Source of the DNA: Pleurocapsa sp. FMAR1
GTDB taxonomy: Bacteria > Cyanobacteriota > Cyanobacteriia > Cyanobacteriales > Xenococcaceae
NCBI RefSeq assembly: GCF_963665995.1
Contig: NZ_OY762512.1
Location: forward strand, 1,240,001 to 1,304,000
Direction of reading: 5' to 3'
DNA length: 64,000 nt
Both the position numbers and the translations under genes were made by a program. The notes beneath the pieces were generated by a model. The model made no database searches. It was not told the DNA's origin and saw only the letters and a program-made list of their open reading frames with translations. Shown here piece after piece: positions 1 to 64,000 of the stretch. Positions within the stretch are counted from its first letter, which is position 1. Every line of letters starts with the position of its first letter.

Positions 1-451
1 AAACTTTGCCGACGGCAATAGTAATGCAGGAGTCGCCATGAAAGCCATCGCAATAAGCACCCGTATCTACTTTTAAGACATCTCCGCGACGAATTACTTT
101 TTTATGGTTGGGAATACCGTGTACCACTTCGTTGTTAACGCTAGCGCAAATCGAAGCAGGGAAGCCATAATAACCTTTGAAGCTTGGGGTTGCGCCCATC
201 TCACGGATACGTTTTTCGGCATATTCATCTAAATCAGCAGTCGTCATTCCAGGCTTAGTCATCGCTTCGATTTCAGCCAGGACTGTTGCTACAATCCTGG
301 CTGAACGTCGCATTTTCTCTATTTCAGGTTCAGATTTAATCTGAATCCCACGCGGGTTGCGATTTAGTACAGGAAGTCCATTTGATGTAGTTGTCTCTCG
401 ATCAGAGCTTTTTTTAGATTTAGGAAAGAGAAGATTAGTAATAATATTCAT
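1..451 (-). CDS. map: Methionine aminopeptidase type I (C-terminal part outside the window)
   Basis: This enzyme removes the initiator methionine from nascent proteins in the cytoplasm using a dinuclear metal centre. The visible 150 residues begin at the ATG read leftward from 451. After a poorly conserved N-terminal stretch of about 37 residues they show the MAP fold start ([18 protein letters not shown]), then [12 protein letters not shown] with the conserved substrate His, then [19 protein letters not shown] carrying the two metal-ligand aspartates. The rest of the gene, with the remaining His and Glu ligands, lies beyond position 1. The N-terminal extension resembles longer MAP forms. Identification is by motif recognition and is secure; whether this is the only map copy cannot be seen here. 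Confidence 0.93.
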
Positions 452-517
452 TAAATAGCTTTTTTATATATCTTTAAAAAGTATATCGCTTGAGAGCAAC
501 TATTAATCAGTAATCAA

Positions 518-1447
518 TTATGTATGTTCTCGGTATGCTGCATAAACTCCCTGAACGTTATACCAGTTGAGAAAAATGCGGGCTACCTGTTCGGCAAGTT
601 GAGGTTGTCCACGGCTAATTAGCCATTGTAATAAAGGTTCAAGAGTACGTTCATTTAACTTTCCGCCTAATGATAATACTGCCCAAAGAAGACGATGTAA
701 AAACGTCATTTGAATCATCATTTTGACATCCAAAGTTGGATGTTTTTGATAGAAAACAACTCCCATTTTTCCTCTTTGAATTTCTTGTTCTATCATTTGA
801 GGAATTTGTTCTAAACTAAAGGCAGGATGCCAATGATAACCAACAGCTTCGGGACACTTTATTAATTTTAGATTTAGTTTTTTCAAACGCACTCCAAGCT
901 CTAAATCTTCCCAGCCATAGAGTTTAAAACCAGTATCAAATAAGCCTGCTTCTGACAACCATTTACGAGCGATCGCAACATTACCTGTAGCGAAATAGGC
1001 TGCGGAAAAATCAGTTATTTTATAAGGTTCAGAAGTAGGATTTTCAAAGTTATTAGTATTAATTACTGCACCATAGGTAAACAGGCGATCGCTTTTAATT
1101 TCTTGTTTACCTTTGACTAAAGCATTTGCGTGGGACTGAAGAAAACTATTGGTAACTACTAAATCACTATCGATAAAAACTATAGTGTCCCCCTGCGCCT
1201 TTTTGACCCCTAAATTTCTTGCTGCTGCTGCTCCTTGATGATTTTGCTCAAATATTTTAACATGAGGAAATTGAGCTTTATTTTCTGTTAACCAACTCAA
1301 TGTTTTATCCGTTGAACCATCATCAACTAAAACTATTTCATAACCATCAATTTTATTATCAGTAAGCTCCTGTTTTTCTAAAGCTACAAGGCTTTTTTGC
1401 AGAATCGGTAAACGATTATATGTGGGAATTACTACACTGATATACAT
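518..1447 (-). CDS. Family 2 glycosyltransferase
   Basis: A 309-residue GT-A fold glycosyltransferase that moves a sugar from a nucleotide-sugar donor onto an unknown acceptor. It opens directly with the GT2 signature (VVIPTYNRLPIL near residue 6), has VLVDDGSTD near residue 40 and the DXD-type metal and nucleotide-binding motif FIDSDLVV near residue 92. GWEDLELGVRLKK near residue 178 matches the catalytic-base region of family 2 enzymes. No transmembrane segment is evident, so it is probably cytoplasmic or membrane-associated. It is read in the same direction as map and the SirB1-like gene, with about 65 and 140 bp gaps, so a shared operon is not obvious. Acceptor and product are unknown. 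Confidence 0.88.
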   Translation of the reverse strand: MYISVVIPTYNRLPILQKSLVALEKQELTDNKIDGYEIVLVDDGSTDKTLSWLTENKAQFPHVKIFEQNHQGAAAARNLGVKKAQGDTIVFIDSDLVVTNSFLQSHANALVKGKQEIKSDRLFTYGAVINTNNFENPTSEPYKITDFSAAYFATGNVAIARKWLSEAGLFDTGFKLYGWEDLELGVRLKKLNLKLIKCPEAVGYHWHPAFSLEQIPQMIEQEIQRGKMGVVFYQKHPTLDVKMMIQMTFLHRLLWAVLSLGGKLNERTLEPLLQWLISRGQPQLAEQVARIFLNWYNVQGVYAAYREHT

Positions 1448-1587
1448 TAATAAGTAGGTTAGGCAAAATAAAGTTAACTATGACGATAAGAGGTCAGAGA
1501 AAGTATAGTACACGTAATAATGTTTAGCATGAGTAGGTTTGATTATGTCGAACTACTTAAGACCAAACTAAGTTTACCTAAAATAAC

Positions 1588-2400
1588 TTAAATCATCTTC
1601 TCTAATAACATTTTAATTGTGGGTGCATCTTTACTGTCTGGAAAAATTTTTAGGAAATACTCTAAATCCACAACTGCTTCATGCCAACGATTCATCTGGT
1701 AATATAGCAAACCGCGATCGCGTATTTCTAGAGCATTTTCGGGAAATAAATTTAAGATGCCACTTATGATAGCTAAAGCTTTATCTAAATTCTGCTGACG
1801 CAAGTAGATAAATTTTAAATTATTGAGCATTCGCGCAAGTATGTGTTTATTGCTCACGGGAATAAGTAAACTAGGGTCTAATTTAGCTTGTTGATAAATT
1901 TGGTTCAGCTTTGCCTGACAGTCTTGTTTAAATAAAATTTCTCCCCGATTAAAAGCGTCCACAAAAATTCCTGCGTTTTCAAATTGAGGACGAATCAAAA
2001 AATGCCCAGGCATACCAATTCCTACCATCGGAAAATCTAGCCGTTTAGCAATTGCTAAATAAACTACCGATAGGGTTATAGGGATTCCTGTTTTTAGCTC
2101 TATTACTCGATTTAAAAAGCTATTGTCTGGATTATAATAATCTTGACTGTTCCCTTGGAATTTCAAACAATCAAAAAGATGATAATTGATTGTTTGAATA
2201 ACTTTAAGCGGATAAAGTTTTGCTGGTAACTGAGGCTTTATCTCTGAAGCGATCGCATCTAAAACATTTAAATATTTTTGAACATCTAAATCTGGATATT
2301 CTACTTGAGCATAATAAAGTGAAGCTTTAGCTAAGTCTATCTGCTCGTCTGGCTGGTTAATTTCTTGATAAAAATTATGCCACAATAGTTGATTCTCCAT
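1588..2400 (-). CDS. SirB1 family protein with transglutaminase-like and TPR regions
   Basis: A 270-residue protein of the SirB1 family. The central part (about residues 60-180) is the transglutaminase-like core, recognisable from LNRVIELKTGIPITLSVVYL and the following GIGMPGHFLIR. The C-terminal part (about 190-265) reads as TPR-like helices (LDKALAIISGILNLFPENA; a second repeat around HEAVVDLEYFLKIFPDS). The family is widespread in cyanobacteria and proteobacteria, but the biochemical role is not established; a protein-protein interaction or protease-like activity is only inference. The ATG at 2400 gives the usual family length. It diverges from stpA on the other side of a 185-bp gap, so the two may share a promoter region. 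Confidence 0.85.
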   Translation of the reverse strand: MENQLLWHNFYQEINQPDEQIDLAKASLYYAQVEYPDLDVQKYLNVLDAIASEIKPQLPAKLYPLKVIQTINYHLFDCLKFQGNSQDYYNPDNSFLNRVIELKTGIPITLSVVYLAIAKRLDFPMVGIGMPGHFLIRPQFENAGIFVDAFNRGEILFKQDCQAKLNQIYQQAKLDPSLLIPVSNKHILARMLNNLKFIYLRQQNLDKALAIISGILNLFPENALEIRDRGLLYYQMNRWHEAVVDLEYFLKIFPDSKDAPTIKMLLEKMI

Positions 2401-2585
2401 GAGGCTGATTTTAGTTTTTTTGTTTATTTAAAATATCTTAGTATTTTTCGGTATTCACGAATAGATGTAGGCGATTTTAAATATTAAGGCACAAGTAATA
2501 CAGCGAGCGCCCTATATCCTAACTGTTGTTATCTATGGTTGAATAAATAGTGTTGTTCTCAAACAATGTTTAAATACTTTTCCTC

Positions 2586-3884
2586 ATGGCTATTTCTAAT
2601 CCTAGTTTAAATTTGCATAGTGAACCCCATAAACGCTCGCTTTCCCTCGATCATCAGAGTTTGAGTCAAATACTAAGCCAGCAAGAAAATATTCTAATTA
2701 TTCAAGATCTTGATGGTGTCTGCATGGGTTTGGTTAAAGATCCTCTGACGCGAAGGATGGAGATTAAATATTTAGAAGCAGCTAAGTCTCTAGGCGATCG
2801 CTTTTTTGTTTTAACTAACGGTGAACATATCGGCAAACGAGGCGTTAACGGCATCATTGAAAAAGCCTTTGACAATTTAAATCAAATCAAAGAGCAAGGC
2901 TTATATCTACAGGGTTTAGCTGGAGGTGGGGTACAGTGGCAAGACTGTTTTGGTAATGTTTCGCATCCTGGAGTCAGCGATGAGGAAATGGCTTTTTTGG
3001 AGGCAGTACCACAAAAAATGGCAGATTCTTTGAGAGCATTGATTACACAGCCTCAATATGGCTTAAATCAGATGCAGATTGAGGAATGTATTCAAGCAGC
3101 AGTATTAGATAATAAAGTTTCCCCCTCAGCCAACTTAAACACCTTTCACGAAACCTTTAGCCAGTCTCCTGAACTATACGCTGAGTTGCAGCAAGAGGCA
3201 AAATCTTTGATGGATAGGCTACTTCAAGAAGCACAACAAGGTTTAGCAGATTCCTTTTTTGTACATTATGCTCCCAATTTGGGTAGGGATGCTGAAGGCA
3301 AAGAAATTATGCAGCCATCTCAGGGTCAAAATTCGGGAACAACAGACTTTCAGTTTATGCTACGGGGAGCAATTAAAGAAGTGGGAGTTTTGGTAATTCT
3401 CAATCATTACTACTTCTTGCAAACAGGTAGCTATCCTCTAGGTAAAGATTTTAATGCTCGACAAGCTCCTAGACAACATCAAGCGCTACTAAAGCTAGTT
3501 AAAGATAATTTCGATCCTGTTATCATGCCTACCATTGTCGGAGTTGGGGACACGGTAACAAGTAAGGCAGTAGAAAATGAAAATAAGCTGGAATTTAAAC
3601 GAGGTGGAAGCGATCGCGGATTTCTCGAATTGATTCAAGAATTGGGTAAAGAATTTAAAACCAACAACATTGTAATTTACGTAGACAGTAGCGGGGGAGA
3701 AGTCAAAAATCGCCAAGCACTTAAGTTAGATCGCTCTAATACTCAAGAAATTAAAGTTATCCAAGGCCCTGGAGATCCTAGAGATGTAGAAGATCCTCTA
3801 ACTTTGAATATCGTCTTTCCTGGAGGGTATCAAGAATATGTTGATTTTTTCTGTCAAACAGCTAAACAAAGAAAATTGGCTTAA
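2586..3884 (+). CDS. stpA: Glucosylglycerol-3-phosphate phosphatase
   Basis: This enzyme (StpA, also called GgpP) dephosphorylates glucosylglycerol-3-phosphate to the compatible solute glucosylglycerol, the second and last step of the pathway started by GgpS. The 432-residue protein matches the recalled Synechocystis StpA along its length. Near residue 42 it has VQDLDGVC-type HAD motif I (here IIQDLDGVCMGLVKDP), then FFVLTNGEHIGKRGV, FFVHYAPNLGRD, GTTDFQFMLRG and GVGDTVTS, and it ends with DPRDVEDPL and FPGGYQEYV. The length is normal for the family. The synthase gene ggpS lies about 58 kb away in this window rather than next to it. Salt induction is expected from the pathway but no regulatory motif was identified. 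Confidence 0.95.
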   Translation: MAISNPSLNLHSEPHKRSLSLDHQSLSQILSQQENILIIQDLDGVCMGLVKDPLTRRMEIKYLEAAKSLGDRFFVLTNGEHIGKRGVNGIIEKAFDNLNQIKEQGLYLQGLAGGGVQWQDCFGNVSHPGVSDEEMAFLEAVPQKMADSLRALITQPQYGLNQMQIEECIQAAVLDNKVSPSANLNTFHETFSQSPELYAELQQEAKSLMDRLLQEAQQGLADSFFVHYAPNLGRDAEGKEIMQPSQGQNSGTTDFQFMLRGAIKEVGVLVILNHYYFLQTGSYPLGKDFNARQAPRQHQALLKLVKDNFDPVIMPTIVGVGDTVTSKAVENENKLEFKRGGSDRGFLELIQELGKEFKTNNIVIYVDSSGGEVKNRQALKLDRSNTQEIKVIQGPGDPRDVEDPLTLNIVFPGGYQEYVDFFCQTAKQRKLA

Positions 3885-4013
3885 TAGTCAGAAGTTAGGA
3901 GTTCTAATGTTCATTATTAAGCTTAAGTGAATATATGGAAAAATGTTCTATTGAAGCATCTTTGATAAAGACTATCAGACATTTATTATTGACGCTACTT
4001 TCTGCCTCAAGAT

Positions 4014-4301
4014 CTATTTGATATTTTTTTTTATTTTCAAATTAAGCATCTTAAACCAAAAATTTTGCTTTGGTATATAAACAACTGGATGATGTAGCGT
4101 TAGCTCTTGCTCGTTTTCTGGCTGATAATTGGCTATATCTATGTCATTGTAAATATCGGTTTTTAATAATAATAAATTGACTACTATGACTCCATCCCCC
4201 CAAAAACTGTGGCTTTTGAAAGCATACTCTTTTAAAAAAAACTTATTATTAATTACAAAACTTTTATTTTTTCGTTTACTTACAGACGAGCTATGAGCCA
4301 T
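4014..4301 (-). CDS. Small hypothetical protein, doubtful
   Basis: A possible 95-residue protein that I do not recognise. It is lysine- and asparagine-rich, with a hydrophobic patch in the middle (VIVVNLLLL) and a basic C-terminus. The surrounding DNA is very AT-rich with long A runs, which makes chance open frames likely. It converges with stpA. No domain, signal peptide or clear ribosome-binding site supports it. Confidence 0.25.
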   Translation of the reverse strand: MAHSSSVSKRKNKSFVINNKFFLKEYAFKSHSFWGDGVIVVNLLLLKTDIYNDIDIANYQPENEQELTLHHPVVYIPKQNFWFKMLNLKIKKNIK

Positions 4302-4647
4302 GGGACATTTGCCCTAAAATGGGTCTAAAGATATTTATTAACCTAATAATTTATTGCCCTATAACGTTGCATAATCTCATCTGATTAAAATCGCCCATAA
4401 GAAATGAATACAGCTTTCAATAACCTTAAATAGCCATTAGTAAGGCTCAGAAACATGATCTTGCTATCGAGATTAACAAAAAAACTAGCTGATGACTAGA
4501 GTAATAATCTTGAAAAATTATTGCGAGTCATAAGTTAAATATGCAAAATTAATTAGAAAATAGTTTGGGTAAGTAGTAAATACTAAGGCAGAGTAACAAA
4601 TAAAACTAAATTATAGTTTTTGGAGTTGTGTAATTATCTACGTCTAT
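4302..4647. other. AT-rich intergenic stretch, nothing recognised
   Basis: About 346 bp with no convincing open frame, RNA gene or hairpin. Any promoter for the doubtful minus-strand gene to its left would lie here, and the transcript of the LCCL protein gene would end here. Confidence 0.4.
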
Positions 4648-5214
4648 TTACTTAAAAAGATCGGTAATAACTTTTTCAATTGACCTTTCTACTCCTTTCT
4701 GAACACCATTTACCATTATTCTTTCTATCCCAGAAGATTTTTTGACTGGTTGTTGATCGGATGAAGTAGATCTTTCTGTCTGAGTTATTTTCTCGCCAAC
4801 AAACAAAAAGCTGATATCGCTTTCTCGATGATCCTGACTAGTGATGTTGTTTTTATAGCTTCCTGTATAAAATTTTTGTCCTTCAAGCAATTCTATGGTT
4901 ACTTCTCCTCCTTCTTGGGCGACAATCATCCCTGAATGAACGGCGGTAGTGCAGATGTCTGAATTAACTGTGTAAATATTTGTTCCCCAGATAGGAGAAT
5001 AAATTAGGTCTTCTGATGCAGCCTGACAATAAAAGGTGTATCTTTTGCCAATATTATCAGCCTTATCTAATCCCATACTGCTCAATCTACTACTCCAGCC
5101 AATTTCAGGAACTTCAGTATTTTGAGCATTGACTGGTTTTAAAGAAGTTAGGTCTATGGCGATCGCAATACCAGTAACAATAAATTTTAAGCTGTTAATT
5201 TTAAAGGTTTTCAT
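4648..5214 (-). CDS. Secreted LCCL-domain protein
   Basis: A 188-residue protein with a hydrophobic N-terminal segment followed by VNAQ, which looks like a Sec signal peptide cleaved near residue 30. The mature part (about residues 55-145) matches the LCCL fold: YTFYCQAASEDLIYSPIWGT, then NSDICTTAVHSGMI with the characteristic Cys-Thr-x-Ala-Val-His core, then GGEVTIELLEGQKFYTGS and the NNITSQ stretch close to the usual NGI-S motif. LCCL domains are best known from Limulus factor C and cochlin; bacterial copies have no settled function. The C-terminal tail (about 150-188) is serine- and lysine-rich without a recognised domain. Likely periplasmic or extracellular; role unknown. Confidence 0.8.
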   Translation of the reverse strand: MKTFKINSLKFIVTGIAIAIDLTSLKPVNAQNTEVPEIGWSSRLSSMGLDKADNIGKRYTFYCQAASEDLIYSPIWGTNIYTVNSDICTTAVHSGMIVAQEGGEVTIELLEGQKFYTGSYKNNITSQDHRESDISFLFVGEKITQTERSTSSDQQPVKKSSGIERIMVNGVQKGVERSIEKVITDLFK

Positions 5215-5389
5215 AGAGCAATTTTACTGAAGTTATATTCAGTTTTTTGATTTTAAAAAATTTTTATTAGTATTAATCTAAAAAAGATTAATCTGAAATC
5301 TAAGCAAATTTAATAGCCTCTTATAATTAAAAACATCGAAGTTTTATATTTATTATTAACATCAATAAAAATTTCTTTGTCAGTGATAT

Positions 5390-6877
5390 TTAGCACTTAC
5401 TAGCACGATCCAAAATCACAGTTACTCGATCGATTGCTTGTCTAATTTTTTGGCTCGATTGCTCAGAATTATTGAGCAAAATACTAAAAACTATAGTTTT
5501 ACCTTCAGATGTAGTTAAATATCCTGATAACGTGTCAACTCCTGTTAAAGTGCCAGTTTTGCCAATTAAATTATTTTTGATAGCAGTATCTATAAAGCGG
5601 TTTTTTAAAGTGCCGTTGACTCCAGCAATTGCTAAAGAGCGACGAAAAGTTTGATTATCTTTAGAGCGAGACATTAATCTTAATACTGTGACCAATGCTT
5701 TAGGAGTAACCAAATTTTGACGAGACAAACCAGAGGCATCTAGCAAAACATAATCCTCTGAGTTTATACCTAAATTATTCAAGCTTTTATTGATAGCTTC
5801 AATCGGAGTTTTTACATTTAATTCTTTAGCTAGAACACGAGCTAAAACTTCAGCAAATAAATTATTACTTTCTTGATTAGTTTTGGCTATAATTTGCTGC
5901 ATTGGTGGAGAAGCAATTGCCATTAATTCAGTTTCTAATTTATTGCGATTGGGTTTGTCGATTACTATTCCTTGGGTAACTTTAATGTCAGATTGAGCTA
6001 AATAAAGACGCAGTGATTCTAAAAAATAGTTATCAGGATCGACTATGGCTAAATCCCAAACGTCCGCAGGTTCATTAACGGCTAGCTTTCCCCTAATTTG
6101 TAAAGTAGGTTTTCCTAAATCTCCATCAATTTCTATCTCATAAGGAATATTTAAAGCCCCAGTTATCGCCTCATTAATTACCTGCCATTGTCTAGCGGCG
6201 ATCGCATCACTCCAATAAAATTTAACGGGCTGTCCTATCTGCTGCGGTAACAAGATCAGAGTAACCGTATTTTGATTGAGAATCGTACTATTTACCGCCG
6301 TGGCAAAGTAACTATGGACATCTAACCATTCCCAAGTAGGGTTAATTATCGGTGGCTCAAAATAGCTATCATCGATTATTAATTTTTCGATCCGTTTGAT
6401 TTTTAAGACCTGTAACTGATGTACTATATGTTTTAGGCTTTGGCTCGATATAGTGGGATCTCCTTGTCCTTTTAGGCGCAGAGAAGTCAAATTTGGTGGA
6501 TGACCCACAGCATAGATAGGAGTACGAAATCGATAGTCTGCACCTAATGCCGAAAGTACAGCAGCAGTCGTTAAAAGTTTGGCACTAGAGGCGGGGGTAA
6601 AAAACTTATCTCCATTCAGGCTGTATAAAGACTCCCCATCAAGGGTTTGGACTTCAATTCCCCAACGCGATCGCCTAAACTCCGAACGGTTAATAACATT
6701 CTCAATAGCGGTAGATAAATCTTGGTGACAAAGCCTGGGAGCATCGTCAGCTATATTGTTCTCGACACTTGACTTAAAATCTTTATCCTGTGCCAGAGTT
6801 TCTTGATTAATTGTTGAGCTACCAAACAGCAGAAACAGTAAACTAAAAAACCTCAACCACTCAAAAACTAATTTCAT
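5390..6877 (-). CDS. dacB: D-alanyl-D-alanine carboxypeptidase/endopeptidase, PBP4 type (peptidase S13)
   Basis: A periplasmic serine peptidase that trims or cleaves peptidoglycan cross-links. All three penicillin-binding motifs are visible: SxxK as SSAK (about residues 97-100 with the start chosen here), SxN as SNN in TNQESNNLFAEVL, and KTG in GKTGTLTGVDTLSGY. The family's long insert between the first two motifs is present, giving the normal length near 495 residues. I chose the ATG at 6877 because it gives a standard signal peptide (basic start, long hydrophobic run, cleavage near TLAQ). An upstream in-frame ATG at 6919 would add 14 residues before it. The IS630-type element lies about 270 bp upstream of the start and does not disrupt the gene. 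Confidence 0.9.
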   Translation of the reverse strand: MKLVFEWLRFFSLLFLLFGSSTINQETLAQDKDFKSSVENNIADDAPRLCHQDLSTAIENVINRSEFRRSRWGIEVQTLDGESLYSLNGDKFFTPASSAKLLTTAAVLSALGADYRFRTPIYAVGHPPNLTSLRLKGQGDPTISSQSLKHIVHQLQVLKIKRIEKLIIDDSYFEPPIINPTWEWLDVHSYFATAVNSTILNQNTVTLILLPQQIGQPVKFYWSDAIAARQWQVINEAITGALNIPYEIEIDGDLGKPTLQIRGKLAVNEPADVWDLAIVDPDNYFLESLRLYLAQSDIKVTQGIVIDKPNRNKLETELMAIASPPMQQIIAKTNQESNNLFAEVLARVLAKELNVKTPIEAINKSLNNLGINSEDYVLLDASGLSRQNLVTPKALVTVLRLMSRSKDNQTFRRSLAIAGVNGTLKNRFIDTAIKNNLIGKTGTLTGVDTLSGYLTTSEGKTIVFSILLNNSEQSSQKIRQAIDRVTVILDRASKC

Positions 6878-7149
6878 TGGCGACAATAATGAGACAGAGT
6901 TGAAAAATAAAATAGACAAGCTTGAAACTAGAAGCTAATCAAGCAATATATAACCTTTTCAAATAAAAAAAACAAAATTGATTTAGTAACGAGAGCTATC
7001 TAATACTGGATAATCTATGAGACATACATCAAGTTATCTTTAATGCTTCTCGGCTAAATTCTACTATGCCATCTCCATCTATAAAAAACTGTATTGTCTC
7101 CGTTTTAGAGTTATTCGAGCTAGATCTATTTAGTAGTTGTGCCGATTTA

Positions 7150-8169
7150 TACAGCGATTTGCATCTAAATAGGGGACAATAAAGTGTTATAAAAATAGGT
7201 AACAAATGAAGCCTTATTCTGTAGATTTACGAGAGAAGATAGTTAGTGCGATCGAGAAAGGTGATAGCTCGGTGAGAAAAGTTGCGCTACGCTTCGGTGT
7301 GAGCAAAAACTGTGTCCAAAGATTGATTACTCAGAAGCGGACAAAAGGGCATATCCTGCCAGGGAAGCAGGGCGGGTCGATGGTAAGTCCTGTTCGGAAA
7401 TATAAAGCCGAGCTGATAGCCATCTTTAAAAAACAGACTGATGCGACTTTAGCAGAATACTGTGAGCTACTTTTTGATGAGACGGGACTATGGGTAAGTC
7501 AAAGTACGATGTGTCGGACATTTCAGAGATTAAAATTACCACTCAAAAAAAACACTTCGCTCCAGCCAAGCAATTCGTGAGCGCGTCCAGCTTCTAAGAG
7601 CAGAGTATTGGGCAAAAGTTAAAAATGTAGATCCCCAAAACCTCGTGTTTTTAGATGAAATGGGTGTTTTACTCGGATTGATGAGAACTCATGCTCGCGC
7701 TGCACGGGCGTGAGAGAGCCTATGACTACAAACCGTTTGCTCGAGGTAGCAAGGTAAGTGTTATCGGCGCAATCAGCGAGTCTAAAATACTAGCAGTAAT
7801 GACGCTTAATGATTCAATGGCTGCGGCTGCGTTTGAGGTTTATGTTTCTAGGTGTTTAGTGCCTCAGCTATGGAAAGGAGCAGTGGTGGTGATGGACAAT
7901 TTGCCTGCACATAAAGTAGAAGCTATTGCACCTTTAATTGAAGCAGTGGTCGCGAAGATTTTGTACCTGTCTCCATACTCTCCCGAATTTAATCCAATTG
8001 AACATTGGTGGTCACAACTCAAGGCTTTCCTGAGACAATTTTCTCCCAGGACTTCCAAAAGGGTCGATATGCTGATTAAAATAGCGATGGATTTAATTAA
8101 TCCTAAACATTTGCGTAACTGGTTCGCTCACTGCTGCTACTGTCCCTCTTAAACCTGCAAACCGCTGTA
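7150..8169 (+). mobile_element. IS630-type insertion sequence with terminal inverted repeats
   Basis: A complete-looking element of about 1.02 kb. The left end (from 7150) begins TACAGCGATTTGCA and the reverse complement of the right end (to 8169) begins TACAGCGGTTTGCA; both have GGGACA 23 bp from the end. About 21 of the outer 29 positions agree. TA dinucleotides border both ends (7150-7151 and 8168-8169), as expected for IS630/Tc1-type elements, which insert at and duplicate TA. The element holds a single transposase gene interrupted by two frameshifts, so this copy is probably not autonomous unless the shifts are errors or are bypassed. Confidence 0.88.
7206..8152 (+). pseudogene. IS630 family transposase, two frameshifts
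   Basis: The transposase is spread over three frames. Segment one (7206-7580) is the helix-turn-helix DNA-binding part, starting MKPYSVDLREKIV. Segment two, read from about 7552 to the stop at 7711-7713, holds the first catalytic Asp in VFLDEMG. Segment three (from about 7691) has the second Asp in VVMDNLPAHK, the catalytic Glu in SPEFNPIEHWWSQL, and a normal C-terminus ending CCYCPS. Segment two lies one base forward of segment one at an 8-A run (7545-7552), and segment three one base forward again near 7700-7711. All DDE residues survive. One-base insertions, or a real +1 recoding event at the A run, would explain this. Confidence 0.85.
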
Positions 8170-8411
8170 ACGAAGCTAAGAGTGTAGAAGCGATCGCTAA
8201 CTTAGCAGGAAAACAGAGAACGACAGTATTAAGATGGCTAAGTAGTTATAGGAAAGGAATGAATGCTCTACTAATAAGAGGAAAAAGTACTGGTAGAAGC
8301 AGAAAGCTTAATGACGAGATTGAGCGATTGTGGAAAGAAATCAAAAAGCATCTTAAATGGGAACTATTCGATAATCTCGATCGCCTCAGACAAAAGCGAT
8401 CGAGAGTATAA
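8169..8411 (+). pseudogene. Remnant of a helix-turn-helix transposase-like gene
   Basis: Directly after the right end of the IS an open frame of about 80 codons runs to a TAA at 8409-8411 without its own clear start. It contains SVEAIANLAGKQRTTVLRWL, a typical helix-turn-helix, followed by a basic stretch like the linker of IS630/winged-helix transposases. It looks like the N-terminal part of a second, older element; the catalytic part is missing. The sequence left of the IS does not supply an obvious matching start, so the original gene structure cannot be rebuilt. Confidence 0.5.
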
Positions 8412-8518
8412 TCGCATCTTACTTCCTCCACGATCGCATTTATTACAGGACGAGACCTTATTCTAGACTCTTTATTTGTAGCAAACGTTTAAGTAATTCA
8501 GCTAAAATTGAGCAATGG

Positions 8519-8869
8519 TTACGCAGCCGAAACCCGATTAGTTAGATTATTCAGCTTTTCTTCTAATACTGCTTGGTCAACTAAGCCAGGAATCCGCTCT
8601 ACTACTTCCCCTTGGTCAAAAATGAGAATTGTGGGAATAGCTTGTATTTGATAATTAGTGGCGATCTCTTCATTGTCATCAACATTGGCTTTGCCTACTA
8701 TGACTTTTCCTGACCATGTTTCTGCAATGTTAGCCACAATAGGATTCATTACCCTACAAGGACCACACCATACAGCCCAAAAATCGACTAAAACTGGTAT
8801 GTCACTATTAGTTACTTCAGCAACAAAATTATCTGGGGTTAAATCGATATACTTTACTTGCTTGGACAT
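8519..8869 (-). CDS. trxA: Thioredoxin
   Basis: A 116-residue cytoplasmic thioredoxin that reduces disulfides in target proteins, typically using electrons from thioredoxin reductase. The active site WCGPC is at residues 34-38, preceded by VLVDFWA, and the cis-proline region reads IQAIPTILIF, all at the positions usual for the family. A GGAGAG ribosome-binding site precedes the ATG. It starts only 12 bp after the stop of the peroxiredoxin gene, so the two are probably co-transcribed; thioredoxin is a likely reductant for that peroxiredoxin. Confidence 0.95.
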   Translation of the reverse strand: MSKQVKYIDLTPDNFVAEVTNSDIPVLVDFWAVWCGPCRVMNPIVANIAETWSGKVIVGKANVDDNEEIATNYQIQAIPTILIFDQGEVVERIPGLVDQAVLEEKLNNLTNRVSAA

Positions 8870-8881
8870 AATTCTCTCCGA

Positions 8882-9556
8882 TTAAACTTTTTGTTGACTG
8901 GTAAGGTTATTGTTAATCCGATCGAGGACAGTAATAATTTCGGTGGGATTAAGTCTTTGGGTATAGTCTGCATGGGCGAAACTGTAGACAACTGTGCCGT
9001 CAGCAGCTACTACGTAGGTGGCAGGAAGGGGTAACTCAAAAGTAGAGTCCCCATTATAAGCAGAGATATCGATGCCGAAGTTGTCATAAATTGGTCTTAA
9101 TGATTCAGGTAGAGTAAATACTAAGCCGAATTGTTTGGCTAGTAAGTTGCCGCGATCGCTCAAAACTTCAAAGGATAATTTGTTTTTTTCTTGAGTAGTA
9201 AGAGAGTTATCAGGGGTTTCTGGAGAAATTGCGACTAAAGTTGCGCCTCTTGCCTCTATTTCTGGTAAGGCTTGTTCTAAGGCGCGTAATTCAAGATTGC
9301 AATAAGGACACCAGCCACCACGATAAAAAGTAATAACTAATGCACCCTTAGCCAAGAGTGAATCTAGGGTGATTTCTTTACTCACTGCATTGGGTAAGCT
9401 GAAGTTAGGAACTTTTTGTCCCTTACTTAGACTTTGTTCGGCGATTTTGGTGTTAATTAAGTCTGTGGTAGCTTGTGCCATCATTGCTTTGATTGATTCT
9501 GGTTGATTGGCACTAAATTCGGCTTTGAAGTTATTTATTTCTTGAGTCAGATTCAT
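8882..9556 (-). CDS. Peroxiredoxin-like protein (AhpC/TSA superfamily)
   Basis: A thiol peroxidase-like protein of about 224 residues. After a helical N-terminal extension of about 45 residues comes the thioredoxin-fold core with FSLPNAVSKEITLDSLL and the CxxC-bearing FYRGGWCPYCNLELRAL around residue 85, where the first Cys sits at the peroxidatic position. The PxxxT/SxxC context of classical peroxiredoxins is replaced by RGGWCPYC, as in the peroxiredoxin-like subgroup common in cyanobacteria. I chose the second ATG (9556) because AGGAG then lies about 7 bases upstream; from the first ATG (9562) the spacing would be about 1. It precedes trxA and follows a tetR gene with an operator candidate in the gap. 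Confidence 0.9.
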   Translation of the reverse strand: MNLTQEINNFKAEFSANQPESIKAMMAQATTDLINTKIAEQSLSKGQKVPNFSLPNAVSKEITLDSLLAKGALVITFYRGGWCPYCNLELRALEQALPEIEARGATLVAISPETPDNSLTTQEKNKLSFEVLSDRGNLLAKQFGLVFTLPESLRPIYDNFGIDISAYNGDSTFELPLPATYVVAADGTVVYSFAHADYTQRLNPTEIITVLDRINNNLTSQQKV

Positions 9557-9573
9557 AATCATCTCCTGTTTTT

Positions 9574-9592
9574 GAATGAACGTTCCAATATT
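9574..9592. promoter_or_regulatory. Candidate TetR operator upstream of the peroxiredoxin gene
   Basis: The 19-bp sequence GAATGAACGTTCCAATATT agrees at 16 of 19 positions with a second copy at 10267-10285 upstream of the tetR gene. It lies about 20 bp before the peroxiredoxin start and contains the short palindrome GAACGTTC. Two matching sites beside a TetR gene and its neighbour suggest the regulator's binding site. This is inference from repetition and position. Confidence 0.55.
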
Positions 9593-9641
9593 GTGTAAAA
9601 AAAGTCAGAGCATTTTTTTGGAGTAATAGAATAGCTAAGAT

Positions 9642-10223
9642 TTAATCCAGTACTGAGAGAATGACATCAACAATGTTGTTTAGAGTTCGCCGATCGCGGT
9701 TAACTTTGCCGATTACCCTTAAGCCTTGCAAACTAGAGGTGAGATATTGCGCCATGCTAACTAAATCGCGATCGCTTTTTATTTCTCCTTTAGCCTGCGC
9801 TTTACTGAGTGCCTGTTGAAAAGCACCAGCTATTTGACTAAAGTGAGTATCAACTCTGGCTTTAGCTTCAGCATCATGAGGACAAAGTTCGACAGCAGTA
9901 TTAGTCATCAAACAACCATAGCAATTTTGCTCTTTTGCCATTCCTACTACCAAATCTCGAAATAAATTGGTAATAGTTTGTTTTGCTGCGTCGGGAGTCA
10001 TAAGAGATGAGATCGTACTTTTAACTACCGTTGCTTCGTAATGAGCGATCGCAGCTAAAAATAATGAGCGTTTATCCCCAAAAGTGTCATAAAGACTACC
10101 TCGGTTAATGCCCATAGTTGAAACTAAAGTTTGTATTGATGTCCCTTCGTAACCGTTACGCAAGAATGTGTACATTGCTTTGCTTAACACTTCGTCTTTG
10201 TCAAACTCTTTGGTTCTTGCCAT
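9642..10223 (-). CDS. TetR/AcrR family transcriptional regulator
   Basis: A 193-residue repressor-type regulator. The N-terminal helix-turn-helix (about residues 10-55) reads FDKDEVLSKAMYTFLRNGYE, then TLVSTMGINRGSLYDTFGDKRSLF, the standard TetR motif. The C-terminal ligand domain contains three cysteines, two of them close together in NCYGCLMTNT near residue 100 and one in VELCPHD. Subfamily members with a similar Cys-rich segment (the YxxCL type) often sit next to redox or oxidoreductase genes. It is the first gene of the run tetR, peroxiredoxin, trxA. The ligand is unknown; a thiol or reactive-electrophile signal is plausible but not shown. Confidence 0.9.
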   Translation of the reverse strand: MARTKEFDKDEVLSKAMYTFLRNGYEGTSIQTLVSTMGINRGSLYDTFGDKRSLFLAAIAHYEATVVKSTISSLMTPDAAKQTITNLFRDLVVGMAKEQNCYGCLMTNTAVELCPHDAEAKARVDTHFSQIAGAFQQALSKAQAKGEIKSDRDLVSMAQYLTSSLQGLRVIGKVNRDRRTLNNIVDVILSVLD

Positions 10224-10266
10224 CGCCTCCCAATTTTAACTCTTGGAGATACTATAACATATTTTA

Positions 10267-10292
10267 GAATGATCGTTCCAAAATAATCATTC
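10267..10292. promoter_or_regulatory. Candidate TetR operator in the tetR promoter
   Basis: This site holds GAATGATCGTTCCAAAATA, the partner of the site at 9574-9592, and is also an inverted repeat: GAATGAT at 10267-10273 is answered by ATCATTC at 10286-10292. It is about 45 bp upstream of the tetR start, where autorepression would act. No binding data are available from sequence. Confidence 0.55.
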
Positions 10293-10466
10293 TTCTAATT
10301 TCAGAAGATACAGCGATCGCTTAAGAATATGGTGTAGATAATATTACTAATATTGCTCAACTGTATATTTAATCAATTCATCGCGCACAAGAAACGGGTG
10401 GTTTTGAGCTAGCACTATTGATAGAGTAAAAAAGTTACAACCTGGGCTTGGAGTACAAGAGTAAAA

Positions 10467-11325
10467 ATGCAGGTATCTATAAAATACGAAGATTGCCAGA
10501 GAATTGCCAAAGCGATCGCCTCTATTCGTCAACATCACCTGAGTCAGCCCGCTCTTTTCACTGTGGCACAACACATTGGAAAGAGCGAATACCATTTTCA
10601 AAAATTATTTACTCAATGGGCTGGTATTAGCCCCAAACGTTTTTTGCAGTATCTAAACCTCGAATATGCTAAATCAAAAATCAACCAGACCAAAAAGCTT
10701 ATTAGATTTGACATTAGATGTCGGGTTATCTAGTCCAGGTCGATTACACGATCTATTTGTGAACTTAGAAGCAATGTCTCCTGGTAAATACAAAACAGGT
10801 GGAATAGGTTTGCAAATTCATTATGGTGTTCACGACACCCCGTTTGGTAAATCTTTAATTGCCACAACTACTCGTGGTGTTTGCAATCTTCATTTCTTAG
10901 ATCTGGCTAATAAGCAAACGCCTGAACAAATCCTACGACAGTCTTGGTCAAATGCCGAAATCATTCATAACCAAAACGCTACTCAAGCCTTATGCGATCG
11001 CATTTTCCATTTAGCAAACTTGCAAGAGCAAAAATCACTAACGCTTTTAGTCAAGGGAACTAATTTTCAGATTCAAGTTTGGCGTGCGCTTTTGCAAGTA
11101 CCATTTGCAGAAATTACAACTTATCAAACCATTGCTGAAATGATCGGTCGCCCTACTGCTAGCAGAGCGGTAGGCAATGCTGTGGGAAAAAACCCTATAG
11201 GCTATCTCATTCCTTGTCATAGGGTGATTCGAGGCTCTAGAGAACTCGGTGGCTATCGTTGGGGAGCAGAGCGTAAAACTGCCATTTTAGGTTGGGAAGC
11301 CAGCCGTAAAATTGATCGAGAATAA
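10467..11325 (+). pseudogene. ada: AraC-type HTH/methylated-DNA-protein cysteine methyltransferase, one frameshift
   Basis: The intact protein would combine an AraC-type DNA-binding domain (IKYEDCQRIAKAIASIRQHH, then VAQHIGKSEYHFQKLFTQWAGISPKRFLQYL) with an O6-alkylguanine-DNA methyltransferase that takes the methyl group onto its own Cys. The catalytic motif IPCHRVIRG is complete near the C-terminus, as is the preceding TYQTIAEMIGRP with helix ASRAVGNAVGKNP. The two halves are in different frames: the first ends at 10733 and the second continues from about 10690. The switch is at five A's (10692-10696); four would restore one continuous frame (NQTKSLLDLTLDVG). The N-terminal zinc domain of E. 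coli Ada is absent, as in YdaH-like forms. Real pseudogene or sequencing error cannot be told apart here. Confidence 0.85.
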
Positions 11326-11442
11326 AATCATGAAAGTTTTAGATATTATTGAGCTTCTTCTGTTAGCTGCGTTAAGAACTAGACTTATTCTAGTGCTAGT
11401 AAACCGTCAAGTCTTAATAAAAAAAGATGGAAGAACTATTGT

Positions 11443-12414
11443 CTATACAGATAAACCTTTAGAGGCTAACCATTCCTGGTTATACAGACGAGATTGATAT
11501 CTTGCTCCACCATCACATAGTACCGTAACTATAGTATGACCAGGACCCATTTGTTTTGCTAAAGCTAAGGCTGCACCGACATTAATCCCCACAGAACCGC
11601 CCATAAATAAGCCTTCTTTATTGAGTAGCTGATAGATAACGCGGACACATTCTTGGTCGTTAACCTGAAGCGCATCATCAATGGGCGCACCTTCCATATT
11701 GCCTGTAATGCGACTATTGCCAATTCCTTCGGTAATCGAATTTCCTTCAGGATTAATTTCTCCTGTTTTGATGTGGCTATAAAGACCGCTACCCATAGGA
11801 TCGGCAACTACACAACGAACATTAGGGTTTTGCTCTTTAAGATACATAGATACCCCAGCATAAGTTCCCCCCGTACCAGTAGCAGCAACCCAAGCATCAA
11901 TTTTGCCGTCGGTTTGCGACCAAATTTCTGCCCCTGTAGTTTCATAATGTGCCTGACGATTAGCTAAATTCTCAAACTGATTAGCCCAGATAGCATTTTC
12001 CATCTCGGCTGCTACACGCCCTGATACTTTGACGTAATTATTAGGATTTTTATAAGGAACTGCCGGGACAAGACGCACATCTGCACCAAGAGTTTTCAGG
12101 GTATCAATTTTCTCTTGAGACTGAGTTTCAGGAATGATAATTAGACATTTATAACCTTTGGCATTACAAATATGCGCCAGACCAATTCCCGTATTACCTG
12201 CTGTTCCTTCAACTACAGTTCCCCCAGGTTTGAGTAGTCCTTTTTTTTCCGCATCTTCAATAATATAAAGAGCAGCACGATCTTTTACTGAACCACCAGG
12301 ATTAAGAAACTCTGCTTTACCTAGTATTTCGCAGCCTGTTTCTTCACTAAAGCTGTTGAGCCGAATTAACGGAGTATTGCCCACCGTGGCGAGAAAACCA
12401 TTTTTGATATCCAT
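11443..12414 (-). CDS. cysK: Cysteine synthase (O-acetylserine sulfhydrylase)
   Basis: A 323-residue PLP enzyme that makes cysteine from O-acetylserine and sulfide in the cytoplasm. It has the substrate loop GNTPLIRLNS, the PLP-binding Lys in PGGSVKDRAA near residue 44, the phosphate and substrate loop GTAGNTGIGL near residue 70, and the glycine-rich ATGTGGTYAG near residue 178. It ends LYNQEWLASKGL, typical of this cyanobacterial subfamily. Its 3' end overlaps a doubtful small plus-strand frame. The closest relatives could be called cysK or cysM; I use cysK as the general symbol. Confidence 0.9.
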   Translation of the reverse strand: MDIKNGFLATVGNTPLIRLNSFSEETGCEILGKAEFLNPGGSVKDRAALYIIEDAEKKGLLKPGGTVVEGTAGNTGIGLAHICNAKGYKCLIIIPETQSQEKIDTLKTLGADVRLVPAVPYKNPNNYVKVSGRVAAEMENAIWANQFENLANRQAHYETTGAEIWSQTDGKIDAWVAATGTGGTYAGVSMYLKEQNPNVRCVVADPMGSGLYSHIKTGEINPEGNSITEGIGNSRITGNMEGAPIDDALQVNDQECVRVIYQLLNKEGLFMGGSVGINVGAALALAKQMGPGHTIVTVLCDGGARYQSRLYNQEWLASKGLSV

Positions 12415-12483
12415 ATTTATAAAAACTATACTGAATCCACCCTTTAGTCTTTACATTACCTGAATTTTGCTGGTAGTTGATTG

Positions 12484-13563
12484 TTAATTGCTAATGTCTT
12501 GATGTCCTTCGGCGATTAATTTGGGCTTGATGTACAAGTTTTCCAAAAGTACGCCCATTCCTGCTATCCAAGGTGGAACAATTAGCGCACCAATAATTCC
12601 TAGAACCTGTGCGCCACCAAGGACTGCCAGCAATTGATATAAGGGAGAAACTTTTACAGAGTTGCCGACGAGTAGAGGATCTAAAATATAGGTTTCTAAA
12701 TTCTGGACAATGGCAAACAATAAGAGTACCCAAACAAAAGTTAATCCTCCTTGGGAAGTGGCGACGATTAGAGCGGGAATTGCACCTAAGATTGGACCAA
12801 AAAAGGGAATAAGGTTAGTAAATCCAGCAATTACGCCTAAACCCAAAGCTAGATCTGATAAGCCTAAAAATCTGAGACTAACGCTAATTACTACACCCAA
12901 AATTCCCGAAACTAAAATCCGTCCCTGAATATAATTTCCCATGCGTTTGCCCACTGGCTGAATCTGTTCTGCTAAACGTTGATTCCAAGGTCTGGGAAAG
13001 AGATTGATAATATCTTTTATTAGTTGTTTGGAAGCAGATAGCATATACGCTGAAAGCAGCAAAGCCAAAAAAGCACTAAGCACACTGCCAATAATTCCCC
13101 TCGTAACGCTGTAGGAGCGAACTACTAACTGCTGACTAGAACGAATTGCCCAAGAGATTAATCCCTGCACATCTAATAGCTGATTAATGATATCTGGTGC
13201 GCCTGTACCGTTCAAGCCCAAACGCAGAATTAAATCTGATAAAAGCGATCGCACTGTCTCTAAATATACAGGAAGTCTACCAATCAAGCTTTGGATTTGT
13301 TCTACTACCGTCGGTCCAATAATTAAACCAAAACCCGTCAAAGTACCGATTAACGCTGCATAAACTAGCAAAATTGCTAAAAATCGGGGCAATCCTAATT
13401 TTTGCGTTGTCTCAACTATGGGAGCTAAGGTAGCAGCTATGACTACGGCAATCATTAATACTACGATTAAACTTCGCAACTGCCATAAAAGAATCAGCAG
13501 CAAAGGAAGAGTAACTAGCAGGATAATATTAGTCAGAGAAATAGAAATCGGTCTGTTGGTCAT
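12484..13563 (-). CDS. AI-2E family transporter
   Basis: A 359-residue integral membrane protein of the AI-2E (PerM/TqsA) family. Hydrophobic segments lie near residues 10-50 (two helices), 68-92, 150-175, and in a C-terminal block from about 210 to 340. The family hallmark region GLGVIAGFTNLIPFFGPILGAIPALIVA is clear near residue 240. Members move small molecules or act as Na+/H+ antiporters; the substrate here is unknown. It follows cysK in the same direction with a 70-bp gap and has a MBL-fold gene upstream. Confidence 0.9.
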   Translation of the reverse strand: MTNRPISISLTNIILLVTLPLLLILLWQLRSLIVVLMIAVVIAATLAPIVETTQKLGLPRFLAILLVYAALIGTLTGFGLIIGPTVVEQIQSLIGRLPVYLETVRSLLSDLILRLGLNGTGAPDIINQLLDVQGLISWAIRSSQQLVVRSYSVTRGIIGSVLSAFLALLLSAYMLSASKQLIKDIINLFPRPWNQRLAEQIQPVGKRMGNYIQGRILVSGILGVVISVSLRFLGLSDLALGLGVIAGFTNLIPFFGPILGAIPALIVATSQGGLTFVWVLLLFAIVQNLETYILDPLLVGNSVKVSPLYQLLAVLGGAQVLGIIGALIVPPWIAGMGVLLENLYIKPKLIAEGHQDISN

Positions 13564-13672
13564 GGGAGAGCCACAAGCTATAAGCCTTAAGCTATTAATA
13601 GATTTGAATTATTTAAATTGTTTTACAGCTAATAATTTTGTAGTTAAAAACTAAAAACTATTGAATAACTAT

Positions 13673-14434
13673 TTAGACTAAGGCTAACTCAATTGTTTCT
13701 CCAGATTGAGGATCGATCGCTTTAGTAGCAAGATTGTTTTGTTGCAAAAGTTGCTTAAACTCTTCTATCGTGCCGTCTGCTTTCAGTAGTGTCTTAATCA
13801 AGCCTTGAACATCAACATCGCCTCCAGCAGCAGTAGCTAAAATCACCTGTGGTTTTAAGCGTTTACACACCTGCAAAGCTGTCTCCTGCCCTTTGATTAC
13901 CGGTCCTACCAAAGGTAACTTAAGGTTAATAAGAGGAGTGATAATTACATCGATAGGTGCTGCTTCACTCAAAGAATCAGAATGATTGCCGTGAGGTTCG
14001 TAATAAATATTTTTGCCCGATTCTAAGCCTTTTATAATATACCCATTTTCAACCAGTGTAGGACCGACGGGTGAACCTGGAACAGCAAGAATTTCTGCCT
14101 GTTCTCCTAGCTTAAAGCTTTCTCCATGGTCTAGGGAAGTGACGTTAGTATAGCCTAATTCTTTGACTACCTTGGCTGCATTAGGAGATGCTACAACAGG
14201 AAGATTATGATCTAATTTTTTGAGAGTAGGGGGATGAGCATGATCTTCTAGTCCCTGGGAAAGAAGAATTAGATCTATATTTTCAGGAATTGGCTGAGGA
14301 TTATTTTTTTTGCTTTTAAACAACCAAGCTTGATTGCCGAAAACTAAATCTCCTACCAGCCAGGGGTCGAGGAGAATTCTTTTACTATCAATTTCTATCA
14401 GCCAGGAATTGCTATCTAAATAAGTAAGATTCAT
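13673..14434 (-). CDS. MBL-fold protein with an altered metal-binding motif
   Basis: A 253-residue protein with the overall plan of UPF0173-type metallo-beta-lactamase-fold hydrolases: N-terminal LTYLDSNSWLIEIDSKRILLDPWL, then the motif region LLSQGLEDHAHPPTL near residue 58. The usual HxHxDH is reduced here to QGLEDH, so the first two histidines are absent while the Asp-His pair remains. A later HGNHSDSL and a long VIITPLINLKLPLVGPVIKG stretch follow. Cyanobacteria and plants carry related proteins. With the first two histidines gone, classical two-metal hydrolysis is doubtful; function unknown. Confidence 0.8.
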   Translation of the reverse strand: MNLTYLDSNSWLIEIDSKRILLDPWLVGDLVFGNQAWLFKSKKNNPQPIPENIDLILLSQGLEDHAHPPTLKKLDHNLPVVASPNAAKVVKELGYTNVTSLDHGESFKLGEQAEILAVPGSPVGPTLVENGYIIKGLESGKNIYYEPHGNHSDSLSEAAPIDVIITPLINLKLPLVGPVIKGQETALQVCKRLKPQVILATAAGGDVDVQGLIKTLLKADGTIEEFKQLLQQNNLATKAIDPQSGETIELALV

Positions 14435-14633
14435 ATCAGCTATTTACTATACACCTTACCTATTATTGTAAAGATTTGTTTCGCAATTAGGAGAAATTAA
14501 TTCCCTAATATATTTCTAGGAAGCCATGTTTTTATTGGTCAGGGTTTAGCGTAAAATATTTTGGTGTTCAGAAATATCTATTTAAAGCTAGTACAGTTTT
14601 TAAGTAAAGTTCAAGACAAACTAGAAAACCTTC

Positions 14634-14663
14634 CTTAACGAAAAGTTAAAATGGTCATAACTT
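14634..14663 (+). promoter_or_regulatory. Candidate Pho box upstream of pstB
   Basis: Three 8-bp units stand 11 bp apart: CTTAACGA at 14634, GTTAAAAT at 14645 and CATAACTT at 14656. The cyanobacterial Pho box is known as tandem 8-bp repeats resembling CTTAACCT with 3-bp spacers, bound by the response regulator SphR under phosphate limitation. It lies about 85 bp before the pstB start codon, a sensible position. The repeats are imperfect, so the call rests on spacing plus gene identity. Confidence 0.5.
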
Positions 14664-14746
14664 CTAATATGTAAGATTAATTCTAGGAAAAATCAGTAGC
14701 AGATAGATATAAATATTTATTCAAATTTTAGAGCAAGATAGATTTT

Positions 14747-15553
14747 ATGATTTATGATCAACAGACTGCTAGTCAAACAGAGACGGTTTTACAGGCAGAA
14801 AATGTAAATGTATACTACGGTGATTTTTTAGCCGTCAAGGGTATTTATTTAGATATTCCCAAAAATCGAGTTACTGCTTTTATTGGTCCTTCTGGATGTG
14901 GTAAAAGTACGCTGTTACGCTGTTACAATCGCCTCAACGATTTAATTCCTATTTTTCGCTTAGAAGGACTGATAACCTATTACAATCAAAACCTATACGG
15001 TAAAGATATCGATCCCGTGCAGGTGCGACGCAAGGTAGGGATGGTTTTTCAAAGACCAAATCCTTTTCCAAAATCAATTTATGACAATATTGCTTTTGGA
15101 GCTAAAATTAATGGCTACAAAGGTGATATGGATGAGCTTGTAGAGCGATCGCTTAGAAGCGCAGCACTTTGGGATGAAGTAAAAGATAAGCTCAGACAAA
15201 GTGGTTTAGCTCTTAGTGGTGGACAACAGCAAAGATTGTGTATTGCCAGAGCTATAGCGCTAAAGCCTGATGTCGTCTTGATGGATGAACCCTGTTCTGC
15301 CCTAGACCCTATTTCTACCTTAAAAGTAGAAGAGTTAATTCATCGGTTGAAAGAAGATTACACCATTGTTATCGTTACTCACAATATGCAGCAGGCATCG
15401 AGAGTAGCAGATTATACAGGATTTTTTAATGTTACTGAAGTTGAAGGGGGAAATCGCCAGGGCTATCTAGCAGAATTTGCGCCAACAGAGCAAATTTTCC
15501 AAAATCCTCAAGAAGAAGCAACTCAGCAATATGTAAGCGGTCGTTTTGGTTGA
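14747..15553 (+). CDS. pstB: Phosphate ABC transporter ATP-binding protein
   Basis: A 268-residue ATPase that powers high-affinity phosphate import together with PstA, PstC and PstS at the inner membrane. It has Walker [13 protein letters not shown] near residue 47, the PstB-specific Q-loop [16 protein letters not shown], the ABC signature [10 protein letters not shown], Walker [14 protein letters not shown], and the switch His in [17 protein letters not shown]. The sequence RYYNRLN-like segment ([10 protein letters not shown]) is also typical of PstB. No pstS, pstC or pstA is present in the window, so this is a separately placed copy; cyanobacteria often have several pstB genes. Confidence 0.95.
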
Positions 15554-15641
15554 TTTTTAGCAGATAACTTACTTAAGAAAGACGAGGTGGAGTCGATTTC
15601 TTGATAATATAGGTTCAACCTGGGATTGTTAAAATAAAATT

Positions 15642-16046
15642 ATGTTTTCTAAAAAATACTTATCTCGTATACTTGCTTTAGTTCTAGTAGTTGCTATTAG
15701 CTTAGTCGGCTGTGGTTCTAACCCCTCTGGATTGTCGGGAAACTTTACTGAAGATACCGTGGCGGTGTTAGATAATCTGCGGATGGCAATAGATCTTCCA
15801 GATGATGCTTCTAACAAGAAAGAAGTAGTTAGCCTCGCCCGCACGCAAATCAGTGATTATGTTTCTCGCTATCGTCGTAATTCTAAAACTTCGGGATTGC
15901 GCTCTTTTACTACGATGCAAACCGCATCAAATGCGATCGCTGGCTATTATAGCTCTTACGGCAATCGTCCTGTACCAGACAAGCTTAAAAAACGTCTAAC
16001 TCAAGAGTTTAGACAAGTAGAAATTTCTTTAAAACGAGGCGTATAA
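15642..16046 (+). CDS. psb27: Photosystem II assembly lipoprotein Psb27
   Basis: A 134-residue thylakoid-lumen lipoprotein that binds the lumenal side of immature photosystem II (CP43) and assists assembly of the manganese cluster and repair. It has a signal peptide with the lipobox ISLVGC, placing the acylated Cys near residue 24. The mature domain is the four-helix Psb27 fold, recognisable from GNFTEDTVAVLDNLRMAIDLP, then VSLARTQISDYVSRYRR and a C-terminal stretch with PDKLKKRLTQEF. Length and motif order are normal. It follows pstB in the same direction with a gap of about 90 bp but is unlikely to be functionally linked to it. Confidence 0.93.
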   Translation: MFSKKYLSRILALVLVVAISLVGCGSNPSGLSGNFTEDTVAVLDNLRMAIDLPDDASNKKEVVSLARTQISDYVSRYRRNSKTSGLRSFTTMQTASNAIAGYYSSYGNRPVPDKLKKRLTQEFRQVEISLKRGV

Positions 16047-16162
16047 GTTTCTGTTGATAATAACTATTTTTCTCCTGAACATAACTGTTTAGGATTTTTT
16101 TTTAGACTTTTTCATTAATCAGTAAATATCGAGCGAAAGACACCCATTGCTAAACTCAGAGT

Positions 16163-16795
16163 ATGACAGCATACATTTATCTTCACGGTTTCGCTTCTAG
16201 TCCCAAATCTAATAAAGCGCAGTATTTGCGCGATCGCTTTACAGAAGTTAATCTTAATCTCAATGTCTTAGATCTCAATCAAGGAAATTTTAGTCGTCTA
16301 ACTCTATCTCGGCAAATTCAACGAACTATTGCTGCCTTTCCAGATTCTCAAACACCTATTACTCTAATTGGTTCTAGCTTTGGCGGCTTAACGGCTGCCT
16401 GGGTTGCTCAACAGCAACAAGTAGAGAAGATAATTTTATTGGCACCTGCCTTTGGTTTCCCTCAAAGTTGGTATGCAAAATTAAAACCTGAGCAAATAGA
16501 ACAATGGCGAGAATCAGATGCCTTGCCTATATATCATTACGGAGAAGGTAAACAAGTTTTGTTGCACTATCAATTTTTACAAGATGCAGATAACTATCCT
16601 CTATCGGGATTAAAAAGATCTGTTGCTACTTTAATTATTCACGGTATTCATGATGATGTTGTACCAATTCAAGTTAGTCGCGACTATACTAGCCAGCATT
16701 CTCAGGTAAAGCTGATTGAACTAAATAGCGATCATGGTTTGAATGATGTTAAAGAGAGAATTTGGCAGGAAATTAAAGGGATGATTAATGCTTAA
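16163..16795 (+). CDS. YqiA/YcfP-like alpha/beta hydrolase
   Basis: A 210-residue esterase-like protein. It opens with AYIYLHGFASSPKSNKAQYL, the family start, and has the nucleophile elbow GSSFGG near residue 74. The acid and base follow as IHGIHDDVVP near residue 162 and DHGLND near residue 193, completing a Ser-Asp-His triad. Substrate unknown; E. coli YqiA shows esterase activity on short acyl and CoA esters. Its stop overlaps by four bases with the stop of the converging exoprotein gene. Confidence 0.85.
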   Translation: MTAYIYLHGFASSPKSNKAQYLRDRFTEVNLNLNVLDLNQGNFSRLTLSRQIQRTIAAFPDSQTPITLIGSSFGGLTAAWVAQQQQVEKIILLAPAFGFPQSWYAKLKPEQIEQWRESDALPIYHYGEGKQVLLHYQFLQDADNYPLSGLKRSVATLIIHGIHDDVVPIQVSRDYTSQHSQVKLIELNSDHGLNDVKERIWQEIKGMINA

Positions 16796-19053
16796 CGAAT
16801 TTTGCAGACTGATGGTTGCGTTGCCACGGCAGTTTTTGCTGGAGAAATCAGTTCAATATTTCCCTTAGCATTAACTATCCAGGTATGAGCTTCTGTTAGA
16901 GGCTGATAGTCAGCATTCTCTTTCTGGCTGACGTTATGCTTATTGTCTCGATCTGTATCTGCATCTGTCGATCTATTAGAGGTTTCGTCTAAATCCGCTA
17001 AAATTTCTAGATTACTTGTTTCTTGCAGCAAATTATTAGGAACACCGCCACGTCCAATATTACGGAATTGATTTTGACTAAAACTTGCTCCCTTACCGCA
17101 GCCTTTGTAAATATAATTTTCTGCTACCAAAGAAGCCTGCTTTCTAAATTGCGTTTGAAGTCTAGAGTTTAAATTTAAAGTAGAAAATTCCACAACTCCT
17201 TTTTTCTGCTTGTCTTCGGAGTCAGCAGTAACGCTACTATCGCTATCCGCCAAAAATAATCGAGCCTTAATGGCAATTTTGCCACCGCTTCCCTGTTGAG
17301 CATCAGCACTAACTTGACTGGACTTTAGCAAAACTAAATTAGCTGTTTCTACGTTTATTTTACCGCCATCACCGTTATTTTTAGCTGTTGTAGAGATAGC
17401 ACCTTGATTGTTTAGAATAACTGACTTTTCTGCCATGATGCCGATCGAGCCACCATTTCCAGATATGGTATTAGCGATAATTTTGCCTTGGGTATCTAAA
17501 TCTAGATTTGAGGTAGTAATTAGAATATCTCCCCCATTAGCAAGACCGAAATTGCTGACGGATATTTGTCCTCCTTGCTCTATTTTTAAGCTAGGAGTAT
17601 TAATAACTAAAGACCCGCTTGCAGCTTGGGGTTGCCGTGCTGGAGATAAACCTTCAATACCCGAAGAGGCAGAAAAACCACTAGATAATTTAGTTTCAGT
17701 TGGCTGCCCTGTCATACTATTTTGCGATCGCAAAACTCCTGTACCAGAAATATCGATGGCTTTACTAGCATTAACTGTAATTGTTCCCCCTGCTCCTATT
17801 CCGCCCAAAGCCTGAATTTGTCCTCCATCTTTAACAGTTAATTGGGCAGTATTAATTGCTATTCCGCCTCCATCTCCTTGTCCTTGAGTCGAAGTGCTGA
17901 TGATGGGAGGATTTTTATCTGCTTCACTCTTCAACTCCACAATGTCTTGAGCGTCAATAGTAATATTTCCGCCTGGATACTTGCTAAAAGTAGCGGCAGA
18001 AATTAGTGAACCATTTTTGACTGAGATTTGAGGTGCTACCAGAGAAATATCACCTCCTCCACCAACTTGTTGTTCTAGATCGAAACTCTGTCGTAATACC
18101 TGAGAAAGCAGAGAACTATTATCTAAATTGATCGATTCTCTGGCTTTGAGATTAATCGTACTTTTTGCCGCGTTAATACTTGTAGCATTAATGATTCCTG
18201 AGCCTGTAGCCAAATTAATGTTGTTGCCTTGAAACTTAATCGCACCGCTATTATTAACAACTAAAGCTCTATTAGTCAGGTCAATATTACCGAACTGGTT
18301 GAGGTTTTCATATTGGAATTGCCAACCGCTATTATCTAGTTTTAAATTAACACTGCCAGACTTGATACTACTAACTTCAATATTACTTTGAATACCATTA
18401 AGACTATTTCTAGTGATGGAGACATCTCCGCCTAGTAAAGCTAGAGTGTTGCCTGGCTTTACACTTAAGCCACTAGAATTGCTGGATACTCGACTATCAT
18501 TGGGCAATAGTGCTATTTTTCCAGGATTTTGACCATACTGTAAGCCGATAGGCGAGGTGATGGTTAATAAGGGAGTGCTTTGGGGATTAGTGGCAGCAAA
18601 TTCCGTACCATCTTCAAATATAAAGCGATCGCCCGTGCTAGCAATAAAAGATCCCCCGATATTTAGCTGGGCGTTGGCACCAAAAACAATTCCCGCAGGA
18701 TTGAGCAAAAATAAACTGGCATTACCCTGAGTTTGAATCAAACCATTAATCTCAGAAACAGTTCCCCCAGTAACACGACTAAAAATATTTTCAATATCTA
18801 AACCGTTATCAAAATTAGCGATCGCGCCTGTCGCCAAAGAAAACTCTTTAAAGCTATGAAACAGGTTTTGACCAGTTTGAGTACCTCCTTGGATTAGAGA
18901 AGTACCATCAATTACTTGGACTTGAGTATTAGTCGTTTGATCGCTGGTTATCTGCGCTTGAGCATTACTATCACTAAACATCAGGGTTAGGGTAGCAATC
19001 GTCAGACCGACTGTAGATTTATAGCCACCAAAATTAGTAGATAGCATTGCCAT
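16792..19053 (-). CDS. Filamentous haemagglutinin-type exoprotein (two-partner secretion, TpsA-like)
   Basis: A 753-residue surface or secreted protein. After a signal peptide (hydrophobic run ending SNAQAQ near residue 33) comes the TPS domain: QNLFHSFKEFSLATGAIANF, VTGGTVSEINGLIQ, then SLFLLNPAGIVFGANAQLNIGGSFIAST, which directs export through a TpsB outer-membrane pore. The body (about 220-620) is beta-helix-like with repeated GGxI and N-rich turns. The C-terminal region holds two cysteines (YKGCGKG, PSVCKIR). No TpsB gene is nearby, so its partner must be elsewhere. Likely role: adhesion or cell-surface interaction; not shown. Confidence 0.88.
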   Translation of the reverse strand: MAMLSTNFGGYKSTVGLTIATLTLMFSDSNAQAQITSDQTTNTQVQVIDGTSLIQGGTQTGQNLFHSFKEFSLATGAIANFDNGLDIENIFSRVTGGTVSEINGLIQTQGNASLFLLNPAGIVFGANAQLNIGGSFIASTGDRFIFEDGTEFAATNPQSTPLLTITSPIGLQYGQNPGKIALLPNDSRVSSNSSGLSVKPGNTLALLGGDVSITRNSLNGIQSNIEVSSIKSGSVNLKLDNSGWQFQYENLNQFGNIDLTNRALVVNNSGAIKFQGNNINLATGSGIINATSINAAKSTINLKARESINLDNSSLLSQVLRQSFDLEQQVGGGGDISLVAPQISVKNGSLISAATFSKYPGGNITIDAQDIVELKSEADKNPPIISTSTQGQGDGGGIAINTAQLTVKDGGQIQALGGIGAGGTITVNASKAIDISGTGVLRSQNSMTGQPTETKLSSGFSASSGIEGLSPARQPQAASGSLVINTPSLKIEQGGQISVSNFGLANGGDILITTSNLDLDTQGKIIANTISGNGGSIGIMAEKSVILNNQGAISTTAKNNGDGGKINVETANLVLLKSSQVSADAQQGSGGKIAIKARLFLADSDSSVTADSEDKQKKGVVEFSTLNLNSRLQTQFRKQASLVAENYIYKGCGKGASFSQNQFRNIGRGGVPNNLLQETSNLEILADLDETSNRSTDADTDRDNKHNVSQKENADYQPLTEAHTWIVNAKGNIELISPAKTAVATQPSVCKIR

Positions 19054-19211
19054 GATTTAGGAGAACTAACGCAATATTAACTTACGTAATATAAGACAGC
19101 CACTTATCAATTATCAATGAGCAATGAACAATGACTATTTTGTTTAATCTAAGTACAAATTTTTGAGAATTAAGTAAACTCATATACAGGTAGTCTGTTA
19201 TTTCCAACTTA

Positions 19212-20255
19212 ATGCAACTTAGTTCCAATCAAACTTCATCATTTCCCAAAGCCTTGCAGCTTATCGCCCCTTTTTTCCTTTGGGGAACAGCAATGGTAGC
19301 CATGAAAGGAGTAATTCCTTACACCACTCCCTTTTTTATGGCGGGAGTGCGATTAGTACCTGCGGGAGTTTTAGTGCTAGTGGTAGCGATAATTTTAAAA
19401 TTGCCTCAACCTAAAACTTGGCAGGCTTGGCTTTGGATTTTGGCTTTTGCTGTAGTTGATGGAGCAATGTTTCAGGGCTTTTTGGCTCAGGGAATTGTTA
19501 AAACTGGGGCAGGTTTGGGTTCGGTGATGATTGATTCCCAACCTTTAGCGGTGGCACTTATGTCTAGCTGGTTATTTGGCGAAGTGATTGGCTTGTGGGG
19601 CTGGTTAGGACTGAGTATTGGCATATTAGGTATTAGTTTAATTGGTTTACCCGATCGCTGGATTTATAGTATATTTGCAGGCAATCTAGGAGAAGTGAAT
19701 TTAAATTTGCTAGGGTTGTTTGATAACGGCGAGTGGTTAATGCTGCTGGCTTCATTATCGATGGCGGTGGGGACGGTAATGATTCCTTATATTAGTCGTC
19801 ATAGCGATCCTGTAGTTGCTACAGGCTGGCACATGATTATTGGTGGCTTGCCTTTGTTTGGTTTGTCTTGGCTACAAGAATCTCAGCAGTGGGATAATTT
19901 GACTGTCGAAGGCTGGTTAGCCTTGGGATATGCAACAGTTTTTGGTAGCGCGATCGCCTATGGAATCTTTTTTTATTTAGCATCTAAAGGTAATTTAACC
20001 AGCTTAAGTGCTTTAACCTTTTTGACTCCTATTTTTGCTTTGCTGTTTGGCACAATTATTCTTTCAGAAGTATTAAGCAGTCTTCAGTCTCTGGGAGTGG
20101 CATTAACCGTAGTCAGTATCTATTTAATTAACCAACGAGATAAAATTGCAGCCAAATTCAAACCTAATGTTGACGAATCAGAAATAATAGATATTGCTGA
20201 AGATCGGGGGTCATTAAATATAGTCACATCCGAAGAAATGGCTATAGAGGATTAG
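19212..20255 (+). CDS. EamA/DMT family transporter
   Basis: A 347-residue inner-membrane protein of the drug/metabolite transporter superfamily, with about ten hydrophobic segments in two EamA halves. The first half has WGTAMVAMKGVIPYTTPFFMAGVRLVPAG, and the second has MAVGTVMIPYISRHSDPVVATGWHMIIGG, with the family end SALTFLTPIFALLFGTIILSE. The tail after residue 315 is charged and cytoplasmic. The substrate is not predictable. It diverges from the exoprotein gene and runs towards the NRPS gene's 3' end with a 35-bp gap. Confidence 0.9.
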   Translation: MQLSSNQTSSFPKALQLIAPFFLWGTAMVAMKGVIPYTTPFFMAGVRLVPAGVLVLVVAIILKLPQPKTWQAWLWILAFAVVDGAMFQGFLAQGIVKTGAGLGSVMIDSQPLAVALMSSWLFGEVIGLWGWLGLSIGILGISLIGLPDRWIYSIFAGNLGEVNLNLLGLFDNGEWLMLLASLSMAVGTVMIPYISRHSDPVVATGWHMIIGGLPLFGLSWLQESQQWDNLTVEGWLALGYATVFGSAIAYGIFFYLASKGNLTSLSALTFLTPIFALLFGTIILSEVLSSLQSLGVALTVVSIYLINQRDKIAAKFKPNVDESEIIDIAEDRGSLNIVTSEEMAIED

Positions 20256-20289
20256 ATTTTATTAATGTTCAATGCTCAATATTTAACTG

Positions 20290-23200
20290 TTATAAAGCCT
20301 GTTGCAATTTCTCGGCTAAAACTCGCACATAAGGCTCTTCGAGCATATTAAAGTGATTTCCAGGTACTTGCTCAATTTTTAGTTGACTTACTATTCCTTG
20401 ATGCCAACCATTGCGAGGGCAAAGCCAGTGCTTAATTCTGTGGTCAAAAAAGAAAGTACGATCTTTTTCGGTAGCCAGAAATAAAGACACTTTGCCTTGG
20501 TAAGGTTGAATAATGTAGGGATCTGAAGTTGATTTTTCAGTTGTCGGCAATTTAGCTGTAATTCCTAATTTTATTCTGGCTTGCAAATAGCTAATTTTAT
20601 CTGCCAGCTTAAGACTGGCAAGCCGATTCCAGTTAGTACGTAAAGTATAGTTAAGCTGTTGATAATTTTGGTAGAGAGGATGTGAACCAGCAGTATCCAA
20701 AATAGCCAATAAAGCTACCTCTTTGTCCATAGCTTGAAGCTGTTGGGCAATTTCTAAGGCAATTAATCCGCCAGTCGAATAACCAGCGAGTATATAAGGG
20801 GGTTGAGGTTGGACGGTCAAAATATCTTTTAGATGATGACTAGCTAAAGCTTTGATTTGACGACTATTGCATTCTAAGGTGAAGTAACCTGATTCCATTA
20901 GATAAAATGGTTGCTCATCTCTCAGATAATCTGCTAAAGGTGCTGCTTCTTCGTAGGCATTGGCACAGAAAAACAAGGGAGGCTTACTGCCTTGTTTTTG
21001 CAATGCTATCATCAGAGAGTTAGGTCGAGGGCGATCGCCTTGTCTGCCTGCCATAATGGTTAGTAATGCTTGATAGTCTTCTGGCTCTATGCCATCGGGA
21101 GTGGTATCTAAGTCTTCAATTGTTGGCTGTCCTTCTGCAAAACAGCGAGCCATTTGTTCGATGGTAGTTAAGTTTGCAAGAGCTTTAAGAGGTATTTTTT
21201 GCCCTAAAGCCTGCTCAATCTCGCTAACCAAGGTGATGGCTAAAAGAGAACTACCGCCTAATTCTAGAAAATCGTCTTTAATTCCAACTCGTTTGACTTC
21301 GAGAACTTTTTCCCAGGCTGAAGCGAGTTGAGTTTCTAGTTGACTTCGAGGAGCGACATAACTTTCGGCAACGGTTTGACTAGTAAAATCAAATGGGGGC
21401 AAAGCTTTTGGATCGATTTTGCCATTAAGAGTTAAAGGCAAAGCATCAATAGTCATAAACCCAAAAGGGATCATGTGTGCTGGAAGTTGTTGTTTAAGAA
21501 AGCCACGCAATGCTTCATGATTGACTGTAGCGTTAGGCTGGTTAACTATATAACCTATTAACCTCTGATAACCCGTTGCTGAGTTTTCCTGGACTGTTAC
21601 TGCTGCTGCTTGAACCCCAGGATATTGCAGGATCGCTGATTCAATTTCTTCAATTTCGATGCGGAAGCCACGAATCTTTACCTGACGATCTAGACGACCA
21701 ACACAGATCACCGTTCCGTCTTCAGCATAGTAAGCCAAATCTCCAGTTTTGTACATACGAGCTTCTGGGCGATCGCTAAAGGGGTCACGAATAAACCTGT
21801 CTATGGTCAATTCAGGTCGATTTAAATAACCTCTAGCTAGGCAATCCCCGCCGATATATAGCTCCCCTGGAATACCAACTGGCAGAAGCATTAAATGAGA
21901 ATCTAAGATGTAGTATTTAACGTTAGCCAAAGGATGACCAATAGAAATTGGCTCTGCATCGGCTTTTACTTGATGGACTGACGACCAAATTGTAGTTTCG
22001 GTTGGCCCGTATAAATTCCACAGCGAAGCACCCTTATCTTGGAGTTGCTTGGCTAGTTCTTTGGATAGAGCTTCACCAGTGGAAATCATTTTTAAGTTTT
22101 TACTGCCCTGCCAACCCGCTGCTAAGAGTATTTTCCAGCTAACTGGGGTAGGCTGCATAAAGGTAACCTGATATTTTTCCAGGGCTTGCAATAGTTGATG
22201 ACCATCAGTAGCAGTTTGACGAGAAACTACAGCTAATTTTGCGCCGACAATTAAGGGGAGAAAAATTTCGGCAACGGCAATGTCAAAAGAAATGGTGGTA
22301 ACTGATAAGAGAGTATCACTAGCATTAATTCCAGGTTCGCGGGCAATGGAGGTTAAAAGATTGACCGCAGTACGATGTTCAATTTGTACACCTTTAGGTT
22401 TGCCTGTCGAGCCAGATGTATAAATGACATAAGCTAGATTATTAGGAGCTACTGTATTAGTTAAATTGTGACTGCTTTCTGGTGCAATCGCCGTATCAAA
22501 TTCTTCTAAATTAACAACTTTTTGTTGAGCAAAATCCAGATTTAAATGCTTTTGAGTTAGCAATACGGCAACTTGAGCATCTTCTAGCATATAGCCAATA
22601 CGGTCGACAGGATAGCTAGGATCTAGTGGCACATAAGCACCGGCTGCCTTTAAGATAGCCAAAATACCTACTACCATCTCAACTGAACGCTCAACACAAA
22701 TTCCTACCAAAACTTCAGACTTTACACCAATGTCTCTGAGGTAATGTGCCAGGGAATTAGCTCTTTGATTTAATTCTTGATAGGTTAAGTGTTGCTCTTC
22801 AAAAATTAAAGCGATCGCATCTGGGGTTTTAGCTACCTGCTGTTCAAATAATTGATGAATACATAAAGTATTAGGGTAATCAATCTGAGTATCGTTCCAA
22901 GTAACTAAAATTTGCTGCTTTTCGGCTGGAGTTAAAAGCGGTAAAGTAACAATTTGCTCTTTAGGTTGAGCCACAACACTTTCTAGTAATACTTGAAAAT
23001 GACCCATCATTCTGGCGATCGCAGCATCCTCAAATAAATTACCGTTATAAGTAAATACGCAGGATAATCCCTCTGGCTGCTCGATGATTTTCCAACTTAA
23101 ATCAAGGTTAAGAATTTCCCAATCAGAATCTGCTAAAGTTTCTTCAGAGATGTTTTCCAGTTCAAAAAGTACTTTAAATAAAGCCGTACTTTCGGCATTT

Positions 23201-23796
23201 TGCATCAGTATTTCTACTAATTCTTTGCTTATTGTTAGATTTTGTTGTATCTGAGCATCCAAAGTTATTTGTAAAGTTTGAATTAGCTCATTAAAACAAC
23301 TTTCAGAGTTTAATTGGAGAGGCAATAAAATAATATTTTCTAGTACGCCAAATCGAGTATTTGCCCTAATTCTTTTTTGCTTATTTACTGGTGTACCAAC
23401 AATAATTTCTGTCTGTCTAGTGTAGCGATTGAGAAGTATTTGAAAAGCCGTCAACAAAACAGAAAATAAAGATACATCTTCTTGAATAGCAATATTTTTT
23501 AAAGACTCAGATAATTCTTGAGACAAAACCAAAGTTTGATTACTGGCAACAAATTTTTTGACTTGCGCTCTAGATTTAGTTGTGGGGAGTTCTAAAACTG
23601 GCAGTTTACCTTGGAAGAGTCTTTCTAAAAAATCAAGCCTAGATTGAATACTATTTAAAATGGGCAAATCTGATGTTTCAAAAGAGTCTGATTGAGATAT
23701 GGATTGGTTTTTTTCTGAATGATTGTCGGTATTGCCGTAAATATCAGTAGAAACTGAAGCAGCATATAAATTTTTCTCAGTATTTTTACTGTTCAT
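20290..23796 (-). CDS. Single-module non-ribosomal peptide synthetase: partial C, A, PCP, thioesterase
   Basis: A 1168-residue synthetase. Residues about 50-285 match only the C-terminal half of a condensation domain (LELPTTKSR, then FGVLENIILLPLQL); the catalytic HHxxxDG is absent. The adenylation domain (about 305-800) has YTSGSTGKPKG near 459 and NLYGPTE near 596. Pocket residues I align to the eight or nine specificity positions read D, I, A, Q, I, T, L, I, W, closest to the glycine-type code DILQLGLIW that I know. The carrier domain has LGGSSL with the phosphopantetheine Ser near 850. The thioesterase has GYSTGG near 1004 and GNH near 1148. The product is probably an acyl or amino acid derivative made with other enzymes; unknown. 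Confidence 0.93.
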   Translation of the reverse strand: MNSKNTEKNLYAASVSTDIYGNTDNHSEKNQSISQSDSFETSDLPILNSIQSRLDFLERLFQGKLPVLELPTTKSRAQVKKFVASNQTLVLSQELSESLKNIAIQEDVSLFSVLLTAFQILLNRYTRQTEIIVGTPVNKQKRIRANTRFGVLENIILLPLQLNSESCFNELIQTLQITLDAQIQQNLTISKELVEILMQNAESTALFKVLFELENISEETLADSDWEILNLDLSWKIIEQPEGLSCVFTYNGNLFEDAAIARMMGHFQVLLESVVAQPKEQIVTLPLLTPAEKQQILVTWNDTQIDYPNTLCIHQLFEQQVAKTPDAIALIFEEQHLTYQELNQRANSLAHYLRDIGVKSEVLVGICVERSVEMVVGILAILKAAGAYVPLDPSYPVDRIGYMLEDAQVAVLLTQKHLNLDFAQQKVVNLEEFDTAIAPESSHNLTNTVAPNNLAYVIYTSGSTGKPKGVQIEHRTAVNLLTSIAREPGINASDTLLSVTTISFDIAVAEIFLPLIVGAKLAVVSRQTATDGHQLLQALEKYQVTFMQPTPVSWKILLAAGWQGSKNLKMISTGEALSKELAKQLQDKGASLWNLYGPTETTIWSSVHQVKADAEPISIGHPLANVKYYILDSHLMLLPVGIPGELYIGGDCLARGYLNRPELTIDRFIRDPFSDRPEARMYKTGDLAYYAEDGTVICVGRLDRQVKIRGFRIEIEEIESAILQYPGVQAAAVTVQENSATGYQRLIGYIVNQPNATVNHEALRGFLKQQLPAHMIPFGFMTIDALPLTLNGKIDPKALPPFDFTSQTVAESYVAPRSQLETQLASAWEKVLEVKRVGIKDDFLELGGSSLLAITLVSEIEQALGQKIPLKALANLTTIEQMARCFAEGQPTIEDLDTTPDGIEPEDYQALLTIMAGRQGDRPRPNSLMIALQKQGSKPPLFFCANAYEEAAPLADYLRDEQPFYLMESGYFTLECNSRQIKALASHHLKDILTVQPQPPYILAGYSTGGLIALEIAQQLQAMDKEVALLAILDTAGSHPLYQNYQQLNYTLRTNWNRLASLKLADKISYLQARIKLGITAKLPTTEKSTSDPYIIQPYQGKVSLFLATEKDRTFFFDHRIKHWLCPRNGWHQGIVSQLKIEQVPGNHFNMLEEPYVRVLAEKLQQAL

Positions 23797-24377
23797 TAAA
23801 GTTAAGTATTATCGAATAAAAATTGAAATATAGTAAAAACAATAAAATATATTTTATTATTGCAATTAATATTTTAGCCCATGAATTTTGTGATTGGGTA
23901 ATTAAAAAAAACCAATTAAGCACTGTTTAACCGAAGAAAAACTCTAGATTACAATGCTCAAATCTATCATCAAACTTTTCGTTTAACTAATTTAGATTTA
24001 GTCTTCTAAATTAAAAATAATTATCTAGATTTTGTTAAAAATCAAACATTTAAAGATTTATAAAAAATACTATTCAGGAAATTATTTTGATGCTGTAGAA
24101 TCAAACAACATATTAGATTAGAAATTAGAGAGTAAATCAACTACAAATGTCTTTTAGACAGACTTGAGAATAAGCCTTTGCGATCGCTAAATTCAAATCT
24201 CGGTATGCTTTTTTTAGAACTTTTAATCTTGTCTGCACTTACTCAAGCATTAAGAATCTATGTTCTTTGATCCCTCTCGTTCACTAAAAGCAAAAAAATC
24301 ACTGTATTTACCAGTAAAGAACTAAGCTAAGTAATAAGACTTATTATATTTTTAGCATTGACACACGCGGTTCAAAT
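23797..24377. other. Divergent promoter region between the NRPS and photoreceptor genes
   Basis: About 580 bp without a gene, strongly AT-rich. It must hold the promoters of the NRPS (leftward) and the cyanobacteriochrome (rightward). I do not see a strong palindrome or a recognised operator. One HIP1-type site lies at about 24180. It does not encode the missing half of the condensation domain in any obvious frame. Confidence 0.45.
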
Positions 24378-24875
24378 ATGTCCGATCCTGATTTAGAAAA
24401 GTTATTGCGTCGTTTACATAATAATCTTGCCGAAGATAAACTGATTCAAACAATAACTAGCGATCTTAGAAAGAAACTTAGGGTAGATCGCGTAGCTCTC
24501 TATTACTTTTATCGTCAGTGGTCAGGAAGAGTGACTTTTGAATCGTTGAGTTCTAGTATTTATTCAATTTTAGGCTCAACTGGACCAGATGACTGTTTTA
24601 ATCAAGAATATGCCGATTTATATCAAGGCGGTAGAGTAAGTGCGATCGCTAATATCGAAACTGCCAATATTGCCGAATGTCATCGAGATTTTTTAAAAGA
24701 AATTCAGGTAAAGGCTAATTTAGTAGTACCAATTTTGATTCCTTCAGGACTTTGGGGTTTGCTGGTTGCTCATCAGTGCCAAAGTACTTTTTATTGGTCG
24801 GCAGAAGATATTCAGGCGATGCAAACAGGAGCAAGTAACCTCGCTGAAGCTCAGGCAATTCGTAACAACAAATAA
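24378..24875 (+). CDS. Stand-alone GAF protein with DXCF cyanobacteriochrome motifs
   Basis: A 165-residue protein that is essentially one GAF domain. It carries the two cysteines of dual-Cys cyanobacteriochromes: DDCF at residues 71-74 (Cys73) and the canonical bilin-binding Cys101-His102 in AECHRDFL. They are 28 residues apart, the same spacing as I recall for TePixJ. Flanking sequence fits too: EYADLYQGGRVSAI, VKANLVVPIL and LWGLLVAHQC. Known DXCF proteins bind phycoviolobilin or phycocyanobilin and switch between blue and green light. Here there is no kinase, GGDEF or methyl-accepting output domain, and only a short N-terminal helix. It is divergent from the NRPS. Bilin binding is predicted, not shown. 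Confidence 0.85.
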   Translation: MSDPDLEKLLRRLHNNLAEDKLIQTITSDLRKKLRVDRVALYYFYRQWSGRVTFESLSSSIYSILGSTGPDDCFNQEYADLYQGGRVSAIANIETANIAECHRDFLKEIQVKANLVVPILIPSGLWGLLVAHQCQSTFYWSAEDIQAMQTGASNLAEAQAIRNNK

Positions 24876-24999
24876 TGCAGCAGGGCTTGTTAGTTTTACT
24901 CAGCAAAAAGCGACTGCATTTCTGAGCGATCGCTTTAACCCAGCTTGAGTTAATGGCGATCGCCTTATATTTAGTCTAGTTTAGTTTCAGGTTGAATAC

Positions 25000-27528
25000 T
25001 TAGAAACCAACGCCGTTAGCATCAATACCAACTAAGTGATCCAATTGACTTTCAGAAAGAGCATTGCCACCCAGGTTGTCATACTGCTGAATCAAAGCAG
25101 AAGCCAAAGGCGCATTGTAACTAGTACCCACTTCATTGGTAATCGCATCATCACGGCGGTCATTGTAAGAATAATCATCCGCATAACGAGGGCCACCCAC
25201 GACTGCACCGTAAAGAATATGTTCGGCTGGCGCTGTTGGGTTGCCACCCTGGTTAGGAGAAGAACCTCTGTGGTGAATATGCTGAGGATAGTTCTTGCCA
25301 AATCCAACCACGTAGCTAAAGTTATTTGGATTATCACCCAGGATATAATCTATTTGATTATTAGCAAACTTGCTGTAGCGAGAATCCTCTTTTACCGTGT
25401 CGTTATAAAGCTGTGCTAAATATGCAGTAGCACTAGTTACAGGAATCGAACCCCATTCAGCACGATGAGCAAAACCACCCGCCGTATATTTAATATTGCT
25501 GTTGCCATTGACCCAGTTATTTAACCAACCTTCTACCTGACCTTTAAAGAAAGGATCTTTACTTTCTTGAGCCAAAATCACTCCCGCATCATAAGAATGC
25601 TCATCTGCTGCGGATGACCAGTCTCCTAAACCACCAACTTTAGTTTTAAAGTAGTTTTCCGCTTTATTTAAGTAAGACTGTTGTTTTGTAGCTTTGTATA
25701 ACCAGGCAGCACCAGAAGCTAACTCATCTCCAAAGCCACCCCAGCTAGTATAGAAAGGATTAGCCGCAGCGACTGAATCTGAATATTTGCCCTGATAAGT
25801 TTCGGCAAACTTATATAGCTGCTTGGCATTGTTGAGTAATTTATCGGCATAGGCGTTATCTACTCCACGAAACAGCATCGAAGCTGATGCTAAAGCACTA
25901 GAAGTCAAGGCAGCTACATCAGTCCCAGGATGGGCTGGGTCAATCGCAAAAGCTCGGCGGGTAGTATGTTGTTCTACCGTCTCTGGCGCCCCCCAGTAAC
26001 CATGATCGTTGGCAACACCGCCTTGTCCGACTTGAACCCAAAGTTTTGAAGTTTTACCACCACTAGTTTCATGTGCCTTGAGGAAATAATCTGTTCCCCA
26101 CTTGACTGCTTCTAAGAGTTCGTCAAACTGTCCTGCCTGTTTGTAAGCATCCTTATACTCCACCCCACCCCAAGCCAGCATATTAATTGAGGCTGCCATG
26201 GGTTGACCAAATTTGACGTGATCGCCTGCATCGAAATAACCACCTTCTAAATCGCGACCAACGGTGCTACCGTCATGAACTGTAGCATCACCACGCCATT
26301 CAATACGGTTGTCTGCTCCTAAGTCTCCAGAGCGATTGGCTTCCCAGAAGAGGAAGTTTTTTTGTAGAGCTTCACCGTAAGCGAATTTACCTTTTTGTGC
26401 CACCGATTTAGCTGGCTCATTGGGAATAGATGTATTGGGAGTAGATATTGGTTTGGGAGTAGATATTGGTTTGGGAGTAGATATTGGGTCAACCAGATTG
26501 CTATCGAATTGAGGAGTTAATGCTTGTTTTCCATTGTCGTCAACGATGAAAATAGGCTTAATAGATTGTCCTGTTTTGAGGCTTGCCTGATCGTTTTGAC
26601 CGCTAATTGTGTATTTACCATTGCCATTGTTGACCAGATCTACACCATAAGCAGCAGATATGGTGTAAGGAAGTTTAAAATCTAGTTTCCAATCTTTAGC
26701 ATTAGATTCTGCTTTTAAACCCAGCTCTAATTTGTAGCCACCATTCCAATCTTCAACCACACTAGGAGAAATACCAAACTTTTTAACAGGTTTTTCGGGG
26801 GTAATAGGGCTGGGTGTTGCTGGTTTTTCGGGAGTAATAGGGTTGGATGTCGTTGGTTTGTCTGGCATCATCACGCTAGAGCTTGTAACCTTGGGAACTA
26901 ACGCTTCTTTTCCATTGTCGTCAACAATGAAAACAGGCTTGATAGATTGTCCTTGCTTTAAATTTACCTGGTCGTTTTGACCGCTAATTGTGTATTTACC
27001 ATTACCTTTGTCTATTAAATCTACGCCATAGGCTGCGCTAATCTTATAGGGAAGATTGAAGTTTAGTTGCCAATCCTTAGCGTTGGATTGGGCTTTTAAA
27101 CCTAGTTCTAATTTGTAGCCACCATTCCAATCTTCTGTTATTTGACTATCAACATTTAAAGCAGCAGTAGATTTACTAGGAGTAGCTAGATTGCTCGCAC
27201 TATTGTCAAAAATAAATTCGGTTTTGATGGGTTTAGACTTGCTTCTGTTACCTTCATCAATAATTAAAATAACCTCGGTTTTATTACCTTTGCTTAAAGA
27301 CTTATTCCAACTTGTACCTGAAATGTATACGTTATTTCCTTCTTTTGTTAATTCTGCACCATAAATTTGATCGATTTTATAACCTTTAGGAAGGGCAATA
27401 CCCAAGTTCCAATCTTTAGCCGAAGTTAATGCTTCTAAATCTAGAACTAATTTATGGCTACCGCCCCAATCATCTGTAATTGTAGATTTAAGATTAAAAG
27501 TCTTTTGATTTACTAATTTTGTGTTCAT
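25000..27528 (-). CDS. GH9 cellulase with three N-terminal CBM2-like modules
   Basis: An 842-residue endoglucanase-type enzyme. Three related modules (about residues 15-105, 127-205, 255-340) share DWNGGYKLELGLKA and the aromatic KDW, resembling CBM2 cellulose-binding modules. Linkers are Pro/Thr-rich, including three repeats of PKPIST. The catalytic GH9 domain (about 385-830) has DAGDHVKFGQP near 432 with the two catalytic-site aspartates, HHRGSS near 753, and NEVGTSYNAP near 798 with the proton-donor Glu. It would cut beta-1,4-glucan. No classical signal peptide is visible at the N-terminus, which is odd for a cellulase; it may be exported by another route. It may act on the cell's own cellulose. 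Confidence 0.92.
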   Translation of the reverse strand: MNTKLVNQKTFNLKSTITDDWGGSHKLVLDLEALTSAKDWNLGIALPKGYKIDQIYGAELTKEGNNVYISGTSWNKSLSKGNKTEVILIIDEGNRSKSKPIKTEFIFDNSASNLATPSKSTAALNVDSQITEDWNGGYKLELGLKAQSNAKDWQLNFNLPYKISAAYGVDLIDKGNGKYTISGQNDQVNLKQGQSIKPVFIVDDNGKEALVPKVTSSSVMMPDKPTTSNPITPEKPATPSPITPEKPVKKFGISPSVVEDWNGGYKLELGLKAESNAKDWKLDFKLPYTISAAYGVDLVNNGNGKYTISGQNDQASLKTGQSIKPIFIVDDNGKQALTPQFDSNLVDPISTPKPISTPKPISTPNTSIPNEPAKSVAQKGKFAYGEALQKNFLFWEANRSGDLGADNRIEWRGDATVHDGSTVGRDLEGGYFDAGDHVKFGQPMAASINMLAWGGVEYKDAYKQAGQFDELLEAVKWGTDYFLKAHETSGGKTSKLWVQVGQGGVANDHGYWGAPETVEQHTTRRAFAIDPAHPGTDVAALTSSALASASMLFRGVDNAYADKLLNNAKQLYKFAETYQGKYSDSVAAANPFYTSWGGFGDELASGAAWLYKATKQQSYLNKAENYFKTKVGGLGDWSSAADEHSYDAGVILAQESKDPFFKGQVEGWLNNWVNGNSNIKYTAGGFAHRAEWGSIPVTSATAYLAQLYNDTVKEDSRYSKFANNQIDYILGDNPNNFSYVVGFGKNYPQHIHHRGSSPNQGGNPTAPAEHILYGAVVGGPRYADDYSYNDRRDDAITNEVGTSYNAPLASALIQQYDNLGGNALSESQLDHLVGIDANGVGF

Positions 27529-27869
27529 AGGAATTTTATAGAATTTTTCAGTATTAAAACCTAATTTGATAATGAATATCCGATGAAAGTATTAGAGATA
27601 TTAATCGGAAATTAATAAAGAGCTTTATTTATTCTTTATTTGCTTACAAAACAACTTTATCTCTGCTTAATATCAAATATGAGTGAGAAGAATAACTGAA
27701 AGTTTGTGATCTTTGTCACATTTAAGACAGTAAAAGTAATGTGCCTCTAATTGAATTTTTTCAATTACAATTATTACTGGTATATTAAAGGCGATCGCGC
27801 AGCTAGTCGGAGACATCGCTCAATAGCATTTTTGTTTGTCGCTACAAAACAGAGGCAATTCTTTGAAGA
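27529..27869. other. Intergenic region upstream of the GH9 gene
   Basis: About 340 bp, AT-rich, holding the promoter of the GH9 gene on its left side and the 3' end of mutM on its right. A HIP1 site sits near 27790. No hairpin or further gene was recognised. Confidence 0.4.
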
Positions 27870-28718
27870 TTAAGGTTGGCAACTGGGACAAAAATGAGAG
27901 GATCGCCCTCCTAGCTTTATCTTCTCAATAGAAGTACCACAAACACGACAGGGTTCTCCTTTTCTGCCATAAACTAAAGCTGCATCACCATAGTTGCCGC
28001 TGACTCCCAATAAGTTGAGAAAATCGCTAAAGGTAGTACCGCCTCGCTCAATGGAAGTTTGTAAAACTTCAATAATTGAGTAGTGCAGAAGTTTTATTTG
28101 CTTTGTGGTTAAGTTTGCTGCTGCTGTATCAGGTCTAATTCCGCTTTTGAATAAAGCTTCATCTGCATAGATATTACCGATACCAGCGACAACACTTTGA
28201 TCTAAAAGAAAAGTTTTAATCAGACGGCGACGATTGTTTAATTTCTGAGTAAGGTACTCCAGAGAAAAGTCGGCAGAAAAAGGTTCGGGACCCAACTTCT
28301 GTAATCCTGTAATGACTGATTCAATTTCTAGATGAGGCGGTACATACCAAACTTTGCCAAAGGTGCGGGTGTCAACAAAACGTAACTCTTTATTTTGTGC
28401 AAACAACAGGCGAATACGAGTATGTTTTTGTAGAACTGAATCTTGCTGTACCCATAGTAGCTGTCCTGTCATACGCAGATGCACCCCAAGCCATCCAGCA
28501 GGTCGTGCAGAGTTGTTTTCTAGCTGTGCCATGAGGTACTTTCCCCGTCTTTGCCAGCTTGCGATCGCCATTCCTGTAATTCCCCGGCAAAATTTTTCGC
28601 TCTCAGCAGGATAGGCTAAAGTTCTGGCTAATAAAACTTCGACCTCTTGAATTGGCTGTTTGACAGTTAATTTATTTAAGCCTCGGCGGACGGTTTCTAC
28701 TTCTGGGAGTTCTGGCAA
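27870..28718 (-). CDS. mutM: Formamidopyrimidine-DNA glycosylase
   Basis: A 282-residue base-excision repair enzyme that removes 8-oxoguanine and formamidopyrimidines and nicks the strand. The N-terminus MPELPEVETVRRGL gives the catalytic Pro2 and Glu3. The helix-two-turn-helix region reads LDQSVVAGIGNIYADEALF near residue 170. The C-terminal zinc finger is CRVC and then CPSC, about 20 residues apart. Length is typical. Oxidative lesion repair is expected to matter in a photosynthetic cell. Confidence 0.96.
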   Translation of the reverse strand: MPELPEVETVRRGLNKLTVKQPIQEVEVLLARTLAYPAESEKFCRGITGMAIASWQRRGKYLMAQLENNSARPAGWLGVHLRMTGQLLWVQQDSVLQKHTRIRLLFAQNKELRFVDTRTFGKVWYVPPHLEIESVITGLQKLGPEPFSADFSLEYLTQKLNNRRRLIKTFLLDQSVVAGIGNIYADEALFKSGIRPDTAAANLTTKQIKLLHYSIIEVLQTSIERGGTTFSDFLNLLGVSGNYGDAALVYGRKGEPCRVCGTSIEKIKLGGRSSHFCPSCQP

Positions 28719-28783
28719 AGCGCAAGCTATTCCTCGATCAAAATGCAGTCAAGAATAGTTTATCAGTCTGGTGGAAATTAATG

Positions 28784-29395
28784 CTAAATCGCGCTTTTAT
28801 CTTTAATAGAGGTTACTTCTTCAGCAAAACTTTGCAGAGGAGTAAATTCAAATGGGCCCGCTACCGATCCCCAAACTAGTTCATTCGTCTCGGGATCTCG
28901 TCCTCGATCATAGCTAATCAACTTGTTGTTGGTTATCTCAAAGCTGTTATCTAAATAAGTTATTTTGCCTTGACGCTCGACAATACAGGCTTTGCCTGGC
29001 TTTATTTCACCTTGGAAACTGCTGCCAGTCCAGGTCACGTCCATATCGCATCCCTCCATTTTCTCAATCAGATCCCCAGTCAAGGTATTCAATAAATCCA
29101 GATTCCGTGATGCACCAAAAAATTTCTCTTGTTCTTTTACTTTATAGTTTTCTAGTTCAAGGCGATCGCCTGCTACCTTTAATTTAATTACTCGTAAACG
29201 ATAAGGTTGATTGAGCATAAAATCGTAAGCCTGCTCTAAAAACAAGCTAGTGCCATCAAGTAAATCGTCGGGTAAAGGACGCATACAGACGCGAATATGG
29301 GCAAAAAATGGTGGATTGGCATAGGCTTGAGCCTGGTTACTAAAGTCTGATGCCATCCAGCGGGCAAGAGTGGTTACATCTTGAGAATGAGTCAT
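28784..29395 (-). CDS. cpcT: CpcT/CpeT family phycobiliprotein lyase
   Basis: A 203-residue T-type bilin lyase. In known cases CpcT attaches phycocyanobilin to the outer Cys (position 153/155) of the beta subunit of phycocyanin, and CpeT does the matching job on phycoerythrin. The family start LARWMASDFSNQAQAYANPPFFAHIRVCMRP is clear, then YDFMLNQPYRLRVIKLK, and later WTGSSFQGEIKPGKAC and WGSVAGPFEF. Length matches. I favour CpcT since no phycoerythrin genes are in the window, but the CpeT alternative cannot be excluded. It is transcribed in the same direction as mutM, about 65 bp upstream of it. Confidence 0.9.
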   Translation of the reverse strand: MTHSQDVTTLARWMASDFSNQAQAYANPPFFAHIRVCMRPLPDDLLDGTSLFLEQAYDFMLNQPYRLRVIKLKVAGDRLELENYKVKEQEKFFGASRNLDLLNTLTGDLIEKMEGCDMDVTWTGSSFQGEIKPGKACIVERQGKITYLDNSFEITNNKLISYDRGRDPETNELVWGSVAGPFEFTPLQSFAEEVTSIKDKSAI

Positions 29396-30061
29396 TTATG
29401 TATTTTTTGTATCTACAGAAAAATAAGTAAAACTTTTTTCTTATTTTAAAACTTTAAATTGATTCAAGTATTAATTATTGATACTCCCTAATGATCCCAC
29501 CGCAATTTTCAGATCGAGTATAAAAAATACTTATATTATATATAAATTTATCTGTAGTAAAAGCTGAAAGTCAAGAATTGCCTAACTCGGGAATGATCCC
29601 CAAAAAGAAAATCAATCAACTGCATTCTTTGATACGAAAAAATCGTCAATTTATATTTTTATTTGTTAAGGTGTGTGAAGTGGTTAGATTATCTAAAAAT
29701 TACTTTTCAAAGCCTCAGAATAATAAAGCAATTGGAGAAAAAACTCATATGCTACTGTCTACTTGTTTTAAGCCACTGAACTGATTGTAAATTGAACCTG
29801 GAATCATAAAAGTTAGTACTTGATTCAACAAACATTTTTGTATACACAAACACTCAAAAATGACAAATTGCACAAAAAACTTAATCAAAAGCCGTATAAC
29901 TAGATACAGATTGATTCTGAAAACAATTATAAAACAAAGCCAAATTTAGAAAAGGCTTTGCTTTTTACCTACTTAATAATGAACTGACTTAGCGATCTAT
30001 ATATAGCTAACTTTGACAAGTTAGTTGATATTGTACGAAGTATAAAGAGAGGATTTAAACG
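29396..30061. other. Long intergenic region, possible small RNA
   Basis: About 665 bp between divergent cpcT and the SDR gene. A 68-codon TTG-start frame (29578-29784) is not convincing. An intrinsic-terminator-like hairpin sits at 29935-29967, although no recognised gene ends just before it, so a short transcript may end here. The last 90 bp should hold the SDR promoter. Confidence 0.4.
29935..29967 (+). terminator. Intrinsic-terminator-like hairpin
   Basis: CAAAGCC at 29935-29941 pairs with GGCTTTG at 29954-29960 across a 12-base loop and is followed by CTTTTTA. On the plus strand this looks like a Rho-independent terminator. The stem is short (7 bp). Confidence 0.45.
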
Positions 30062-30832
30062 ATGAATGTCAAAGGAAAAACAGCTTTGATTACAGGTGCT
30101 TCTCGTGGTATTGGAAAGGCGATCGCCTTAGAATTTGCTCGCCAAGGAATTAAGCATTTACTATTAGTAGCCAGGGATCGCCAAAAACTAGCAGATGTTG
30201 CTCAAGAAATAGAAGCAAAGGGCGTAAAAGTTACTACCTTATCTGTAGATCTATCTCAGTCATCTGCAATTAATATTGCGATCGCTCAAGCATGGCGCAC
30301 TCATAGACCAATTCATTTACTAGTCAACTGTGCAGGAGTAGCTCATCAAGCACCCTTTTTAGAAACAAAACTGCCCAAAGTAGAAGAAGAGATCACTACT
30401 AACTTGCTGGGTATGATGACCATCACTCGTCTGTTGGCAAAACGTATGGCAAGACAAAAAGAAGGCACGATCGTTAATGTTTCAAGCCTCATGGGGAAAG
30501 TAGCAGCCCCTACCATGTCAACTTATTCGGCAACCAAGTTTGCAATTGTTGGTTTTACTCAGGCTTTGCGAAGTGAATTAGCTAGTCATAATATTCAGGT
30601 TGTTACCCTGTTACCAACCCTAACCGATACTGATATGGCGCGGGGTCTTAAGCTGTTTCGCTGGGTCATGCCTATGACACCTGAGAAGGTAGCCCAAGCT
30701 TTAGTTTCAGGACTATATAATAATTCAGGTGAGATTTTGGTAGGATGGCAAAGTTATCTTGCAACCTGGTGTCAACGCATCTTCCCGCAATTGTTTCAGA
30801 GGCTTATGAAGTTATCTGCACCAAGTATGTAA
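30062..30832 (+). CDS. Short-chain dehydrogenase/reductase
   Basis: A 256-residue NAD(P)-dependent oxidoreductase. The cofactor loop TGASRGIGKAIA is near residue 12, the NCAG variant of NNAG near residue 89, and the catalytic Ser-Tyr-Lys are in NVSSLMGKVAAP and YSATKFA. The C-terminal part (VMPMTPEKVAQALVSGLYNN, then WQSYLATWCQRIFPQLFQRL) with an amphipathic or membrane-leaning end resembles SDRs acting on lipids or ketones. Substrate unknown. It has a plausible GAGG ribosome-binding site (about 30050). Confidence 0.88.
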   Translation: MNVKGKTALITGASRGIGKAIALEFARQGIKHLLLVARDRQKLADVAQEIEAKGVKVTTLSVDLSQSSAINIAIAQAWRTHRPIHLLVNCAGVAHQAPFLETKLPKVEEEITTNLLGMMTITRLLAKRMARQKEGTIVNVSSLMGKVAAPTMSTYSATKFAIVGFTQALRSELASHNIQVVTLLPTLTDTDMARGLKLFRWVMPMTPEKVAQALVSGLYNNSGEILVGWQSYLATWCQRIFPQLFQRLMKLSAPSM

Positions 30833-31006
30833 ATATCGCAGTACGGCAATCGGTGAGGACAGAAAAGTTAGTAGCTCAAAAGTAGCAAGTAGCAATAAGG
30901 AATTTAGCAATTTTAAAAGCGTCCTAAACATCTCAAGTAATACTATGTTTGTGCAACATCAAATTTACTTTCGATAATCAGGTAAAAGATAAAAAGAAGA
31001 TCCAGA

Positions 31007-31501
31007 TTAAAATGCACAGTCGCTAGGTAGAGGTTCAACAGACTTTAACTTTGCAGCAAAATTTTGGGGTAAAGTGACTTTAGAAAAACCTGACTTTATC
31101 GATCCCTGTTGTGCTATAGGACTATAACCATCAGTAGACATATGCACTCTGACAATTACTTTTTGTTCGGGATCGATTGCTACTATTCCTCCTGTGCGTT
31201 CAAAAGGTTGTTCATCTACATGACTGTGTAACAAGACTCGACGGTATAGCAATTTTCCTTCTGGAGTAATTACTTCCCACCAATCAGCATAGCGATCGCA
31301 ACCAGTATCGGGACTTTTAACTGTAACGGCAAAAGTATAGTTATTAGCTTCGCCCGTAGCTTTGATATTTGTTACTTGAGCGGTTGAATTATTTTTAGTC
31401 ATGGCTACAGTAGGTTTTGTGGAGACTACTTTAGATTTATTAATGCTCGAACATCCGCCTATAATAATACTTAAAGCTAAAGCTGGAAAAATTTTGCTCA
31501 C
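31007..31501 (-). CDS. Conserved lipoprotein of unknown function
   Basis: A 164-residue protein with a lipoprotein signal: hydrophobic ALALSIIIGGC, lipidated Cys near residue 16. The mature domain contains SPDTGCDRYADWWEVITPEGKLLYRRVLLHSHVDEQPFERTGG, a segment I recognise as conserved among bacterial hypothetical proteins but without an assigned function. It likely forms a beta-sandwich on the outer face of a membrane. Tail-to-tail with the SDR gene. Confidence 0.7.
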   Translation of the reverse strand: MSKIFPALALSIIIGGCSSINKSKVVSTKPTVAMTKNNSTAQVTNIKATGEANNYTFAVTVKSPDTGCDRYADWWEVITPEGKLLYRRVLLHSHVDEQPFERTGGIVAIDPEQKVIVRVHMSTDGYSPIAQQGSIKSGFSKVTLPQNFAAKLKSVEPLPSDCAF

Positions 31502-31777
31502 ATCAAATACCTAATTGCATTAGGGATATAAAGAAAATACGTTAAATAATTTTAGTGTGGCTTAAATCTCTAAACAATCAAGCAAAGTAGAATCTACATT
31601 GTTAATTGCAGCAGTTTTCTATTATGTAGACCAGACAATAATCTATATAGAGAATAGGGAATGGGTTTTGCTCAACTAAATTCGGCTGTAAGCGTGTATT
31701 TTTAAACAAAATTTTATTCAGCTTAAAGTTTTTTCAATGTTAACCAACTTTTCAGAAGATGGATATTTGCGAACAAG

Positions 31778-32311
31778 ATGATTATGTCATTAAACGATTT
31801 TATTAATTCGGCTTTAGGGCTGGATGCTCAACAATTAAATATCTGGCAGATGGGATTGAGGGCAGCAGTAATCTATATAGCTGCATTGATCATGGTTAGG
31901 CTATCAGGCGATCGCCGTTTCATTGGCAAATACGCTGCTTTTGATGTAATTCTTAGCATCATTTTTGGTTCTACCTTGAGTCGGGCTATTAATGGTAGTT
32001 CCAATTTTTTTGAGACCATTTTTGCTGGATTTGTTTTAGTGGGGATGCATTGGTTATTCTCGACTGTTTCTTTCCATTCCACAAAGTTAGAAAGAAAAAT
32101 AAAAGGAAAGTCACGAATTTTAATTAAAGATGGTCGGCTTTGCCACAAAGCAATGCAAACTTCTCATATTACCAAACAAGACTTAGAATCTAATTTACGT
32201 CTTAAATGTCAGATAGATAGATTAGAGCAGGTAAAAGGTGCTTGTTTAGAAAGGAATGGTGATATTAGTTTTAGTTTAAAAGCAGAATTTACAGGCGATC
32301 GAGACAATTAA
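31778..32311 (+). CDS. DUF421 (YetF-like) membrane protein
   Basis: A 177-residue protein with about three N-terminal transmembrane helices (about residues 22-45, 52-72, 75-95) and a soluble C-terminal domain. The signature LRAAVIYIAALIMVRLSGDRRFIGKYAAFDVILSIIFGS is typical of the DUF421/YetF family, as is the basic ILIKDGRL stretch that starts the soluble part. Function is not established; Bacillus relatives are linked to envelope stress and sporulation. The start at the second Met (31781 or later) is equally possible. It converges with trkH. Confidence 0.85.
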   Translation: MIMSLNDFINSALGLDAQQLNIWQMGLRAAVIYIAALIMVRLSGDRRFIGKYAAFDVILSIIFGSTLSRAINGSSNFFETIFAGFVLVGMHWLFSTVSFHSTKLERKIKGKSRILIKDGRLCHKAMQTSHITKQDLESNLRLKCQIDRLEQVKGACLERNGDISFSLKAEFTGDRDN

Positions 32312-32337
32312 CGGTGAGCAACTAACAACGAGCGTCG

Positions 32338-33819
32338 TTATTTTCGATTAGCAAGAGATTTGATCGGCAAAGAGAACAATAACAATACAGAGATAATTTC
32401 TAAGCGTCCCATCCACATTAGAAAAATTAGCGTCAGCTTACCCAACCAGGGTAAGTCGGGATGGCTGATACCAGTAGATAGACCTACACCACTTGTTGCC
32501 GAAGCAACTTCAAAAATTACGTCAACTAAGTTGTAGGTGGGCAACTTTAAATATTGCAGCACAAAAACACCGATAATTGATATGCTCAACCACAAAATAG
32601 CCAAAACCGCTGCTGCGTCTACACGGCGATCGGCTTCTTGCTCTTTTAAAAGCTTTCCATCAAGCTTATAACGCATCATTTCGTGGGGTAATAAGGCAAT
32701 ACGTCGAAAACGCCAAACAATAGCTTTAAACAGAATTACCAAACGACTTAGTTTGATTCCTCCCGCTGTTGAACCTGCCGCACCGCCAATCGCCATCGCT
32801 AAAGCCATCAGTAATTTTGCCCCCTCATCCCAAGATTTTACTGAAACTGTATTAAAGCCACAAGTACCCAAAGCCGAAGACCATTGGAATAGGGTATCGA
32901 TAAAGGCAACATCTCTATTTGCTAAGTAATGCATAAGCGAAAGTAGCAAAGTTCCAATTGACAGTAAAATCCACAATGCCTGATGCTGATTATCCGACCA
33001 AAAAGCAGACAGTTTACGGTAGCGCAAAAACTGATAGTGAACCGAAAAACTAATTGCACCCAGAGTCATAACGACAATAACTGCTAGTTTAACTGCAATT
33101 CCATAGTCACCAATGCTATTGTCGCGCACGCTAAAACCGCCCGTAGAAATAGCCGTCATGCTATGATTTAGGGCTTCCCACCAAGTCATGCCAACGATAC
33201 GAAATAAAAAGATACTACCGATGGTGTAAGCCAGATAAATCCACCAGATACGTCTAACTGTCTTACCAACGGTTAAACCAATTCTTTGACTTCTACCCTC
33301 GGCATTGTAAAGCTGATAGGGTTCGGTAGTTGGTTCGAGCAAAGATATTACCAAAACAATTACCCCCACACCACCAACCCACTCTATGAACGATCGCCAC
33401 CACTGGAGAGTATGAGGTAATTCACTGTAATTGAATGCCATTGATAGTCCTGTACTGGTAAAGCCAGAAAAAGATTCAAAAATGCAGTTCCAAGGATTTT
33501 GAAACTGTAAAATAGTTGTAGACAAATCAGGAGCAAGATCGGCAGCGTTAGCCGTCATCCAGATCGGAATTGAGCCAAACAAAGGTACGAGCAACCAGCC
33601 TAAAGCAGCGGTTGCCATGACATAGGGAATACGATTGCTAGTTTTAGACTTAGTTTGACGAAATAGTAATTGACCGATCGCAATTGAGACAAACGCACAG
33701 GTGAGTAAAGGAACAAGAGCATAGGTTTCATTGGCTAGCAAACACACAGGCAGAGAAATTAATGCCATAATTCCAGGTACGTGCAAGAACAAACCAATAT
33801 CTCGTAAAATGGTTCTCAT
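32338..33819 (-). CDS. trkH: TrkH/KtrB-type potassium uptake channel
   Basis: A 493-residue integral membrane protein forming the K+ path of a Trk/Ktr system. Four pore-loop repeats carry the selectivity glycines: SGFTSTGLSM, TAISTGGFSV, ALGTCGFNTV and SATSGVGLST. Two N-terminal helices precede the pore region, as in TrkH/TrkG rather than the shorter KtrB. It follows a TrkA-type gene by 37 bp in the same direction, so they form a likely operon. K+ uptake is the first response to salt shock in cyanobacteria, in line with the glucosylglycerol genes in the window. Confidence 0.92.
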   Translation of the reverse strand: MRTILRDIGLFLHVPGIMALISLPVCLLANETYALVPLLTCAFVSIAIGQLLFRQTKSKTSNRIPYVMATAALGWLLVPLFGSIPIWMTANAADLAPDLSTTILQFQNPWNCIFESFSGFTSTGLSMAFNYSELPHTLQWWRSFIEWVGGVGVIVLVISLLEPTTEPYQLYNAEGRSQRIGLTVGKTVRRIWWIYLAYTIGSIFLFRIVGMTWWEALNHSMTAISTGGFSVRDNSIGDYGIAVKLAVIVVMTLGAISFSVHYQFLRYRKLSAFWSDNQHQALWILLSIGTLLLSLMHYLANRDVAFIDTLFQWSSALGTCGFNTVSVKSWDEGAKLLMALAMAIGGAAGSTAGGIKLSRLVILFKAIVWRFRRIALLPHEMMRYKLDGKLLKEQEADRRVDAAAVLAILWLSISIIGVFVLQYLKLPTYNLVDVIFEVASATSGVGLSTGISHPDLPWLGKLTLIFLMWMGRLEIISVLLLFSLPIKSLANRK

Positions 33820-33856
33820 GCTAAATCCAGATATATCATTTATTAGGGCGATCGCC

Positions 33857-34258
33857 TTATTTTGAGTCTACAAAGCTATATAATTTTTGGGCTATCAATC
33901 TTTCAGGATCGCTAAGAACCTGAAAACCTAAATTTTCAAACACACCGCAATGCTCTTTTTCTTGCAGTAAAGTAATTAAGTTTTTGACGTTATGGTTTTT
34001 GCCTAAAATCATTGCCATCAAGTTAACCGAATCGTCTCTTGTGGTGGCAATAATTGCATCAGCATTATCTACATCTGCTTCTTCTAGAACGCCACCTTCA
34101 GCAATATCAGCATGAAATACCTGCACGTCAAACTCTTGCATAATTTCCCTAGCGCGATCGGTTTGTTTTTCGATTACAGCAACTTTGTGTCCTTGCTCTT
34201 GGGCAGTTGCAATTAGCTGTTTGGTCACAGCACCCGCGCCAACTATAATTAGATACAT
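33857..34258 (-). CDS. trkA: TrkA-type NAD-binding regulatory subunit, one domain only
   Basis: A 133-residue protein made of one RCK N-terminal Rossmann domain. It has YLIIVGAGAVTKQLIATAQEQGHKV, then VIEKQTDRA with the acidic strand end, DIAEGGVLEEADVDNADAIIATT, and NLMAMILGKNH. The C-terminal RCK_C domain of full TrkA/KtrA (about 90 residues) is missing without an obvious frameshift. It probably gates the TrkH channel encoded next, by binding NAD(H) or ATP/ADP. Confidence 0.88.
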   Translation of the reverse strand: MYLIIVGAGAVTKQLIATAQEQGHKVAVIEKQTDRAREIMQEFDVQVFHADIAEGGVLEEADVDNADAIIATTRDDSVNLMAMILGKNHNVKNLITLLQEKEHCGVFENLGFQVLSDPERLIAQKLYSFVDSK

Positions 34259-34660
34259 ATTTATCTCTAAAAAAATTGTTCTGAGTAATTAATAATCTTA
34301 AATACTTTTTGATTTTTGATAACAAGTTTACAGCAATCAACTAGATAAATTAAACTTTTAATTTAATGTATATTTTGTTACTAACTCATTCATGTACCTA
34401 AAGACATAAGTTTAGATAACTTGACAGCTTTTTGCTTAAAGTTTGCTAATAAAAAGTAAAAATTATCTATAAAGCGATCGCTTTATGGATTTAACTAATA
34501 ATATATTTTAAAAATATGCCGACAAAATCTGGAATAATTCGCTATAAATTTCTCAATTATGGTGTTTTAAATTGTCAAACTAAAGGTATTTTGCAAATAG
34601 CAAATATAATCATTCCAGACGGCAGATTGTTAGATACTATATCAATTTAAGAACTAGCTT
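34259..34660. other. Intergenic region with a HIP1-centred palindrome
   Basis: About 400 bp between trkA (start) and uvrC (3' end). A perfect 18-bp palindrome, ATAAAGCGATCGCTTTAT, lies at 34469-34486 around a HIP1 core. A 44-codon plus-strand frame (34516-34650) has no recognised homologue and I do not call it a gene. Confidence 0.4.
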
Positions 34661-36550
34661 TTACGGATTGGGATGAAAATAATTATAAATTTCCTGTGCC
34701 AAACTTTGACCAATGCCTGAAACTTCAGTTAACTTTTTCACATTCGCTTCACGAATATAGTCAATTGAGTGAAAATGAGCCAGAAGCTGCTTTTGACGCT
34801 GAAAACCTAAGCCTGGAATTTCTTCTAAGCGCGATCGCCTGCTGCTTTTTAAACGTTGCTGACGATGGAAGCTGACAGCGAAACGATGGGACTCATCCCG
34901 CACCCTTCTGAGTAACTGTACTCCAGATTGTTCTGCATCCGTATCTAATGGTTTCGTTTCTCCTGGTAAAAAGATTTCTTCTCTTTTTTTGGCTAAACTA
35001 ACTACTTTGACGGCTTCTAAAAGATTCATATCTTGCAATACCTTAACCACAGAAGATAATTGTCCCTTGCCTCCGTCAATCATCACCACGTCAGGAAAAT
35101 CTCGATCTCCCCCAACCCCCCTTGATAAAGGAGGATTTTTAGCATACTTGCGAAAGCGACGACCAATTACTTCTGCCATGCTGGCAAAATCATCAGAACG
35201 TCCAATTCTGACATCAGGATTTTTGATTTTGTAATGACGGTAATGTTGTTTTGCGGGTACACCATCGACAAAAACAACTTGAGAAGCTACTGCATTCGAT
35301 CCCTGAATATGGGAAATATCATAACCCTCAATGCGTTTAGGTAGTTCGGGTAAATCAAGAACAGTTGCTAAATCTTGTAAAGCCCGATCGTTGCGATCGC
35401 TTACTCTTTGAGTTCGTTCTAATTCATAGTTGGCGTTGCGTTCCACCATTTCAATTAGTTCAGCTTTTACCTGTCTTTGGGGATTAACCAAACTAACTTT
35501 TTTGACTTTTTGATTAGTCAACCATTCTGTCAGCATTTCTCCTTCGGGTAATTCATGCTGTACTAAAATTTCGGTAGGAATTTCTACTGCTTCTACAGTA
35601 GTGTAATGTTCTTCTAATACCCGCTGTAAAATTGCCCCAGGCGTACCCGATCTCGCATCGGCAAAAAAGCCTAAGCGTCCGACTAATTTACCTGCACGAA
35701 TCTGGAATAATTGAATACAGCAGTGTTTATCGTCAGCAGCTAAAGCGATCGCATCACGGGAAACGGTATCATCAGGCAAAGACACTTTCTGATCGGCAGT
35801 AAGATTCTGTAAAGCTTTAATCTGATCCCGTAGTTGAGCAGCCCTTTCAAAGTCTAGTCTCTCTACCGCCTTTTCCATTTGAGACGATATAGTATCAACT
35901 AGTTCCTCACTCCTTCCCTGGAAGACCATCGCTACTTTTTGAACAATCTTTTTATATTCTTCAGGAGTAATCAAAGACTGGCACACCCCAGGACATCTAC
36001 CCATGTCGTAATTGAGACAGGGACGATCTTTAAATAAAGGCTGGCGACGCTGACGCAGCGGAAATACACGCTTAATTATATGCAGAGTATAGCGCAGCAG
36101 ACGAGTATCTACATAAGGACCATAATAGCGATCGCGCTGCTTCGTTGCTCGACGTTTACGGGTAATAAAAATGCGCGGATAGTCTTCTGACCAAGTGATG
36201 CACACATAAGGATATTTTTTATCATCCTTGAGCAATACATTATAGTAAGGTTGATGTTTTTTAACTAAGTTAGCTTCCAATGCCAAAGCTTCTGCTTCGG
36301 TGTCGGTAACAATAAACTCAATTTCTGTTACCTGACGTACCATCATGGCAATTCTGTCACTCAGCTTTTGAGAGTCACGAAAATAAGAACGAACTCGCGA
36401 TCGCAATTTCTTGGATTTGCCAATATACAAAATATCTCCATTTTCGCTACGCATAAAATATACCCCAGGTTCGGGGGGTATTTCTTTGAGACGAGCTTCA
36501 AGGCGATCGCTTTGCTTTAATAATGGTATATTTTCAATCAATGCAGTCAT
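34661..36550 (-). CDS. uvrC: Excinuclease ABC subunit C
   Basis: A 629-residue nuclease that makes both incisions in nucleotide excision repair, with UvrA and UvrB. The GIY-YIG domain is at about residues 20-100 ([21 protein letters not shown]), followed by a Cys-containing region ([13 protein letters not shown]), a UVR motif near 215 ([13 protein letters not shown]), the RNase H-like domain (about 385-545, [18 protein letters not shown] and [10 protein letters not shown]), and two helix-hairpin-helix motifs at the end ([26 protein letters not shown]). About ten residues ([11 protein letters not shown]) just before the DGGKGQ motif appear to come from a small dispersed DNA repeat. Confidence 0.95.
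35106..35142. repeat. Small dispersed repeat inside uvrC
   Basis: The stretch includes CCCCCTTGATAAAGGAGG, a short hairpin of a type commonly scattered in cyanobacterial intergenic DNA. Here it is translated in frame as about ten residues in a surface loop of UvrC, close to the catalytic domain. The call rests on recognising the repeat type and on the low-complexity peptide it encodes. Confidence 0.5.
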
Positions 36551-36680
36551 AGGTTTAAATTACTCCCTATGATAATGATAGAAAATTTTCGCTCTGTCTA
36601 GCCTGTAAATATTAAGCACTAGTTAAAGTGAGAAATTTAAGATTTTTAAAATAATTAATCAAATGAATAGTGGCTAAAGC

Positions 36681-37109
36681 ATGGATAAAATCTTAATGGA
36701 GTTTGTGAACACGCTTGATTCCTCTTTCAAAAAAATACAAGCGCAGGCGGGCAGCAGTTCTGGTGTTTCACAGTTAACTATCAGTCAATTTCAATATATT
36801 GATGCAATCTATGAGTTAGAAAAACCAACAATTACGGAAGTTGCTAATAAACTATTGATTGCTAAAGCTTCAGTTTCTACAGGCATAAACAAATTAATCA
36901 AACAGGATTATGTAACGAAAACTCAGTCTTATCAAGACAAACGCATTTTTTACCTGAGTTTAACGGCAAGGGGTGAACAATTAATTAATGCTAAGTATCA
37001 AGCTCTAAAAGAATATGGCGATTTTATAAGTGCTGCTCTAAATGACGATGAAACAAGGCAACTTGAAGCTATTCTTACTAAATTAGTCAAACTTTTTGGC
37101 AGAATTTAG
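36681..37109 (+). CDS. MarR family transcriptional regulator
   Basis: A 142-residue winged-helix regulator. The recognition region reads LEKPTITEVANKLLIAKASVSTGINKLIKQDYV, then the wing KTQSYQDKRIFYLSLTARGEQLI, both standard for MarR. It lies 44 bp upstream of a glycosyltransferase gene in the same direction, with a perfect palindrome in between. Regulators of this type usually repress their own operon and release DNA on binding a small aromatic or lipophilic compound; the ligand is unknown. Confidence 0.9.
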   Translation: MDKILMEFVNTLDSSFKKIQAQAGSSSGVSQLTISQFQYIDAIYELEKPTITEVANKLLIAKASVSTGINKLIKQDYVTKTQSYQDKRIFYLSLTARGEQLINAKYQALKEYGDFISAALNDDETRQLEAILTKLVKLFGRI

Positions 37110-37122
37110 TTTGACGTTAATA

Positions 37123-37145
37123 TAATTAGTTAGACTAACTAATTA
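37123..37145. promoter_or_regulatory. Perfect palindrome between marR and the glycosyltransferase gene
   Basis: Half-site TAATTAGTTAG is repeated inverted around one central base, giving an 11-1-11 palindrome without mismatch. It ends 8 bp before the glycosyltransferase ATG, where a bound MarR dimer could block transcription or where an RNA hairpin could mask the start. MarR operators typically have this size and symmetry. Confidence 0.6.
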
Positions 37146-37153
37146 ATTATTTC

Positions 37154-38416
37154 ATGCTAATTACCCTACTTGCTGCTGGCTCACGCGGAGATACTCAACC
37201 CTATATTGCTCTTGGAGTAGAATTACAAAAATCAGGCTATACCGTTCGGATTGCTGCATCAGAAGCCTTTGAAGATTTAATCAAAAGCTGTGGATTAGAG
37301 TTTTATCCGCTTCTTGGCAATGTATCTAAGATCGCAGATAACGATAAATTGAGACAGGCGATGTCAGCCGACAATCCGCTAAAAGTAATCATGAGTTTTA
37401 ACACGATGAAAAATTATGCCTACTCTTTGCAGCAAGGATTTTATGATGCTTGTCAGGGTTCGGATGCGATCGTCTATCATCCAGGGGCAGTAATTGGATA
37501 TTTTATAGCCCAAACTTTAGATATTTCTAGTATTTTGGCAACACCGTTTCCGATGATTCCTACCAAGACTTACCCAGCACTCATTTTTTACAACTCTGTA
37601 AGATTAGGCAAAACATTCAATTTACTGACGCATATTCTATTTCAGAAAATCAGGTGGCTAATCTCCAAAGCCCCGATCAAGCAGTTCTGGAAAGATAAAT
37701 TTGGCAGTATACCTCGCAATTTTATCGATCCGTTTTCTCAATTACAGTCAGAGAATAATTTAACTCTGGTTGCCTGTAGCAACTATGTATTTCCCAAGCC
37801 CCAGAATTGGTCGAAAGAGGTACATAATACAGGCTATTGGTTTTTAGACGAAGATGACTATTGGTCACCGCCAGATAAATTAAGTGAATTTTTGCTAGCT
37901 GGAACGCCACCTGTATATGTAGGTTTTGGAAGTTTAGGCAACCCAGCTAAAGCAACTCAAACAACTGAATTAATTATAGATGCGCTCCAACTTTCTGGAC
38001 AACGTGGCATCTTAGCAACAGGATGGGGTGGAATGACTAAGCTGAATAAAACTTCTCAAGACATATTCATCATTGAAAGCGTTCCTCATGCTTGGTTATT
38101 TCCTAAAATGTCAGTTGTCGTTCATCACGGTGGTGCAGGAACAACTGCTGCTGCTTTGAGAGCGTGTGTTCCCAGCATTCTTATTCCTCATGCCAACGAT
38201 CAATTTGCTTGGGGAAAAAAAGTTTATGAACTAGGTGTGGGTGCAAAACCAATTCCTAGAAAAAAACTGACCGTAGAAAAACTCTCGGCTGCCATTTCTT
38301 ATGCTTTAAAAAAAGAAGTAAAAGTAGCTGCAAAAACTTTAGGAGCAAAAATTCAGCGAGAAAATGGAGTAAAAGTAGCTGCCAAGTTGATTATTGATTT
38401 TCTCAAACAAAAATAA
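37154..38416 (+). CDS. Family 1 (UGT-like) glycosyltransferase
   Basis: A 420-residue GT-B fold enzyme. The N-terminal acceptor half begins ITLLAAGSRGDTQPYIALGVELQKSGY, as in sterol and macrolide glucosyltransferases. The C-terminal donor half contains VPHAWLFPKMSVVVHHGGAGTTAAALRACVPSILIPHANDQFAWGKKV, the nucleotide-sugar signature. Similar enzymes glucosylate sterols, carotenoids or drugs. Placement behind marR suggests induction by a lipophilic compound and perhaps detoxification by sugar addition; this is inference. No signal peptide. Confidence 0.9.
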   Translation: MLITLLAAGSRGDTQPYIALGVELQKSGYTVRIAASEAFEDLIKSCGLEFYPLLGNVSKIADNDKLRQAMSADNPLKVIMSFNTMKNYAYSLQQGFYDACQGSDAIVYHPGAVIGYFIAQTLDISSILATPFPMIPTKTYPALIFYNSVRLGKTFNLLTHILFQKIRWLISKAPIKQFWKDKFGSIPRNFIDPFSQLQSENNLTLVACSNYVFPKPQNWSKEVHNTGYWFLDEDDYWSPPDKLSEFLLAGTPPVYVGFGSLGNPAKATQTTELIIDALQLSGQRGILATGWGGMTKLNKTSQDIFIIESVPHAWLFPKMSVVVHHGGAGTTAAALRACVPSILIPHANDQFAWGKKVYELGVGAKPIPRKKLTVEKLSAAISYALKKEVKVAAKTLGAKIQRENGVKVAAKLIIDFLKQK

Positions 38417-38490
38417 TTGAAACTGATTAGCGATCGCCAAACTAGACTACAAAACTTACTGATATAGAAACAACTTTGCCTACTATTTCT

Positions 38491-38676
38491 TTATGGTTCT
38501 AATACTTGTAGATCGCGACAAATTTTGCGCGTCAGAAAACTATTGATCTCACGGTGTCGAGGAATTGCTGAGGATTTTTGCACAGCACGATTCACATAGA
38601 TTGTATGTCTTCCACCCTCTCTCAATAGCTCACAACCATTTTTTTCCAGATAGCGAATTAAATCTTTGCGTTTGAT
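38491..38676 (-). pseudogene. hicA: HicA toxin reading frame without a normal start codon
   Basis: Just downstream of hicB the reverse strand encodes KRKDLIRYLEKNGCELLREG, then the HicA catalytic-His region GGRHTIYVNRA, then AIPRHREINSFLTRKICRDL, ending at TAA at 38491-38493. HicA is an mRNA interferase of about 60 residues; this would be 61. The position where the family has its start Met holds ATC (38674-38676), and no ATG, GTG or TTG occurs in this frame through at least the last 15 codons of hicB. An ATG here would overlap a TGA stop of hicB. The toxin is therefore probably not translated, unless the base is a sequencing error. Confidence 0.75.
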
Positions 38677-38897
38677 GCAGCAGAGAAAGTTACTGATTCT
38701 CGAATTACTTCTTGTCCCTGAAGTTGCTCTTGTGATAGCAAACGATTAGCTTCCAAAACTAATTCAATAGCTTCTTCTAGATTTGTCCTAGTTTCTTCTA
38801 AACTATCTCCCTGAGTATTAGCTCCTGGTAATTCTTCGACCAAACCAATATATCCTTCAGGTACTTTTTGAAAAACTTTGGTTAATTGAAACTGCAT
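38658..38897 (-). CDS. hicB: HicB family antitoxin
   Basis: A 79-residue HicB-like protein. It has the family core GYIGLVEELPGANTQGDSLEETRTNLEEAIELVLEANR, the partial RNase H-like fold that neutralises HicA. The C-terminus SNAKI reads past the place where a TGA would overlap the hicA start, so it is about five residues longer than expected. No separate DNA-binding domain is visible, so autoregulation may need the complex or another factor. It precedes hicA, the less common hicB-hicA order seen in many cyanobacteria. Confidence 0.88.
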   Translation of the reverse strand: MQFQLTKVFQKVPEGYIGLVEELPGANTQGDSLEETRTNLEEAIELVLEANRLLSQEQLQGQEVIRESVTFSAASNAKI

Positions 38898-39007
38898 AGT
38901 TTTAATAGATGATCGCTTAATACTCGTATTTTTTCCATTTTAGTTGACAGAGTAAAGCGATCGCCTTTCCCATTTCTATGTATAAAGATAATAATAAATT
39001 AGCAACA

Positions 39008-40189
39008 CTACCATTTAACTTGCGATCGCTCTTTGGCTACTTGGTTATAGACTTCAATTGTTTGTTTGGCTAAATCATCCCAGCTAAAACGCTTGGCTAT
39101 AGATTTATAAGCATTTTCGACTAAATACCGGGAATGAGCAGGATTGTTTAGCACTTCTAAAATGCCCCAGGTTAGAGAATCAACATCGTTAGCCTGAGTA
39201 ACGATACCCGTATAGTTATGCTGCACTACTTCTGATAAACCACCAGTATTAGAAACTACCACAGGCACACGAGCAGCGAAGCTTTCTAATGCCACAATGC
39301 CAAAAGGTTCGTATAAACTAGGAAACACTGCACAATCAGCAATTGTCTGAAACTTATCTAAATCAGTATCTGACATAAATCCTGTAAAGTAACATTGTTC
39401 GGCAATACCTAAGTAATCAGCTTGGTACTTAAGATGGCTAGTATTTCCGCCACCGATAATTACAAATTTTACATTGTTGGCTAATTCTGAAAGTATTTTA
39501 GGTGCAGCATTTAGTAATACTGAGATGCCTTTTTCATAGGTCATGCGCCCTACATAATAGACAATTTTTTCTTGATCGTTGGCAAAACGACGACGAAATT
39601 TTATTTGCTCAAAATTATGATGCTTTTTTTCAGGGCGAATGCCATTGTAAATTACATCAAGTTTATCTTCAGGAGATTGAAATACCCGCTGAATTTCCTG
39701 ACGCATATACTGACTACAGACAATGATTCGCCAGGCTTCGTGAGTTAATAGTTTTTCTTTGCCGTAGATGTAATGTTGATTTGCTGTATGGATACCGTTG
39801 TAGCGTCCGTATTCTGTGGCGTGGATCGTTGCCACAATTGGAATTTTGAAGTTATTCTTAAGAGCGATCGCCGCATCTCCTACTAACCAATCATGAGCAT
39901 GGATTAGATCGAAATCGCCATGTTTAGTTAATAACTTTCCCCCAATACAACCCATGCTGTCGTTCATGTTTGCAACCCAATGAAAAAAATCATTGCCGTG
40001 GGCAACATGACAACGATACAAATGAATACCTTCAACTATTTCATATCTTGGAGTAGAACTAAATTCTATAGTTATGAGGTGAATTTCGTGTCCTAGCTTA
40101 ATTACTTCTGGATATAATTCTGCTACATGACGAGCTATTCCCCCGACTATACGAGGAGGGAATTCCCAAGCTAGTACTAAAATCTTCAT
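39008..40189 (-). CDS. Family 4 glycosyltransferase (GlgA/MSMEG-like)
   Basis: A 393-residue GT-B enzyme. It starts MKILVLAWEFPPRIVGGIARHVAELYPEV with the glycine-rich loop typical of glycogen-synthase-like enzymes, and has FDLIHAHDWLVGDAAIAL. The C-terminal half has YVGRMTYEKGISVLLNAAP and the E-x7-E motif FPSLYEPFGIVALESFAARVPVV. Related proteins transfer glucose or mannose in glucan, sucrose or lipid-linked pathways. Donor and acceptor are not predictable. No signal peptide or membrane segment. Confidence 0.88.
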   Translation of the reverse strand: MKILVLAWEFPPRIVGGIARHVAELYPEVIKLGHEIHLITIEFSSTPRYEIVEGIHLYRCHVAHGNDFFHWVANMNDSMGCIGGKLLTKHGDFDLIHAHDWLVGDAAIALKNNFKIPIVATIHATEYGRYNGIHTANQHYIYGKEKLLTHEAWRIIVCSQYMRQEIQRVFQSPEDKLDVIYNGIRPEKKHHNFEQIKFRRRFANDQEKIVYYVGRMTYEKGISVLLNAAPKILSELANNVKFVIIGGGNTSHLKYQADYLGIAEQCYFTGFMSDTDLDKFQTIADCAVFPSLYEPFGIVALESFAARVPVVVSNTGGLSEVVQHNYTGIVTQANDVDSLTWGILEVLNNPAHSRYLVENAYKSIAKRFSWDDLAKQTIEVYNQVAKERSQVKW

Positions 40190-40586
40190 CTTTTTGCTTC
40201 CTCACGCGATCGCATAGTGGATAAAATATAGCTTTATCTAACTTATGTCTTCAAGTCGGCTTTTCAAATTTACTTTAAGTTTCTTTTAATTCTGAAAATA
40301 TTATTTAATTTTTGTACATAATAATAGTCAATAGATTTATGATTATAGTCTTTATTTTTGAACAAAATATAGTAAAATCGCGGTTTGTTTTTCAGTTCCA
40401 GCTAGTTGTTACAGTTATAGGTCAACTTCTATAGAAACGCAAAGTGTTTACCCTAGAAAAACATAACAATAGTCAAAAATAAAAAAAGCACAAAGCAACC
40501 TACCTAAAAGAATTTTTTTAAGTAGATTGCTTCAATCTAGTATTGCTCCTATATGCCAACAGCACTATCAAATATTCGATAGATTT
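40190..40586. other. Intergenic region upstream of the GT4 gene
   Basis: About 400 bp, AT-rich. It contains the terminator hairpin of the neighbouring acidic protein gene (40493-40532) and the promoter region of the GT4 gene. Nothing else was recognised. Confidence 0.45.
40493..40532 (-). terminator. Intrinsic terminator of the acidic protein gene
   Basis: On the minus strand AAGCAATCTAC pairs with GTAGGTTGCTT with one mismatch, the stem continues through TTAAAA/TTTTA, and the hairpin is followed by TGTGCTTTTTTT. It lies 55 bp after the stop of the 71-residue gene at 40587. Confidence 0.75.
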
Positions 40587-40802
40587 TTAATCGGCTAGAT
40601 TCTGATTAGCATTATCTATGTCTAAACGGCTATCGTCGCGCTCTTCTAACTTTTCTTTTAAACCTAAAGTTTCGCGATCGTCCATCTCTAAGCCAGCTTG
40701 CTTACCTAGCTCGTCAACGTCATTCATCTCGTTGATCTCATTGACATCACTAACTTCTGTAATGGGATCTGTCTGAGCAAACTTTTCTGCACCAGTATTC
40801 AT
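40587..40802 (-). CDS. Small acidic hypothetical protein
   Basis: A 71-residue soluble protein with many Asp, Glu and Asn residues (runs such as SDVNEINEMNDVDELG and EERDDSRLDIDNANQ), predicted to be flexible. A good AGAGGA ribosome-binding site precedes the ATG and an intrinsic terminator follows, which supports a real gene. I do not recognise a family with certainty; short acidic proteins of this style are common in cyanobacterial stress regions. Confidence 0.65.
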   Translation of the reverse strand: MNTGAEKFAQTDPITEVSDVNEINEMNDVDELGKQAGLEMDDRETLGLKEKLEERDDSRLDIDNANQNLAD

Positions 40803-40959
40803 ATTTTCCTCTTTGTGAGAATGTAATTTCTATATACTAACTAAGACTTAAGCAATGATATTGATTTCGCCTTCCTGCCCCCTTCTAAGAGGGCAGATGA
40901 GCAAGTCCTACCAACGCTAGATACATAGCAATTAATAAAAATAATTGACTATAAAAAGT

Positions 40960-41562
40960 TTATCGGTTGGTTAATGACATTAATTGGGAATCTACTGCGT
41001 TAACATAAGAATCATCTTCCGCTGCTTTGGGAGATAAATCTCCAGAATCAATACCTGCCTTGATTAGGTCATCAGCAGTTACCTTGCCTGTCTCATAGTC
41101 GCTAATCAATACTTGATAGCCATCAATGCCCTGTTTCTCAAAGTCACCTCTGTAGGCAGAACTTACTAAATTAAATGCCTCAGTGCGACGTACATCAGAA
41201 CCCATCATCATATCGCCAGATTTCATATCGCCAGATTGCATATTGCCAGGCTGCATATCTCCAGATTGGGCATCTTCTAACGTTTCTTCTGAACGGTTAG
41301 TTGGTGGTTCAGCACCCTGAGAGTTCTCCATCTCCATCCCGTCGTCTTGATTCATTTGACCTTGTTTCATCTGACCTTGTTTCATTTCCATTGAATCCAT
41401 GTCAGATTGAGAAGCATCAGTTGGAGATTCAGGTTGAGTTAGGTCATCGTATTTCTCAATTCTAGTATTGTCAGGTTCAGTTGACGTTTGAGCGATCGCT
41501 TTAGGAATAGCAAATGCAGTAGAGAATAATAATAATAAGCTACCAATAGTTAGTTTGTTCAT
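40960..41562 (-). CDS. Secreted methionine-rich hypothetical protein
   Basis: A 200-residue protein with a signal peptide (hydrophobic run then AIAQ near residue 25). The middle (about 50-130) is low complexity and rich in Met, Gln, Asp and Gly, with MKQGQM repeats and four copies of a (S/P)G(D/N)M unit. The C-terminal 70 residues look folded (TEAFNLVSSAYRGDFEKQGIDGYQVLISDYETGKVTADDLIKAGI). Met-rich periplasmic segments often bind copper or silver, but that is only a possibility here. No family recognised. Confidence 0.7.
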   Translation of the reverse strand: MNKLTIGSLLLLFSTAFAIPKAIAQTSTEPDNTRIEKYDDLTQPESPTDASQSDMDSMEMKQGQMKQGQMNQDDGMEMENSQGAEPPTNRSEETLEDAQSGDMQPGNMQSGDMKSGDMMMGSDVRRTEAFNLVSSAYRGDFEKQGIDGYQVLISDYETGKVTADDLIKAGIDSGDLSPKAAEDDSYVNAVDSQLMSLTNR

Positions 41563-41794
41563 TGTTAAAAATGTCCTTAATTTGTCTACTTATTTTTAAT
41601 AAACTCAATAAATCAATCAAGATGTAAAGAGTTTTGATGGATAATCTTTAAATTATTCGCAACTTTGAGTGATCGTCAAGCTGCTAAATTGTATTTTTCT
41701 AAGATCTACTCTAGTAGATAGCAAATAAAAATAATGCTCTTAGCCTCTGCTAAAGGTTACTATCTACCAGAAAATAATCCGAGCAAGAATTGAA

Positions 41795-42199
41795 TTATTG
41801 GGCTGTGGCAGATCTGCCTTCTGTCGCGCCTAAAATTGCCTTCCAGCCTGCCAAACCACCCTGCAACTGAGATACGCTTTCAAAGCCAGCTTGACGTAAG
41901 TTATCTGCTGCTTCCGCTGCTTCTTGATCTGTATTGCTGTAAATATAAATTTCGCGATTTTTAGGAATATTGTCATTGTCCACGTCTGTAGCTAGCATAG
42001 AACCTGTTATGCGCTCATCTAAAAAAGATTCGCGATCGCGCGCATCAATGATAGTTAAACCTGGTTCACCCCATTGAAGGCGTTCTTTGAGAGACTGCGC
42101 GCTAGCTTTTGGCGTAGCTTCGGGAGGCGTAGGAATTACTTCGCCTAGCTTCTCCTTGGCATTGGAAATTACTTCTGCTTCTGCTTTTTGTTCAGACAT
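41795..42199 (-). CDS. Rhodanese-like domain protein without the catalytic Cys
   Basis: A 134-residue protein. After about 35 flexible residues it has a single rhodanese domain (LTIIDARDRESFLDERITGSML and LRQAGFESVSQLQGGLAGWKAI). The active-site loop that should begin with Cys after the strand EIYIY reads SNTDQEA, so sulfur transfer is not possible by the usual route. Such inactive domains act in binding or signalling. It is soluble and probably cytoplasmic. Neighbouring genes are small stress-type proteins. Confidence 0.85.
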   Translation of the reverse strand: MSEQKAEAEVISNAKEKLGEVIPTPPEATPKASAQSLKERLQWGEPGLTIIDARDRESFLDERITGSMLATDVDNDNIPKNREIYIYSNTDQEAAEAADNLRQAGFESVSQLQGGLAGWKAILGATEGRSATAQ

Positions 42200-42379
42200 A
42201 AATTAATTTTTATTTCTGTAAATTACGGTACTAGTTCTTATTAAGCCAAAAATTCGCCAGAAAACACTCCATCAAAAGCCATAGTTTTTGCAGATGGCTA
42301 ATTTTTAAAAATAGTACTTTAGATTCATATATTTAAGGTTATTTTTCATTAACGTTTTTACAGAATGTCGAAAATATAA

Positions 42380-42517
42380 GTTGACGCTCGTATTAGTAAT
42401 CTACTTAAATTAACGGCATCAGAATTAGCCCTCGCTTTCGTTTTTCGTGCTGCTTCTAACAGCAACTTTGTTACTGGCGCACTCTATGACGTAACAGACA
42501 GGCAATTACCCGCATAA
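42380..42517 (+). pseudogene. Possible C-terminal remnant of an SDR gene
   Basis: One plus-strand frame here reads LTASELALAFVFRAASNSNF followed by VTG, which resembles the usual SDR C-terminal segment (A-x-AVxFLASDxSxFVTG) without the final VDGG. It lacks a start codon and the rest of the domain. A complete SDR gene follows 84 bp downstream, so this may be a leftover of a duplication. Weak evidence. Confidence 0.3.
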
Positions 42518-42600
42518 ACGATTAACAAACTCGCGCATTCCCTCACCTTCATTGGCTTAAGGATGCGGAGTCACTCGTCAACCAACAACTAACAAAACTT

Positions 42601-43467
42601 ATGACTATTTCTGCCGATCAAATTCCCGCTCAATCTCAAGATAACAAACCAGCCCACGAGTCGGAAATGACTCCCAAACCAATATACGATCGCGATAGCT
42701 ACAAAGGCAGTGATAAACTAAAAGGAAAAGTTGCCCTAATTACTGGTGGCGATAGTGGTATCGGTCGTTCAGTAGCCGTACTCTATGCCAAAGAAGGTGC
42801 TGATGTTGCTATTGTTTATCTTGATGAACATGAGGATGCCAAAAAAACTAAAGAATTAGTAGAAGCCGAAGGTCAAAAATGTTTACTAATTCCTGGTGAT
42901 ATTAGTGGCGAACAATTCTGCGCTGAAGCAGTACAAAAAACTGTAGACGAACTAGGCAAGCTAGATATTTTGGTCAACAATGCAGCAGAACAGTACATGG
43001 AAAATCCTGAAACACTTGAAGATATAGACTCGGCGCGTCTGGGCAGTATCTTCAGTACTAATATCTTTGCCATGTTCTATTTTTGCAAAGCAGCCATCCC
43101 TCACTTAAAAGAAGGTAGTGCAATTATTAACACCACCTCAATTAATGCTTATCAAGGCAATGCACCTTTACTTAGCTATTCCACTACCAAAGGTGCAATT
43201 TTAGCCTTTACTCGCTCTTTATCCCAATCTCTGCTTAAAAAAGGCATTCGCGTCAATGGTGTTGCTCCTGGTCCAATTTGGACTCCTTTTATTCCTGATG
43301 CCTTCCCTGCCGAAGAAGTAGAAGGATTTGGCAAACAGGTACCAATGAAACGTCCTGGTCAACCTGTAGAGGTAGCAACTAGCTTTGTTTTCTTGGCTTC
43401 AGAAGATTCTTCTTACTTTGCAGGACAAGTATTACATCCTAATGGTGGTGCGGTAGTTAACGCTTAA
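42601..43467 (+). CDS. SDR family oxidoreductase (YghA/general stress type)
   Basis: A 288-residue NAD(P)-dependent dehydrogenase. It has an N-terminal extension with KPIYDRDSYKGSDKLKGKVA, characteristic of the YghA/YhdF subgroup. The cofactor loop is TGGDSGIGRSVA, then NNAAEQYM, and the catalytic residues lie in NTTSINAYQGNAPLLSYSTTKGA. The C-terminus SYFAGQVLHPNGGAVVNA is complete. Subgroup members respond to general or osmotic stress in bacilli; the substrate (glucose or an aldehyde) is uncertain. A DoxX-like gene follows 51 bp downstream, probably in the same operon. Confidence 0.9.
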   Translation: MTISADQIPAQSQDNKPAHESEMTPKPIYDRDSYKGSDKLKGKVALITGGDSGIGRSVAVLYAKEGADVAIVYLDEHEDAKKTKELVEAEGQKCLLIPGDISGEQFCAEAVQKTVDELGKLDILVNNAAEQYMENPETLEDIDSARLGSIFSTNIFAMFYFCKAAIPHLKEGSAIINTTSINAYQGNAPLLSYSTTKGAILAFTRSLSQSLLKKGIRVNGVAPGPIWTPFIPDAFPAEEVEGFGKQVPMKRPGQPVEVATSFVFLASEDSSYFAGQVLHPNGGAVVNA

Positions 43468-43518
43468 AACCTTTGTCTTACAGGCGGGCAGTTGTCCGCC
43501 TTAATAATGAGTGTCTAA

Positions 43519-43929
43519 ATGATTACGAATTTAATTTTAGAAAATAAACAAACCTTAAAAGGAGTATTCGCCGTTTGTATGATTGTGGCAGGAATTACTC
43601 ATTTCATCGCTCCCCATACTTACGTCAAGATTGTGCCACCACAGCTACCCTATCCCGAAGCTATTGTCTATATCAGCGGCTTTTTTGAAATCTTAGGCGG
43701 TATTGGTTTATTAATTCCTTTGGTTAGTCAAGCTGCTGCTTGGGGTTTAGTATTGCTGCTGATTGCGGTTTATCCAGCTAATATAAATATGGCGGTTAAC
43801 AATATCCATCTTGATAATGTTCCTGATGGTAATTGGTTTCAGGCAATTAGGCTGCCGTTTCAATTTGTACTCATTGCTTGGGCATATTGGTATACAAGAT
43901 CGGATGCCAAAAGCGATGTCTATGACTAG
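43519..43929 (+). CDS. DoxX-like membrane protein
   Basis: A 136-residue protein with four hydrophobic segments (about residues 13-32, 50-72, 75-93, 110-127). The pattern AGITHFIAPHTYVKIVPPQLPYPEAIVYISGFFEILGGIGLLIP is typical of the DoxX/YphA type. Function is not established; some DoxX proteins work with dehydrogenases or redox partners, and the SDR gene just upstream fits such a pairing. Confidence 0.85.
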   Translation: MITNLILENKQTLKGVFAVCMIVAGITHFIAPHTYVKIVPPQLPYPEAIVYISGFFEILGGIGLLIPLVSQAAAWGLVLLLIAVYPANINMAVNNIHLDNVPDGNWFQAIRLPFQFVLIAWAYWYTRSDAKSDVYD

Positions 43930-43961
43930 ATCGACGATGAGTCGCCTTTGAGAATAAAAAG

Positions 43962-44168
43962 TCATTGCTGTTTCCACCATTTAAAGATAAGATCTCGTAC
44001 TTTTTCCTGCTTAGTTTCTATAAAGCTATTTAATTCATTTGCATAAGTAATTAGCTTCGTTTCTGGTTGTTTTATAAACAAGTCAGAACTTTTAAAATAA
44101 TCACACGCTTTTTCAAAGTTAAAAACCTGTTTTGAAACATAGTATAAAGTCGCTTCTTGATCTGTCAT
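43962..44168 (-). CDS. Small hypothetical protein
   Basis: A possible 68-residue soluble protein with alternating charged and aromatic residues (QVFNFEKACDYFKSSDLF; then VRDLIFKWWKQQ). Its predicted helices and lack of low complexity make it more credible than the average short frame, but I recognise no family. Converges with the DoxX-like gene. Confidence 0.4.
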   Translation of the reverse strand: MTDQEATLYYVSKQVFNFEKACDYFKSSDLFIKQPETKLITYANELNSFIETKQEKVRDLIFKWWKQQ

Positions 44169-44194
44169 CTAATTTATCTAACTACATCAAAATC

Positions 44195-44236
44195 ACAAAG
44201 GAAAATAATTCAGATCATCGAATTATTTTCCTTTGT
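44195..44236. terminator. Long perfect hairpin downstream of the VOC gene
   Basis: ACAAAGGAAAATAATTC at 44195-44211 is repeated inverted at 44220-44236, a perfect 17-bp stem with an 8-base loop. It sits about 195 bp after the stop of the VOC gene on the minus strand and just upstream of the small gene to its left. It can act as a bidirectional terminator or RNA-stabilising element. Confidence 0.55.
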
Positions 44237-44430
44237 AGGCGTTCTCTTGGAAAAACTCTTAAAAATTACTAAGTTGTCTAACTGAAATCTGCGTTTTTAA
44301 ATCGCGATCGCAATATTGTTTTTAATGATACGCTCTAGTTTTATTGTTATCTACCAATGGGTTAAGTTTATTAATCAAAAATACTGTCTAAAAAACTAAA
44401 AGCTAATAGCTCTTTTGATAAACTTTAGTT

Positions 44431-44841
44431 TTACTCTGCACCAACCATTTCTCCAGCTTGAAGTAGCTCTACTAAATTTCCTTCAGGATCTCTTACCAAA
44501 GCTAGCTTCACTCCCCAATCGGCAAAGTTCCAGGATGAAGAGACAACTTCCACATTTTTACTCTTTAAATACTCCAAGGCTTCATCTACGTCTTTGACTC
44601 CAAAACTTAAGGCGATCGCATCACCTTTTTGCTCAAAAGAAACAAGGGTTCGGCTGCCGAAGTATTCTTTGAGTTTACCGCGACACATGATAGTAAGTTT
44701 GGTTGTGCCATTGGTTAATTCAACATAGCGATCGACCTCAGAAATAAAAACAACCTCTAGCCCCAACACATCTCGATAAAACTGTAAACAAGTATCATAA
44801 TCGTTGACATACAGTCTGGTATAGGAAAAATTAAATTTCAT
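44431..44841 (-). CDS. VOC (glyoxalase/bleomycin-resistance) family protein
   Basis: A 136-residue protein with the two-fold beta-alpha-beta pattern of the vicinal oxygen chelate superfamily. The N-terminal unit reads FSYTRLYVNDYDTCLQFYRDVLGLEVVF, and the C-terminal unit ends VRDPEGNLVELLQ with the metal-ligand Glu. The other typical first-strand His is Tyr here (FSYTRLYV), so metal binding may be altered. Substrate unknown: lyase, dioxygenase or drug-binding functions are all found in this superfamily. Confidence 0.85.
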   Translation of the reverse strand: MKFNFSYTRLYVNDYDTCLQFYRDVLGLEVVFISEVDRYVELTNGTTKLTIMCRGKLKEYFGSRTLVSFEQKGDAIALSFGVKDVDEALEYLKSKNVEVVSSSWNFADWGVKLALVRDPEGNLVELLQAGEMVGAE

Positions 44842-45219
44842 TGATTTGGTTCTCGAATAAACGCTGCTACAGTTTTGTAATTGATAGATTTCTTACACAA
44901 ATTATGGTTGATTACCCGATCGGCAGGTAAAAGGTAAAAATTGTTGTTGGTTTATTTGTGCAAGCAGTTTCATAGATAAATAACTTCTTCATTTTAAAAG
45001 TTTCTGGCTACTTATTTTATCTTTTAGCCAAACTAAGCTAAAAAGAGTTTATCAAACTTGTGCCAGAGATTTATTGTATGCTGCCCTCAGAATTTATGGT
45101 AATTGCGCCATCCCCTAACGCACAGGCGCTAGCTTTGCGGTCAAAGCATTTAGAGATGTCTATTTCTAGAACTCTCTTTATTAATTCCGTTGTGCTTCTT
45201 AGAGAACAGGTTTTTTGTC
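44842..45219. other. Intergenic region before the potassium channel gene
   Basis: About 380 bp between divergent VOC and KirBac genes. AT-rich, with no RNA gene or clear operator recognised. Longer frames through it (45060-45266) are shadows. Confidence 0.35.
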
Positions 45220-45307
45220 ATGTGTGCCTCGTCACAAAACCCCAGACGCAGAAAACGTATTACTAAAAATGAACGTATATCTAGTCGTCGTGCTGCTAAA
45301 TTCCCAA

Positions 45308-45426
45308 TCAACTATCGTGATGGACGCATCGACATTCCTGGTGTAGATAGCTGGCATAGTTATTGGCGAGAGCCTTATTATTTAATGCTGACTGTACCTT
45401 GGTGGATATTCTTTTTATTGACTGCG
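45308..45426. repeat. Source copy of a 119-bp direct duplication
   Basis: This stretch of the channel gene (coding NYRDGRIDIPGVDSWHSYWR and the first helix start) is repeated exactly 427 bp further on. Confidence 0.9.
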
Positions 45427-45734
45427 ATCGCCTACTGTGGAGTTAATGCCCTTTTTGCTTTAGGTTATTTATTAGGAGGTGACTGTATTGCCCATGCTGA
45501 TTCTGGCTCATTTAGTGATGCCTTTTTCTTTAGCGTCCAAACGCTGGCTTCTCTCGGTTATGGAGCAATGTATCCTAATACCTTCTACGCAGATATATTA
45601 GTAACCATAGAAGCTTGGGTGGGAATTATTAGTATTGCCGTAATGACAGGATTAGTTTTTTCTAAGTTTTCCCGACCTACCGCTAGGGTGATATTTAGCA
45701 AAGTAGCCATTGTTAACGCGCATAATGGTATACC

Positions 45735-45853
45735 TCAACTATCGTGATGGACGCATCGACATTCCTGGTGTAGATAGCTGGCATAGTTATTGGCGAGAGC
45801 CTTATTATTTAATGCTGACTGTACCTTGGTGGATATTCTTTTTATTGACTGCG
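45735..45853. repeat. Inserted copy of the 119-bp direct duplication
   Basis: Identical by eye to 45308-45426, in the same orientation. It interrupts the channel gene between codons for NGIP and TLTM. The inserted segment plus one base is 120 bp long. Confidence 0.9.
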
Positions 45854-46563
45854 CCACTCTAACGATGCGGGCTGCTAACCAACGACATAATCAAATATTA
45901 CAGGCTCAAGTTCGGGTTTATTTGATGCGAGATGAAATAACTTCTGAAGGAGAATCTATGCGTCGATTTTATTTGTTAAAGTTGCTGAGAAATCAAACTC
46001 CAAGGTTTACCCTAAGCTGGACTATTATGCACCCAATTGATGAAACCAGTCCTTTATGGCAAGCCACCCCAGAATCTTTAGCCCAAACCAGAGCGATGCT
46101 GATTGTTTCTTTAAATGGAATCGATCAAACCGTCTATCAATCGCTTCATGCAACCCACACCTATAGTGTCAATGAGATTTTATGGAATCATAGTTTTGTA
46201 AATATTTTTCATGAAATTGAAGGACAACATTATATAGATTTCCAATGTTTTCACCAAACAGAGCGAATTAGCCAATAGACCTCTTGCACAAATTGTAGTC
46301 AATAAACATATCAACAAAGCTGAAAATATGAGTTTTTTATCTAATACATTTATCAAAAGTAATTAGATAAATAAACATTCTAAAACGTAATCTCAGCCAG
46401 TCAATTCGCAGATCAATCGCCTGGATTTTAAATCTGCCCTTACCACAATTACTGGCTGGCAGAAGTGATGAATGTCTACTACTTTATGTGATTTGACTCA
46501 ATAGGAATCTGCATTCTGCCGATTAACTTGGGATTGTAAAAACAATTTTGAGAACAAATCACT

Positions 46564-47529
46564 ATGGCTACTTTAATAGAATCAATTCATAGCAACAATA
46601 TTATGCTTGGAAGTTCTGGTAATGATACCTTATGGGCTGGTAGGGGGGATGACCTCGTGTATGGTTATGCAGGGAACGATAAGTTGACTGGTCATTTGGG
46701 CAACGATACGCTGCTGGGGGGTGAAGGCGACGATAGTATCTATGGCGGTGAAGGCAACGATAGTATGGTTGGGGGCGCGGGAAATGACTCTATATGGGAT
46801 GGTATTGGAGATGATTTCTTAGATGGTGGTAACGGTAATGATAGGTTAGATGCTTACATAGGAAACGATACACTAATTGGTGGTAATGGCGACGATTTAC
46901 TGATGGGTGGTGAAGATGTCGCTTGGGCGCCTGGCAAAGATTGGGGTCCCGATCGAGATGTTTTAGATGGTGGTGCAGGCAATGATACCTTATCTGGTGG
47001 AGCCGATGATGACTTGCTTTATGGTGGATCTGGTCACGATCGATTGGGGGGAACTTCAGGAAATGATACGCTATTTGGTGATACAGGTATGGATAGTCTT
47101 TACGGTGGTGTAGGAGACGATCTTATGTTTGGAGGTGCTGATAATGATCGATTCTGGGGTAACGAAGGCAACGATAGAATGTCAGGAGATAACGGTCATG
47201 ACAATCTGCTCGGTGGAGACGGTAATGACATCCTCATTGGTGGAAATGGTAAAGACACGTTAGATGGAGGTTCAGGCTCTGATATTTATGTATTAGAGTA
47301 CAATAGCGGTAAAGATCTTATACTGGGTTTCCAAGATGGGGTAGATCGTCTGGGTTTATCTAAAGGATTAAGCTTTACTGACTTGACTTTTGTCTCCATA
47401 GGAAACGTTAACGGAACAAATATACTAAAAGATGGAGAGCTTTTAGCCACCTTATACGGTGCTAAACCTGACTTGCTCGATCAAAGTGATTTCGTTACAG
47501 AAGGATTTGACAAAAATTCATGGAGCTAA
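46564..47529 (+). CDS. RTX (haemolysin-type calcium-binding repeat) protein
   Basis: A 321-residue protein made almost wholly of nonapeptide GGxGxDxxx repeats from about residue 18 to 245 (for example LLGGEGDDSIYGGEGNDSM, MFGGADNDRFWGNEGNDRM). These form parallel beta-rolls that bind Ca2+ between turns. The C-terminal 75 residues (SDIYVLEYNSGKDLILGFQDGVDRLGL) match the terminal part of RTX modules, where the type I secretion signal lies. There is no signal peptide and no enzymatic domain, and the ABC/MFP secretion genes are not nearby. Likely exported by type I secretion; role unknown. Confidence 0.92.
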   Translation: MATLIESIHSNNIMLGSSGNDTLWAGRGDDLVYGYAGNDKLTGHLGNDTLLGGEGDDSIYGGEGNDSMVGGAGNDSIWDGIGDDFLDGGNGNDRLDAYIGNDTLIGGNGDDLLMGGEDVAWAPGKDWGPDRDVLDGGAGNDTLSGGADDDLLYGGSGHDRLGGTSGNDTLFGDTGMDSLYGGVGDDLMFGGADNDRFWGNEGNDRMSGDNGHDNLLGGDGNDILIGGNGKDTLDGGSGSDIYVLEYNSGKDLILGFQDGVDRLGLSKGLSFTDLTFVSIGNVNGTNILKDGELLATLYGAKPDLLDQSDFVTEGFDKNSWS

Positions 47530-47579
47530 TATCAATTCTCAAGAATTGGCTAGAGAGATAAAGCATTAGTAAAATATTC

Positions 47580-47769
47580 CTAACCTACTAAAGAAACAAT
47601 AATATCTGTAGATAAAGAATCCAAAATTTGGGCAACTTTATTCTTGACATCATCTAAATCAGTGAACCAAGGTGAGCTTAAGCGATATTTAATATATTCC
47701 CATACTCTTTCAATTAGATTTACTAAATGCGGACAAGTCCTTTCTGGGTAACCAAGGATTTGTCCGCAT
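47580..47769 (-). pseudogene. 3' remnant of an IS630 family transposase with an inserted hairpin
   Basis: The minus strand reads NLIERVWEYIKYRLSSPWFT, then DLDDVKNKVAQILDSLSTDI and a stop, the C-terminal end of an IS630-type transposase after its catalytic PDxNxIE motif. The residues before NLIERVW are replaced by a hairpin: ATGCGGACAAGTCC at 47727-47740 is answered by GGATTTGTCCGCAT at 47756-47769 with one mismatch. All upstream transposase sequence is absent. Confidence 0.7.
47727..47769. repeat. Hairpin repeat at the edge of the IS630 remnant
   Basis: Two 14-bp arms with one mismatch and a 15-bp loop. It may be a terminal structure of a small non-autonomous element or a terminator-like repeat. 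No poly-T run follows. Confidence 0.5.
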
Positions 47770-47845
47770 CTAGGGGGTTGAAATAATAAAATAATATTAT
47801 CTGATATTTTCAGTTTCTTAGCGGTATGGATAGGAGATTATCTAA

Positions 47846-48379
47846 TTGAACAATGAGAATTGGTACAACTTGCAGTTGATGAGCCAATACAACCAGTGGA
47901 TGAACCAAAAAATATATCAGGCTGCTCAACAATTAGGGAATGAGGCAAGTCAGCAAGATCAAAGAGCATTTTTTGGCTCAATTTTTGGCACGCTCAATCA
48001 TATTTGGGTGGCAGATATTATTTGGCTGAGAAGATTTTCTCAACATCCTCAGCAATATTCAAGTTTGAGCAGTTTACCAAAATTATCTAGCTATACAGCG
48101 TTAGATCAGTTGGTAGCTAACGATATCGAGACGCTAAACAAATTAAGACAAGAACTGGATCGGACTATTATTCAATGGTGTGAGAAAATTGCACCAGCAG
48201 ATTTGGAACATAGTCTTGAATACTTTGATACTAAAGAAAATCTATATAATAAAAACTTTGGTCTGTTGCTCCAGCATTTTTTCAACCATCAAACTCATCA
48301 TAGAGGACAAGTTTCTACTTTGATCGTTCAGCAGGGAGTTGATGTAGGGGTTACGGATTTACTGAAACTTATTCCCTAA
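47846..48379 (+). CDS. DinB family protein
   Basis: A 177-residue four-helix-bundle protein of the DinB/YfiT superfamily. The metal-site histidines are visible: LNHIWVADIIWLRRF for the first, and FFNHQTHHRGQVSTL for the second and third. These proteins act as metal-dependent thiol S-transferases or of unknown function; substrate unknown. Translation likely starts at TTG 47846, which has TAGGAGA 9-15 bases upstream; no nearer ATG fits. It follows the IS630 remnant. Confidence 0.88.
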   Translation: MNNENWYNLQLMSQYNQWMNQKIYQAAQQLGNEASQQDQRAFFGSIFGTLNHIWVADIIWLRRFSQHPQQYSSLSSLPKLSSYTALDQLVANDIETLNKLRQELDRTIIQWCEKIAPADLEHSLEYFDTKENLYNKNFGLLLQHFFNHQTHHRGQVSTLIVQQGVDVGVTDLLKLIP

Positions 48380-48511
48380 CAGCATTAGGTTTCTGGCTAT
48401 TGAACTAACCATTGATAACCTGCTAATTTTCAAGCCAATTGCCAAAAGGTTAAGAACTTTGGTAGCTGTTGATAACCTCTGAGTTCCTGTCGCCCTGTAA
48501 AATTGAAATAA

Positions 48512-50269
<1,758 letters not shown>

Positions 50270-50340
50270 CTGACGTTGCACATTTAATTTAACTGCTGTG
50301 ACGGGGTGACGGGGAGAAACTACGCAGGTAGCAAGTCTAT

Positions 50341-50380
50341 CCCCAAGTCGCCAAGTCCCCAAATCCTCAAGTCCCCAAGC
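50341..50380. repeat. Short tandem repeats (CCCCAAGT-like) after pgm
   Basis: Degenerate copies of an 8-bp unit (CCCCAAGT, CGCCAAGT, CCCCAAAT, CCTCAAGT, CCCCAAG). Such short tandem repeats are common between cyanobacterial genes. A GACGGGGT repeat lies just before (50299-50315). Confidence 0.7.
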
Positions 50381-50419
50381 CTTACAGATTAATTAGTGCG
50401 TAATATCAGTTACATAAAT

Positions 50420-50451
50420 AAGTAGGGGCGAACAGCCGTTCGCCCCTACTT
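50420..50451. repeat. Dispersed hairpin repeat overlapping the end of dndE
   Basis: AAGTAGGGGCGAAC at 50420-50433 pairs perfectly with GTTCGCCCCTACTT at 50438-50451 around a 4-base loop. The sequence GTAGGGGCGAAC is a repeat type I recognise from many cyanobacterial genomes. It contains the TAG stop of dndE (50446-50448) and can act as terminator for both converging genes. Confidence 0.75.
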
Positions 50452-50832
50452 GTTCTCAACAAGCTCGACCAAATCTTCTATCTGTTTAATCTGACTATTT
50501 CCAGCTAGATAACCAATACCACGATGAAGATGTAAAACAAACTGCTGTTTCAACGTATCGGCATCTGTTTTCAACCCATCTTGATGACATCTTTGTTTCA
50601 AGGCAATTAATAAAATATCTGCTATTTCTCCGCCAAAAACATTCCAGGCTATTTCTACTTTACTATCAGTTTTAATTGGCACAGGAGAAGGAACGCTTGG
50701 TTCAGCCAAAGAACGGCAAAAAGCCCAGCGACAAAGAATATTCCACTGTTTTATTTTCGTATTGCGCTTTAGTTTAACTAGCTGATCTTCGGCACTGCTA
50801 GAAAGGCGAACTCTCTCGATCGGATTTTCCAT
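50446..50832 (-). CDS. dndE: DNA sulfur modification protein DndE, without other dnd genes
   Basis: A 128-residue protein that matches DndE: VRLSSSAEDQLVKLKRNTKIKQWNILCRWAFCRSLAEPS, then AWNVFGGEIADILLIALKQRC, then LHLHRGIGYLAG. DndE takes part with DndC and DndD (and the cysteine desulfurase DndA) in placing sulfur into the DNA backbone; its structure suggests binding of nicked DNA. Normally dndBCDE lie together, but here neighbours are pgm and an ABC permease. The last codons and the stop lie in a dispersed hairpin repeat. No dndF-H restriction genes are present. Function as an isolated gene is unclear. Confidence 0.85.
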   Translation of the reverse strand: MENPIERVRLSSSAEDQLVKLKRNTKIKQWNILCRWAFCRSLAEPSVPSPVPIKTDSKVEIAWNVFGGEIADILLIALKQRCHQDGLKTDADTLKQQFVLHLHRGIGYLAGNSQIKQIEDLVELVENK

Positions 50833-50957
50833 AGTTTGATCTTTGGTTGATTGTTAGTTATTAGTTTTCCGCAAGCTGCAAGGCTATCTGCTGATGAATC
50901 ACTTAAGCAGTCAATATTCTATTAAAAACTGAAGACTAAAGACTAAAGACTAAAAAC

Positions 50958-52079
50958 TTATTTGTTTTGATACAGGCTGCGAGGATCTAAAGCATCCCGT
51001 AAACCGTCTCCTAATAAATTAAAGGCTAAAACGGTCAAGATAATTAATAGCGCAGGAGGAATAATCAACCAAGGTTGTAATACCAAAATAGAGGCATTGG
51101 TAGCAGAGGACAATAAGTTACCCCAGCTAGGATCTTTTGATTGAATACCTAAACCAATCAAGCTGAGAGTTGCTTCGGCAATAATGAAACCAGGTACAGC
51201 TAAAGTTGCAGAGATAATTATATAGGTGGCTGTCTGGGGTAAGATATGACGCACAATAATGTAAATAGGATTAGCACCCATAGCATTTGCTGCTTGCACA
51301 AACTCCTGTTCTTTAATAGATAAGACTTGCCCTCTAATTACCCGCGCCAAACCAGACCAACTAATAAAAGAAGTAATCAGAACAATAAGTAAAAAAGTTT
51401 GCGCGCTGCTTAAACCAGGAGGTAAGACAGACGCTAAAGCAATTAACAGGTAAATTCCTGGAATAGTCATTAAAACTTCTACCACTCGCATAGCAACTGC
51501 ATCAATCCAGCCTCCGAAATAGCCTGAGATTCCACCAATTAGCATTCCTAGAGGATAAGAAATAGCAATCCCTGCAAGTCCAATAAATAAGCTAATTCTG
51601 CCACCAAACAAAAGACGACTAAACAAGTCTCTTCCCTGTTCATCAGTGCCAAGCAGATTAATTCGAGCTTTGTTTATAGTACCGAAAAGATGTCTGTTTA
51701 GAGGAATACCAGGAAATATGGCAACTGGCTCAAATTTAGGCGGTAATGGTAAAGAAATCTCAAATAAGTTATAGGGATTACCTTTGACCAAGAAAGCAAT
51801 GGGAGAAGGTTTTTCTTGGTTAATGATTAATAAGCGATCGCCTGTGTTAATATCAGTTACCCCTTGAGTTGTCGGATAGACAAAAGGAGCAGTGATTTTT
51901 CTAGCTGGATTGCGCCAGTGTATTGCTGTAGGAGGCAAAAGTGAACCTTCAACCTGAGAATCATAAGGCGAATAAGGTGCAATAAAATCAGCAAATATAG
52001 CAGAAAGATAAAAGATGATTAAAAGGGTTGCTCCTAAACGTGCCAAGGTGTTTTTCTGAAGCTTTTGCCACCAGTTCAT
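50958..52079 (-). CDS. OppC/DppC-type ABC transporter permease
   Basis: A 373-residue inner-membrane permease of peptide/nickel importers. One N-terminal helix (LGATLLIIFYLSAIFADFIAPYSP) is followed by a periplasmic segment of about 110 residues longer than usual, then LLGTDEQGRDLFSRLLFGGRISL, the family signature, and five more helices with the cytoplasmic EAA loop QEFVQAANAMGANPIYIIVRHILP. It ends LGDGLRDALDP, as normal. The partner permease (OppB), ATPases and binding protein are not nearby. The substrate is unknown. Confidence 0.92.
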   Translation of the reverse strand: MNWWQKLQKNTLARLGATLLIIFYLSAIFADFIAPYSPYDSQVEGSLLPPTAIHWRNPARKITAPFVYPTTQGVTDINTGDRLLIINQEKPSPIAFLVKGNPYNLFEISLPLPPKFEPVAIFPGIPLNRHLFGTINKARINLLGTDEQGRDLFSRLLFGGRISLFIGLAGIAISYPLGMLIGGISGYFGGWIDAVAMRVVEVLMTIPGIYLLIALASVLPPGLSSAQTFLLIVLITSFISWSGLARVIRGQVLSIKEQEFVQAANAMGANPIYIIVRHILPQTATYIIISATLAVPGFIIAEATLSLIGLGIQSKDPSWGNLLSSATNASILVLQPWLIIPPALLIILTVLAFNLLGDGLRDALDPRSLYQNK

Positions 52080-52128
52080 AGGCTATATAAGTAAGTAGGT
52101 GTAATTAAATATGAAATGGCTTTAATAA

Positions 52129-52157
52129 AGGTCAGAGGTCAGAGGTCAGAGGTCAGG
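52129..52157. repeat. Tandem repeat AGGTCAG x4
   Basis: Four head-to-tail copies of the heptamer AGGTCAG between the permease and the XRE/GrpE-like gene. It is a short tandem repeat type known from cyanobacteria. Confidence 0.85.
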
Positions 52158-52230
52158 GCAAAAAGTTAGTGTTGGTATCTTATAAATGATTTCGCCCACC
52201 TACTTAAATATTTTTTTAGACAAAATTTAT

Positions 52231-52253
52231 CCCTCATCCCTCATCCCTCATCG
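52231..52253. repeat. Tandem repeat CCCTCAT x3 at the end of the XRE/GrpE-like gene
   Basis: Three copies of the heptamer CCCTCAT, reading GATGAGGGATGAGG on the gene strand; the gene's TGA stop (52241-52243) is inside it. Confidence 0.8.
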
Positions 52254-52915
52254 CTTATTTCCACTGGACTCACTTTTGCTTTATACAATAATTTATCCTC
52301 TTGTTTATAGCCCACGTAACGAACTTTTACCAACTCTCCTGGTTCTGCTGTTCCTTTTAATAATTGATGATATTGAGGATCGTAAAATAACTCTTCTCCT
52401 ACACTAGCAATAGTTTTTATATCCCACTGCTTTAATAATTGTTCTATGGGTTTTACCAAGCTGAGTAATCTCTCTGCTGGTAGCTGGGGGTTTTTATGAA
52501 CAGCAGCTACAGCCGTCGGCCACTGTAGTAACCAAGATTCTATCGTTTCTAGGCTCGCTTGTTGAAATTCTGCTTCTAAAAATTCTTGTTGCTCAAGCAT
52601 TTCCTGCTGAAGTTTTTGATACTCTTGTTGACAAGCTGTTAAGGCATCGCGATTTTCAGTTTTTTGTAGCTTAGTGTTTTCTGTAGATTGCTCGACAAAA
52701 GTTTCTACTAAACTGTCTATCGATACATTCAGTGCTTTGGCAATACGCGCGATCGCATCTACAGATAGATTACGAATCAATCCTCTTTGGATTCTAATTA
52801 ACTGTAATCGAGCAACGTTTGCCTCTTGAGATAGTTCTTCTAGATCCGATATATCTACCTGCTGCATCAAATCCTGTAGCAGTTGCTTATTGGTTTCGTA
52901 TGAATATTGATTCAT
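52241..52915 (-). CDS. XRE-type HTH protein fused to a GrpE-like domain
   Basis: A 224-residue protein. Residues about 18-75 form a Cro/C1-type helix-turn-helix (LSQEANVARLQLIRIQRGLIRNLSVDAIARIAKALNVSID). A coiled coil rich in Gln, Glu and Leu (about 80-125) follows, then a C-terminal region with EELFYDPQYHQLLKGTAEPGELVKVRYVGYKQEDKLLYKAKV, resembling the GrpE beta domain. GrpE is the nucleotide exchange factor of DnaK. The combination suggests a DNA-binding regulator working with a chaperone, or simply a derived fold; function unknown. The stop codon lies in a heptamer repeat. Confidence 0.8.
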   Translation of the reverse strand: MNQYSYETNKQLLQDLMQQVDISDLEELSQEANVARLQLIRIQRGLIRNLSVDAIARIAKALNVSIDSLVETFVEQSTENTKLQKTENRDALTACQQEYQKLQQEMLEQQEFLEAEFQQASLETIESWLLQWPTAVAAVHKNPQLPAERLLSLVKPIEQLLKQWDIKTIASVGEELFYDPQYHQLLKGTAEPGELVKVRYVGYKQEDKLLYKAKVSPVEISDEG

Positions 52916-53081
52916 CCTGCAATATTTATGAATAAATAGTTAATTTAATTTATTTTTCTAGTCTATCAAGCCTTTTTTTTAAATCTCATTAACATTTTCA
53001 ACTCCCTTAACTGTTGTCGGATGTTATTTTATGAATTAACCAACGAGATTTGCAACAAAAAAGATTAGAGAGAAATTTAAC

Positions 53082-53429
53082 ATGGCTGCAAAACGCAATT
53101 CCCAACGTCAACCCATTGCTTATCAAGAATTTGGCAATACTGATAATTCTCAGGCATTAGAAAGAGGAGTGCCTGATTTACCACCCCAACAGCAAGATCT
53201 CAGAATACAAGCGACTCGTTCTGGCAGAAAAGGCAAAACAGTAACGATAATCACTGGGTTTCAGCATAAACCCGAAACTCTCAGCAAGCTATTAAAACAG
53301 CTAAAAGCTAAATGTGGCACTGGCGGCACTGTCAAAGATAATAGTCTAGAAATTCAAGGAGAACATAAGCAAAAACTCCTAGAGTTATTAATTCAATCAG
53401 GTTACAAAGCCAAAATCAGTGGTGGTTAA
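53082..53429 (+). CDS. SUI1/eIF1-like translation factor (YciH)
   Basis: A 115-residue protein with a flexible first 45 residues and a SUI1 domain (KGKTVTIITGFQHKPETLSKLLKQLKAKCGTGGTVKDNSLEIQGEHKQKLLELLIQSGYKAK). The GTGGTVK segment is the family's core loop. Bacterial YciH may help start-codon discrimination together with IF3; its role in cyanobacteria is not established. Confidence 0.92.
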   Translation: MAAKRNSQRQPIAYQEFGNTDNSQALERGVPDLPPQQQDLRIQATRSGRKGKTVTIITGFQHKPETLSKLLKQLKAKCGTGGTVKDNSLEIQGEHKQKLLELLIQSGYKAKISGG

Positions 53430-53470
53430 TGATTAACATCAGTGCTACAGGTTTTAAGCTGTAAACCTTT

Positions 53471-53812
53471 TTAGCTTTCTAGATATAGGTTTAAATCTTC
53501 AATTAGCTGAGTCAGTTCGGCTTCGCTTGTCAAACGAATACGACTATCTCTTAAGGTAATCAAAATTTTGGCAGCAAAGGGGCTAGGGTAAATATTAGGG
53601 TTACAAAAAATTTCGAGAAAGACATCTCCTGTGTATTGGTATTCCATAGATTTTTGGGGAGATGGACGGCTGCCGCTACTAGAAACTTTGCTAGAGGCTG
53701 CTTTTAAACTTTGCATTAAAGTAGATATTTCTGCCTGAAGTTCCTGAGCAGATTCTTTGCTAAAGTTAAAAATTACTGCACCTTGAAGTAAATTGAGAGT
53801 AAATTGACTCAT
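53471..53812 (-). CDS. Conserved cyanobacterial hypothetical protein
   Basis: A protein of about 113 residues with beta strands at the N-terminus (SQFTLNLLQGAVIFNFSKES), a Ser-rich middle, and a C-terminal part EYQYTGDVFLEIFCNPNIYPSPFAAKILITLRDSRIRLTS. I believe similar proteins occur in other cyanobacteria but know no function. The second Met (53812) is taken as start; MIM at 53818 is the alternative. It converges with the SUI1 gene. Confidence 0.65.
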   Translation of the reverse strand: MSQFTLNLLQGAVIFNFSKESAQELQAEISTLMQSLKAASSKVSSSGSRPSPQKSMEYQYTGDVFLEIFCNPNIYPSPFAAKILITLRDSRIRLTSEAELTQLIEDLNLYLES

Positions 53813-53967
53813 TATCAAACCTGGATTAATTGAATCTAAAGGGAGTTTATTAACAAGAATATAATCAAATCATGTCATCAAAATATCAGTTAGCCTGAGA
53901 CTAATATTATTTTTGTCAGAAAATATTTTAATAAGTTACTTTTTTTCTAATAACTCAACATAGCTAT

Positions 53968-54840
<873 letters not shown>

Positions 54841-55000
54841 TTAGATTCTACCAACAAAATTACTTCTTAATGCTTTCTTTAGTGCAACTCCTCTGGTAGA
54901 TTAATCCTAGTCCCAGATTCTAAAATTTATCTAATTTATCTTTAGACTTGGGTAATTTTTATTAATTTATTTTACAAGCAATATTAGGAGGAAAGTCGTA

Positions 55001-56200
55001 GTGGCTAAAAAGACCGTAGCGAGTTTAAGCGAAGCAGATGTTTCTGGCAAGAGAGTTTTAGTAAGAGCCGATTTCAATGTTCCCCTAGATGATAGTGGCA
55101 AGATTACAGACGATACTCGCATCAAAGCTGCGTTGCCTACAATTAAGGATTTGGTTGACAAAGGCGGTAAAGTAATTTTATGTAGCCATATGGGTCGTCC
55201 CAAAGGAGAAGTTAAAGAAGAATTACGACTAACTCCTGTTGCTAAAAGACTTGGTGAGTTGTTGGAACAAGACGTTACTAAATGTGATGATTGCGTTGGC
55301 GATGCTGTGGCTTCTACCGTTAATGGTATGAGCAACGGTCAAGTTGTTCTTTTAGAAAACCTGCGTTTTCACAGTGAAGAAGAAGCAAATGACCCTGAAT
55401 TTGCCAAACAGTTAGCTTCTAATGCCGATCTATACGTTAACGAAGCATTTGGGACTGCTCACCGCGCTCATGCTTCTACTGAAGGGGTAACTCATTACCT
55501 CAGTCCTAGCGTTGCTGGTTATTTAATTGAAAAAGAATTAGATTATCTGCAAGATGCAGTAGACAACCCCAAGCGTCCTTTGGCTGCAATTATTGGTGGT
55601 TCAAAAGTTTCTAGTAAGATTGGCGTAATCGATACTTTACTCGACAAGTGCGACAAGCTACTTATCGGTGGGGGGATGATCTTTACTTTCTATAAAGCTC
55701 GTGGTTTAAGCGTTGGTAATTCCCTTGTAGAAGAAGATAAGCTAGATCTAGCAAAGTCTTTAGAAGCTAAAGCTAAAGAGCAAGGTGTTGAATTGCTATT
55801 GCCTACTGATGTAGTCGTAGCTGATAACTTTGCGGCTGATGCCAATGCTAAAACTGTAAGCATTAATGATATTCCCGATGGCTGGATGGGTTTAGATATT
55901 GGTCCTGATTCAATTAAAGTGTTTCAAGATGCTTTAGCTGACTGTAAAGCAGTAATTTGGAATGGTCCAATGGGCGTATTTGAATTCGATAAATTTGCTG
56001 CTGGTACTGAAGCGATCGCCCATACTTTAGCTGGTAAATCTGATGCTGTCACCATTATTGGTGGCGGTGACTCGGTTGCAGCGGTAGAAAAAGTTGGTGT
56101 CGCTGCCAAAATGAGCCATATTTCTACTGGTGGTGGTGCAAGTTTAGAGCTATTGGAAGGTAAAACTCTTCCTGGGATCGTTGCTTTGGATGATGCTTGA
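55001..56200 (+). CDS. pgk: Phosphoglycerate kinase
   Basis: A 399-residue glycolytic and Calvin-cycle enzyme interconverting 1,3-bisphosphoglycerate and 3-phosphoglycerate with ADP/ATP. It has the substrate loop [18 protein letters not shown], the HMGRPKG segment, [19 protein letters not shown], the nucleotide region [20 protein letters not shown] and the C-terminal [13 protein letters not shown]. It starts at GTG 55001 with a strong AGGAGG about 10 bases upstream. Length is normal. Confidence 0.97.
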
Positions 56201-56202
56201 AT

Positions 56203-56237
56203 CATTGAGCATTGAGCATTAAACATTTATCATTTAT
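56203..56237. repeat. Heptamer repeats CATTGAG/CATTTAT after pgk
   Basis: CATTGAG CATTGAG CATTAAA CATTTAT CATTTATT: degenerate 7-bp tandem units immediately after the pgk stop codon. Confidence 0.7.
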
Positions 56238-56265
56238 TAGCCTGTAGATTGACTTATGTTGGTCT

Positions 56266-57510
56266 ATGGGTGTTTTTTTATGGCGACATTTAGACATTAG
56301 GCGATTAGGATATGAAGGGGTAAAGGTTAAAGGAAAAAGGGTAAAGGTGGAAAGTTTTTGGGACTTTGTAAATATAAATTGGCTAAACTCGGAAATTGTG
56401 GAGGGGGATTTTCCTCTGCTAAAAGTTGTCCTGGTAATTGTGGTCATAACCCTGGCACAAGTATTCAGAAAGCTGTTTTCCACAATTATTATTAAATATG
56501 TAGAGGATTTAACCAGTCAGACAGAAACAGAATTAGATGATAAGTTAATTGCTATTCTCAAGCAGCCTCTAAACTGGCTTATTGTTATTGCTGGGGTTGG
56601 AGTTGCCAAGTTAATTATCGTCACTGAATTAAACTCAGCTATTAATAAAACTGCTAATAATATAATTGGTTTAGCAGCGATCGCCACAGTCGCCTGGATT
56701 ATTTTTCGTGCTTCTCCTCTGTTAGGAGAACTATTGGGCAATTTAGCACTCGAAACAGAAACCGAACTAGATGATCTGGTTGTCCCTTACCTACCCAAGC
56801 TTTTTCAAACCTTGGCGATCGTCATTGTCTTACTCAAGGCAGCAGAAGTCTTGTTAGGTGCTTCAGCAGGAGCATTAGTCGGTTTAATTGGTGGTACAGG
56901 TATTACTTTGGGGTTATTGCTCAAAGATATTGTTTACGACTGGTTTTGCACCGTAATTATCTTTTCCGATCGCCTTTATCGCCCTGGTGACATCTTAAAG
57001 GTTCAGGGCATCGATAAGCTGGTACAGGTAAAAAACATTGGGGTAAGAAGCACCACCCTCTGCGTCTTGAGCCAAAATGCTTTAAGTAAAATTCCCAACT
57101 CCAAAATGATTACGGGAATTGTGGAAAACTGGTCGCAAAATCCTGAATCGGAAAATCTGCTGGGTATTGATATTACTCTCAAGATCGACGATATTCCCTC
57201 AGAACAAACTGACCGTATCTGTAATACTTTACGTCGCTTCCCCAAGGAAATTGAGGATTTGAGCGATCGCTTTACTGTTTGGTTTAGCGGTATGGAGCAA
57301 AATGCACGGATTATTAAAGTTCAGGCTTTTGCCCAAGTAGACAATCTCAAATCCTATCGTGCTATTTGGTCAGAGATTAATTTAGGTATCTTAAAAGTGA
57401 TGGAACAAGAAGGAATTGAACTATTTTCTTCCATGCCCATTGCCATTTTACCTACCAAATCGCAAAATTCAACAGAAATAGAAAGTAGTCTGAAAAAACT
57501 GATGTTATAA
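56266..57510 (+). CDS. MscS-family mechanosensitive channel
   Basis: A protein of up to 414 residues. Helices lie near 50-72, 100-125, 130-150, 168-190 and the pore helix near 195-225 (ASAGALVGLIGGTGITLGLLLKDIVYDW), followed by the MscS beta domain (RLYRPGDILKVQGIDKLVQVKNIGVRSTTL) and the C-terminal alpha/beta part. It releases osmolytes on hypo-osmotic shock, matching the compatible-solute genes nearby. The start is uncertain: residues about 14-27 (YEGVKVKGKRVKVE) come from GGTAAAGG-type repeats, so GTG at 56347, preceded by AAAGG, may be the real start. Confidence 0.88.
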   Translation: MGVFLWRHLDIRRLGYEGVKVKGKRVKVESFWDFVNINWLNSEIVEGDFPLLKVVLVIVVITLAQVFRKLFSTIIIKYVEDLTSQTETELDDKLIAILKQPLNWLIVIAGVGVAKLIIVTELNSAINKTANNIIGLAAIATVAWIIFRASPLLGELLGNLALETETELDDLVVPYLPKLFQTLAIVIVLLKAAEVLLGASAGALVGLIGGTGITLGLLLKDIVYDWFCTVIIFSDRLYRPGDILKVQGIDKLVQVKNIGVRSTTLCVLSQNALSKIPNSKMITGIVENWSQNPESENLLGIDITLKIDDIPSEQTDRICNTLRRFPKEIEDLSDRFTVWFSGMEQNARIIKVQAFAQVDNLKSYRAIWSEINLGILKVMEQEGIELFSSMPIAILPTKSQNSTEIESSLKKLML

Positions 57511-57572
57511 AGTAGGAAGTTATCTAGACTTCAGAGCATAACGGTTAACATTTACAATTATTATTCTTATCT

Positions 57573-57947
57573 ATGTCTACTATTGAAGAAATTAAACCTG
57601 CTGGTCAGGCTGATGTAATTATTTATGTACCTTATTATCCTAAAAATAAACATAGTTGGCTGCCTCATGCGATCGCTTTATACCGTGAAGCATCCTTAGA
57701 AGGAGAAAGGCAGGTAGAAGGTGCAGAAAGTATTCCTTTTGTAGCTACTTGGTATGTATCTAAATTACCATCAGAGTTAACTCGTTGTCGTTTACAGTTT
57801 GATGGACAGGCAGAATTGAGTTATGAAGTAACATTGTCTAACTCAGAGTTCATTGATTACCTAATTGATGTCATCATGAACTTTAAGCGTTCTAACACAA
57901 CAGATTTTCCTAGAGATTTTTATCGAAAACTGTTGCGCTTTGAATAA
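57573..57947 (+). CDS. Conserved hypothetical protein
   Basis: A 124-residue soluble protein with EEIKPAGQADVIIYVPYYPKNKHSWLPHAIALYREA at its N-terminus, then PFVATWYVSKLPSELTRCRLQFDGQAELSYEV and FPRDFYRKLLRFE. I do not recognise its family. It has normal codon use, no signal peptide, and precedes the DRTGG protein gene by 83 bp in the same direction. Confidence 0.7.
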   Translation: MSTIEEIKPAGQADVIIYVPYYPKNKHSWLPHAIALYREASLEGERQVEGAESIPFVATWYVSKLPSELTRCRLQFDGQAELSYEVTLSNSEFIDYLIDVIMNFKRSNTTDFPRDFYRKLLRFE

Positions 57948-58030
57948 AAGATAAATCACAGGGCTTAAATGCTACTTGCAAGCGACATTTAAGCCCACTA
58001 CAATAAATAATATTATCAAGGAGCGAGGGC

Positions 58031-59119
58031 GTGGCTACATCTGCTAAACATCTTCTAATAGCTTCAACGGAGGCTCACAGCGGTAAATCGGCAACCATAT
58101 TGGGTTTAAGCCAATTATCTTTGGCAAGAGAAATATCTATTGGTTATGGACAACCTTTGGCAACCGATCTGCAAAAAAATCCTCAGAATGAAGATGATAG
58201 GGATGTTAATTTTCTAGCAGCTACTTTAGGATTATCAGCTAATCAAATTAAGCCACCTCTATTAAGGTTGGATCATCAAACAATTAGTCAGCGTCTTCAA
58301 GGTAAAGATGATCGAGACTATACTCAAGATTTACAAGAATATATCAAACAAATTGAAGGTGATTTAATTCTACTAGAAGGTTCTAGCAACCTTTGGGAAG
58401 GCAGTATTTTTAATCTGTCAGCGCCAGAAATTGCCGAATCAATAAATGCTAAAATTCTTTTGGTAGCTCCTTATCATCATCTACTCTCAGTTGGTAGCCT
58501 GTTAGCGGCTAAAAAGTTTTTGGGCGATCGCCTTTTAGGAGTTGTTTTAAATGATATTTCCCCAGCAGAATTAGCCGACGCCAAGGATACTGTCAAGCCT
58601 TATTTGGAAGCTCAAAATATTCCTGTTTTGGGCATGATTCCTCAAGATCGTATTTTAAACAGTATTAGCGTCAGAGAAATAGCCACAAGACTAGATGCTA
58701 AGATTTTGTGTTGCCCTGAACATCTAGACTGGATGATAGAGAGCTTGAGCATTGGAGCAATGAACGTCAACTCAGCTTTAGGTTACTTCCGCCAGCGAGA
58801 AAATATGGCTGTAGTCACGGGTGGCGATCGCGCTGAGTTACAAATGGCAGCTTTAGAAACTTCTACTCACTGTCTGATTTTAACAGGTCGCATTCCCCCC
58901 AAAGATTTGATTATTGAGCGTGCAGAAAGTCTAGACATTCCCATTCTCTCAGTAGACACGGATACTTTAACTACTGTAGAAGTGGTTGATGCTGCTTTCG
59001 GTAAGGTTTCGATCCATGAGCCTATCAAAGTAGAACAAATTCAAAAGCTGATGGAGCAACATTTTGATATTGAGAGGCTGATGCAGCAGCTTGGTCTAGA
59101 AGTAGTGAAATCAGTATAA
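58031..59119 (+). CDS. BioD-like P-loop/DRTGG domain protein (Pta N-terminal type)
   Basis: A 362-residue protein. The N-terminal P-loop domain has TEAHSGKSATILGLS near residue 15 (Walker-A variant of the dethiobiotin synthetase type) and LILLEGSSNLWEG near 112. Residues about 220-330 form a DRTGG domain (ENMAVVTGGDRAELQMAALET, then IPILSVDTDTLTTVEVVDA). This architecture is the N-terminal, non-catalytic half of long phosphotransacetylases; the catalytic PTA domain is absent. It likely senses nucleotide or acetyl-phosphate levels. GTG 58031 is the start, with AAGGAG about 10 bases upstream. Confidence 0.88.
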   Translation: MATSAKHLLIASTEAHSGKSATILGLSQLSLAREISIGYGQPLATDLQKNPQNEDDRDVNFLAATLGLSANQIKPPLLRLDHQTISQRLQGKDDRDYTQDLQEYIKQIEGDLILLEGSSNLWEGSIFNLSAPEIAESINAKILLVAPYHHLLSVGSLLAAKKFLGDRLLGVVLNDISPAELADAKDTVKPYLEAQNIPVLGMIPQDRILNSISVREIATRLDAKILCCPEHLDWMIESLSIGAMNVNSALGYFRQRENMAVVTGGDRAELQMAALETSTHCLILTGRIPPKDLIIERAESLDIPILSVDTDTLTTVEVVDAAFGKVSIHEPIKVEQIQKLMEQHFDIERLMQQLGLEVVKSV

Positions 59120-59297
59120 AATACGTCTTTGTGTCGCTATCAGCTTTTAAGAGAAAGCACAAAGTTTAACTTCCTTAGCATATTAATCAAGCAAATTCAT
59201 GTAGTTAAGAACCTTTAACTAAAGCCTTTTAAAGCTTTTTTGATCCACACAAGGCGTAAAATATAATATAGATTTAAAATTTAGGATTAGATTTTTC

Positions 59298-59495
59298 ATG
59301 ACAATGAAGTTTAAAGTACCAAGCATAGTTTGTGCTGGTTGCATAGATACGATAAAAGAAGCAATTATTACTGAGGAACCTGAGGCTAAAGTTGAGATAG
59401 ATTTAGACTCGAAACAGGTGATGGTAGACACCGAAGCCTCAGAGGAATCTATCAGGCAAATTATTACCGCAGTTGGACACACGGTTGAGGAATAA
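59298..59495 (+). CDS. Heavy-metal-associated (HMA) domain protein
   Basis: A 65-residue beta-alpha-beta-beta-alpha-beta metal carrier. The metal site is CAGC in PSIVCAGCIDTIKEAI; the usual Met two residues before the first Cys is Ile here. The remaining strands read AKVEIDLDSKQVMVDT and the end is IITAVGHTVEE. Such proteins usually pass Cu(I) to P-type ATPases. No such ATPase is nearby. An ATG two codons in is an equal alternative start. Confidence 0.88.
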   Translation: MTMKFKVPSIVCAGCIDTIKEAIITEEPEAKVEIDLDSKQVMVDTEASEESIRQIITAVGHTVEE

Positions 59496-59505
59496 ATGAA
59501 GGGAT

Positions 59506-59540
59506 AAGGGATGAGGAGTCAAAAAAAGTTCTCATCCCTT
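59506..59540. terminator. Bidirectional terminator between the HMA gene and glpD
   Basis: AAGGGATGAG at 59506-59515 pairs with CTCATCCCTT at 59531-59540 around a 15-base loop with an A7 run; TTTTAT follows on the plus strand. It separates two converging genes with an approximately 60-bp gap. Confidence 0.7.
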
Positions 59541-59555
59541 TTATCTCTATAGTTT

Positions 59556-61250
59556 TTATTTGATGGGCAAAGCTGCAAAACTATCAACTTTGGCAAGCTG
59601 ATAATCGGGGATACAGTTATGCTCCATATAAAAGCGATATTCATCTCTGGCGCGATCGCATTGTTCTGTAGTCCAGCCACAGTGCTTTTGTAATATATCT
59701 GTAATTGCAGGCAATAAATTAATCCCGTAATGACCATTTATTGCCAAGGTGGTACGACGACGCATGATATCTACTAAAGTATGGGCAAATTCTCGTTCTA
59801 CAGCGTAGGGTATCTGAGCTTTAATATCTAAGACATTGGGACTCAAAGACTCGCATAAATCAGGATTGTCTTTGGTTAAAGCCAAAACTTCTAAAGCTCT
59901 AGCACCATAAATTGAAAATAAATGATAAATAGTATTAGCTGTCAAAGTTGAGTCATATTCAATAATTGCCTGTTCAACCCGTGGATCGCTAGGCAGAATA
60001 CAGCCAGGCAGAGGCAGAGAATCGGTTTGACATGGCTTGGGCGATCGCTTTGTACGTTTGAGAATGTCATCTACCATTTCTTCGCCGACGTTGCGATAGG
60101 TTGTTAGCTTCCCGCCAATTAAAGTCAGCAAGTTGTTAACGCCCTCTTTTTTATGATCGAAAATAATATGTTTACGGGTAATGCTACCTGGCTTTTTGCC
60201 CTCAGAGTTGGGTAGAGGACGGACTCCCGAATAAGTAAACTTGATATCATCTCGTCCTAAATTAGCCGTAGGAATAATGCTATTAGTTTCTCTTAATAAG
60301 TAATCAATCTCTTCATCATTGGCTTTAATATTTTCGATATCGCCTTTATAGGCTATATCCGTAGTGCCAATCAAATACATACCCAACCAAGGAACAACAA
60401 AGAAAGGGCGACCATCTGATTTTGCCTCAACATAGAGAGTCGAGCCTGGCGCACCAGGAAAGGGATCGACGACAATATGACTTCCTTTTGTACCACCATT
60501 TTTTTTAGTATTACCAATTGGCTTTTTATTTCCCTCTTTGCTGCCCAATTGACATACGCGATCGATCCAAGGACCTGCGGTATTAATTACCATTGCGTTT
60601 GCACTACCTGAAATGGTAAAGCTTTCTCCCGTCAGCTTATCTTTACAAACAACATCGGTGATACGAGAGTTTTTAAGAGGAAGTTCGGTAACTTCGACAT
60701 AGTTAAGTACGGTCGCGCCTGCATTTTGAGCCGAGATAATATTTTCCAAGCAAAGACGCTCTGCTAGAGTAACTTGTCCATCGTAATATTGTGAACCACC
60801 TGCTAAATCATCATCATCAAGGGAGCGAAATAGCTGTTTAAACTTTGCTTTAGGTAGCATTCGATGAACAGGCAAAGTCTTATCAAAGCTAAAAATATCG
60901 TAAAGAATCATTCCTGCCCAAATTTTCCAATAGGGACGAGAGCGATCGCGATAAATAGGTATAGTTAACTGAAGGGGAGTAACTAAATGCGGGGCGTTAC
61001 GCAGCAACACCTCTCTTTCTTTTAGAGATTCTCTGACTAAAGGAAATTCAAAATACTCTAGATAGCGTAAGCCACCGTGAATCAAGCGGGTAGACCAGCT
61101 AGAACTACCGCTAGCAAAATCATTCTTCTCCACCAAGATTGTTTTTAAACCCCGCAAAGCTGCGTCTCTTGCCACACCTGCACCATTAATTCCGCCACCA
61201 ATAATAATTACGTCGTAGTCTGTTTGTTGAATTTGAGCAAAATCTCGCAT
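59556..61250 (-). CDS. glpD: FAD-dependent glycerol-3-phosphate dehydrogenase
   Basis: A 564-residue membrane-associated flavoenzyme that oxidises glycerol-3-phosphate to dihydroxyacetone phosphate, passing electrons to quinone. The FAD-binding start is DVIIIGGGINGAGVARDAALRG, with VEKNDFASGSSSWSTRLIHGGLRYLEY next, both diagnostic. Later come KGSHIVVDPFPGAPGS, the active-site region VPWLGMYLIGTTDIAYKGD and LIGGKLTTYRNVGEEM. Glycerol-3-phosphate is also the acceptor for GgpS encoded just upstream (gap 170 bp), so the pair links solute synthesis and recycling. Confidence 0.95.
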   Translation of the reverse strand: MRDFAQIQQTDYDVIIIGGGINGAGVARDAALRGLKTILVEKNDFASGSSSWSTRLIHGGLRYLEYFEFPLVRESLKEREVLLRNAPHLVTPLQLTIPIYRDRSRPYWKIWAGMILYDIFSFDKTLPVHRMLPKAKFKQLFRSLDDDDLAGGSQYYDGQVTLAERLCLENIISAQNAGATVLNYVEVTELPLKNSRITDVVCKDKLTGESFTISGSANAMVINTAGPWIDRVCQLGSKEGNKKPIGNTKKNGGTKGSHIVVDPFPGAPGSTLYVEAKSDGRPFFVVPWLGMYLIGTTDIAYKGDIENIKANDEEIDYLLRETNSIIPTANLGRDDIKFTYSGVRPLPNSEGKKPGSITRKHIIFDHKKEGVNNLLTLIGGKLTTYRNVGEEMVDDILKRTKRSPKPCQTDSLPLPGCILPSDPRVEQAIIEYDSTLTANTIYHLFSIYGARALEVLALTKDNPDLCESLSPNVLDIKAQIPYAVEREFAHTLVDIMRRRTTLAINGHYGINLLPAITDILQKHCGWTTEQCDRARDEYRFYMEHNCIPDYQLAKVDSFAALPIK

Positions 61251-61421
61251 AAAGAAGGTTCTATATAGTTCAATATTGTTACTTAATCACTTATAACTTA
61301 ACTAAATTAGAAATCAAATTCTACACAAAAGGGCATGGCGTTGATATTGCTATACCCTTTTATTGAATTAGTAGTTGGTCAAATTGGACTTATCAAAGAG
61401 TCATTTTTGAGTAATCTGTAA

Positions 61422-62912
61422 CTATGCTGCTACCTTTTCGTGCTTAAGCTCTTTAAATTTACCCAAAAGACGATCTGCCCAGTATTTTACGTCGTAGGTG
61501 GTTACGGTTTTGTACATCTTGGTCATCTGCTCTTTCTGCTCTTCTGGGGACATACTTAAAGCTTTTTCAATCGCTCGATCCATGCCAGCAAGAGAATAAG
61601 GATTAGTTAAAATTGCTTCGGGTAATTCTACTGCTGCACCGACAAATTCAGAGAGAACTAAAACACCATCTTCGCCACCATGAGCCACAACATATTCTTT
61701 GGCTACTAGGTTTAGACCGTCTCGTAGAGGAGTTGTCCAACAAATATCGGCAGCCTTATAGTAGGCAATCAAATGAGGTATAGGTATAGGCTGAGTAAAC
61801 AAGCGAACTGGCATCCAGTCTAGTTGACCGTAGCGACCGTTAATTTGACCTACTAGCTGCTCTATGGTACTTTGAGCCGTTTTATAAACGCGCATTCCTG
61901 GGGCAGATTCTACACAGGTCATCACAAAGCTTACTTTTTTGTGTAAATCGGGGCGACGCTCTAGTAAACGACCATATGCCGCTAATTTTTCTTCATTCCC
62001 TTTGACATAATCAACTCGTCCAGCAGCAATAATTAATTTTTTACCTCCTAATTCTTCTTTGATTTGGTAGAGTCGATTTTTGGTTTCTGTTTTATCTAAA
62101 ACGTCTTTAATATGCTGAGGATTTGTACCCACAGGGAAAGCATCAATATTAACGATTTGCCCTTTATAGCTCAATTGCGTAGTCATTTCAGGTTCAGCCA
62201 AAGCCGTACCTACAGGAGTCATATGTCCATTTACGGCTTCTTGTTTAAGAATCTTAACAGGCTTGAGACTACGAACTACGTTGACAAAGTTTTCTGAATA
62301 ACGGGGAACATGAAAACCAACAATATCACAGCAAAGTAGACTTTCAGCGATCGCATCACGCCACGGTAAAATATTAAAGACATCCACCGAGGGGAAAGGG
62401 GTATGATGGAAAAAGGCAATTCGAGCATCGGGCTTTAGTTCTCGAATATACTGCGGTGCCATCCAGAGATTGTAGTCATGAATCCAGATCAAAGCATCGT
62501 CGGCAGCTTCTTCACAAGCAGCTTCAGCAAAAAGGCGATTGATATATTTAAAGTTTTCCCATTCAGCCGTCTCGGAAGTAAAATGATAGGGAAAAGAATG
62601 CAGAATAGGCCAAAAAGCCTCTTTAGAAGTGATGTGATAAAACTGTTTAACCTGCTCTTCATCTAAAGGGATGCGTCGCACATTATAATTAGCTTCCCCT
62701 TCAATATTGACTCGCTCTTCAAAGCTGTCTTTTTGCCCTTCGTTTATTTCTTTCCAAGCAATCCATGTTCCTTGGTTGACATCAGCAAAGAAACTTTTGA
62801 GGGTGGGAACAATGCCGTTGGGGCTTTTCTTGGGAACATAATGAATTTTGCCATCTTCTATTACTTCGTCATGAGGTTCGCGATGATAGAGAATAACTAA
62901 AGATGATTTCAT
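61422..62912 (-). CDS. ggpS: Glucosylglycerol-phosphate synthase
   Basis: A 496-residue GT20 enzyme that makes glucosylglycerol-3-phosphate from ADP-glucose and glycerol-3-phosphate, the first step of the salt-acclimation solute. It matches the recalled Synechocystis GgpS (499 residues): SLVILYHREPHDEV at the start, VHDYNLW-like IWIHDYNLWMAPQYIREL, AFFHHTPFPSVDVFNILPWRDA, AGRVDYVKGNEE, and ITPLRDGLNLVAKEYV (here TTPLRDGLNLVAKEYVVA). The start at 62912 is chosen by this match; an upstream in-frame ATG at 62975 adds 21 unconserved residues. It is divergent from gghA. Confidence 0.95.
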   Translation of the reverse strand: MKSSLVILYHREPHDEVIEDGKIHYVPKKSPNGIVPTLKSFFADVNQGTWIAWKEINEGQKDSFEERVNIEGEANYNVRRIPLDEEQVKQFYHITSKEAFWPILHSFPYHFTSETAEWENFKYINRLFAEAACEEAADDALIWIHDYNLWMAPQYIRELKPDARIAFFHHTPFPSVDVFNILPWRDAIAESLLCCDIVGFHVPRYSENFVNVVRSLKPVKILKQEAVNGHMTPVGTALAEPEMTTQLSYKGQIVNIDAFPVGTNPQHIKDVLDKTETKNRLYQIKEELGGKKLIIAAGRVDYVKGNEEKLAAYGRLLERRPDLHKKVSFVMTCVESAPGMRVYKTAQSTIEQLVGQINGRYGQLDWMPVRLFTQPIPIPHLIAYYKAADICWTTPLRDGLNLVAKEYVVAHGGEDGVLVLSEFVGAAVELPEAILTNPYSLAGMDRAIEKALSMSPEEQKEQMTKMYKTVTTYDVKYWADRLLGKFKELKHEKVAA

Positions 62913-63339
62913 AATTTTGGTGGTTAAATTACAGTGTAAAAGGACAATGGATTGACAAGATAAAATGAAAGCCAAATTATCTATGCTATTTGATTTCTAA
63001 CTGCTGACAACTTTTCTATTTGTAATAGTTCTTAGATTTAATATCTAAAAATTAGCTATTTTTTCTTTAGCTAGCAAAATCTTGTGGTCGTTCTGTTTAC
63101 TCTATAAATTAAGCTTCTCCTAACTAATAAAAATGAGACTTATACAATTAAATCCTACACCAACTTCTGTCTTTAACTCAAATCTACCAAGATACAGCAA
63201 ATTTAGAAAATTTATCGATAATCTCTGCTATCCAAATTTAAAGAAGTTTAAAAACTTGGAGTAAACGGTTGCCGTGTTTTCTTCTATACCTCAGAATGGG
63301 TTAAAGAAAGTAAATTATCTATAGTTCAGAGAAAATTGC
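62913..63339. other. Divergent ggpS-gghA control region
   Basis: About 430 bp, AT-rich, holding both promoters. In Synechocystis a small regulatory frame (ggpR) lies at the corresponding place; I do not see a convincing counterpart here. No strong palindrome was noticed. Confidence 0.45.
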
Positions 63340-64000
63340 GTGAAAGTAGAAGTAGATACATCAATTAGATTAGTCCCCGAAGCTACTGGGAAATTATTAG
63401 CTTGGGCATCAGGTTTAGAAAGTTCAACCAATAATTATCTAGAACAAGTCAAAGCCTTAGCCCGCAAATTAGGTGCGTATTATCGACCCGATGGCTTGAC
63501 GGAAATTGGTTTTTGGGTGCCTGGGCTAATGAGGGATGTTCTACACGAGCGAGAAATTTACCTAGAAGTTTTTACGCCTATAAAACCTATTGACTGGCAA
63601 CAAACAGAACAAACGATTAAATTTAAACGCGATCGCCTACACTTAGAACAGCAAGGAGAGTTTATCTGGGGTGTAGTGGCAGGAATGCAGCCAGGAAACC
63701 GCGAGCAAGCAGGTTCTTTCTACTGGTTGCGCTACATTGACCGCGCTGAAAAACTGCGGACTATTCGCGATTTGGTTCCTCTTTCCTTACCTTTCGGTAT
63801 TTTTGCCCCTGCTGAACTATATGACATAGATAGCCTTCAGGGAAATAGACAGGATTTAGATTATCTAGAGCGGACAGCTAAATCTGATGATCCCAAAATA
63901 AAAATTCCCCGCGTTAAAGATCCCAGAAATATTTTACAGATTCATGTAGGGACAGCTTCCTCTGAAGGAACGATTGCAGGGTTAACTCATATTTATCAAA
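63340..64000 (+). CDS. gghA: Glucosylglycerol hydrolase, N-terminal part (cut by the window edge)
   Basis: The visible 220 residues start at GTG 63340 and contain LVPEATGKLLAWASGLESST, LARKLGAYYRPDGLTEIGFWVPGL, and EFIWGVVAGMQPGNREQAGSFYWLRYIDR, ending in ILQIHVGTASSEGTIAGLTH. This agrees with the GghA/slr1670-type glucosylglycerol hydrolase, which breaks glucosylglycerol into glucose and glycerol after a salt decrease. In Synechocystis the gene is likewise beside ggpS. The catalytic core lies beyond the window, so the call rests on the N-terminus and gene position. Confidence 0.8.
   Translation, partial: MKVEVDTSIRLVPEATGKLLAWASGLESSTNNYLEQVKALARKLGAYYRPDGLTEIGFWVPGLMRDVLHEREIYLEVFTPIKPIDWQQTEQTIKFKRDRLHLEQQGEFIWGVVAGMQPGNREQAGSFYWLRYIDRAEKLRTIRDLVPLSLPFGIFAPAELYDIDSLQGNRQDLDYLERTAKSDDPKIKIPRVKDPRNILQIHVGTASSEGTIAGLTHIYQ

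Follow-up and report, generated by a model that had tools for sequence, protein, structure and literature searches.

A widespread family of one-domain DXCF cyanobacteriochrome-type GAF proteins with a probable trans-acting role in cyanobacteria

A 64,000-nucleotide stretch of the Pleurocapsa sp. FMAR1 genome (contig NZ_OY762512.1, positions 1,240,001 to 1,304,000; hereafter the window) encodes a small protein that consists of a single cyanobacteriochrome (CBCR)-type GAF domain. Judged by sequence, domains of this kind, with both predicted bilin-linking cysteines in place, occur as one-domain proteins in many cyanobacteria, where they have been kept under purifying selection. The probable explanation, in our view, is a soluble DXCF cyanobacteriochrome of a 'short', effector-less type whose signal is passed on in trans (probability about 0.72). 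In most descriptions, a CBCR is a sensor module whose output domain sits in the same polypeptide. If one-domain CBCRs form a widely conserved family, they would be to bilins what the short BLUF and short LOV proteins are to their chromophores. Such a family would give a direct route to finding a light-switchable protein interaction in cyanobacteria and, for optogenetics, would offer a compact binding domain of natural origin that responds to blue light. In PMC5812497, a 'stand-alone photosensory GAF domain' is named as the mark of CBCRs as a class, which are often parts of large multidomain proteins. A description of a natural one-domain CBCR family was not found in the literature searched, outside which most subscription papers lie, and an earlier notice is possible.

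The gene and its protein

The open reading frame (Table 1) is intact, with an ATG start, 165 codons and a TAA stop. A Pfam scan of the 165-aa protein placed a GAF domain (PF01590, E = 3.3e-15) at residues 20–158 and returned no other family above its cut-off. In agreement with the initial annotation, the translation contains a DDCF motif and a Cys101-His102 pair, with an interval of 28 residues between Cys73 and Cys101. Neither the Pfam scan nor the survey frames place a kinase, GGDEF/EAL or chemoreceptor domain in the chain. Both flanking genes were domain-scanned as well and provide no output domain: upstream, beyond 581 bp of intergenic sequence, a 1168-aa gene with AMP-binding, Condensation, PP-binding and Thioesterase domains runs divergently, while downstream a convergent 842-aa gene (Glyco_hydro_9, CBM_2) follows after a gap of 124 bp. 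With PF01590 alone above its cut-off and unrelated genes on either side, the earlier observation of a complete DXCF GAF domain without output domain is confirmed; since the chain lacks an output domain, the view that such a sensor needs a partner in trans is supported. The genome itself contains 15 matches to the window protein. Only that of the window gene has a short open frame, of 185 aa, whereas the remaining matches sit in frames of 698–1240 aa. A scan for sigma-70-type promoters gave 5 sites against 4.5 expected and thus no information.

Table 1 Features of the one-domain photoreceptor gene, in window positions
Feature	Position	Strand	Basis
CDS, one-domain DXCF cyanobacteriochrome, 165 aa	24378..24875 (including stop)	+	ORF list, Pfam, one-domain orthologues in 57/386 genomes
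Helix alpha-1, residues 4–34	24387..24479	+	AlphaFold2 model, DSSP
beta-1/beta-2 hairpin, residues 41–58; family-specific at Tyr43, Tyr45, position 51 and position 53	24498..24551	+	Column comparison, 105 members vs 37 multi-domain GAFs
DDCF motif, Asp71-Asp72-Cys73-Phe74 (second Cys = Cys73, codon 24594–24596)	24588..24599	+	Cys73/Phe74 in 105/105, Asp71 in 90/105
Canonical bilin-binding Cys101 (predicted), then His102	24678..24683	+	Kept in 105/105
C-terminal helix and tail, residues 142–165; other CBCRs continue into a linker	24801..24872	+	AlphaFold2/DSSP, stop-position comparison

An AlphaFold2 model computed with 45 family members (mean pLDDT 89.2, pTM 0.84) adopts the CBCR GAF fold. Its best Foldseek matches are CBCR GAF domains, including miRFP670nano (6mgh), 6oap and the blue form of TePixJ (4glq; TMq 0.78, 32% identity). 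The solved relatives closest by sequence to the window protein are likewise CBCR-type GAF domains; they come from kinases and chemoreceptors that we take to be CBCRs, partly on the basis of structure titles. The model thus predicts a phytochrome-type GAF fold with the capacity to hold a bilin.

Distribution of the one-domain family

In a survey that ran the family profile against 386 genomes of the phylum and counted matches of at least 210 bits as members, 57 genomes had a one-domain member, with one copy each and frames of 165–213 aa free of internal stops. The next match below the family scored 177 bits in an 895-aa frame, and among those listed, the matches of 177 bits and below sat in frames of 383–2183 aa. 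A scan of named genome contigs yielded 65 related loci, 58 of them intact members; five multi-domain relatives (L074, L075, L076, L078 and L079) and two broken copies (L073 and L077) were left out of the family counts. Member labels include Pleurocapsaceae, Xenococcaceae, Microcoleaceae, Leptolyngbyaceae, Nodosilineaceae, Coleofasciculaceae, Oscillatoriaceae, Pseudanabaenaceae and Chamaesiphonaceae, and among the survey genomes listed the family was present in 30 of 42 from f6 and 10 of 11 from f7. The gene is absent from a second genome of the window's genus (G070) and is therefore dispensable. In two named members the open frame extends further upstream of the domain, to 267 aa in L019 and 266 aa in L053; in L082, a near relative of L019, the frame spans 208 aa. 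Given one-domain orthologues in 57 of 386 genomes and both cysteines in every distinct member (see below), chance is excluded as an explanation. What the initial annotation had treated as a single odd protein is thus one member of a widespread family, and its interpretation is partly supported: right in kind, for a family wider than stated.

None of four pattern matches in viral contigs was confirmed as phage carriage, and three members scanned against NCBIfam matched far below the cut-offs. Three plasmid records matched at 34–37% identity; two of them are annotated as proteins of larger types, and the third has no annotation. As for the broken copies, the orthologue at L077:6285-6691 (Tychonema sp. 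LEGE 07203) is interrupted around residue 95 by foreign sequence, presumably the start of an IS transposase, with no inverted repeats in the stretch examined; in L073 (Microcoleaceae MAG UBA11344), the frame is broken, with a gap in the Cys101 region.

Conservation and family-specific residues

Family matches above 200 bits numbered 117 and collapsed to 105 distinct sequences. Cys73, Phe74, Cys101 and His102 were each kept in 105/105, and the cysteines were spaced by 28 residues in 117/117 matches; position 71 was Asp in 90 distinct members, Ser in 11, Glu in 2, Asn in 1 and Arg in 1. Both cysteines were also found in 57/57 survey members and 58/58 named loci. Conserved homologues without either Cys had been named beforehand as evidence that would speak against the assignment; within the family, 0 of 105 distinct members lacked one, a count that leans towards Cys, as two of six contig-search patterns contain the cysteines and the survey profile was built from Cys-bearing members, so that a diverged Cys-less member would score lower. 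For comparison we used 37 multi-domain GAF domains, a mixed set made up of the best-scoring domains retrieved, GAFs from the window's own genome and domains of five additional loci. Here, both cysteines occurred in 32 and both together with His102 in 22, while 5 lacked one or both cysteines.

The C terminus is similarly fixed. The stop falls 23–27 residues past Trp140 in 97/105 members and exactly 24 residues past it in 66, and after the last helix a terminal Pro159 is found in 68/105 and Ile161 in 86/105; in the 12 multi-domain CBCRs compared, the C-terminal helix continues past the family's stop position. Across 33 pairs without shared sequence, a simple counting method gave a median dN/dS of 0.18 (range 0.04–0.43), with 0.16 for the window gene against L017.

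Positions were termed family-specific when a residue reached at least 80% by weight in the 105 members and stayed below 25% in the 37 multi-domain GAFs. This applied to Ser2, Leu13, Asp20, Leu22, Leu41, Tyr43, Tyr45, Gln51, Thr53, Leu57, Ser58, Ser67, Thr68, Gly69, Asn75, Ile98 and Ile161. Tyr43, Tyr45, Gln51 and Thr53 lie on beta-1/beta-2, and Ser67-Thr68-Gly69 together with Asn75 surround Cys73. The window protein deviates at two family-typical positions, with Arg51 for Gln and Gln159 for Pro. Tyr42, which we take to be the equivalent of the chromophore-facing Tyr176 of Cph1, is common to other CBCRs, and Phe44 largely so. From strand alternation we infer that Tyr43 and Tyr45 lie on the side opposite Tyr42 and Phe44 and, with Tyr42 presumed to face the chromophore, would thus point towards the helical side.

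Phylogeny and comparison with known systems

A maximum-likelihood tree was calculated from 70 members (thinned from the 105), 41 multi-domain GAFs and three solved references. Alignment A1 comprised the window protein plus 44 of the 58 named loci that are intact. In the tree, the family formed one side of a branch with a support of 100/100 and a stem length of 0.79 (changes per column); the bootstrap had not settled completely (0.987). The nearest outside group (support 89/82) consisted of eight GAF domains from seven multi-domain proteins (L111, L112, L114, L115, L117, L120 and L122), all seven of which carry HATPase_c. More broadly, the nearest outside relatives by score and tree are the CBCR GAF domains of histidine kinases and GGDEF/EAL proteins at L111–L130, whose frames, unlike those of the one-domain family, span 383–1408 aa in the fetched stretches. 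Domain scans of 10 of these 20 loci plus L004 detected HATPase_c in 8/11 and GGDEF with or without EAL in 3/11.

The GAF domain of TePixJ (PDB 3vv4, 4fof, 4glq) shares with the window protein the GAF fold, a second Cys within D-x-C-F, a canonical Cys-His pair and the 28-residue interval. In its sequence, D-P-C-F and E-C-H stand at this spacing, with a cysteine pair that we take to be Cys494 and Cys522. Unlike the window protein, however, it belongs, according to the PDB molecule name, to a larger protein of chemoreceptor type; the GSTG that precedes DXCF in the one-domain family is missing from its loop, and it falls on another branch of the tree, together with GAFs of the tandem-GAF proteins of the window's genome. 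In that genome, two adjoining ORFs of 1130 and 1240 aa (G000:C1:885208-891916) together contain nine matched GAF domains of CBCR-like type, several of which lack one or both cysteines. The best Foldseek match, miRFP670nano, is, like its NIR relatives, also a one-domain CBCR GAF, but it has no Cys at the DXCF position and does not occur naturally as a one-domain protein, having been derived by engineering from one domain of a CBCR (PMC6336887).

Chromophore and proposed mechanism

The same genome encodes one haem oxygenase and three ferredoxin-dependent bilin reductases, so that phycocyanobilin is very likely available in the host cell. As in the DXCF subfamily, an Asp-x-Cys-Phe sequence is found with its Cys 28 residues before the canonical Cys, and with Asp kept in 90/105 members. 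Position 69, two residues before Asp71 and presumably the Trp position of the W-x-D-x-x-L motif, is Gly in 99% of the family by weight, and this motif is therefore absent. It is described in PMC11284453 as the motif of extended red/green CBCRs. For the DXCF subfamily, PMC11284453 and PMC5578081 report isomerisation of phycocyanobilin to phycoviolobilin and an adduct at C10, and PMC5578081 lists teal, green and orange among the photoproducts. The 'blue/green' assignment of the initial annotation thus names only one DXCF photocycle; the family lies outside the TePixJ branch, and its sequence cannot tell green, teal and orange apart.

We propose that Cys101 would bind phycocyanobilin, perhaps isomerised to phycoviolobilin, and that Cys73 would add reversibly to C10 of this chromophore, so that one form would absorb blue light and the other light of longer wavelength. 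Photoconversion might then change the domain surface such that a separate protein is bound or released in one light state. This last step, the least certain of the three, is drawn by analogy; the helical side and the beta-1/beta-2 strip, both of which differ in the one-domain family, would be the likely contact surface. Short BLUF proteins, which bind flavin in a fold differing from that of CBCRs, resemble the proposed short CBCR as small light sensors, and the analogy is one of mechanism only, with action in trans through a separate protein being our proposal here. One-domain photoreceptors acting in this manner are exemplified by PixD-PixE and BlsA-Fur (PMC5955987).

Alternative explanations

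The kinase-rich sister group raises another kind of trans action, in which the domain would be a sensor subunit or decoy that pairs with the histidine-kinase GAF of a multi-domain CBCR and tunes the kinase by light. The HATPase_c domains of all seven proteins behind the eight sister GAFs are in line with this idea, as are several multi-GAF or kinase-type relatives in the window's own genome and the HATPase_c of L004. The changes at Leu13, Leu22, Tyr43 and Tyr45 and the ended C-terminal helix instead suggest that the helical pairing surface has been rebuilt, if the orientation that we infer is correct. We consider this explanation unlikely, though worth carrying along, and because of the kinase-rich sister group we keep a CBCR kinase open as the partner. 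Improbable to a greater degree is a bilin-storing, bilin-delivering or light-screening protein without any signalling partner: the chain lacks an output domain and no recurrent partner gene emerged from 101 loci, as such a function would allow, yet a dual-Cys site kept in 105/105 members exceeds the needs of a carrier, and the single copy per genome and the family-specific residues argue against it as well.

GAF domains in general bind ligands such as cyclic nucleotides, and a non-bilin ligand of this type could in principle be held here too. The nearest relatives by both sequence and fold are bilin-binding CBCRs, however, and with Cys73, Cys101 and His102 present in 105/105 members we assign this option very little weight. 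Two of the 60 family loci from the contig scan are broken, which might suggest that the gene has decayed from a larger photoreceptor or is a wrongly called piece of one. This is already refuted by the family data, namely stop-free one-domain frames in 57/57 survey genomes, the fixed C terminus and the median dN/dS of 0.18; nor is there a lost domain beside the window gene. The short DXCF cyanobacteriochrome signalling in trans thus remains our preferred reading.

Gene neighbourhood

A search for orthologues and their partners had been suggested at the outset; the orthologues were found as described, whereas the gene neighbours gave no partner. We compared 101 loci (58 intact and two broken loci from the contig scan, 40 further loci and the window), some of which share a genome and are not independent, and found no recurrent partner gene among them. 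The commonest neighbour cluster was seen in 17/101 loci. Among clusters present in at least five loci, those of f6/Nostocaceae were confined to f6/Nostocaceae, and those of Microcoleaceae extended just to Microcoleaceae, Oscillatoriaceae or unplaced loci. The exception was a response-regulator cluster found in five loci of three lineages, which was adjacent to the photoreceptor gene only in three f10 loci. Several clusters of three to four loci span differently labelled families, and the window shares no cluster that comprises at least three loci.

Names of neighbours (ndhH, Methyltransf_28, petH and the regulator) were obtained by scanning one representative each. In the three f10 loci (L190–L192), petH lies upstream and an OmpR-type response regulator 94–114 bp downstream, so that petH, whose product has a CpcD domain, the one-domain CBCR gene, the regulator gene and murD follow one another on one strand; the regulator is the nearest to an operon partner in these loci. 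In f6 loci, ndhH stands immediately upstream of the photoreceptor gene in 12 of 27 loci retrieved with wide flanks. A Methyltransf_28 gene follows immediately downstream in 9/101 loci, with a gap of at most 60 bp in seven. Because the gene stands between ndhH and Methyltransf_28 in some Nostocaceae-type genomes and between petH and a response regulator in another family, one might imagine an old effector-less CBCR class acting as a colour-dependent ligand of cyclic electron transport, setting NDH-1 or FNR activity by blue versus green light through direct binding, an idea that we regard as a long shot.

These contexts looked like a functional link, but for ndhH and Methyltransf_28 it is weakened, as the pair also adjoins without a photoreceptor. 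In G233, ndhH and the methyltransferase gene are 59 bp apart with no photoreceptor; in G101 and G385, the gaps measure 792 and 976 bp, and no photoreceptor remnant was found between the genes; in G203, the gap is 506 bp and the photoreceptor lies on another contig. The pairing is therefore independent of the photoreceptor. At L166:6378-9804 and in similar f6 loci, ndhH (NF005649) adjoins the Methyltransf_28 (NDUFAF7-type) gene with or without the photoreceptor between them. NDUFAF7 methylates the NdhH homologue of mitochondrial complex I, and the pairing of the two genes may thus be meaningful in its own right. The window's genome has two copies of ndhH (G000:C1:101046-102227 and 5423767-5424948) with equal scores and 82% identity each to the query, which are possibly identical duplicates.
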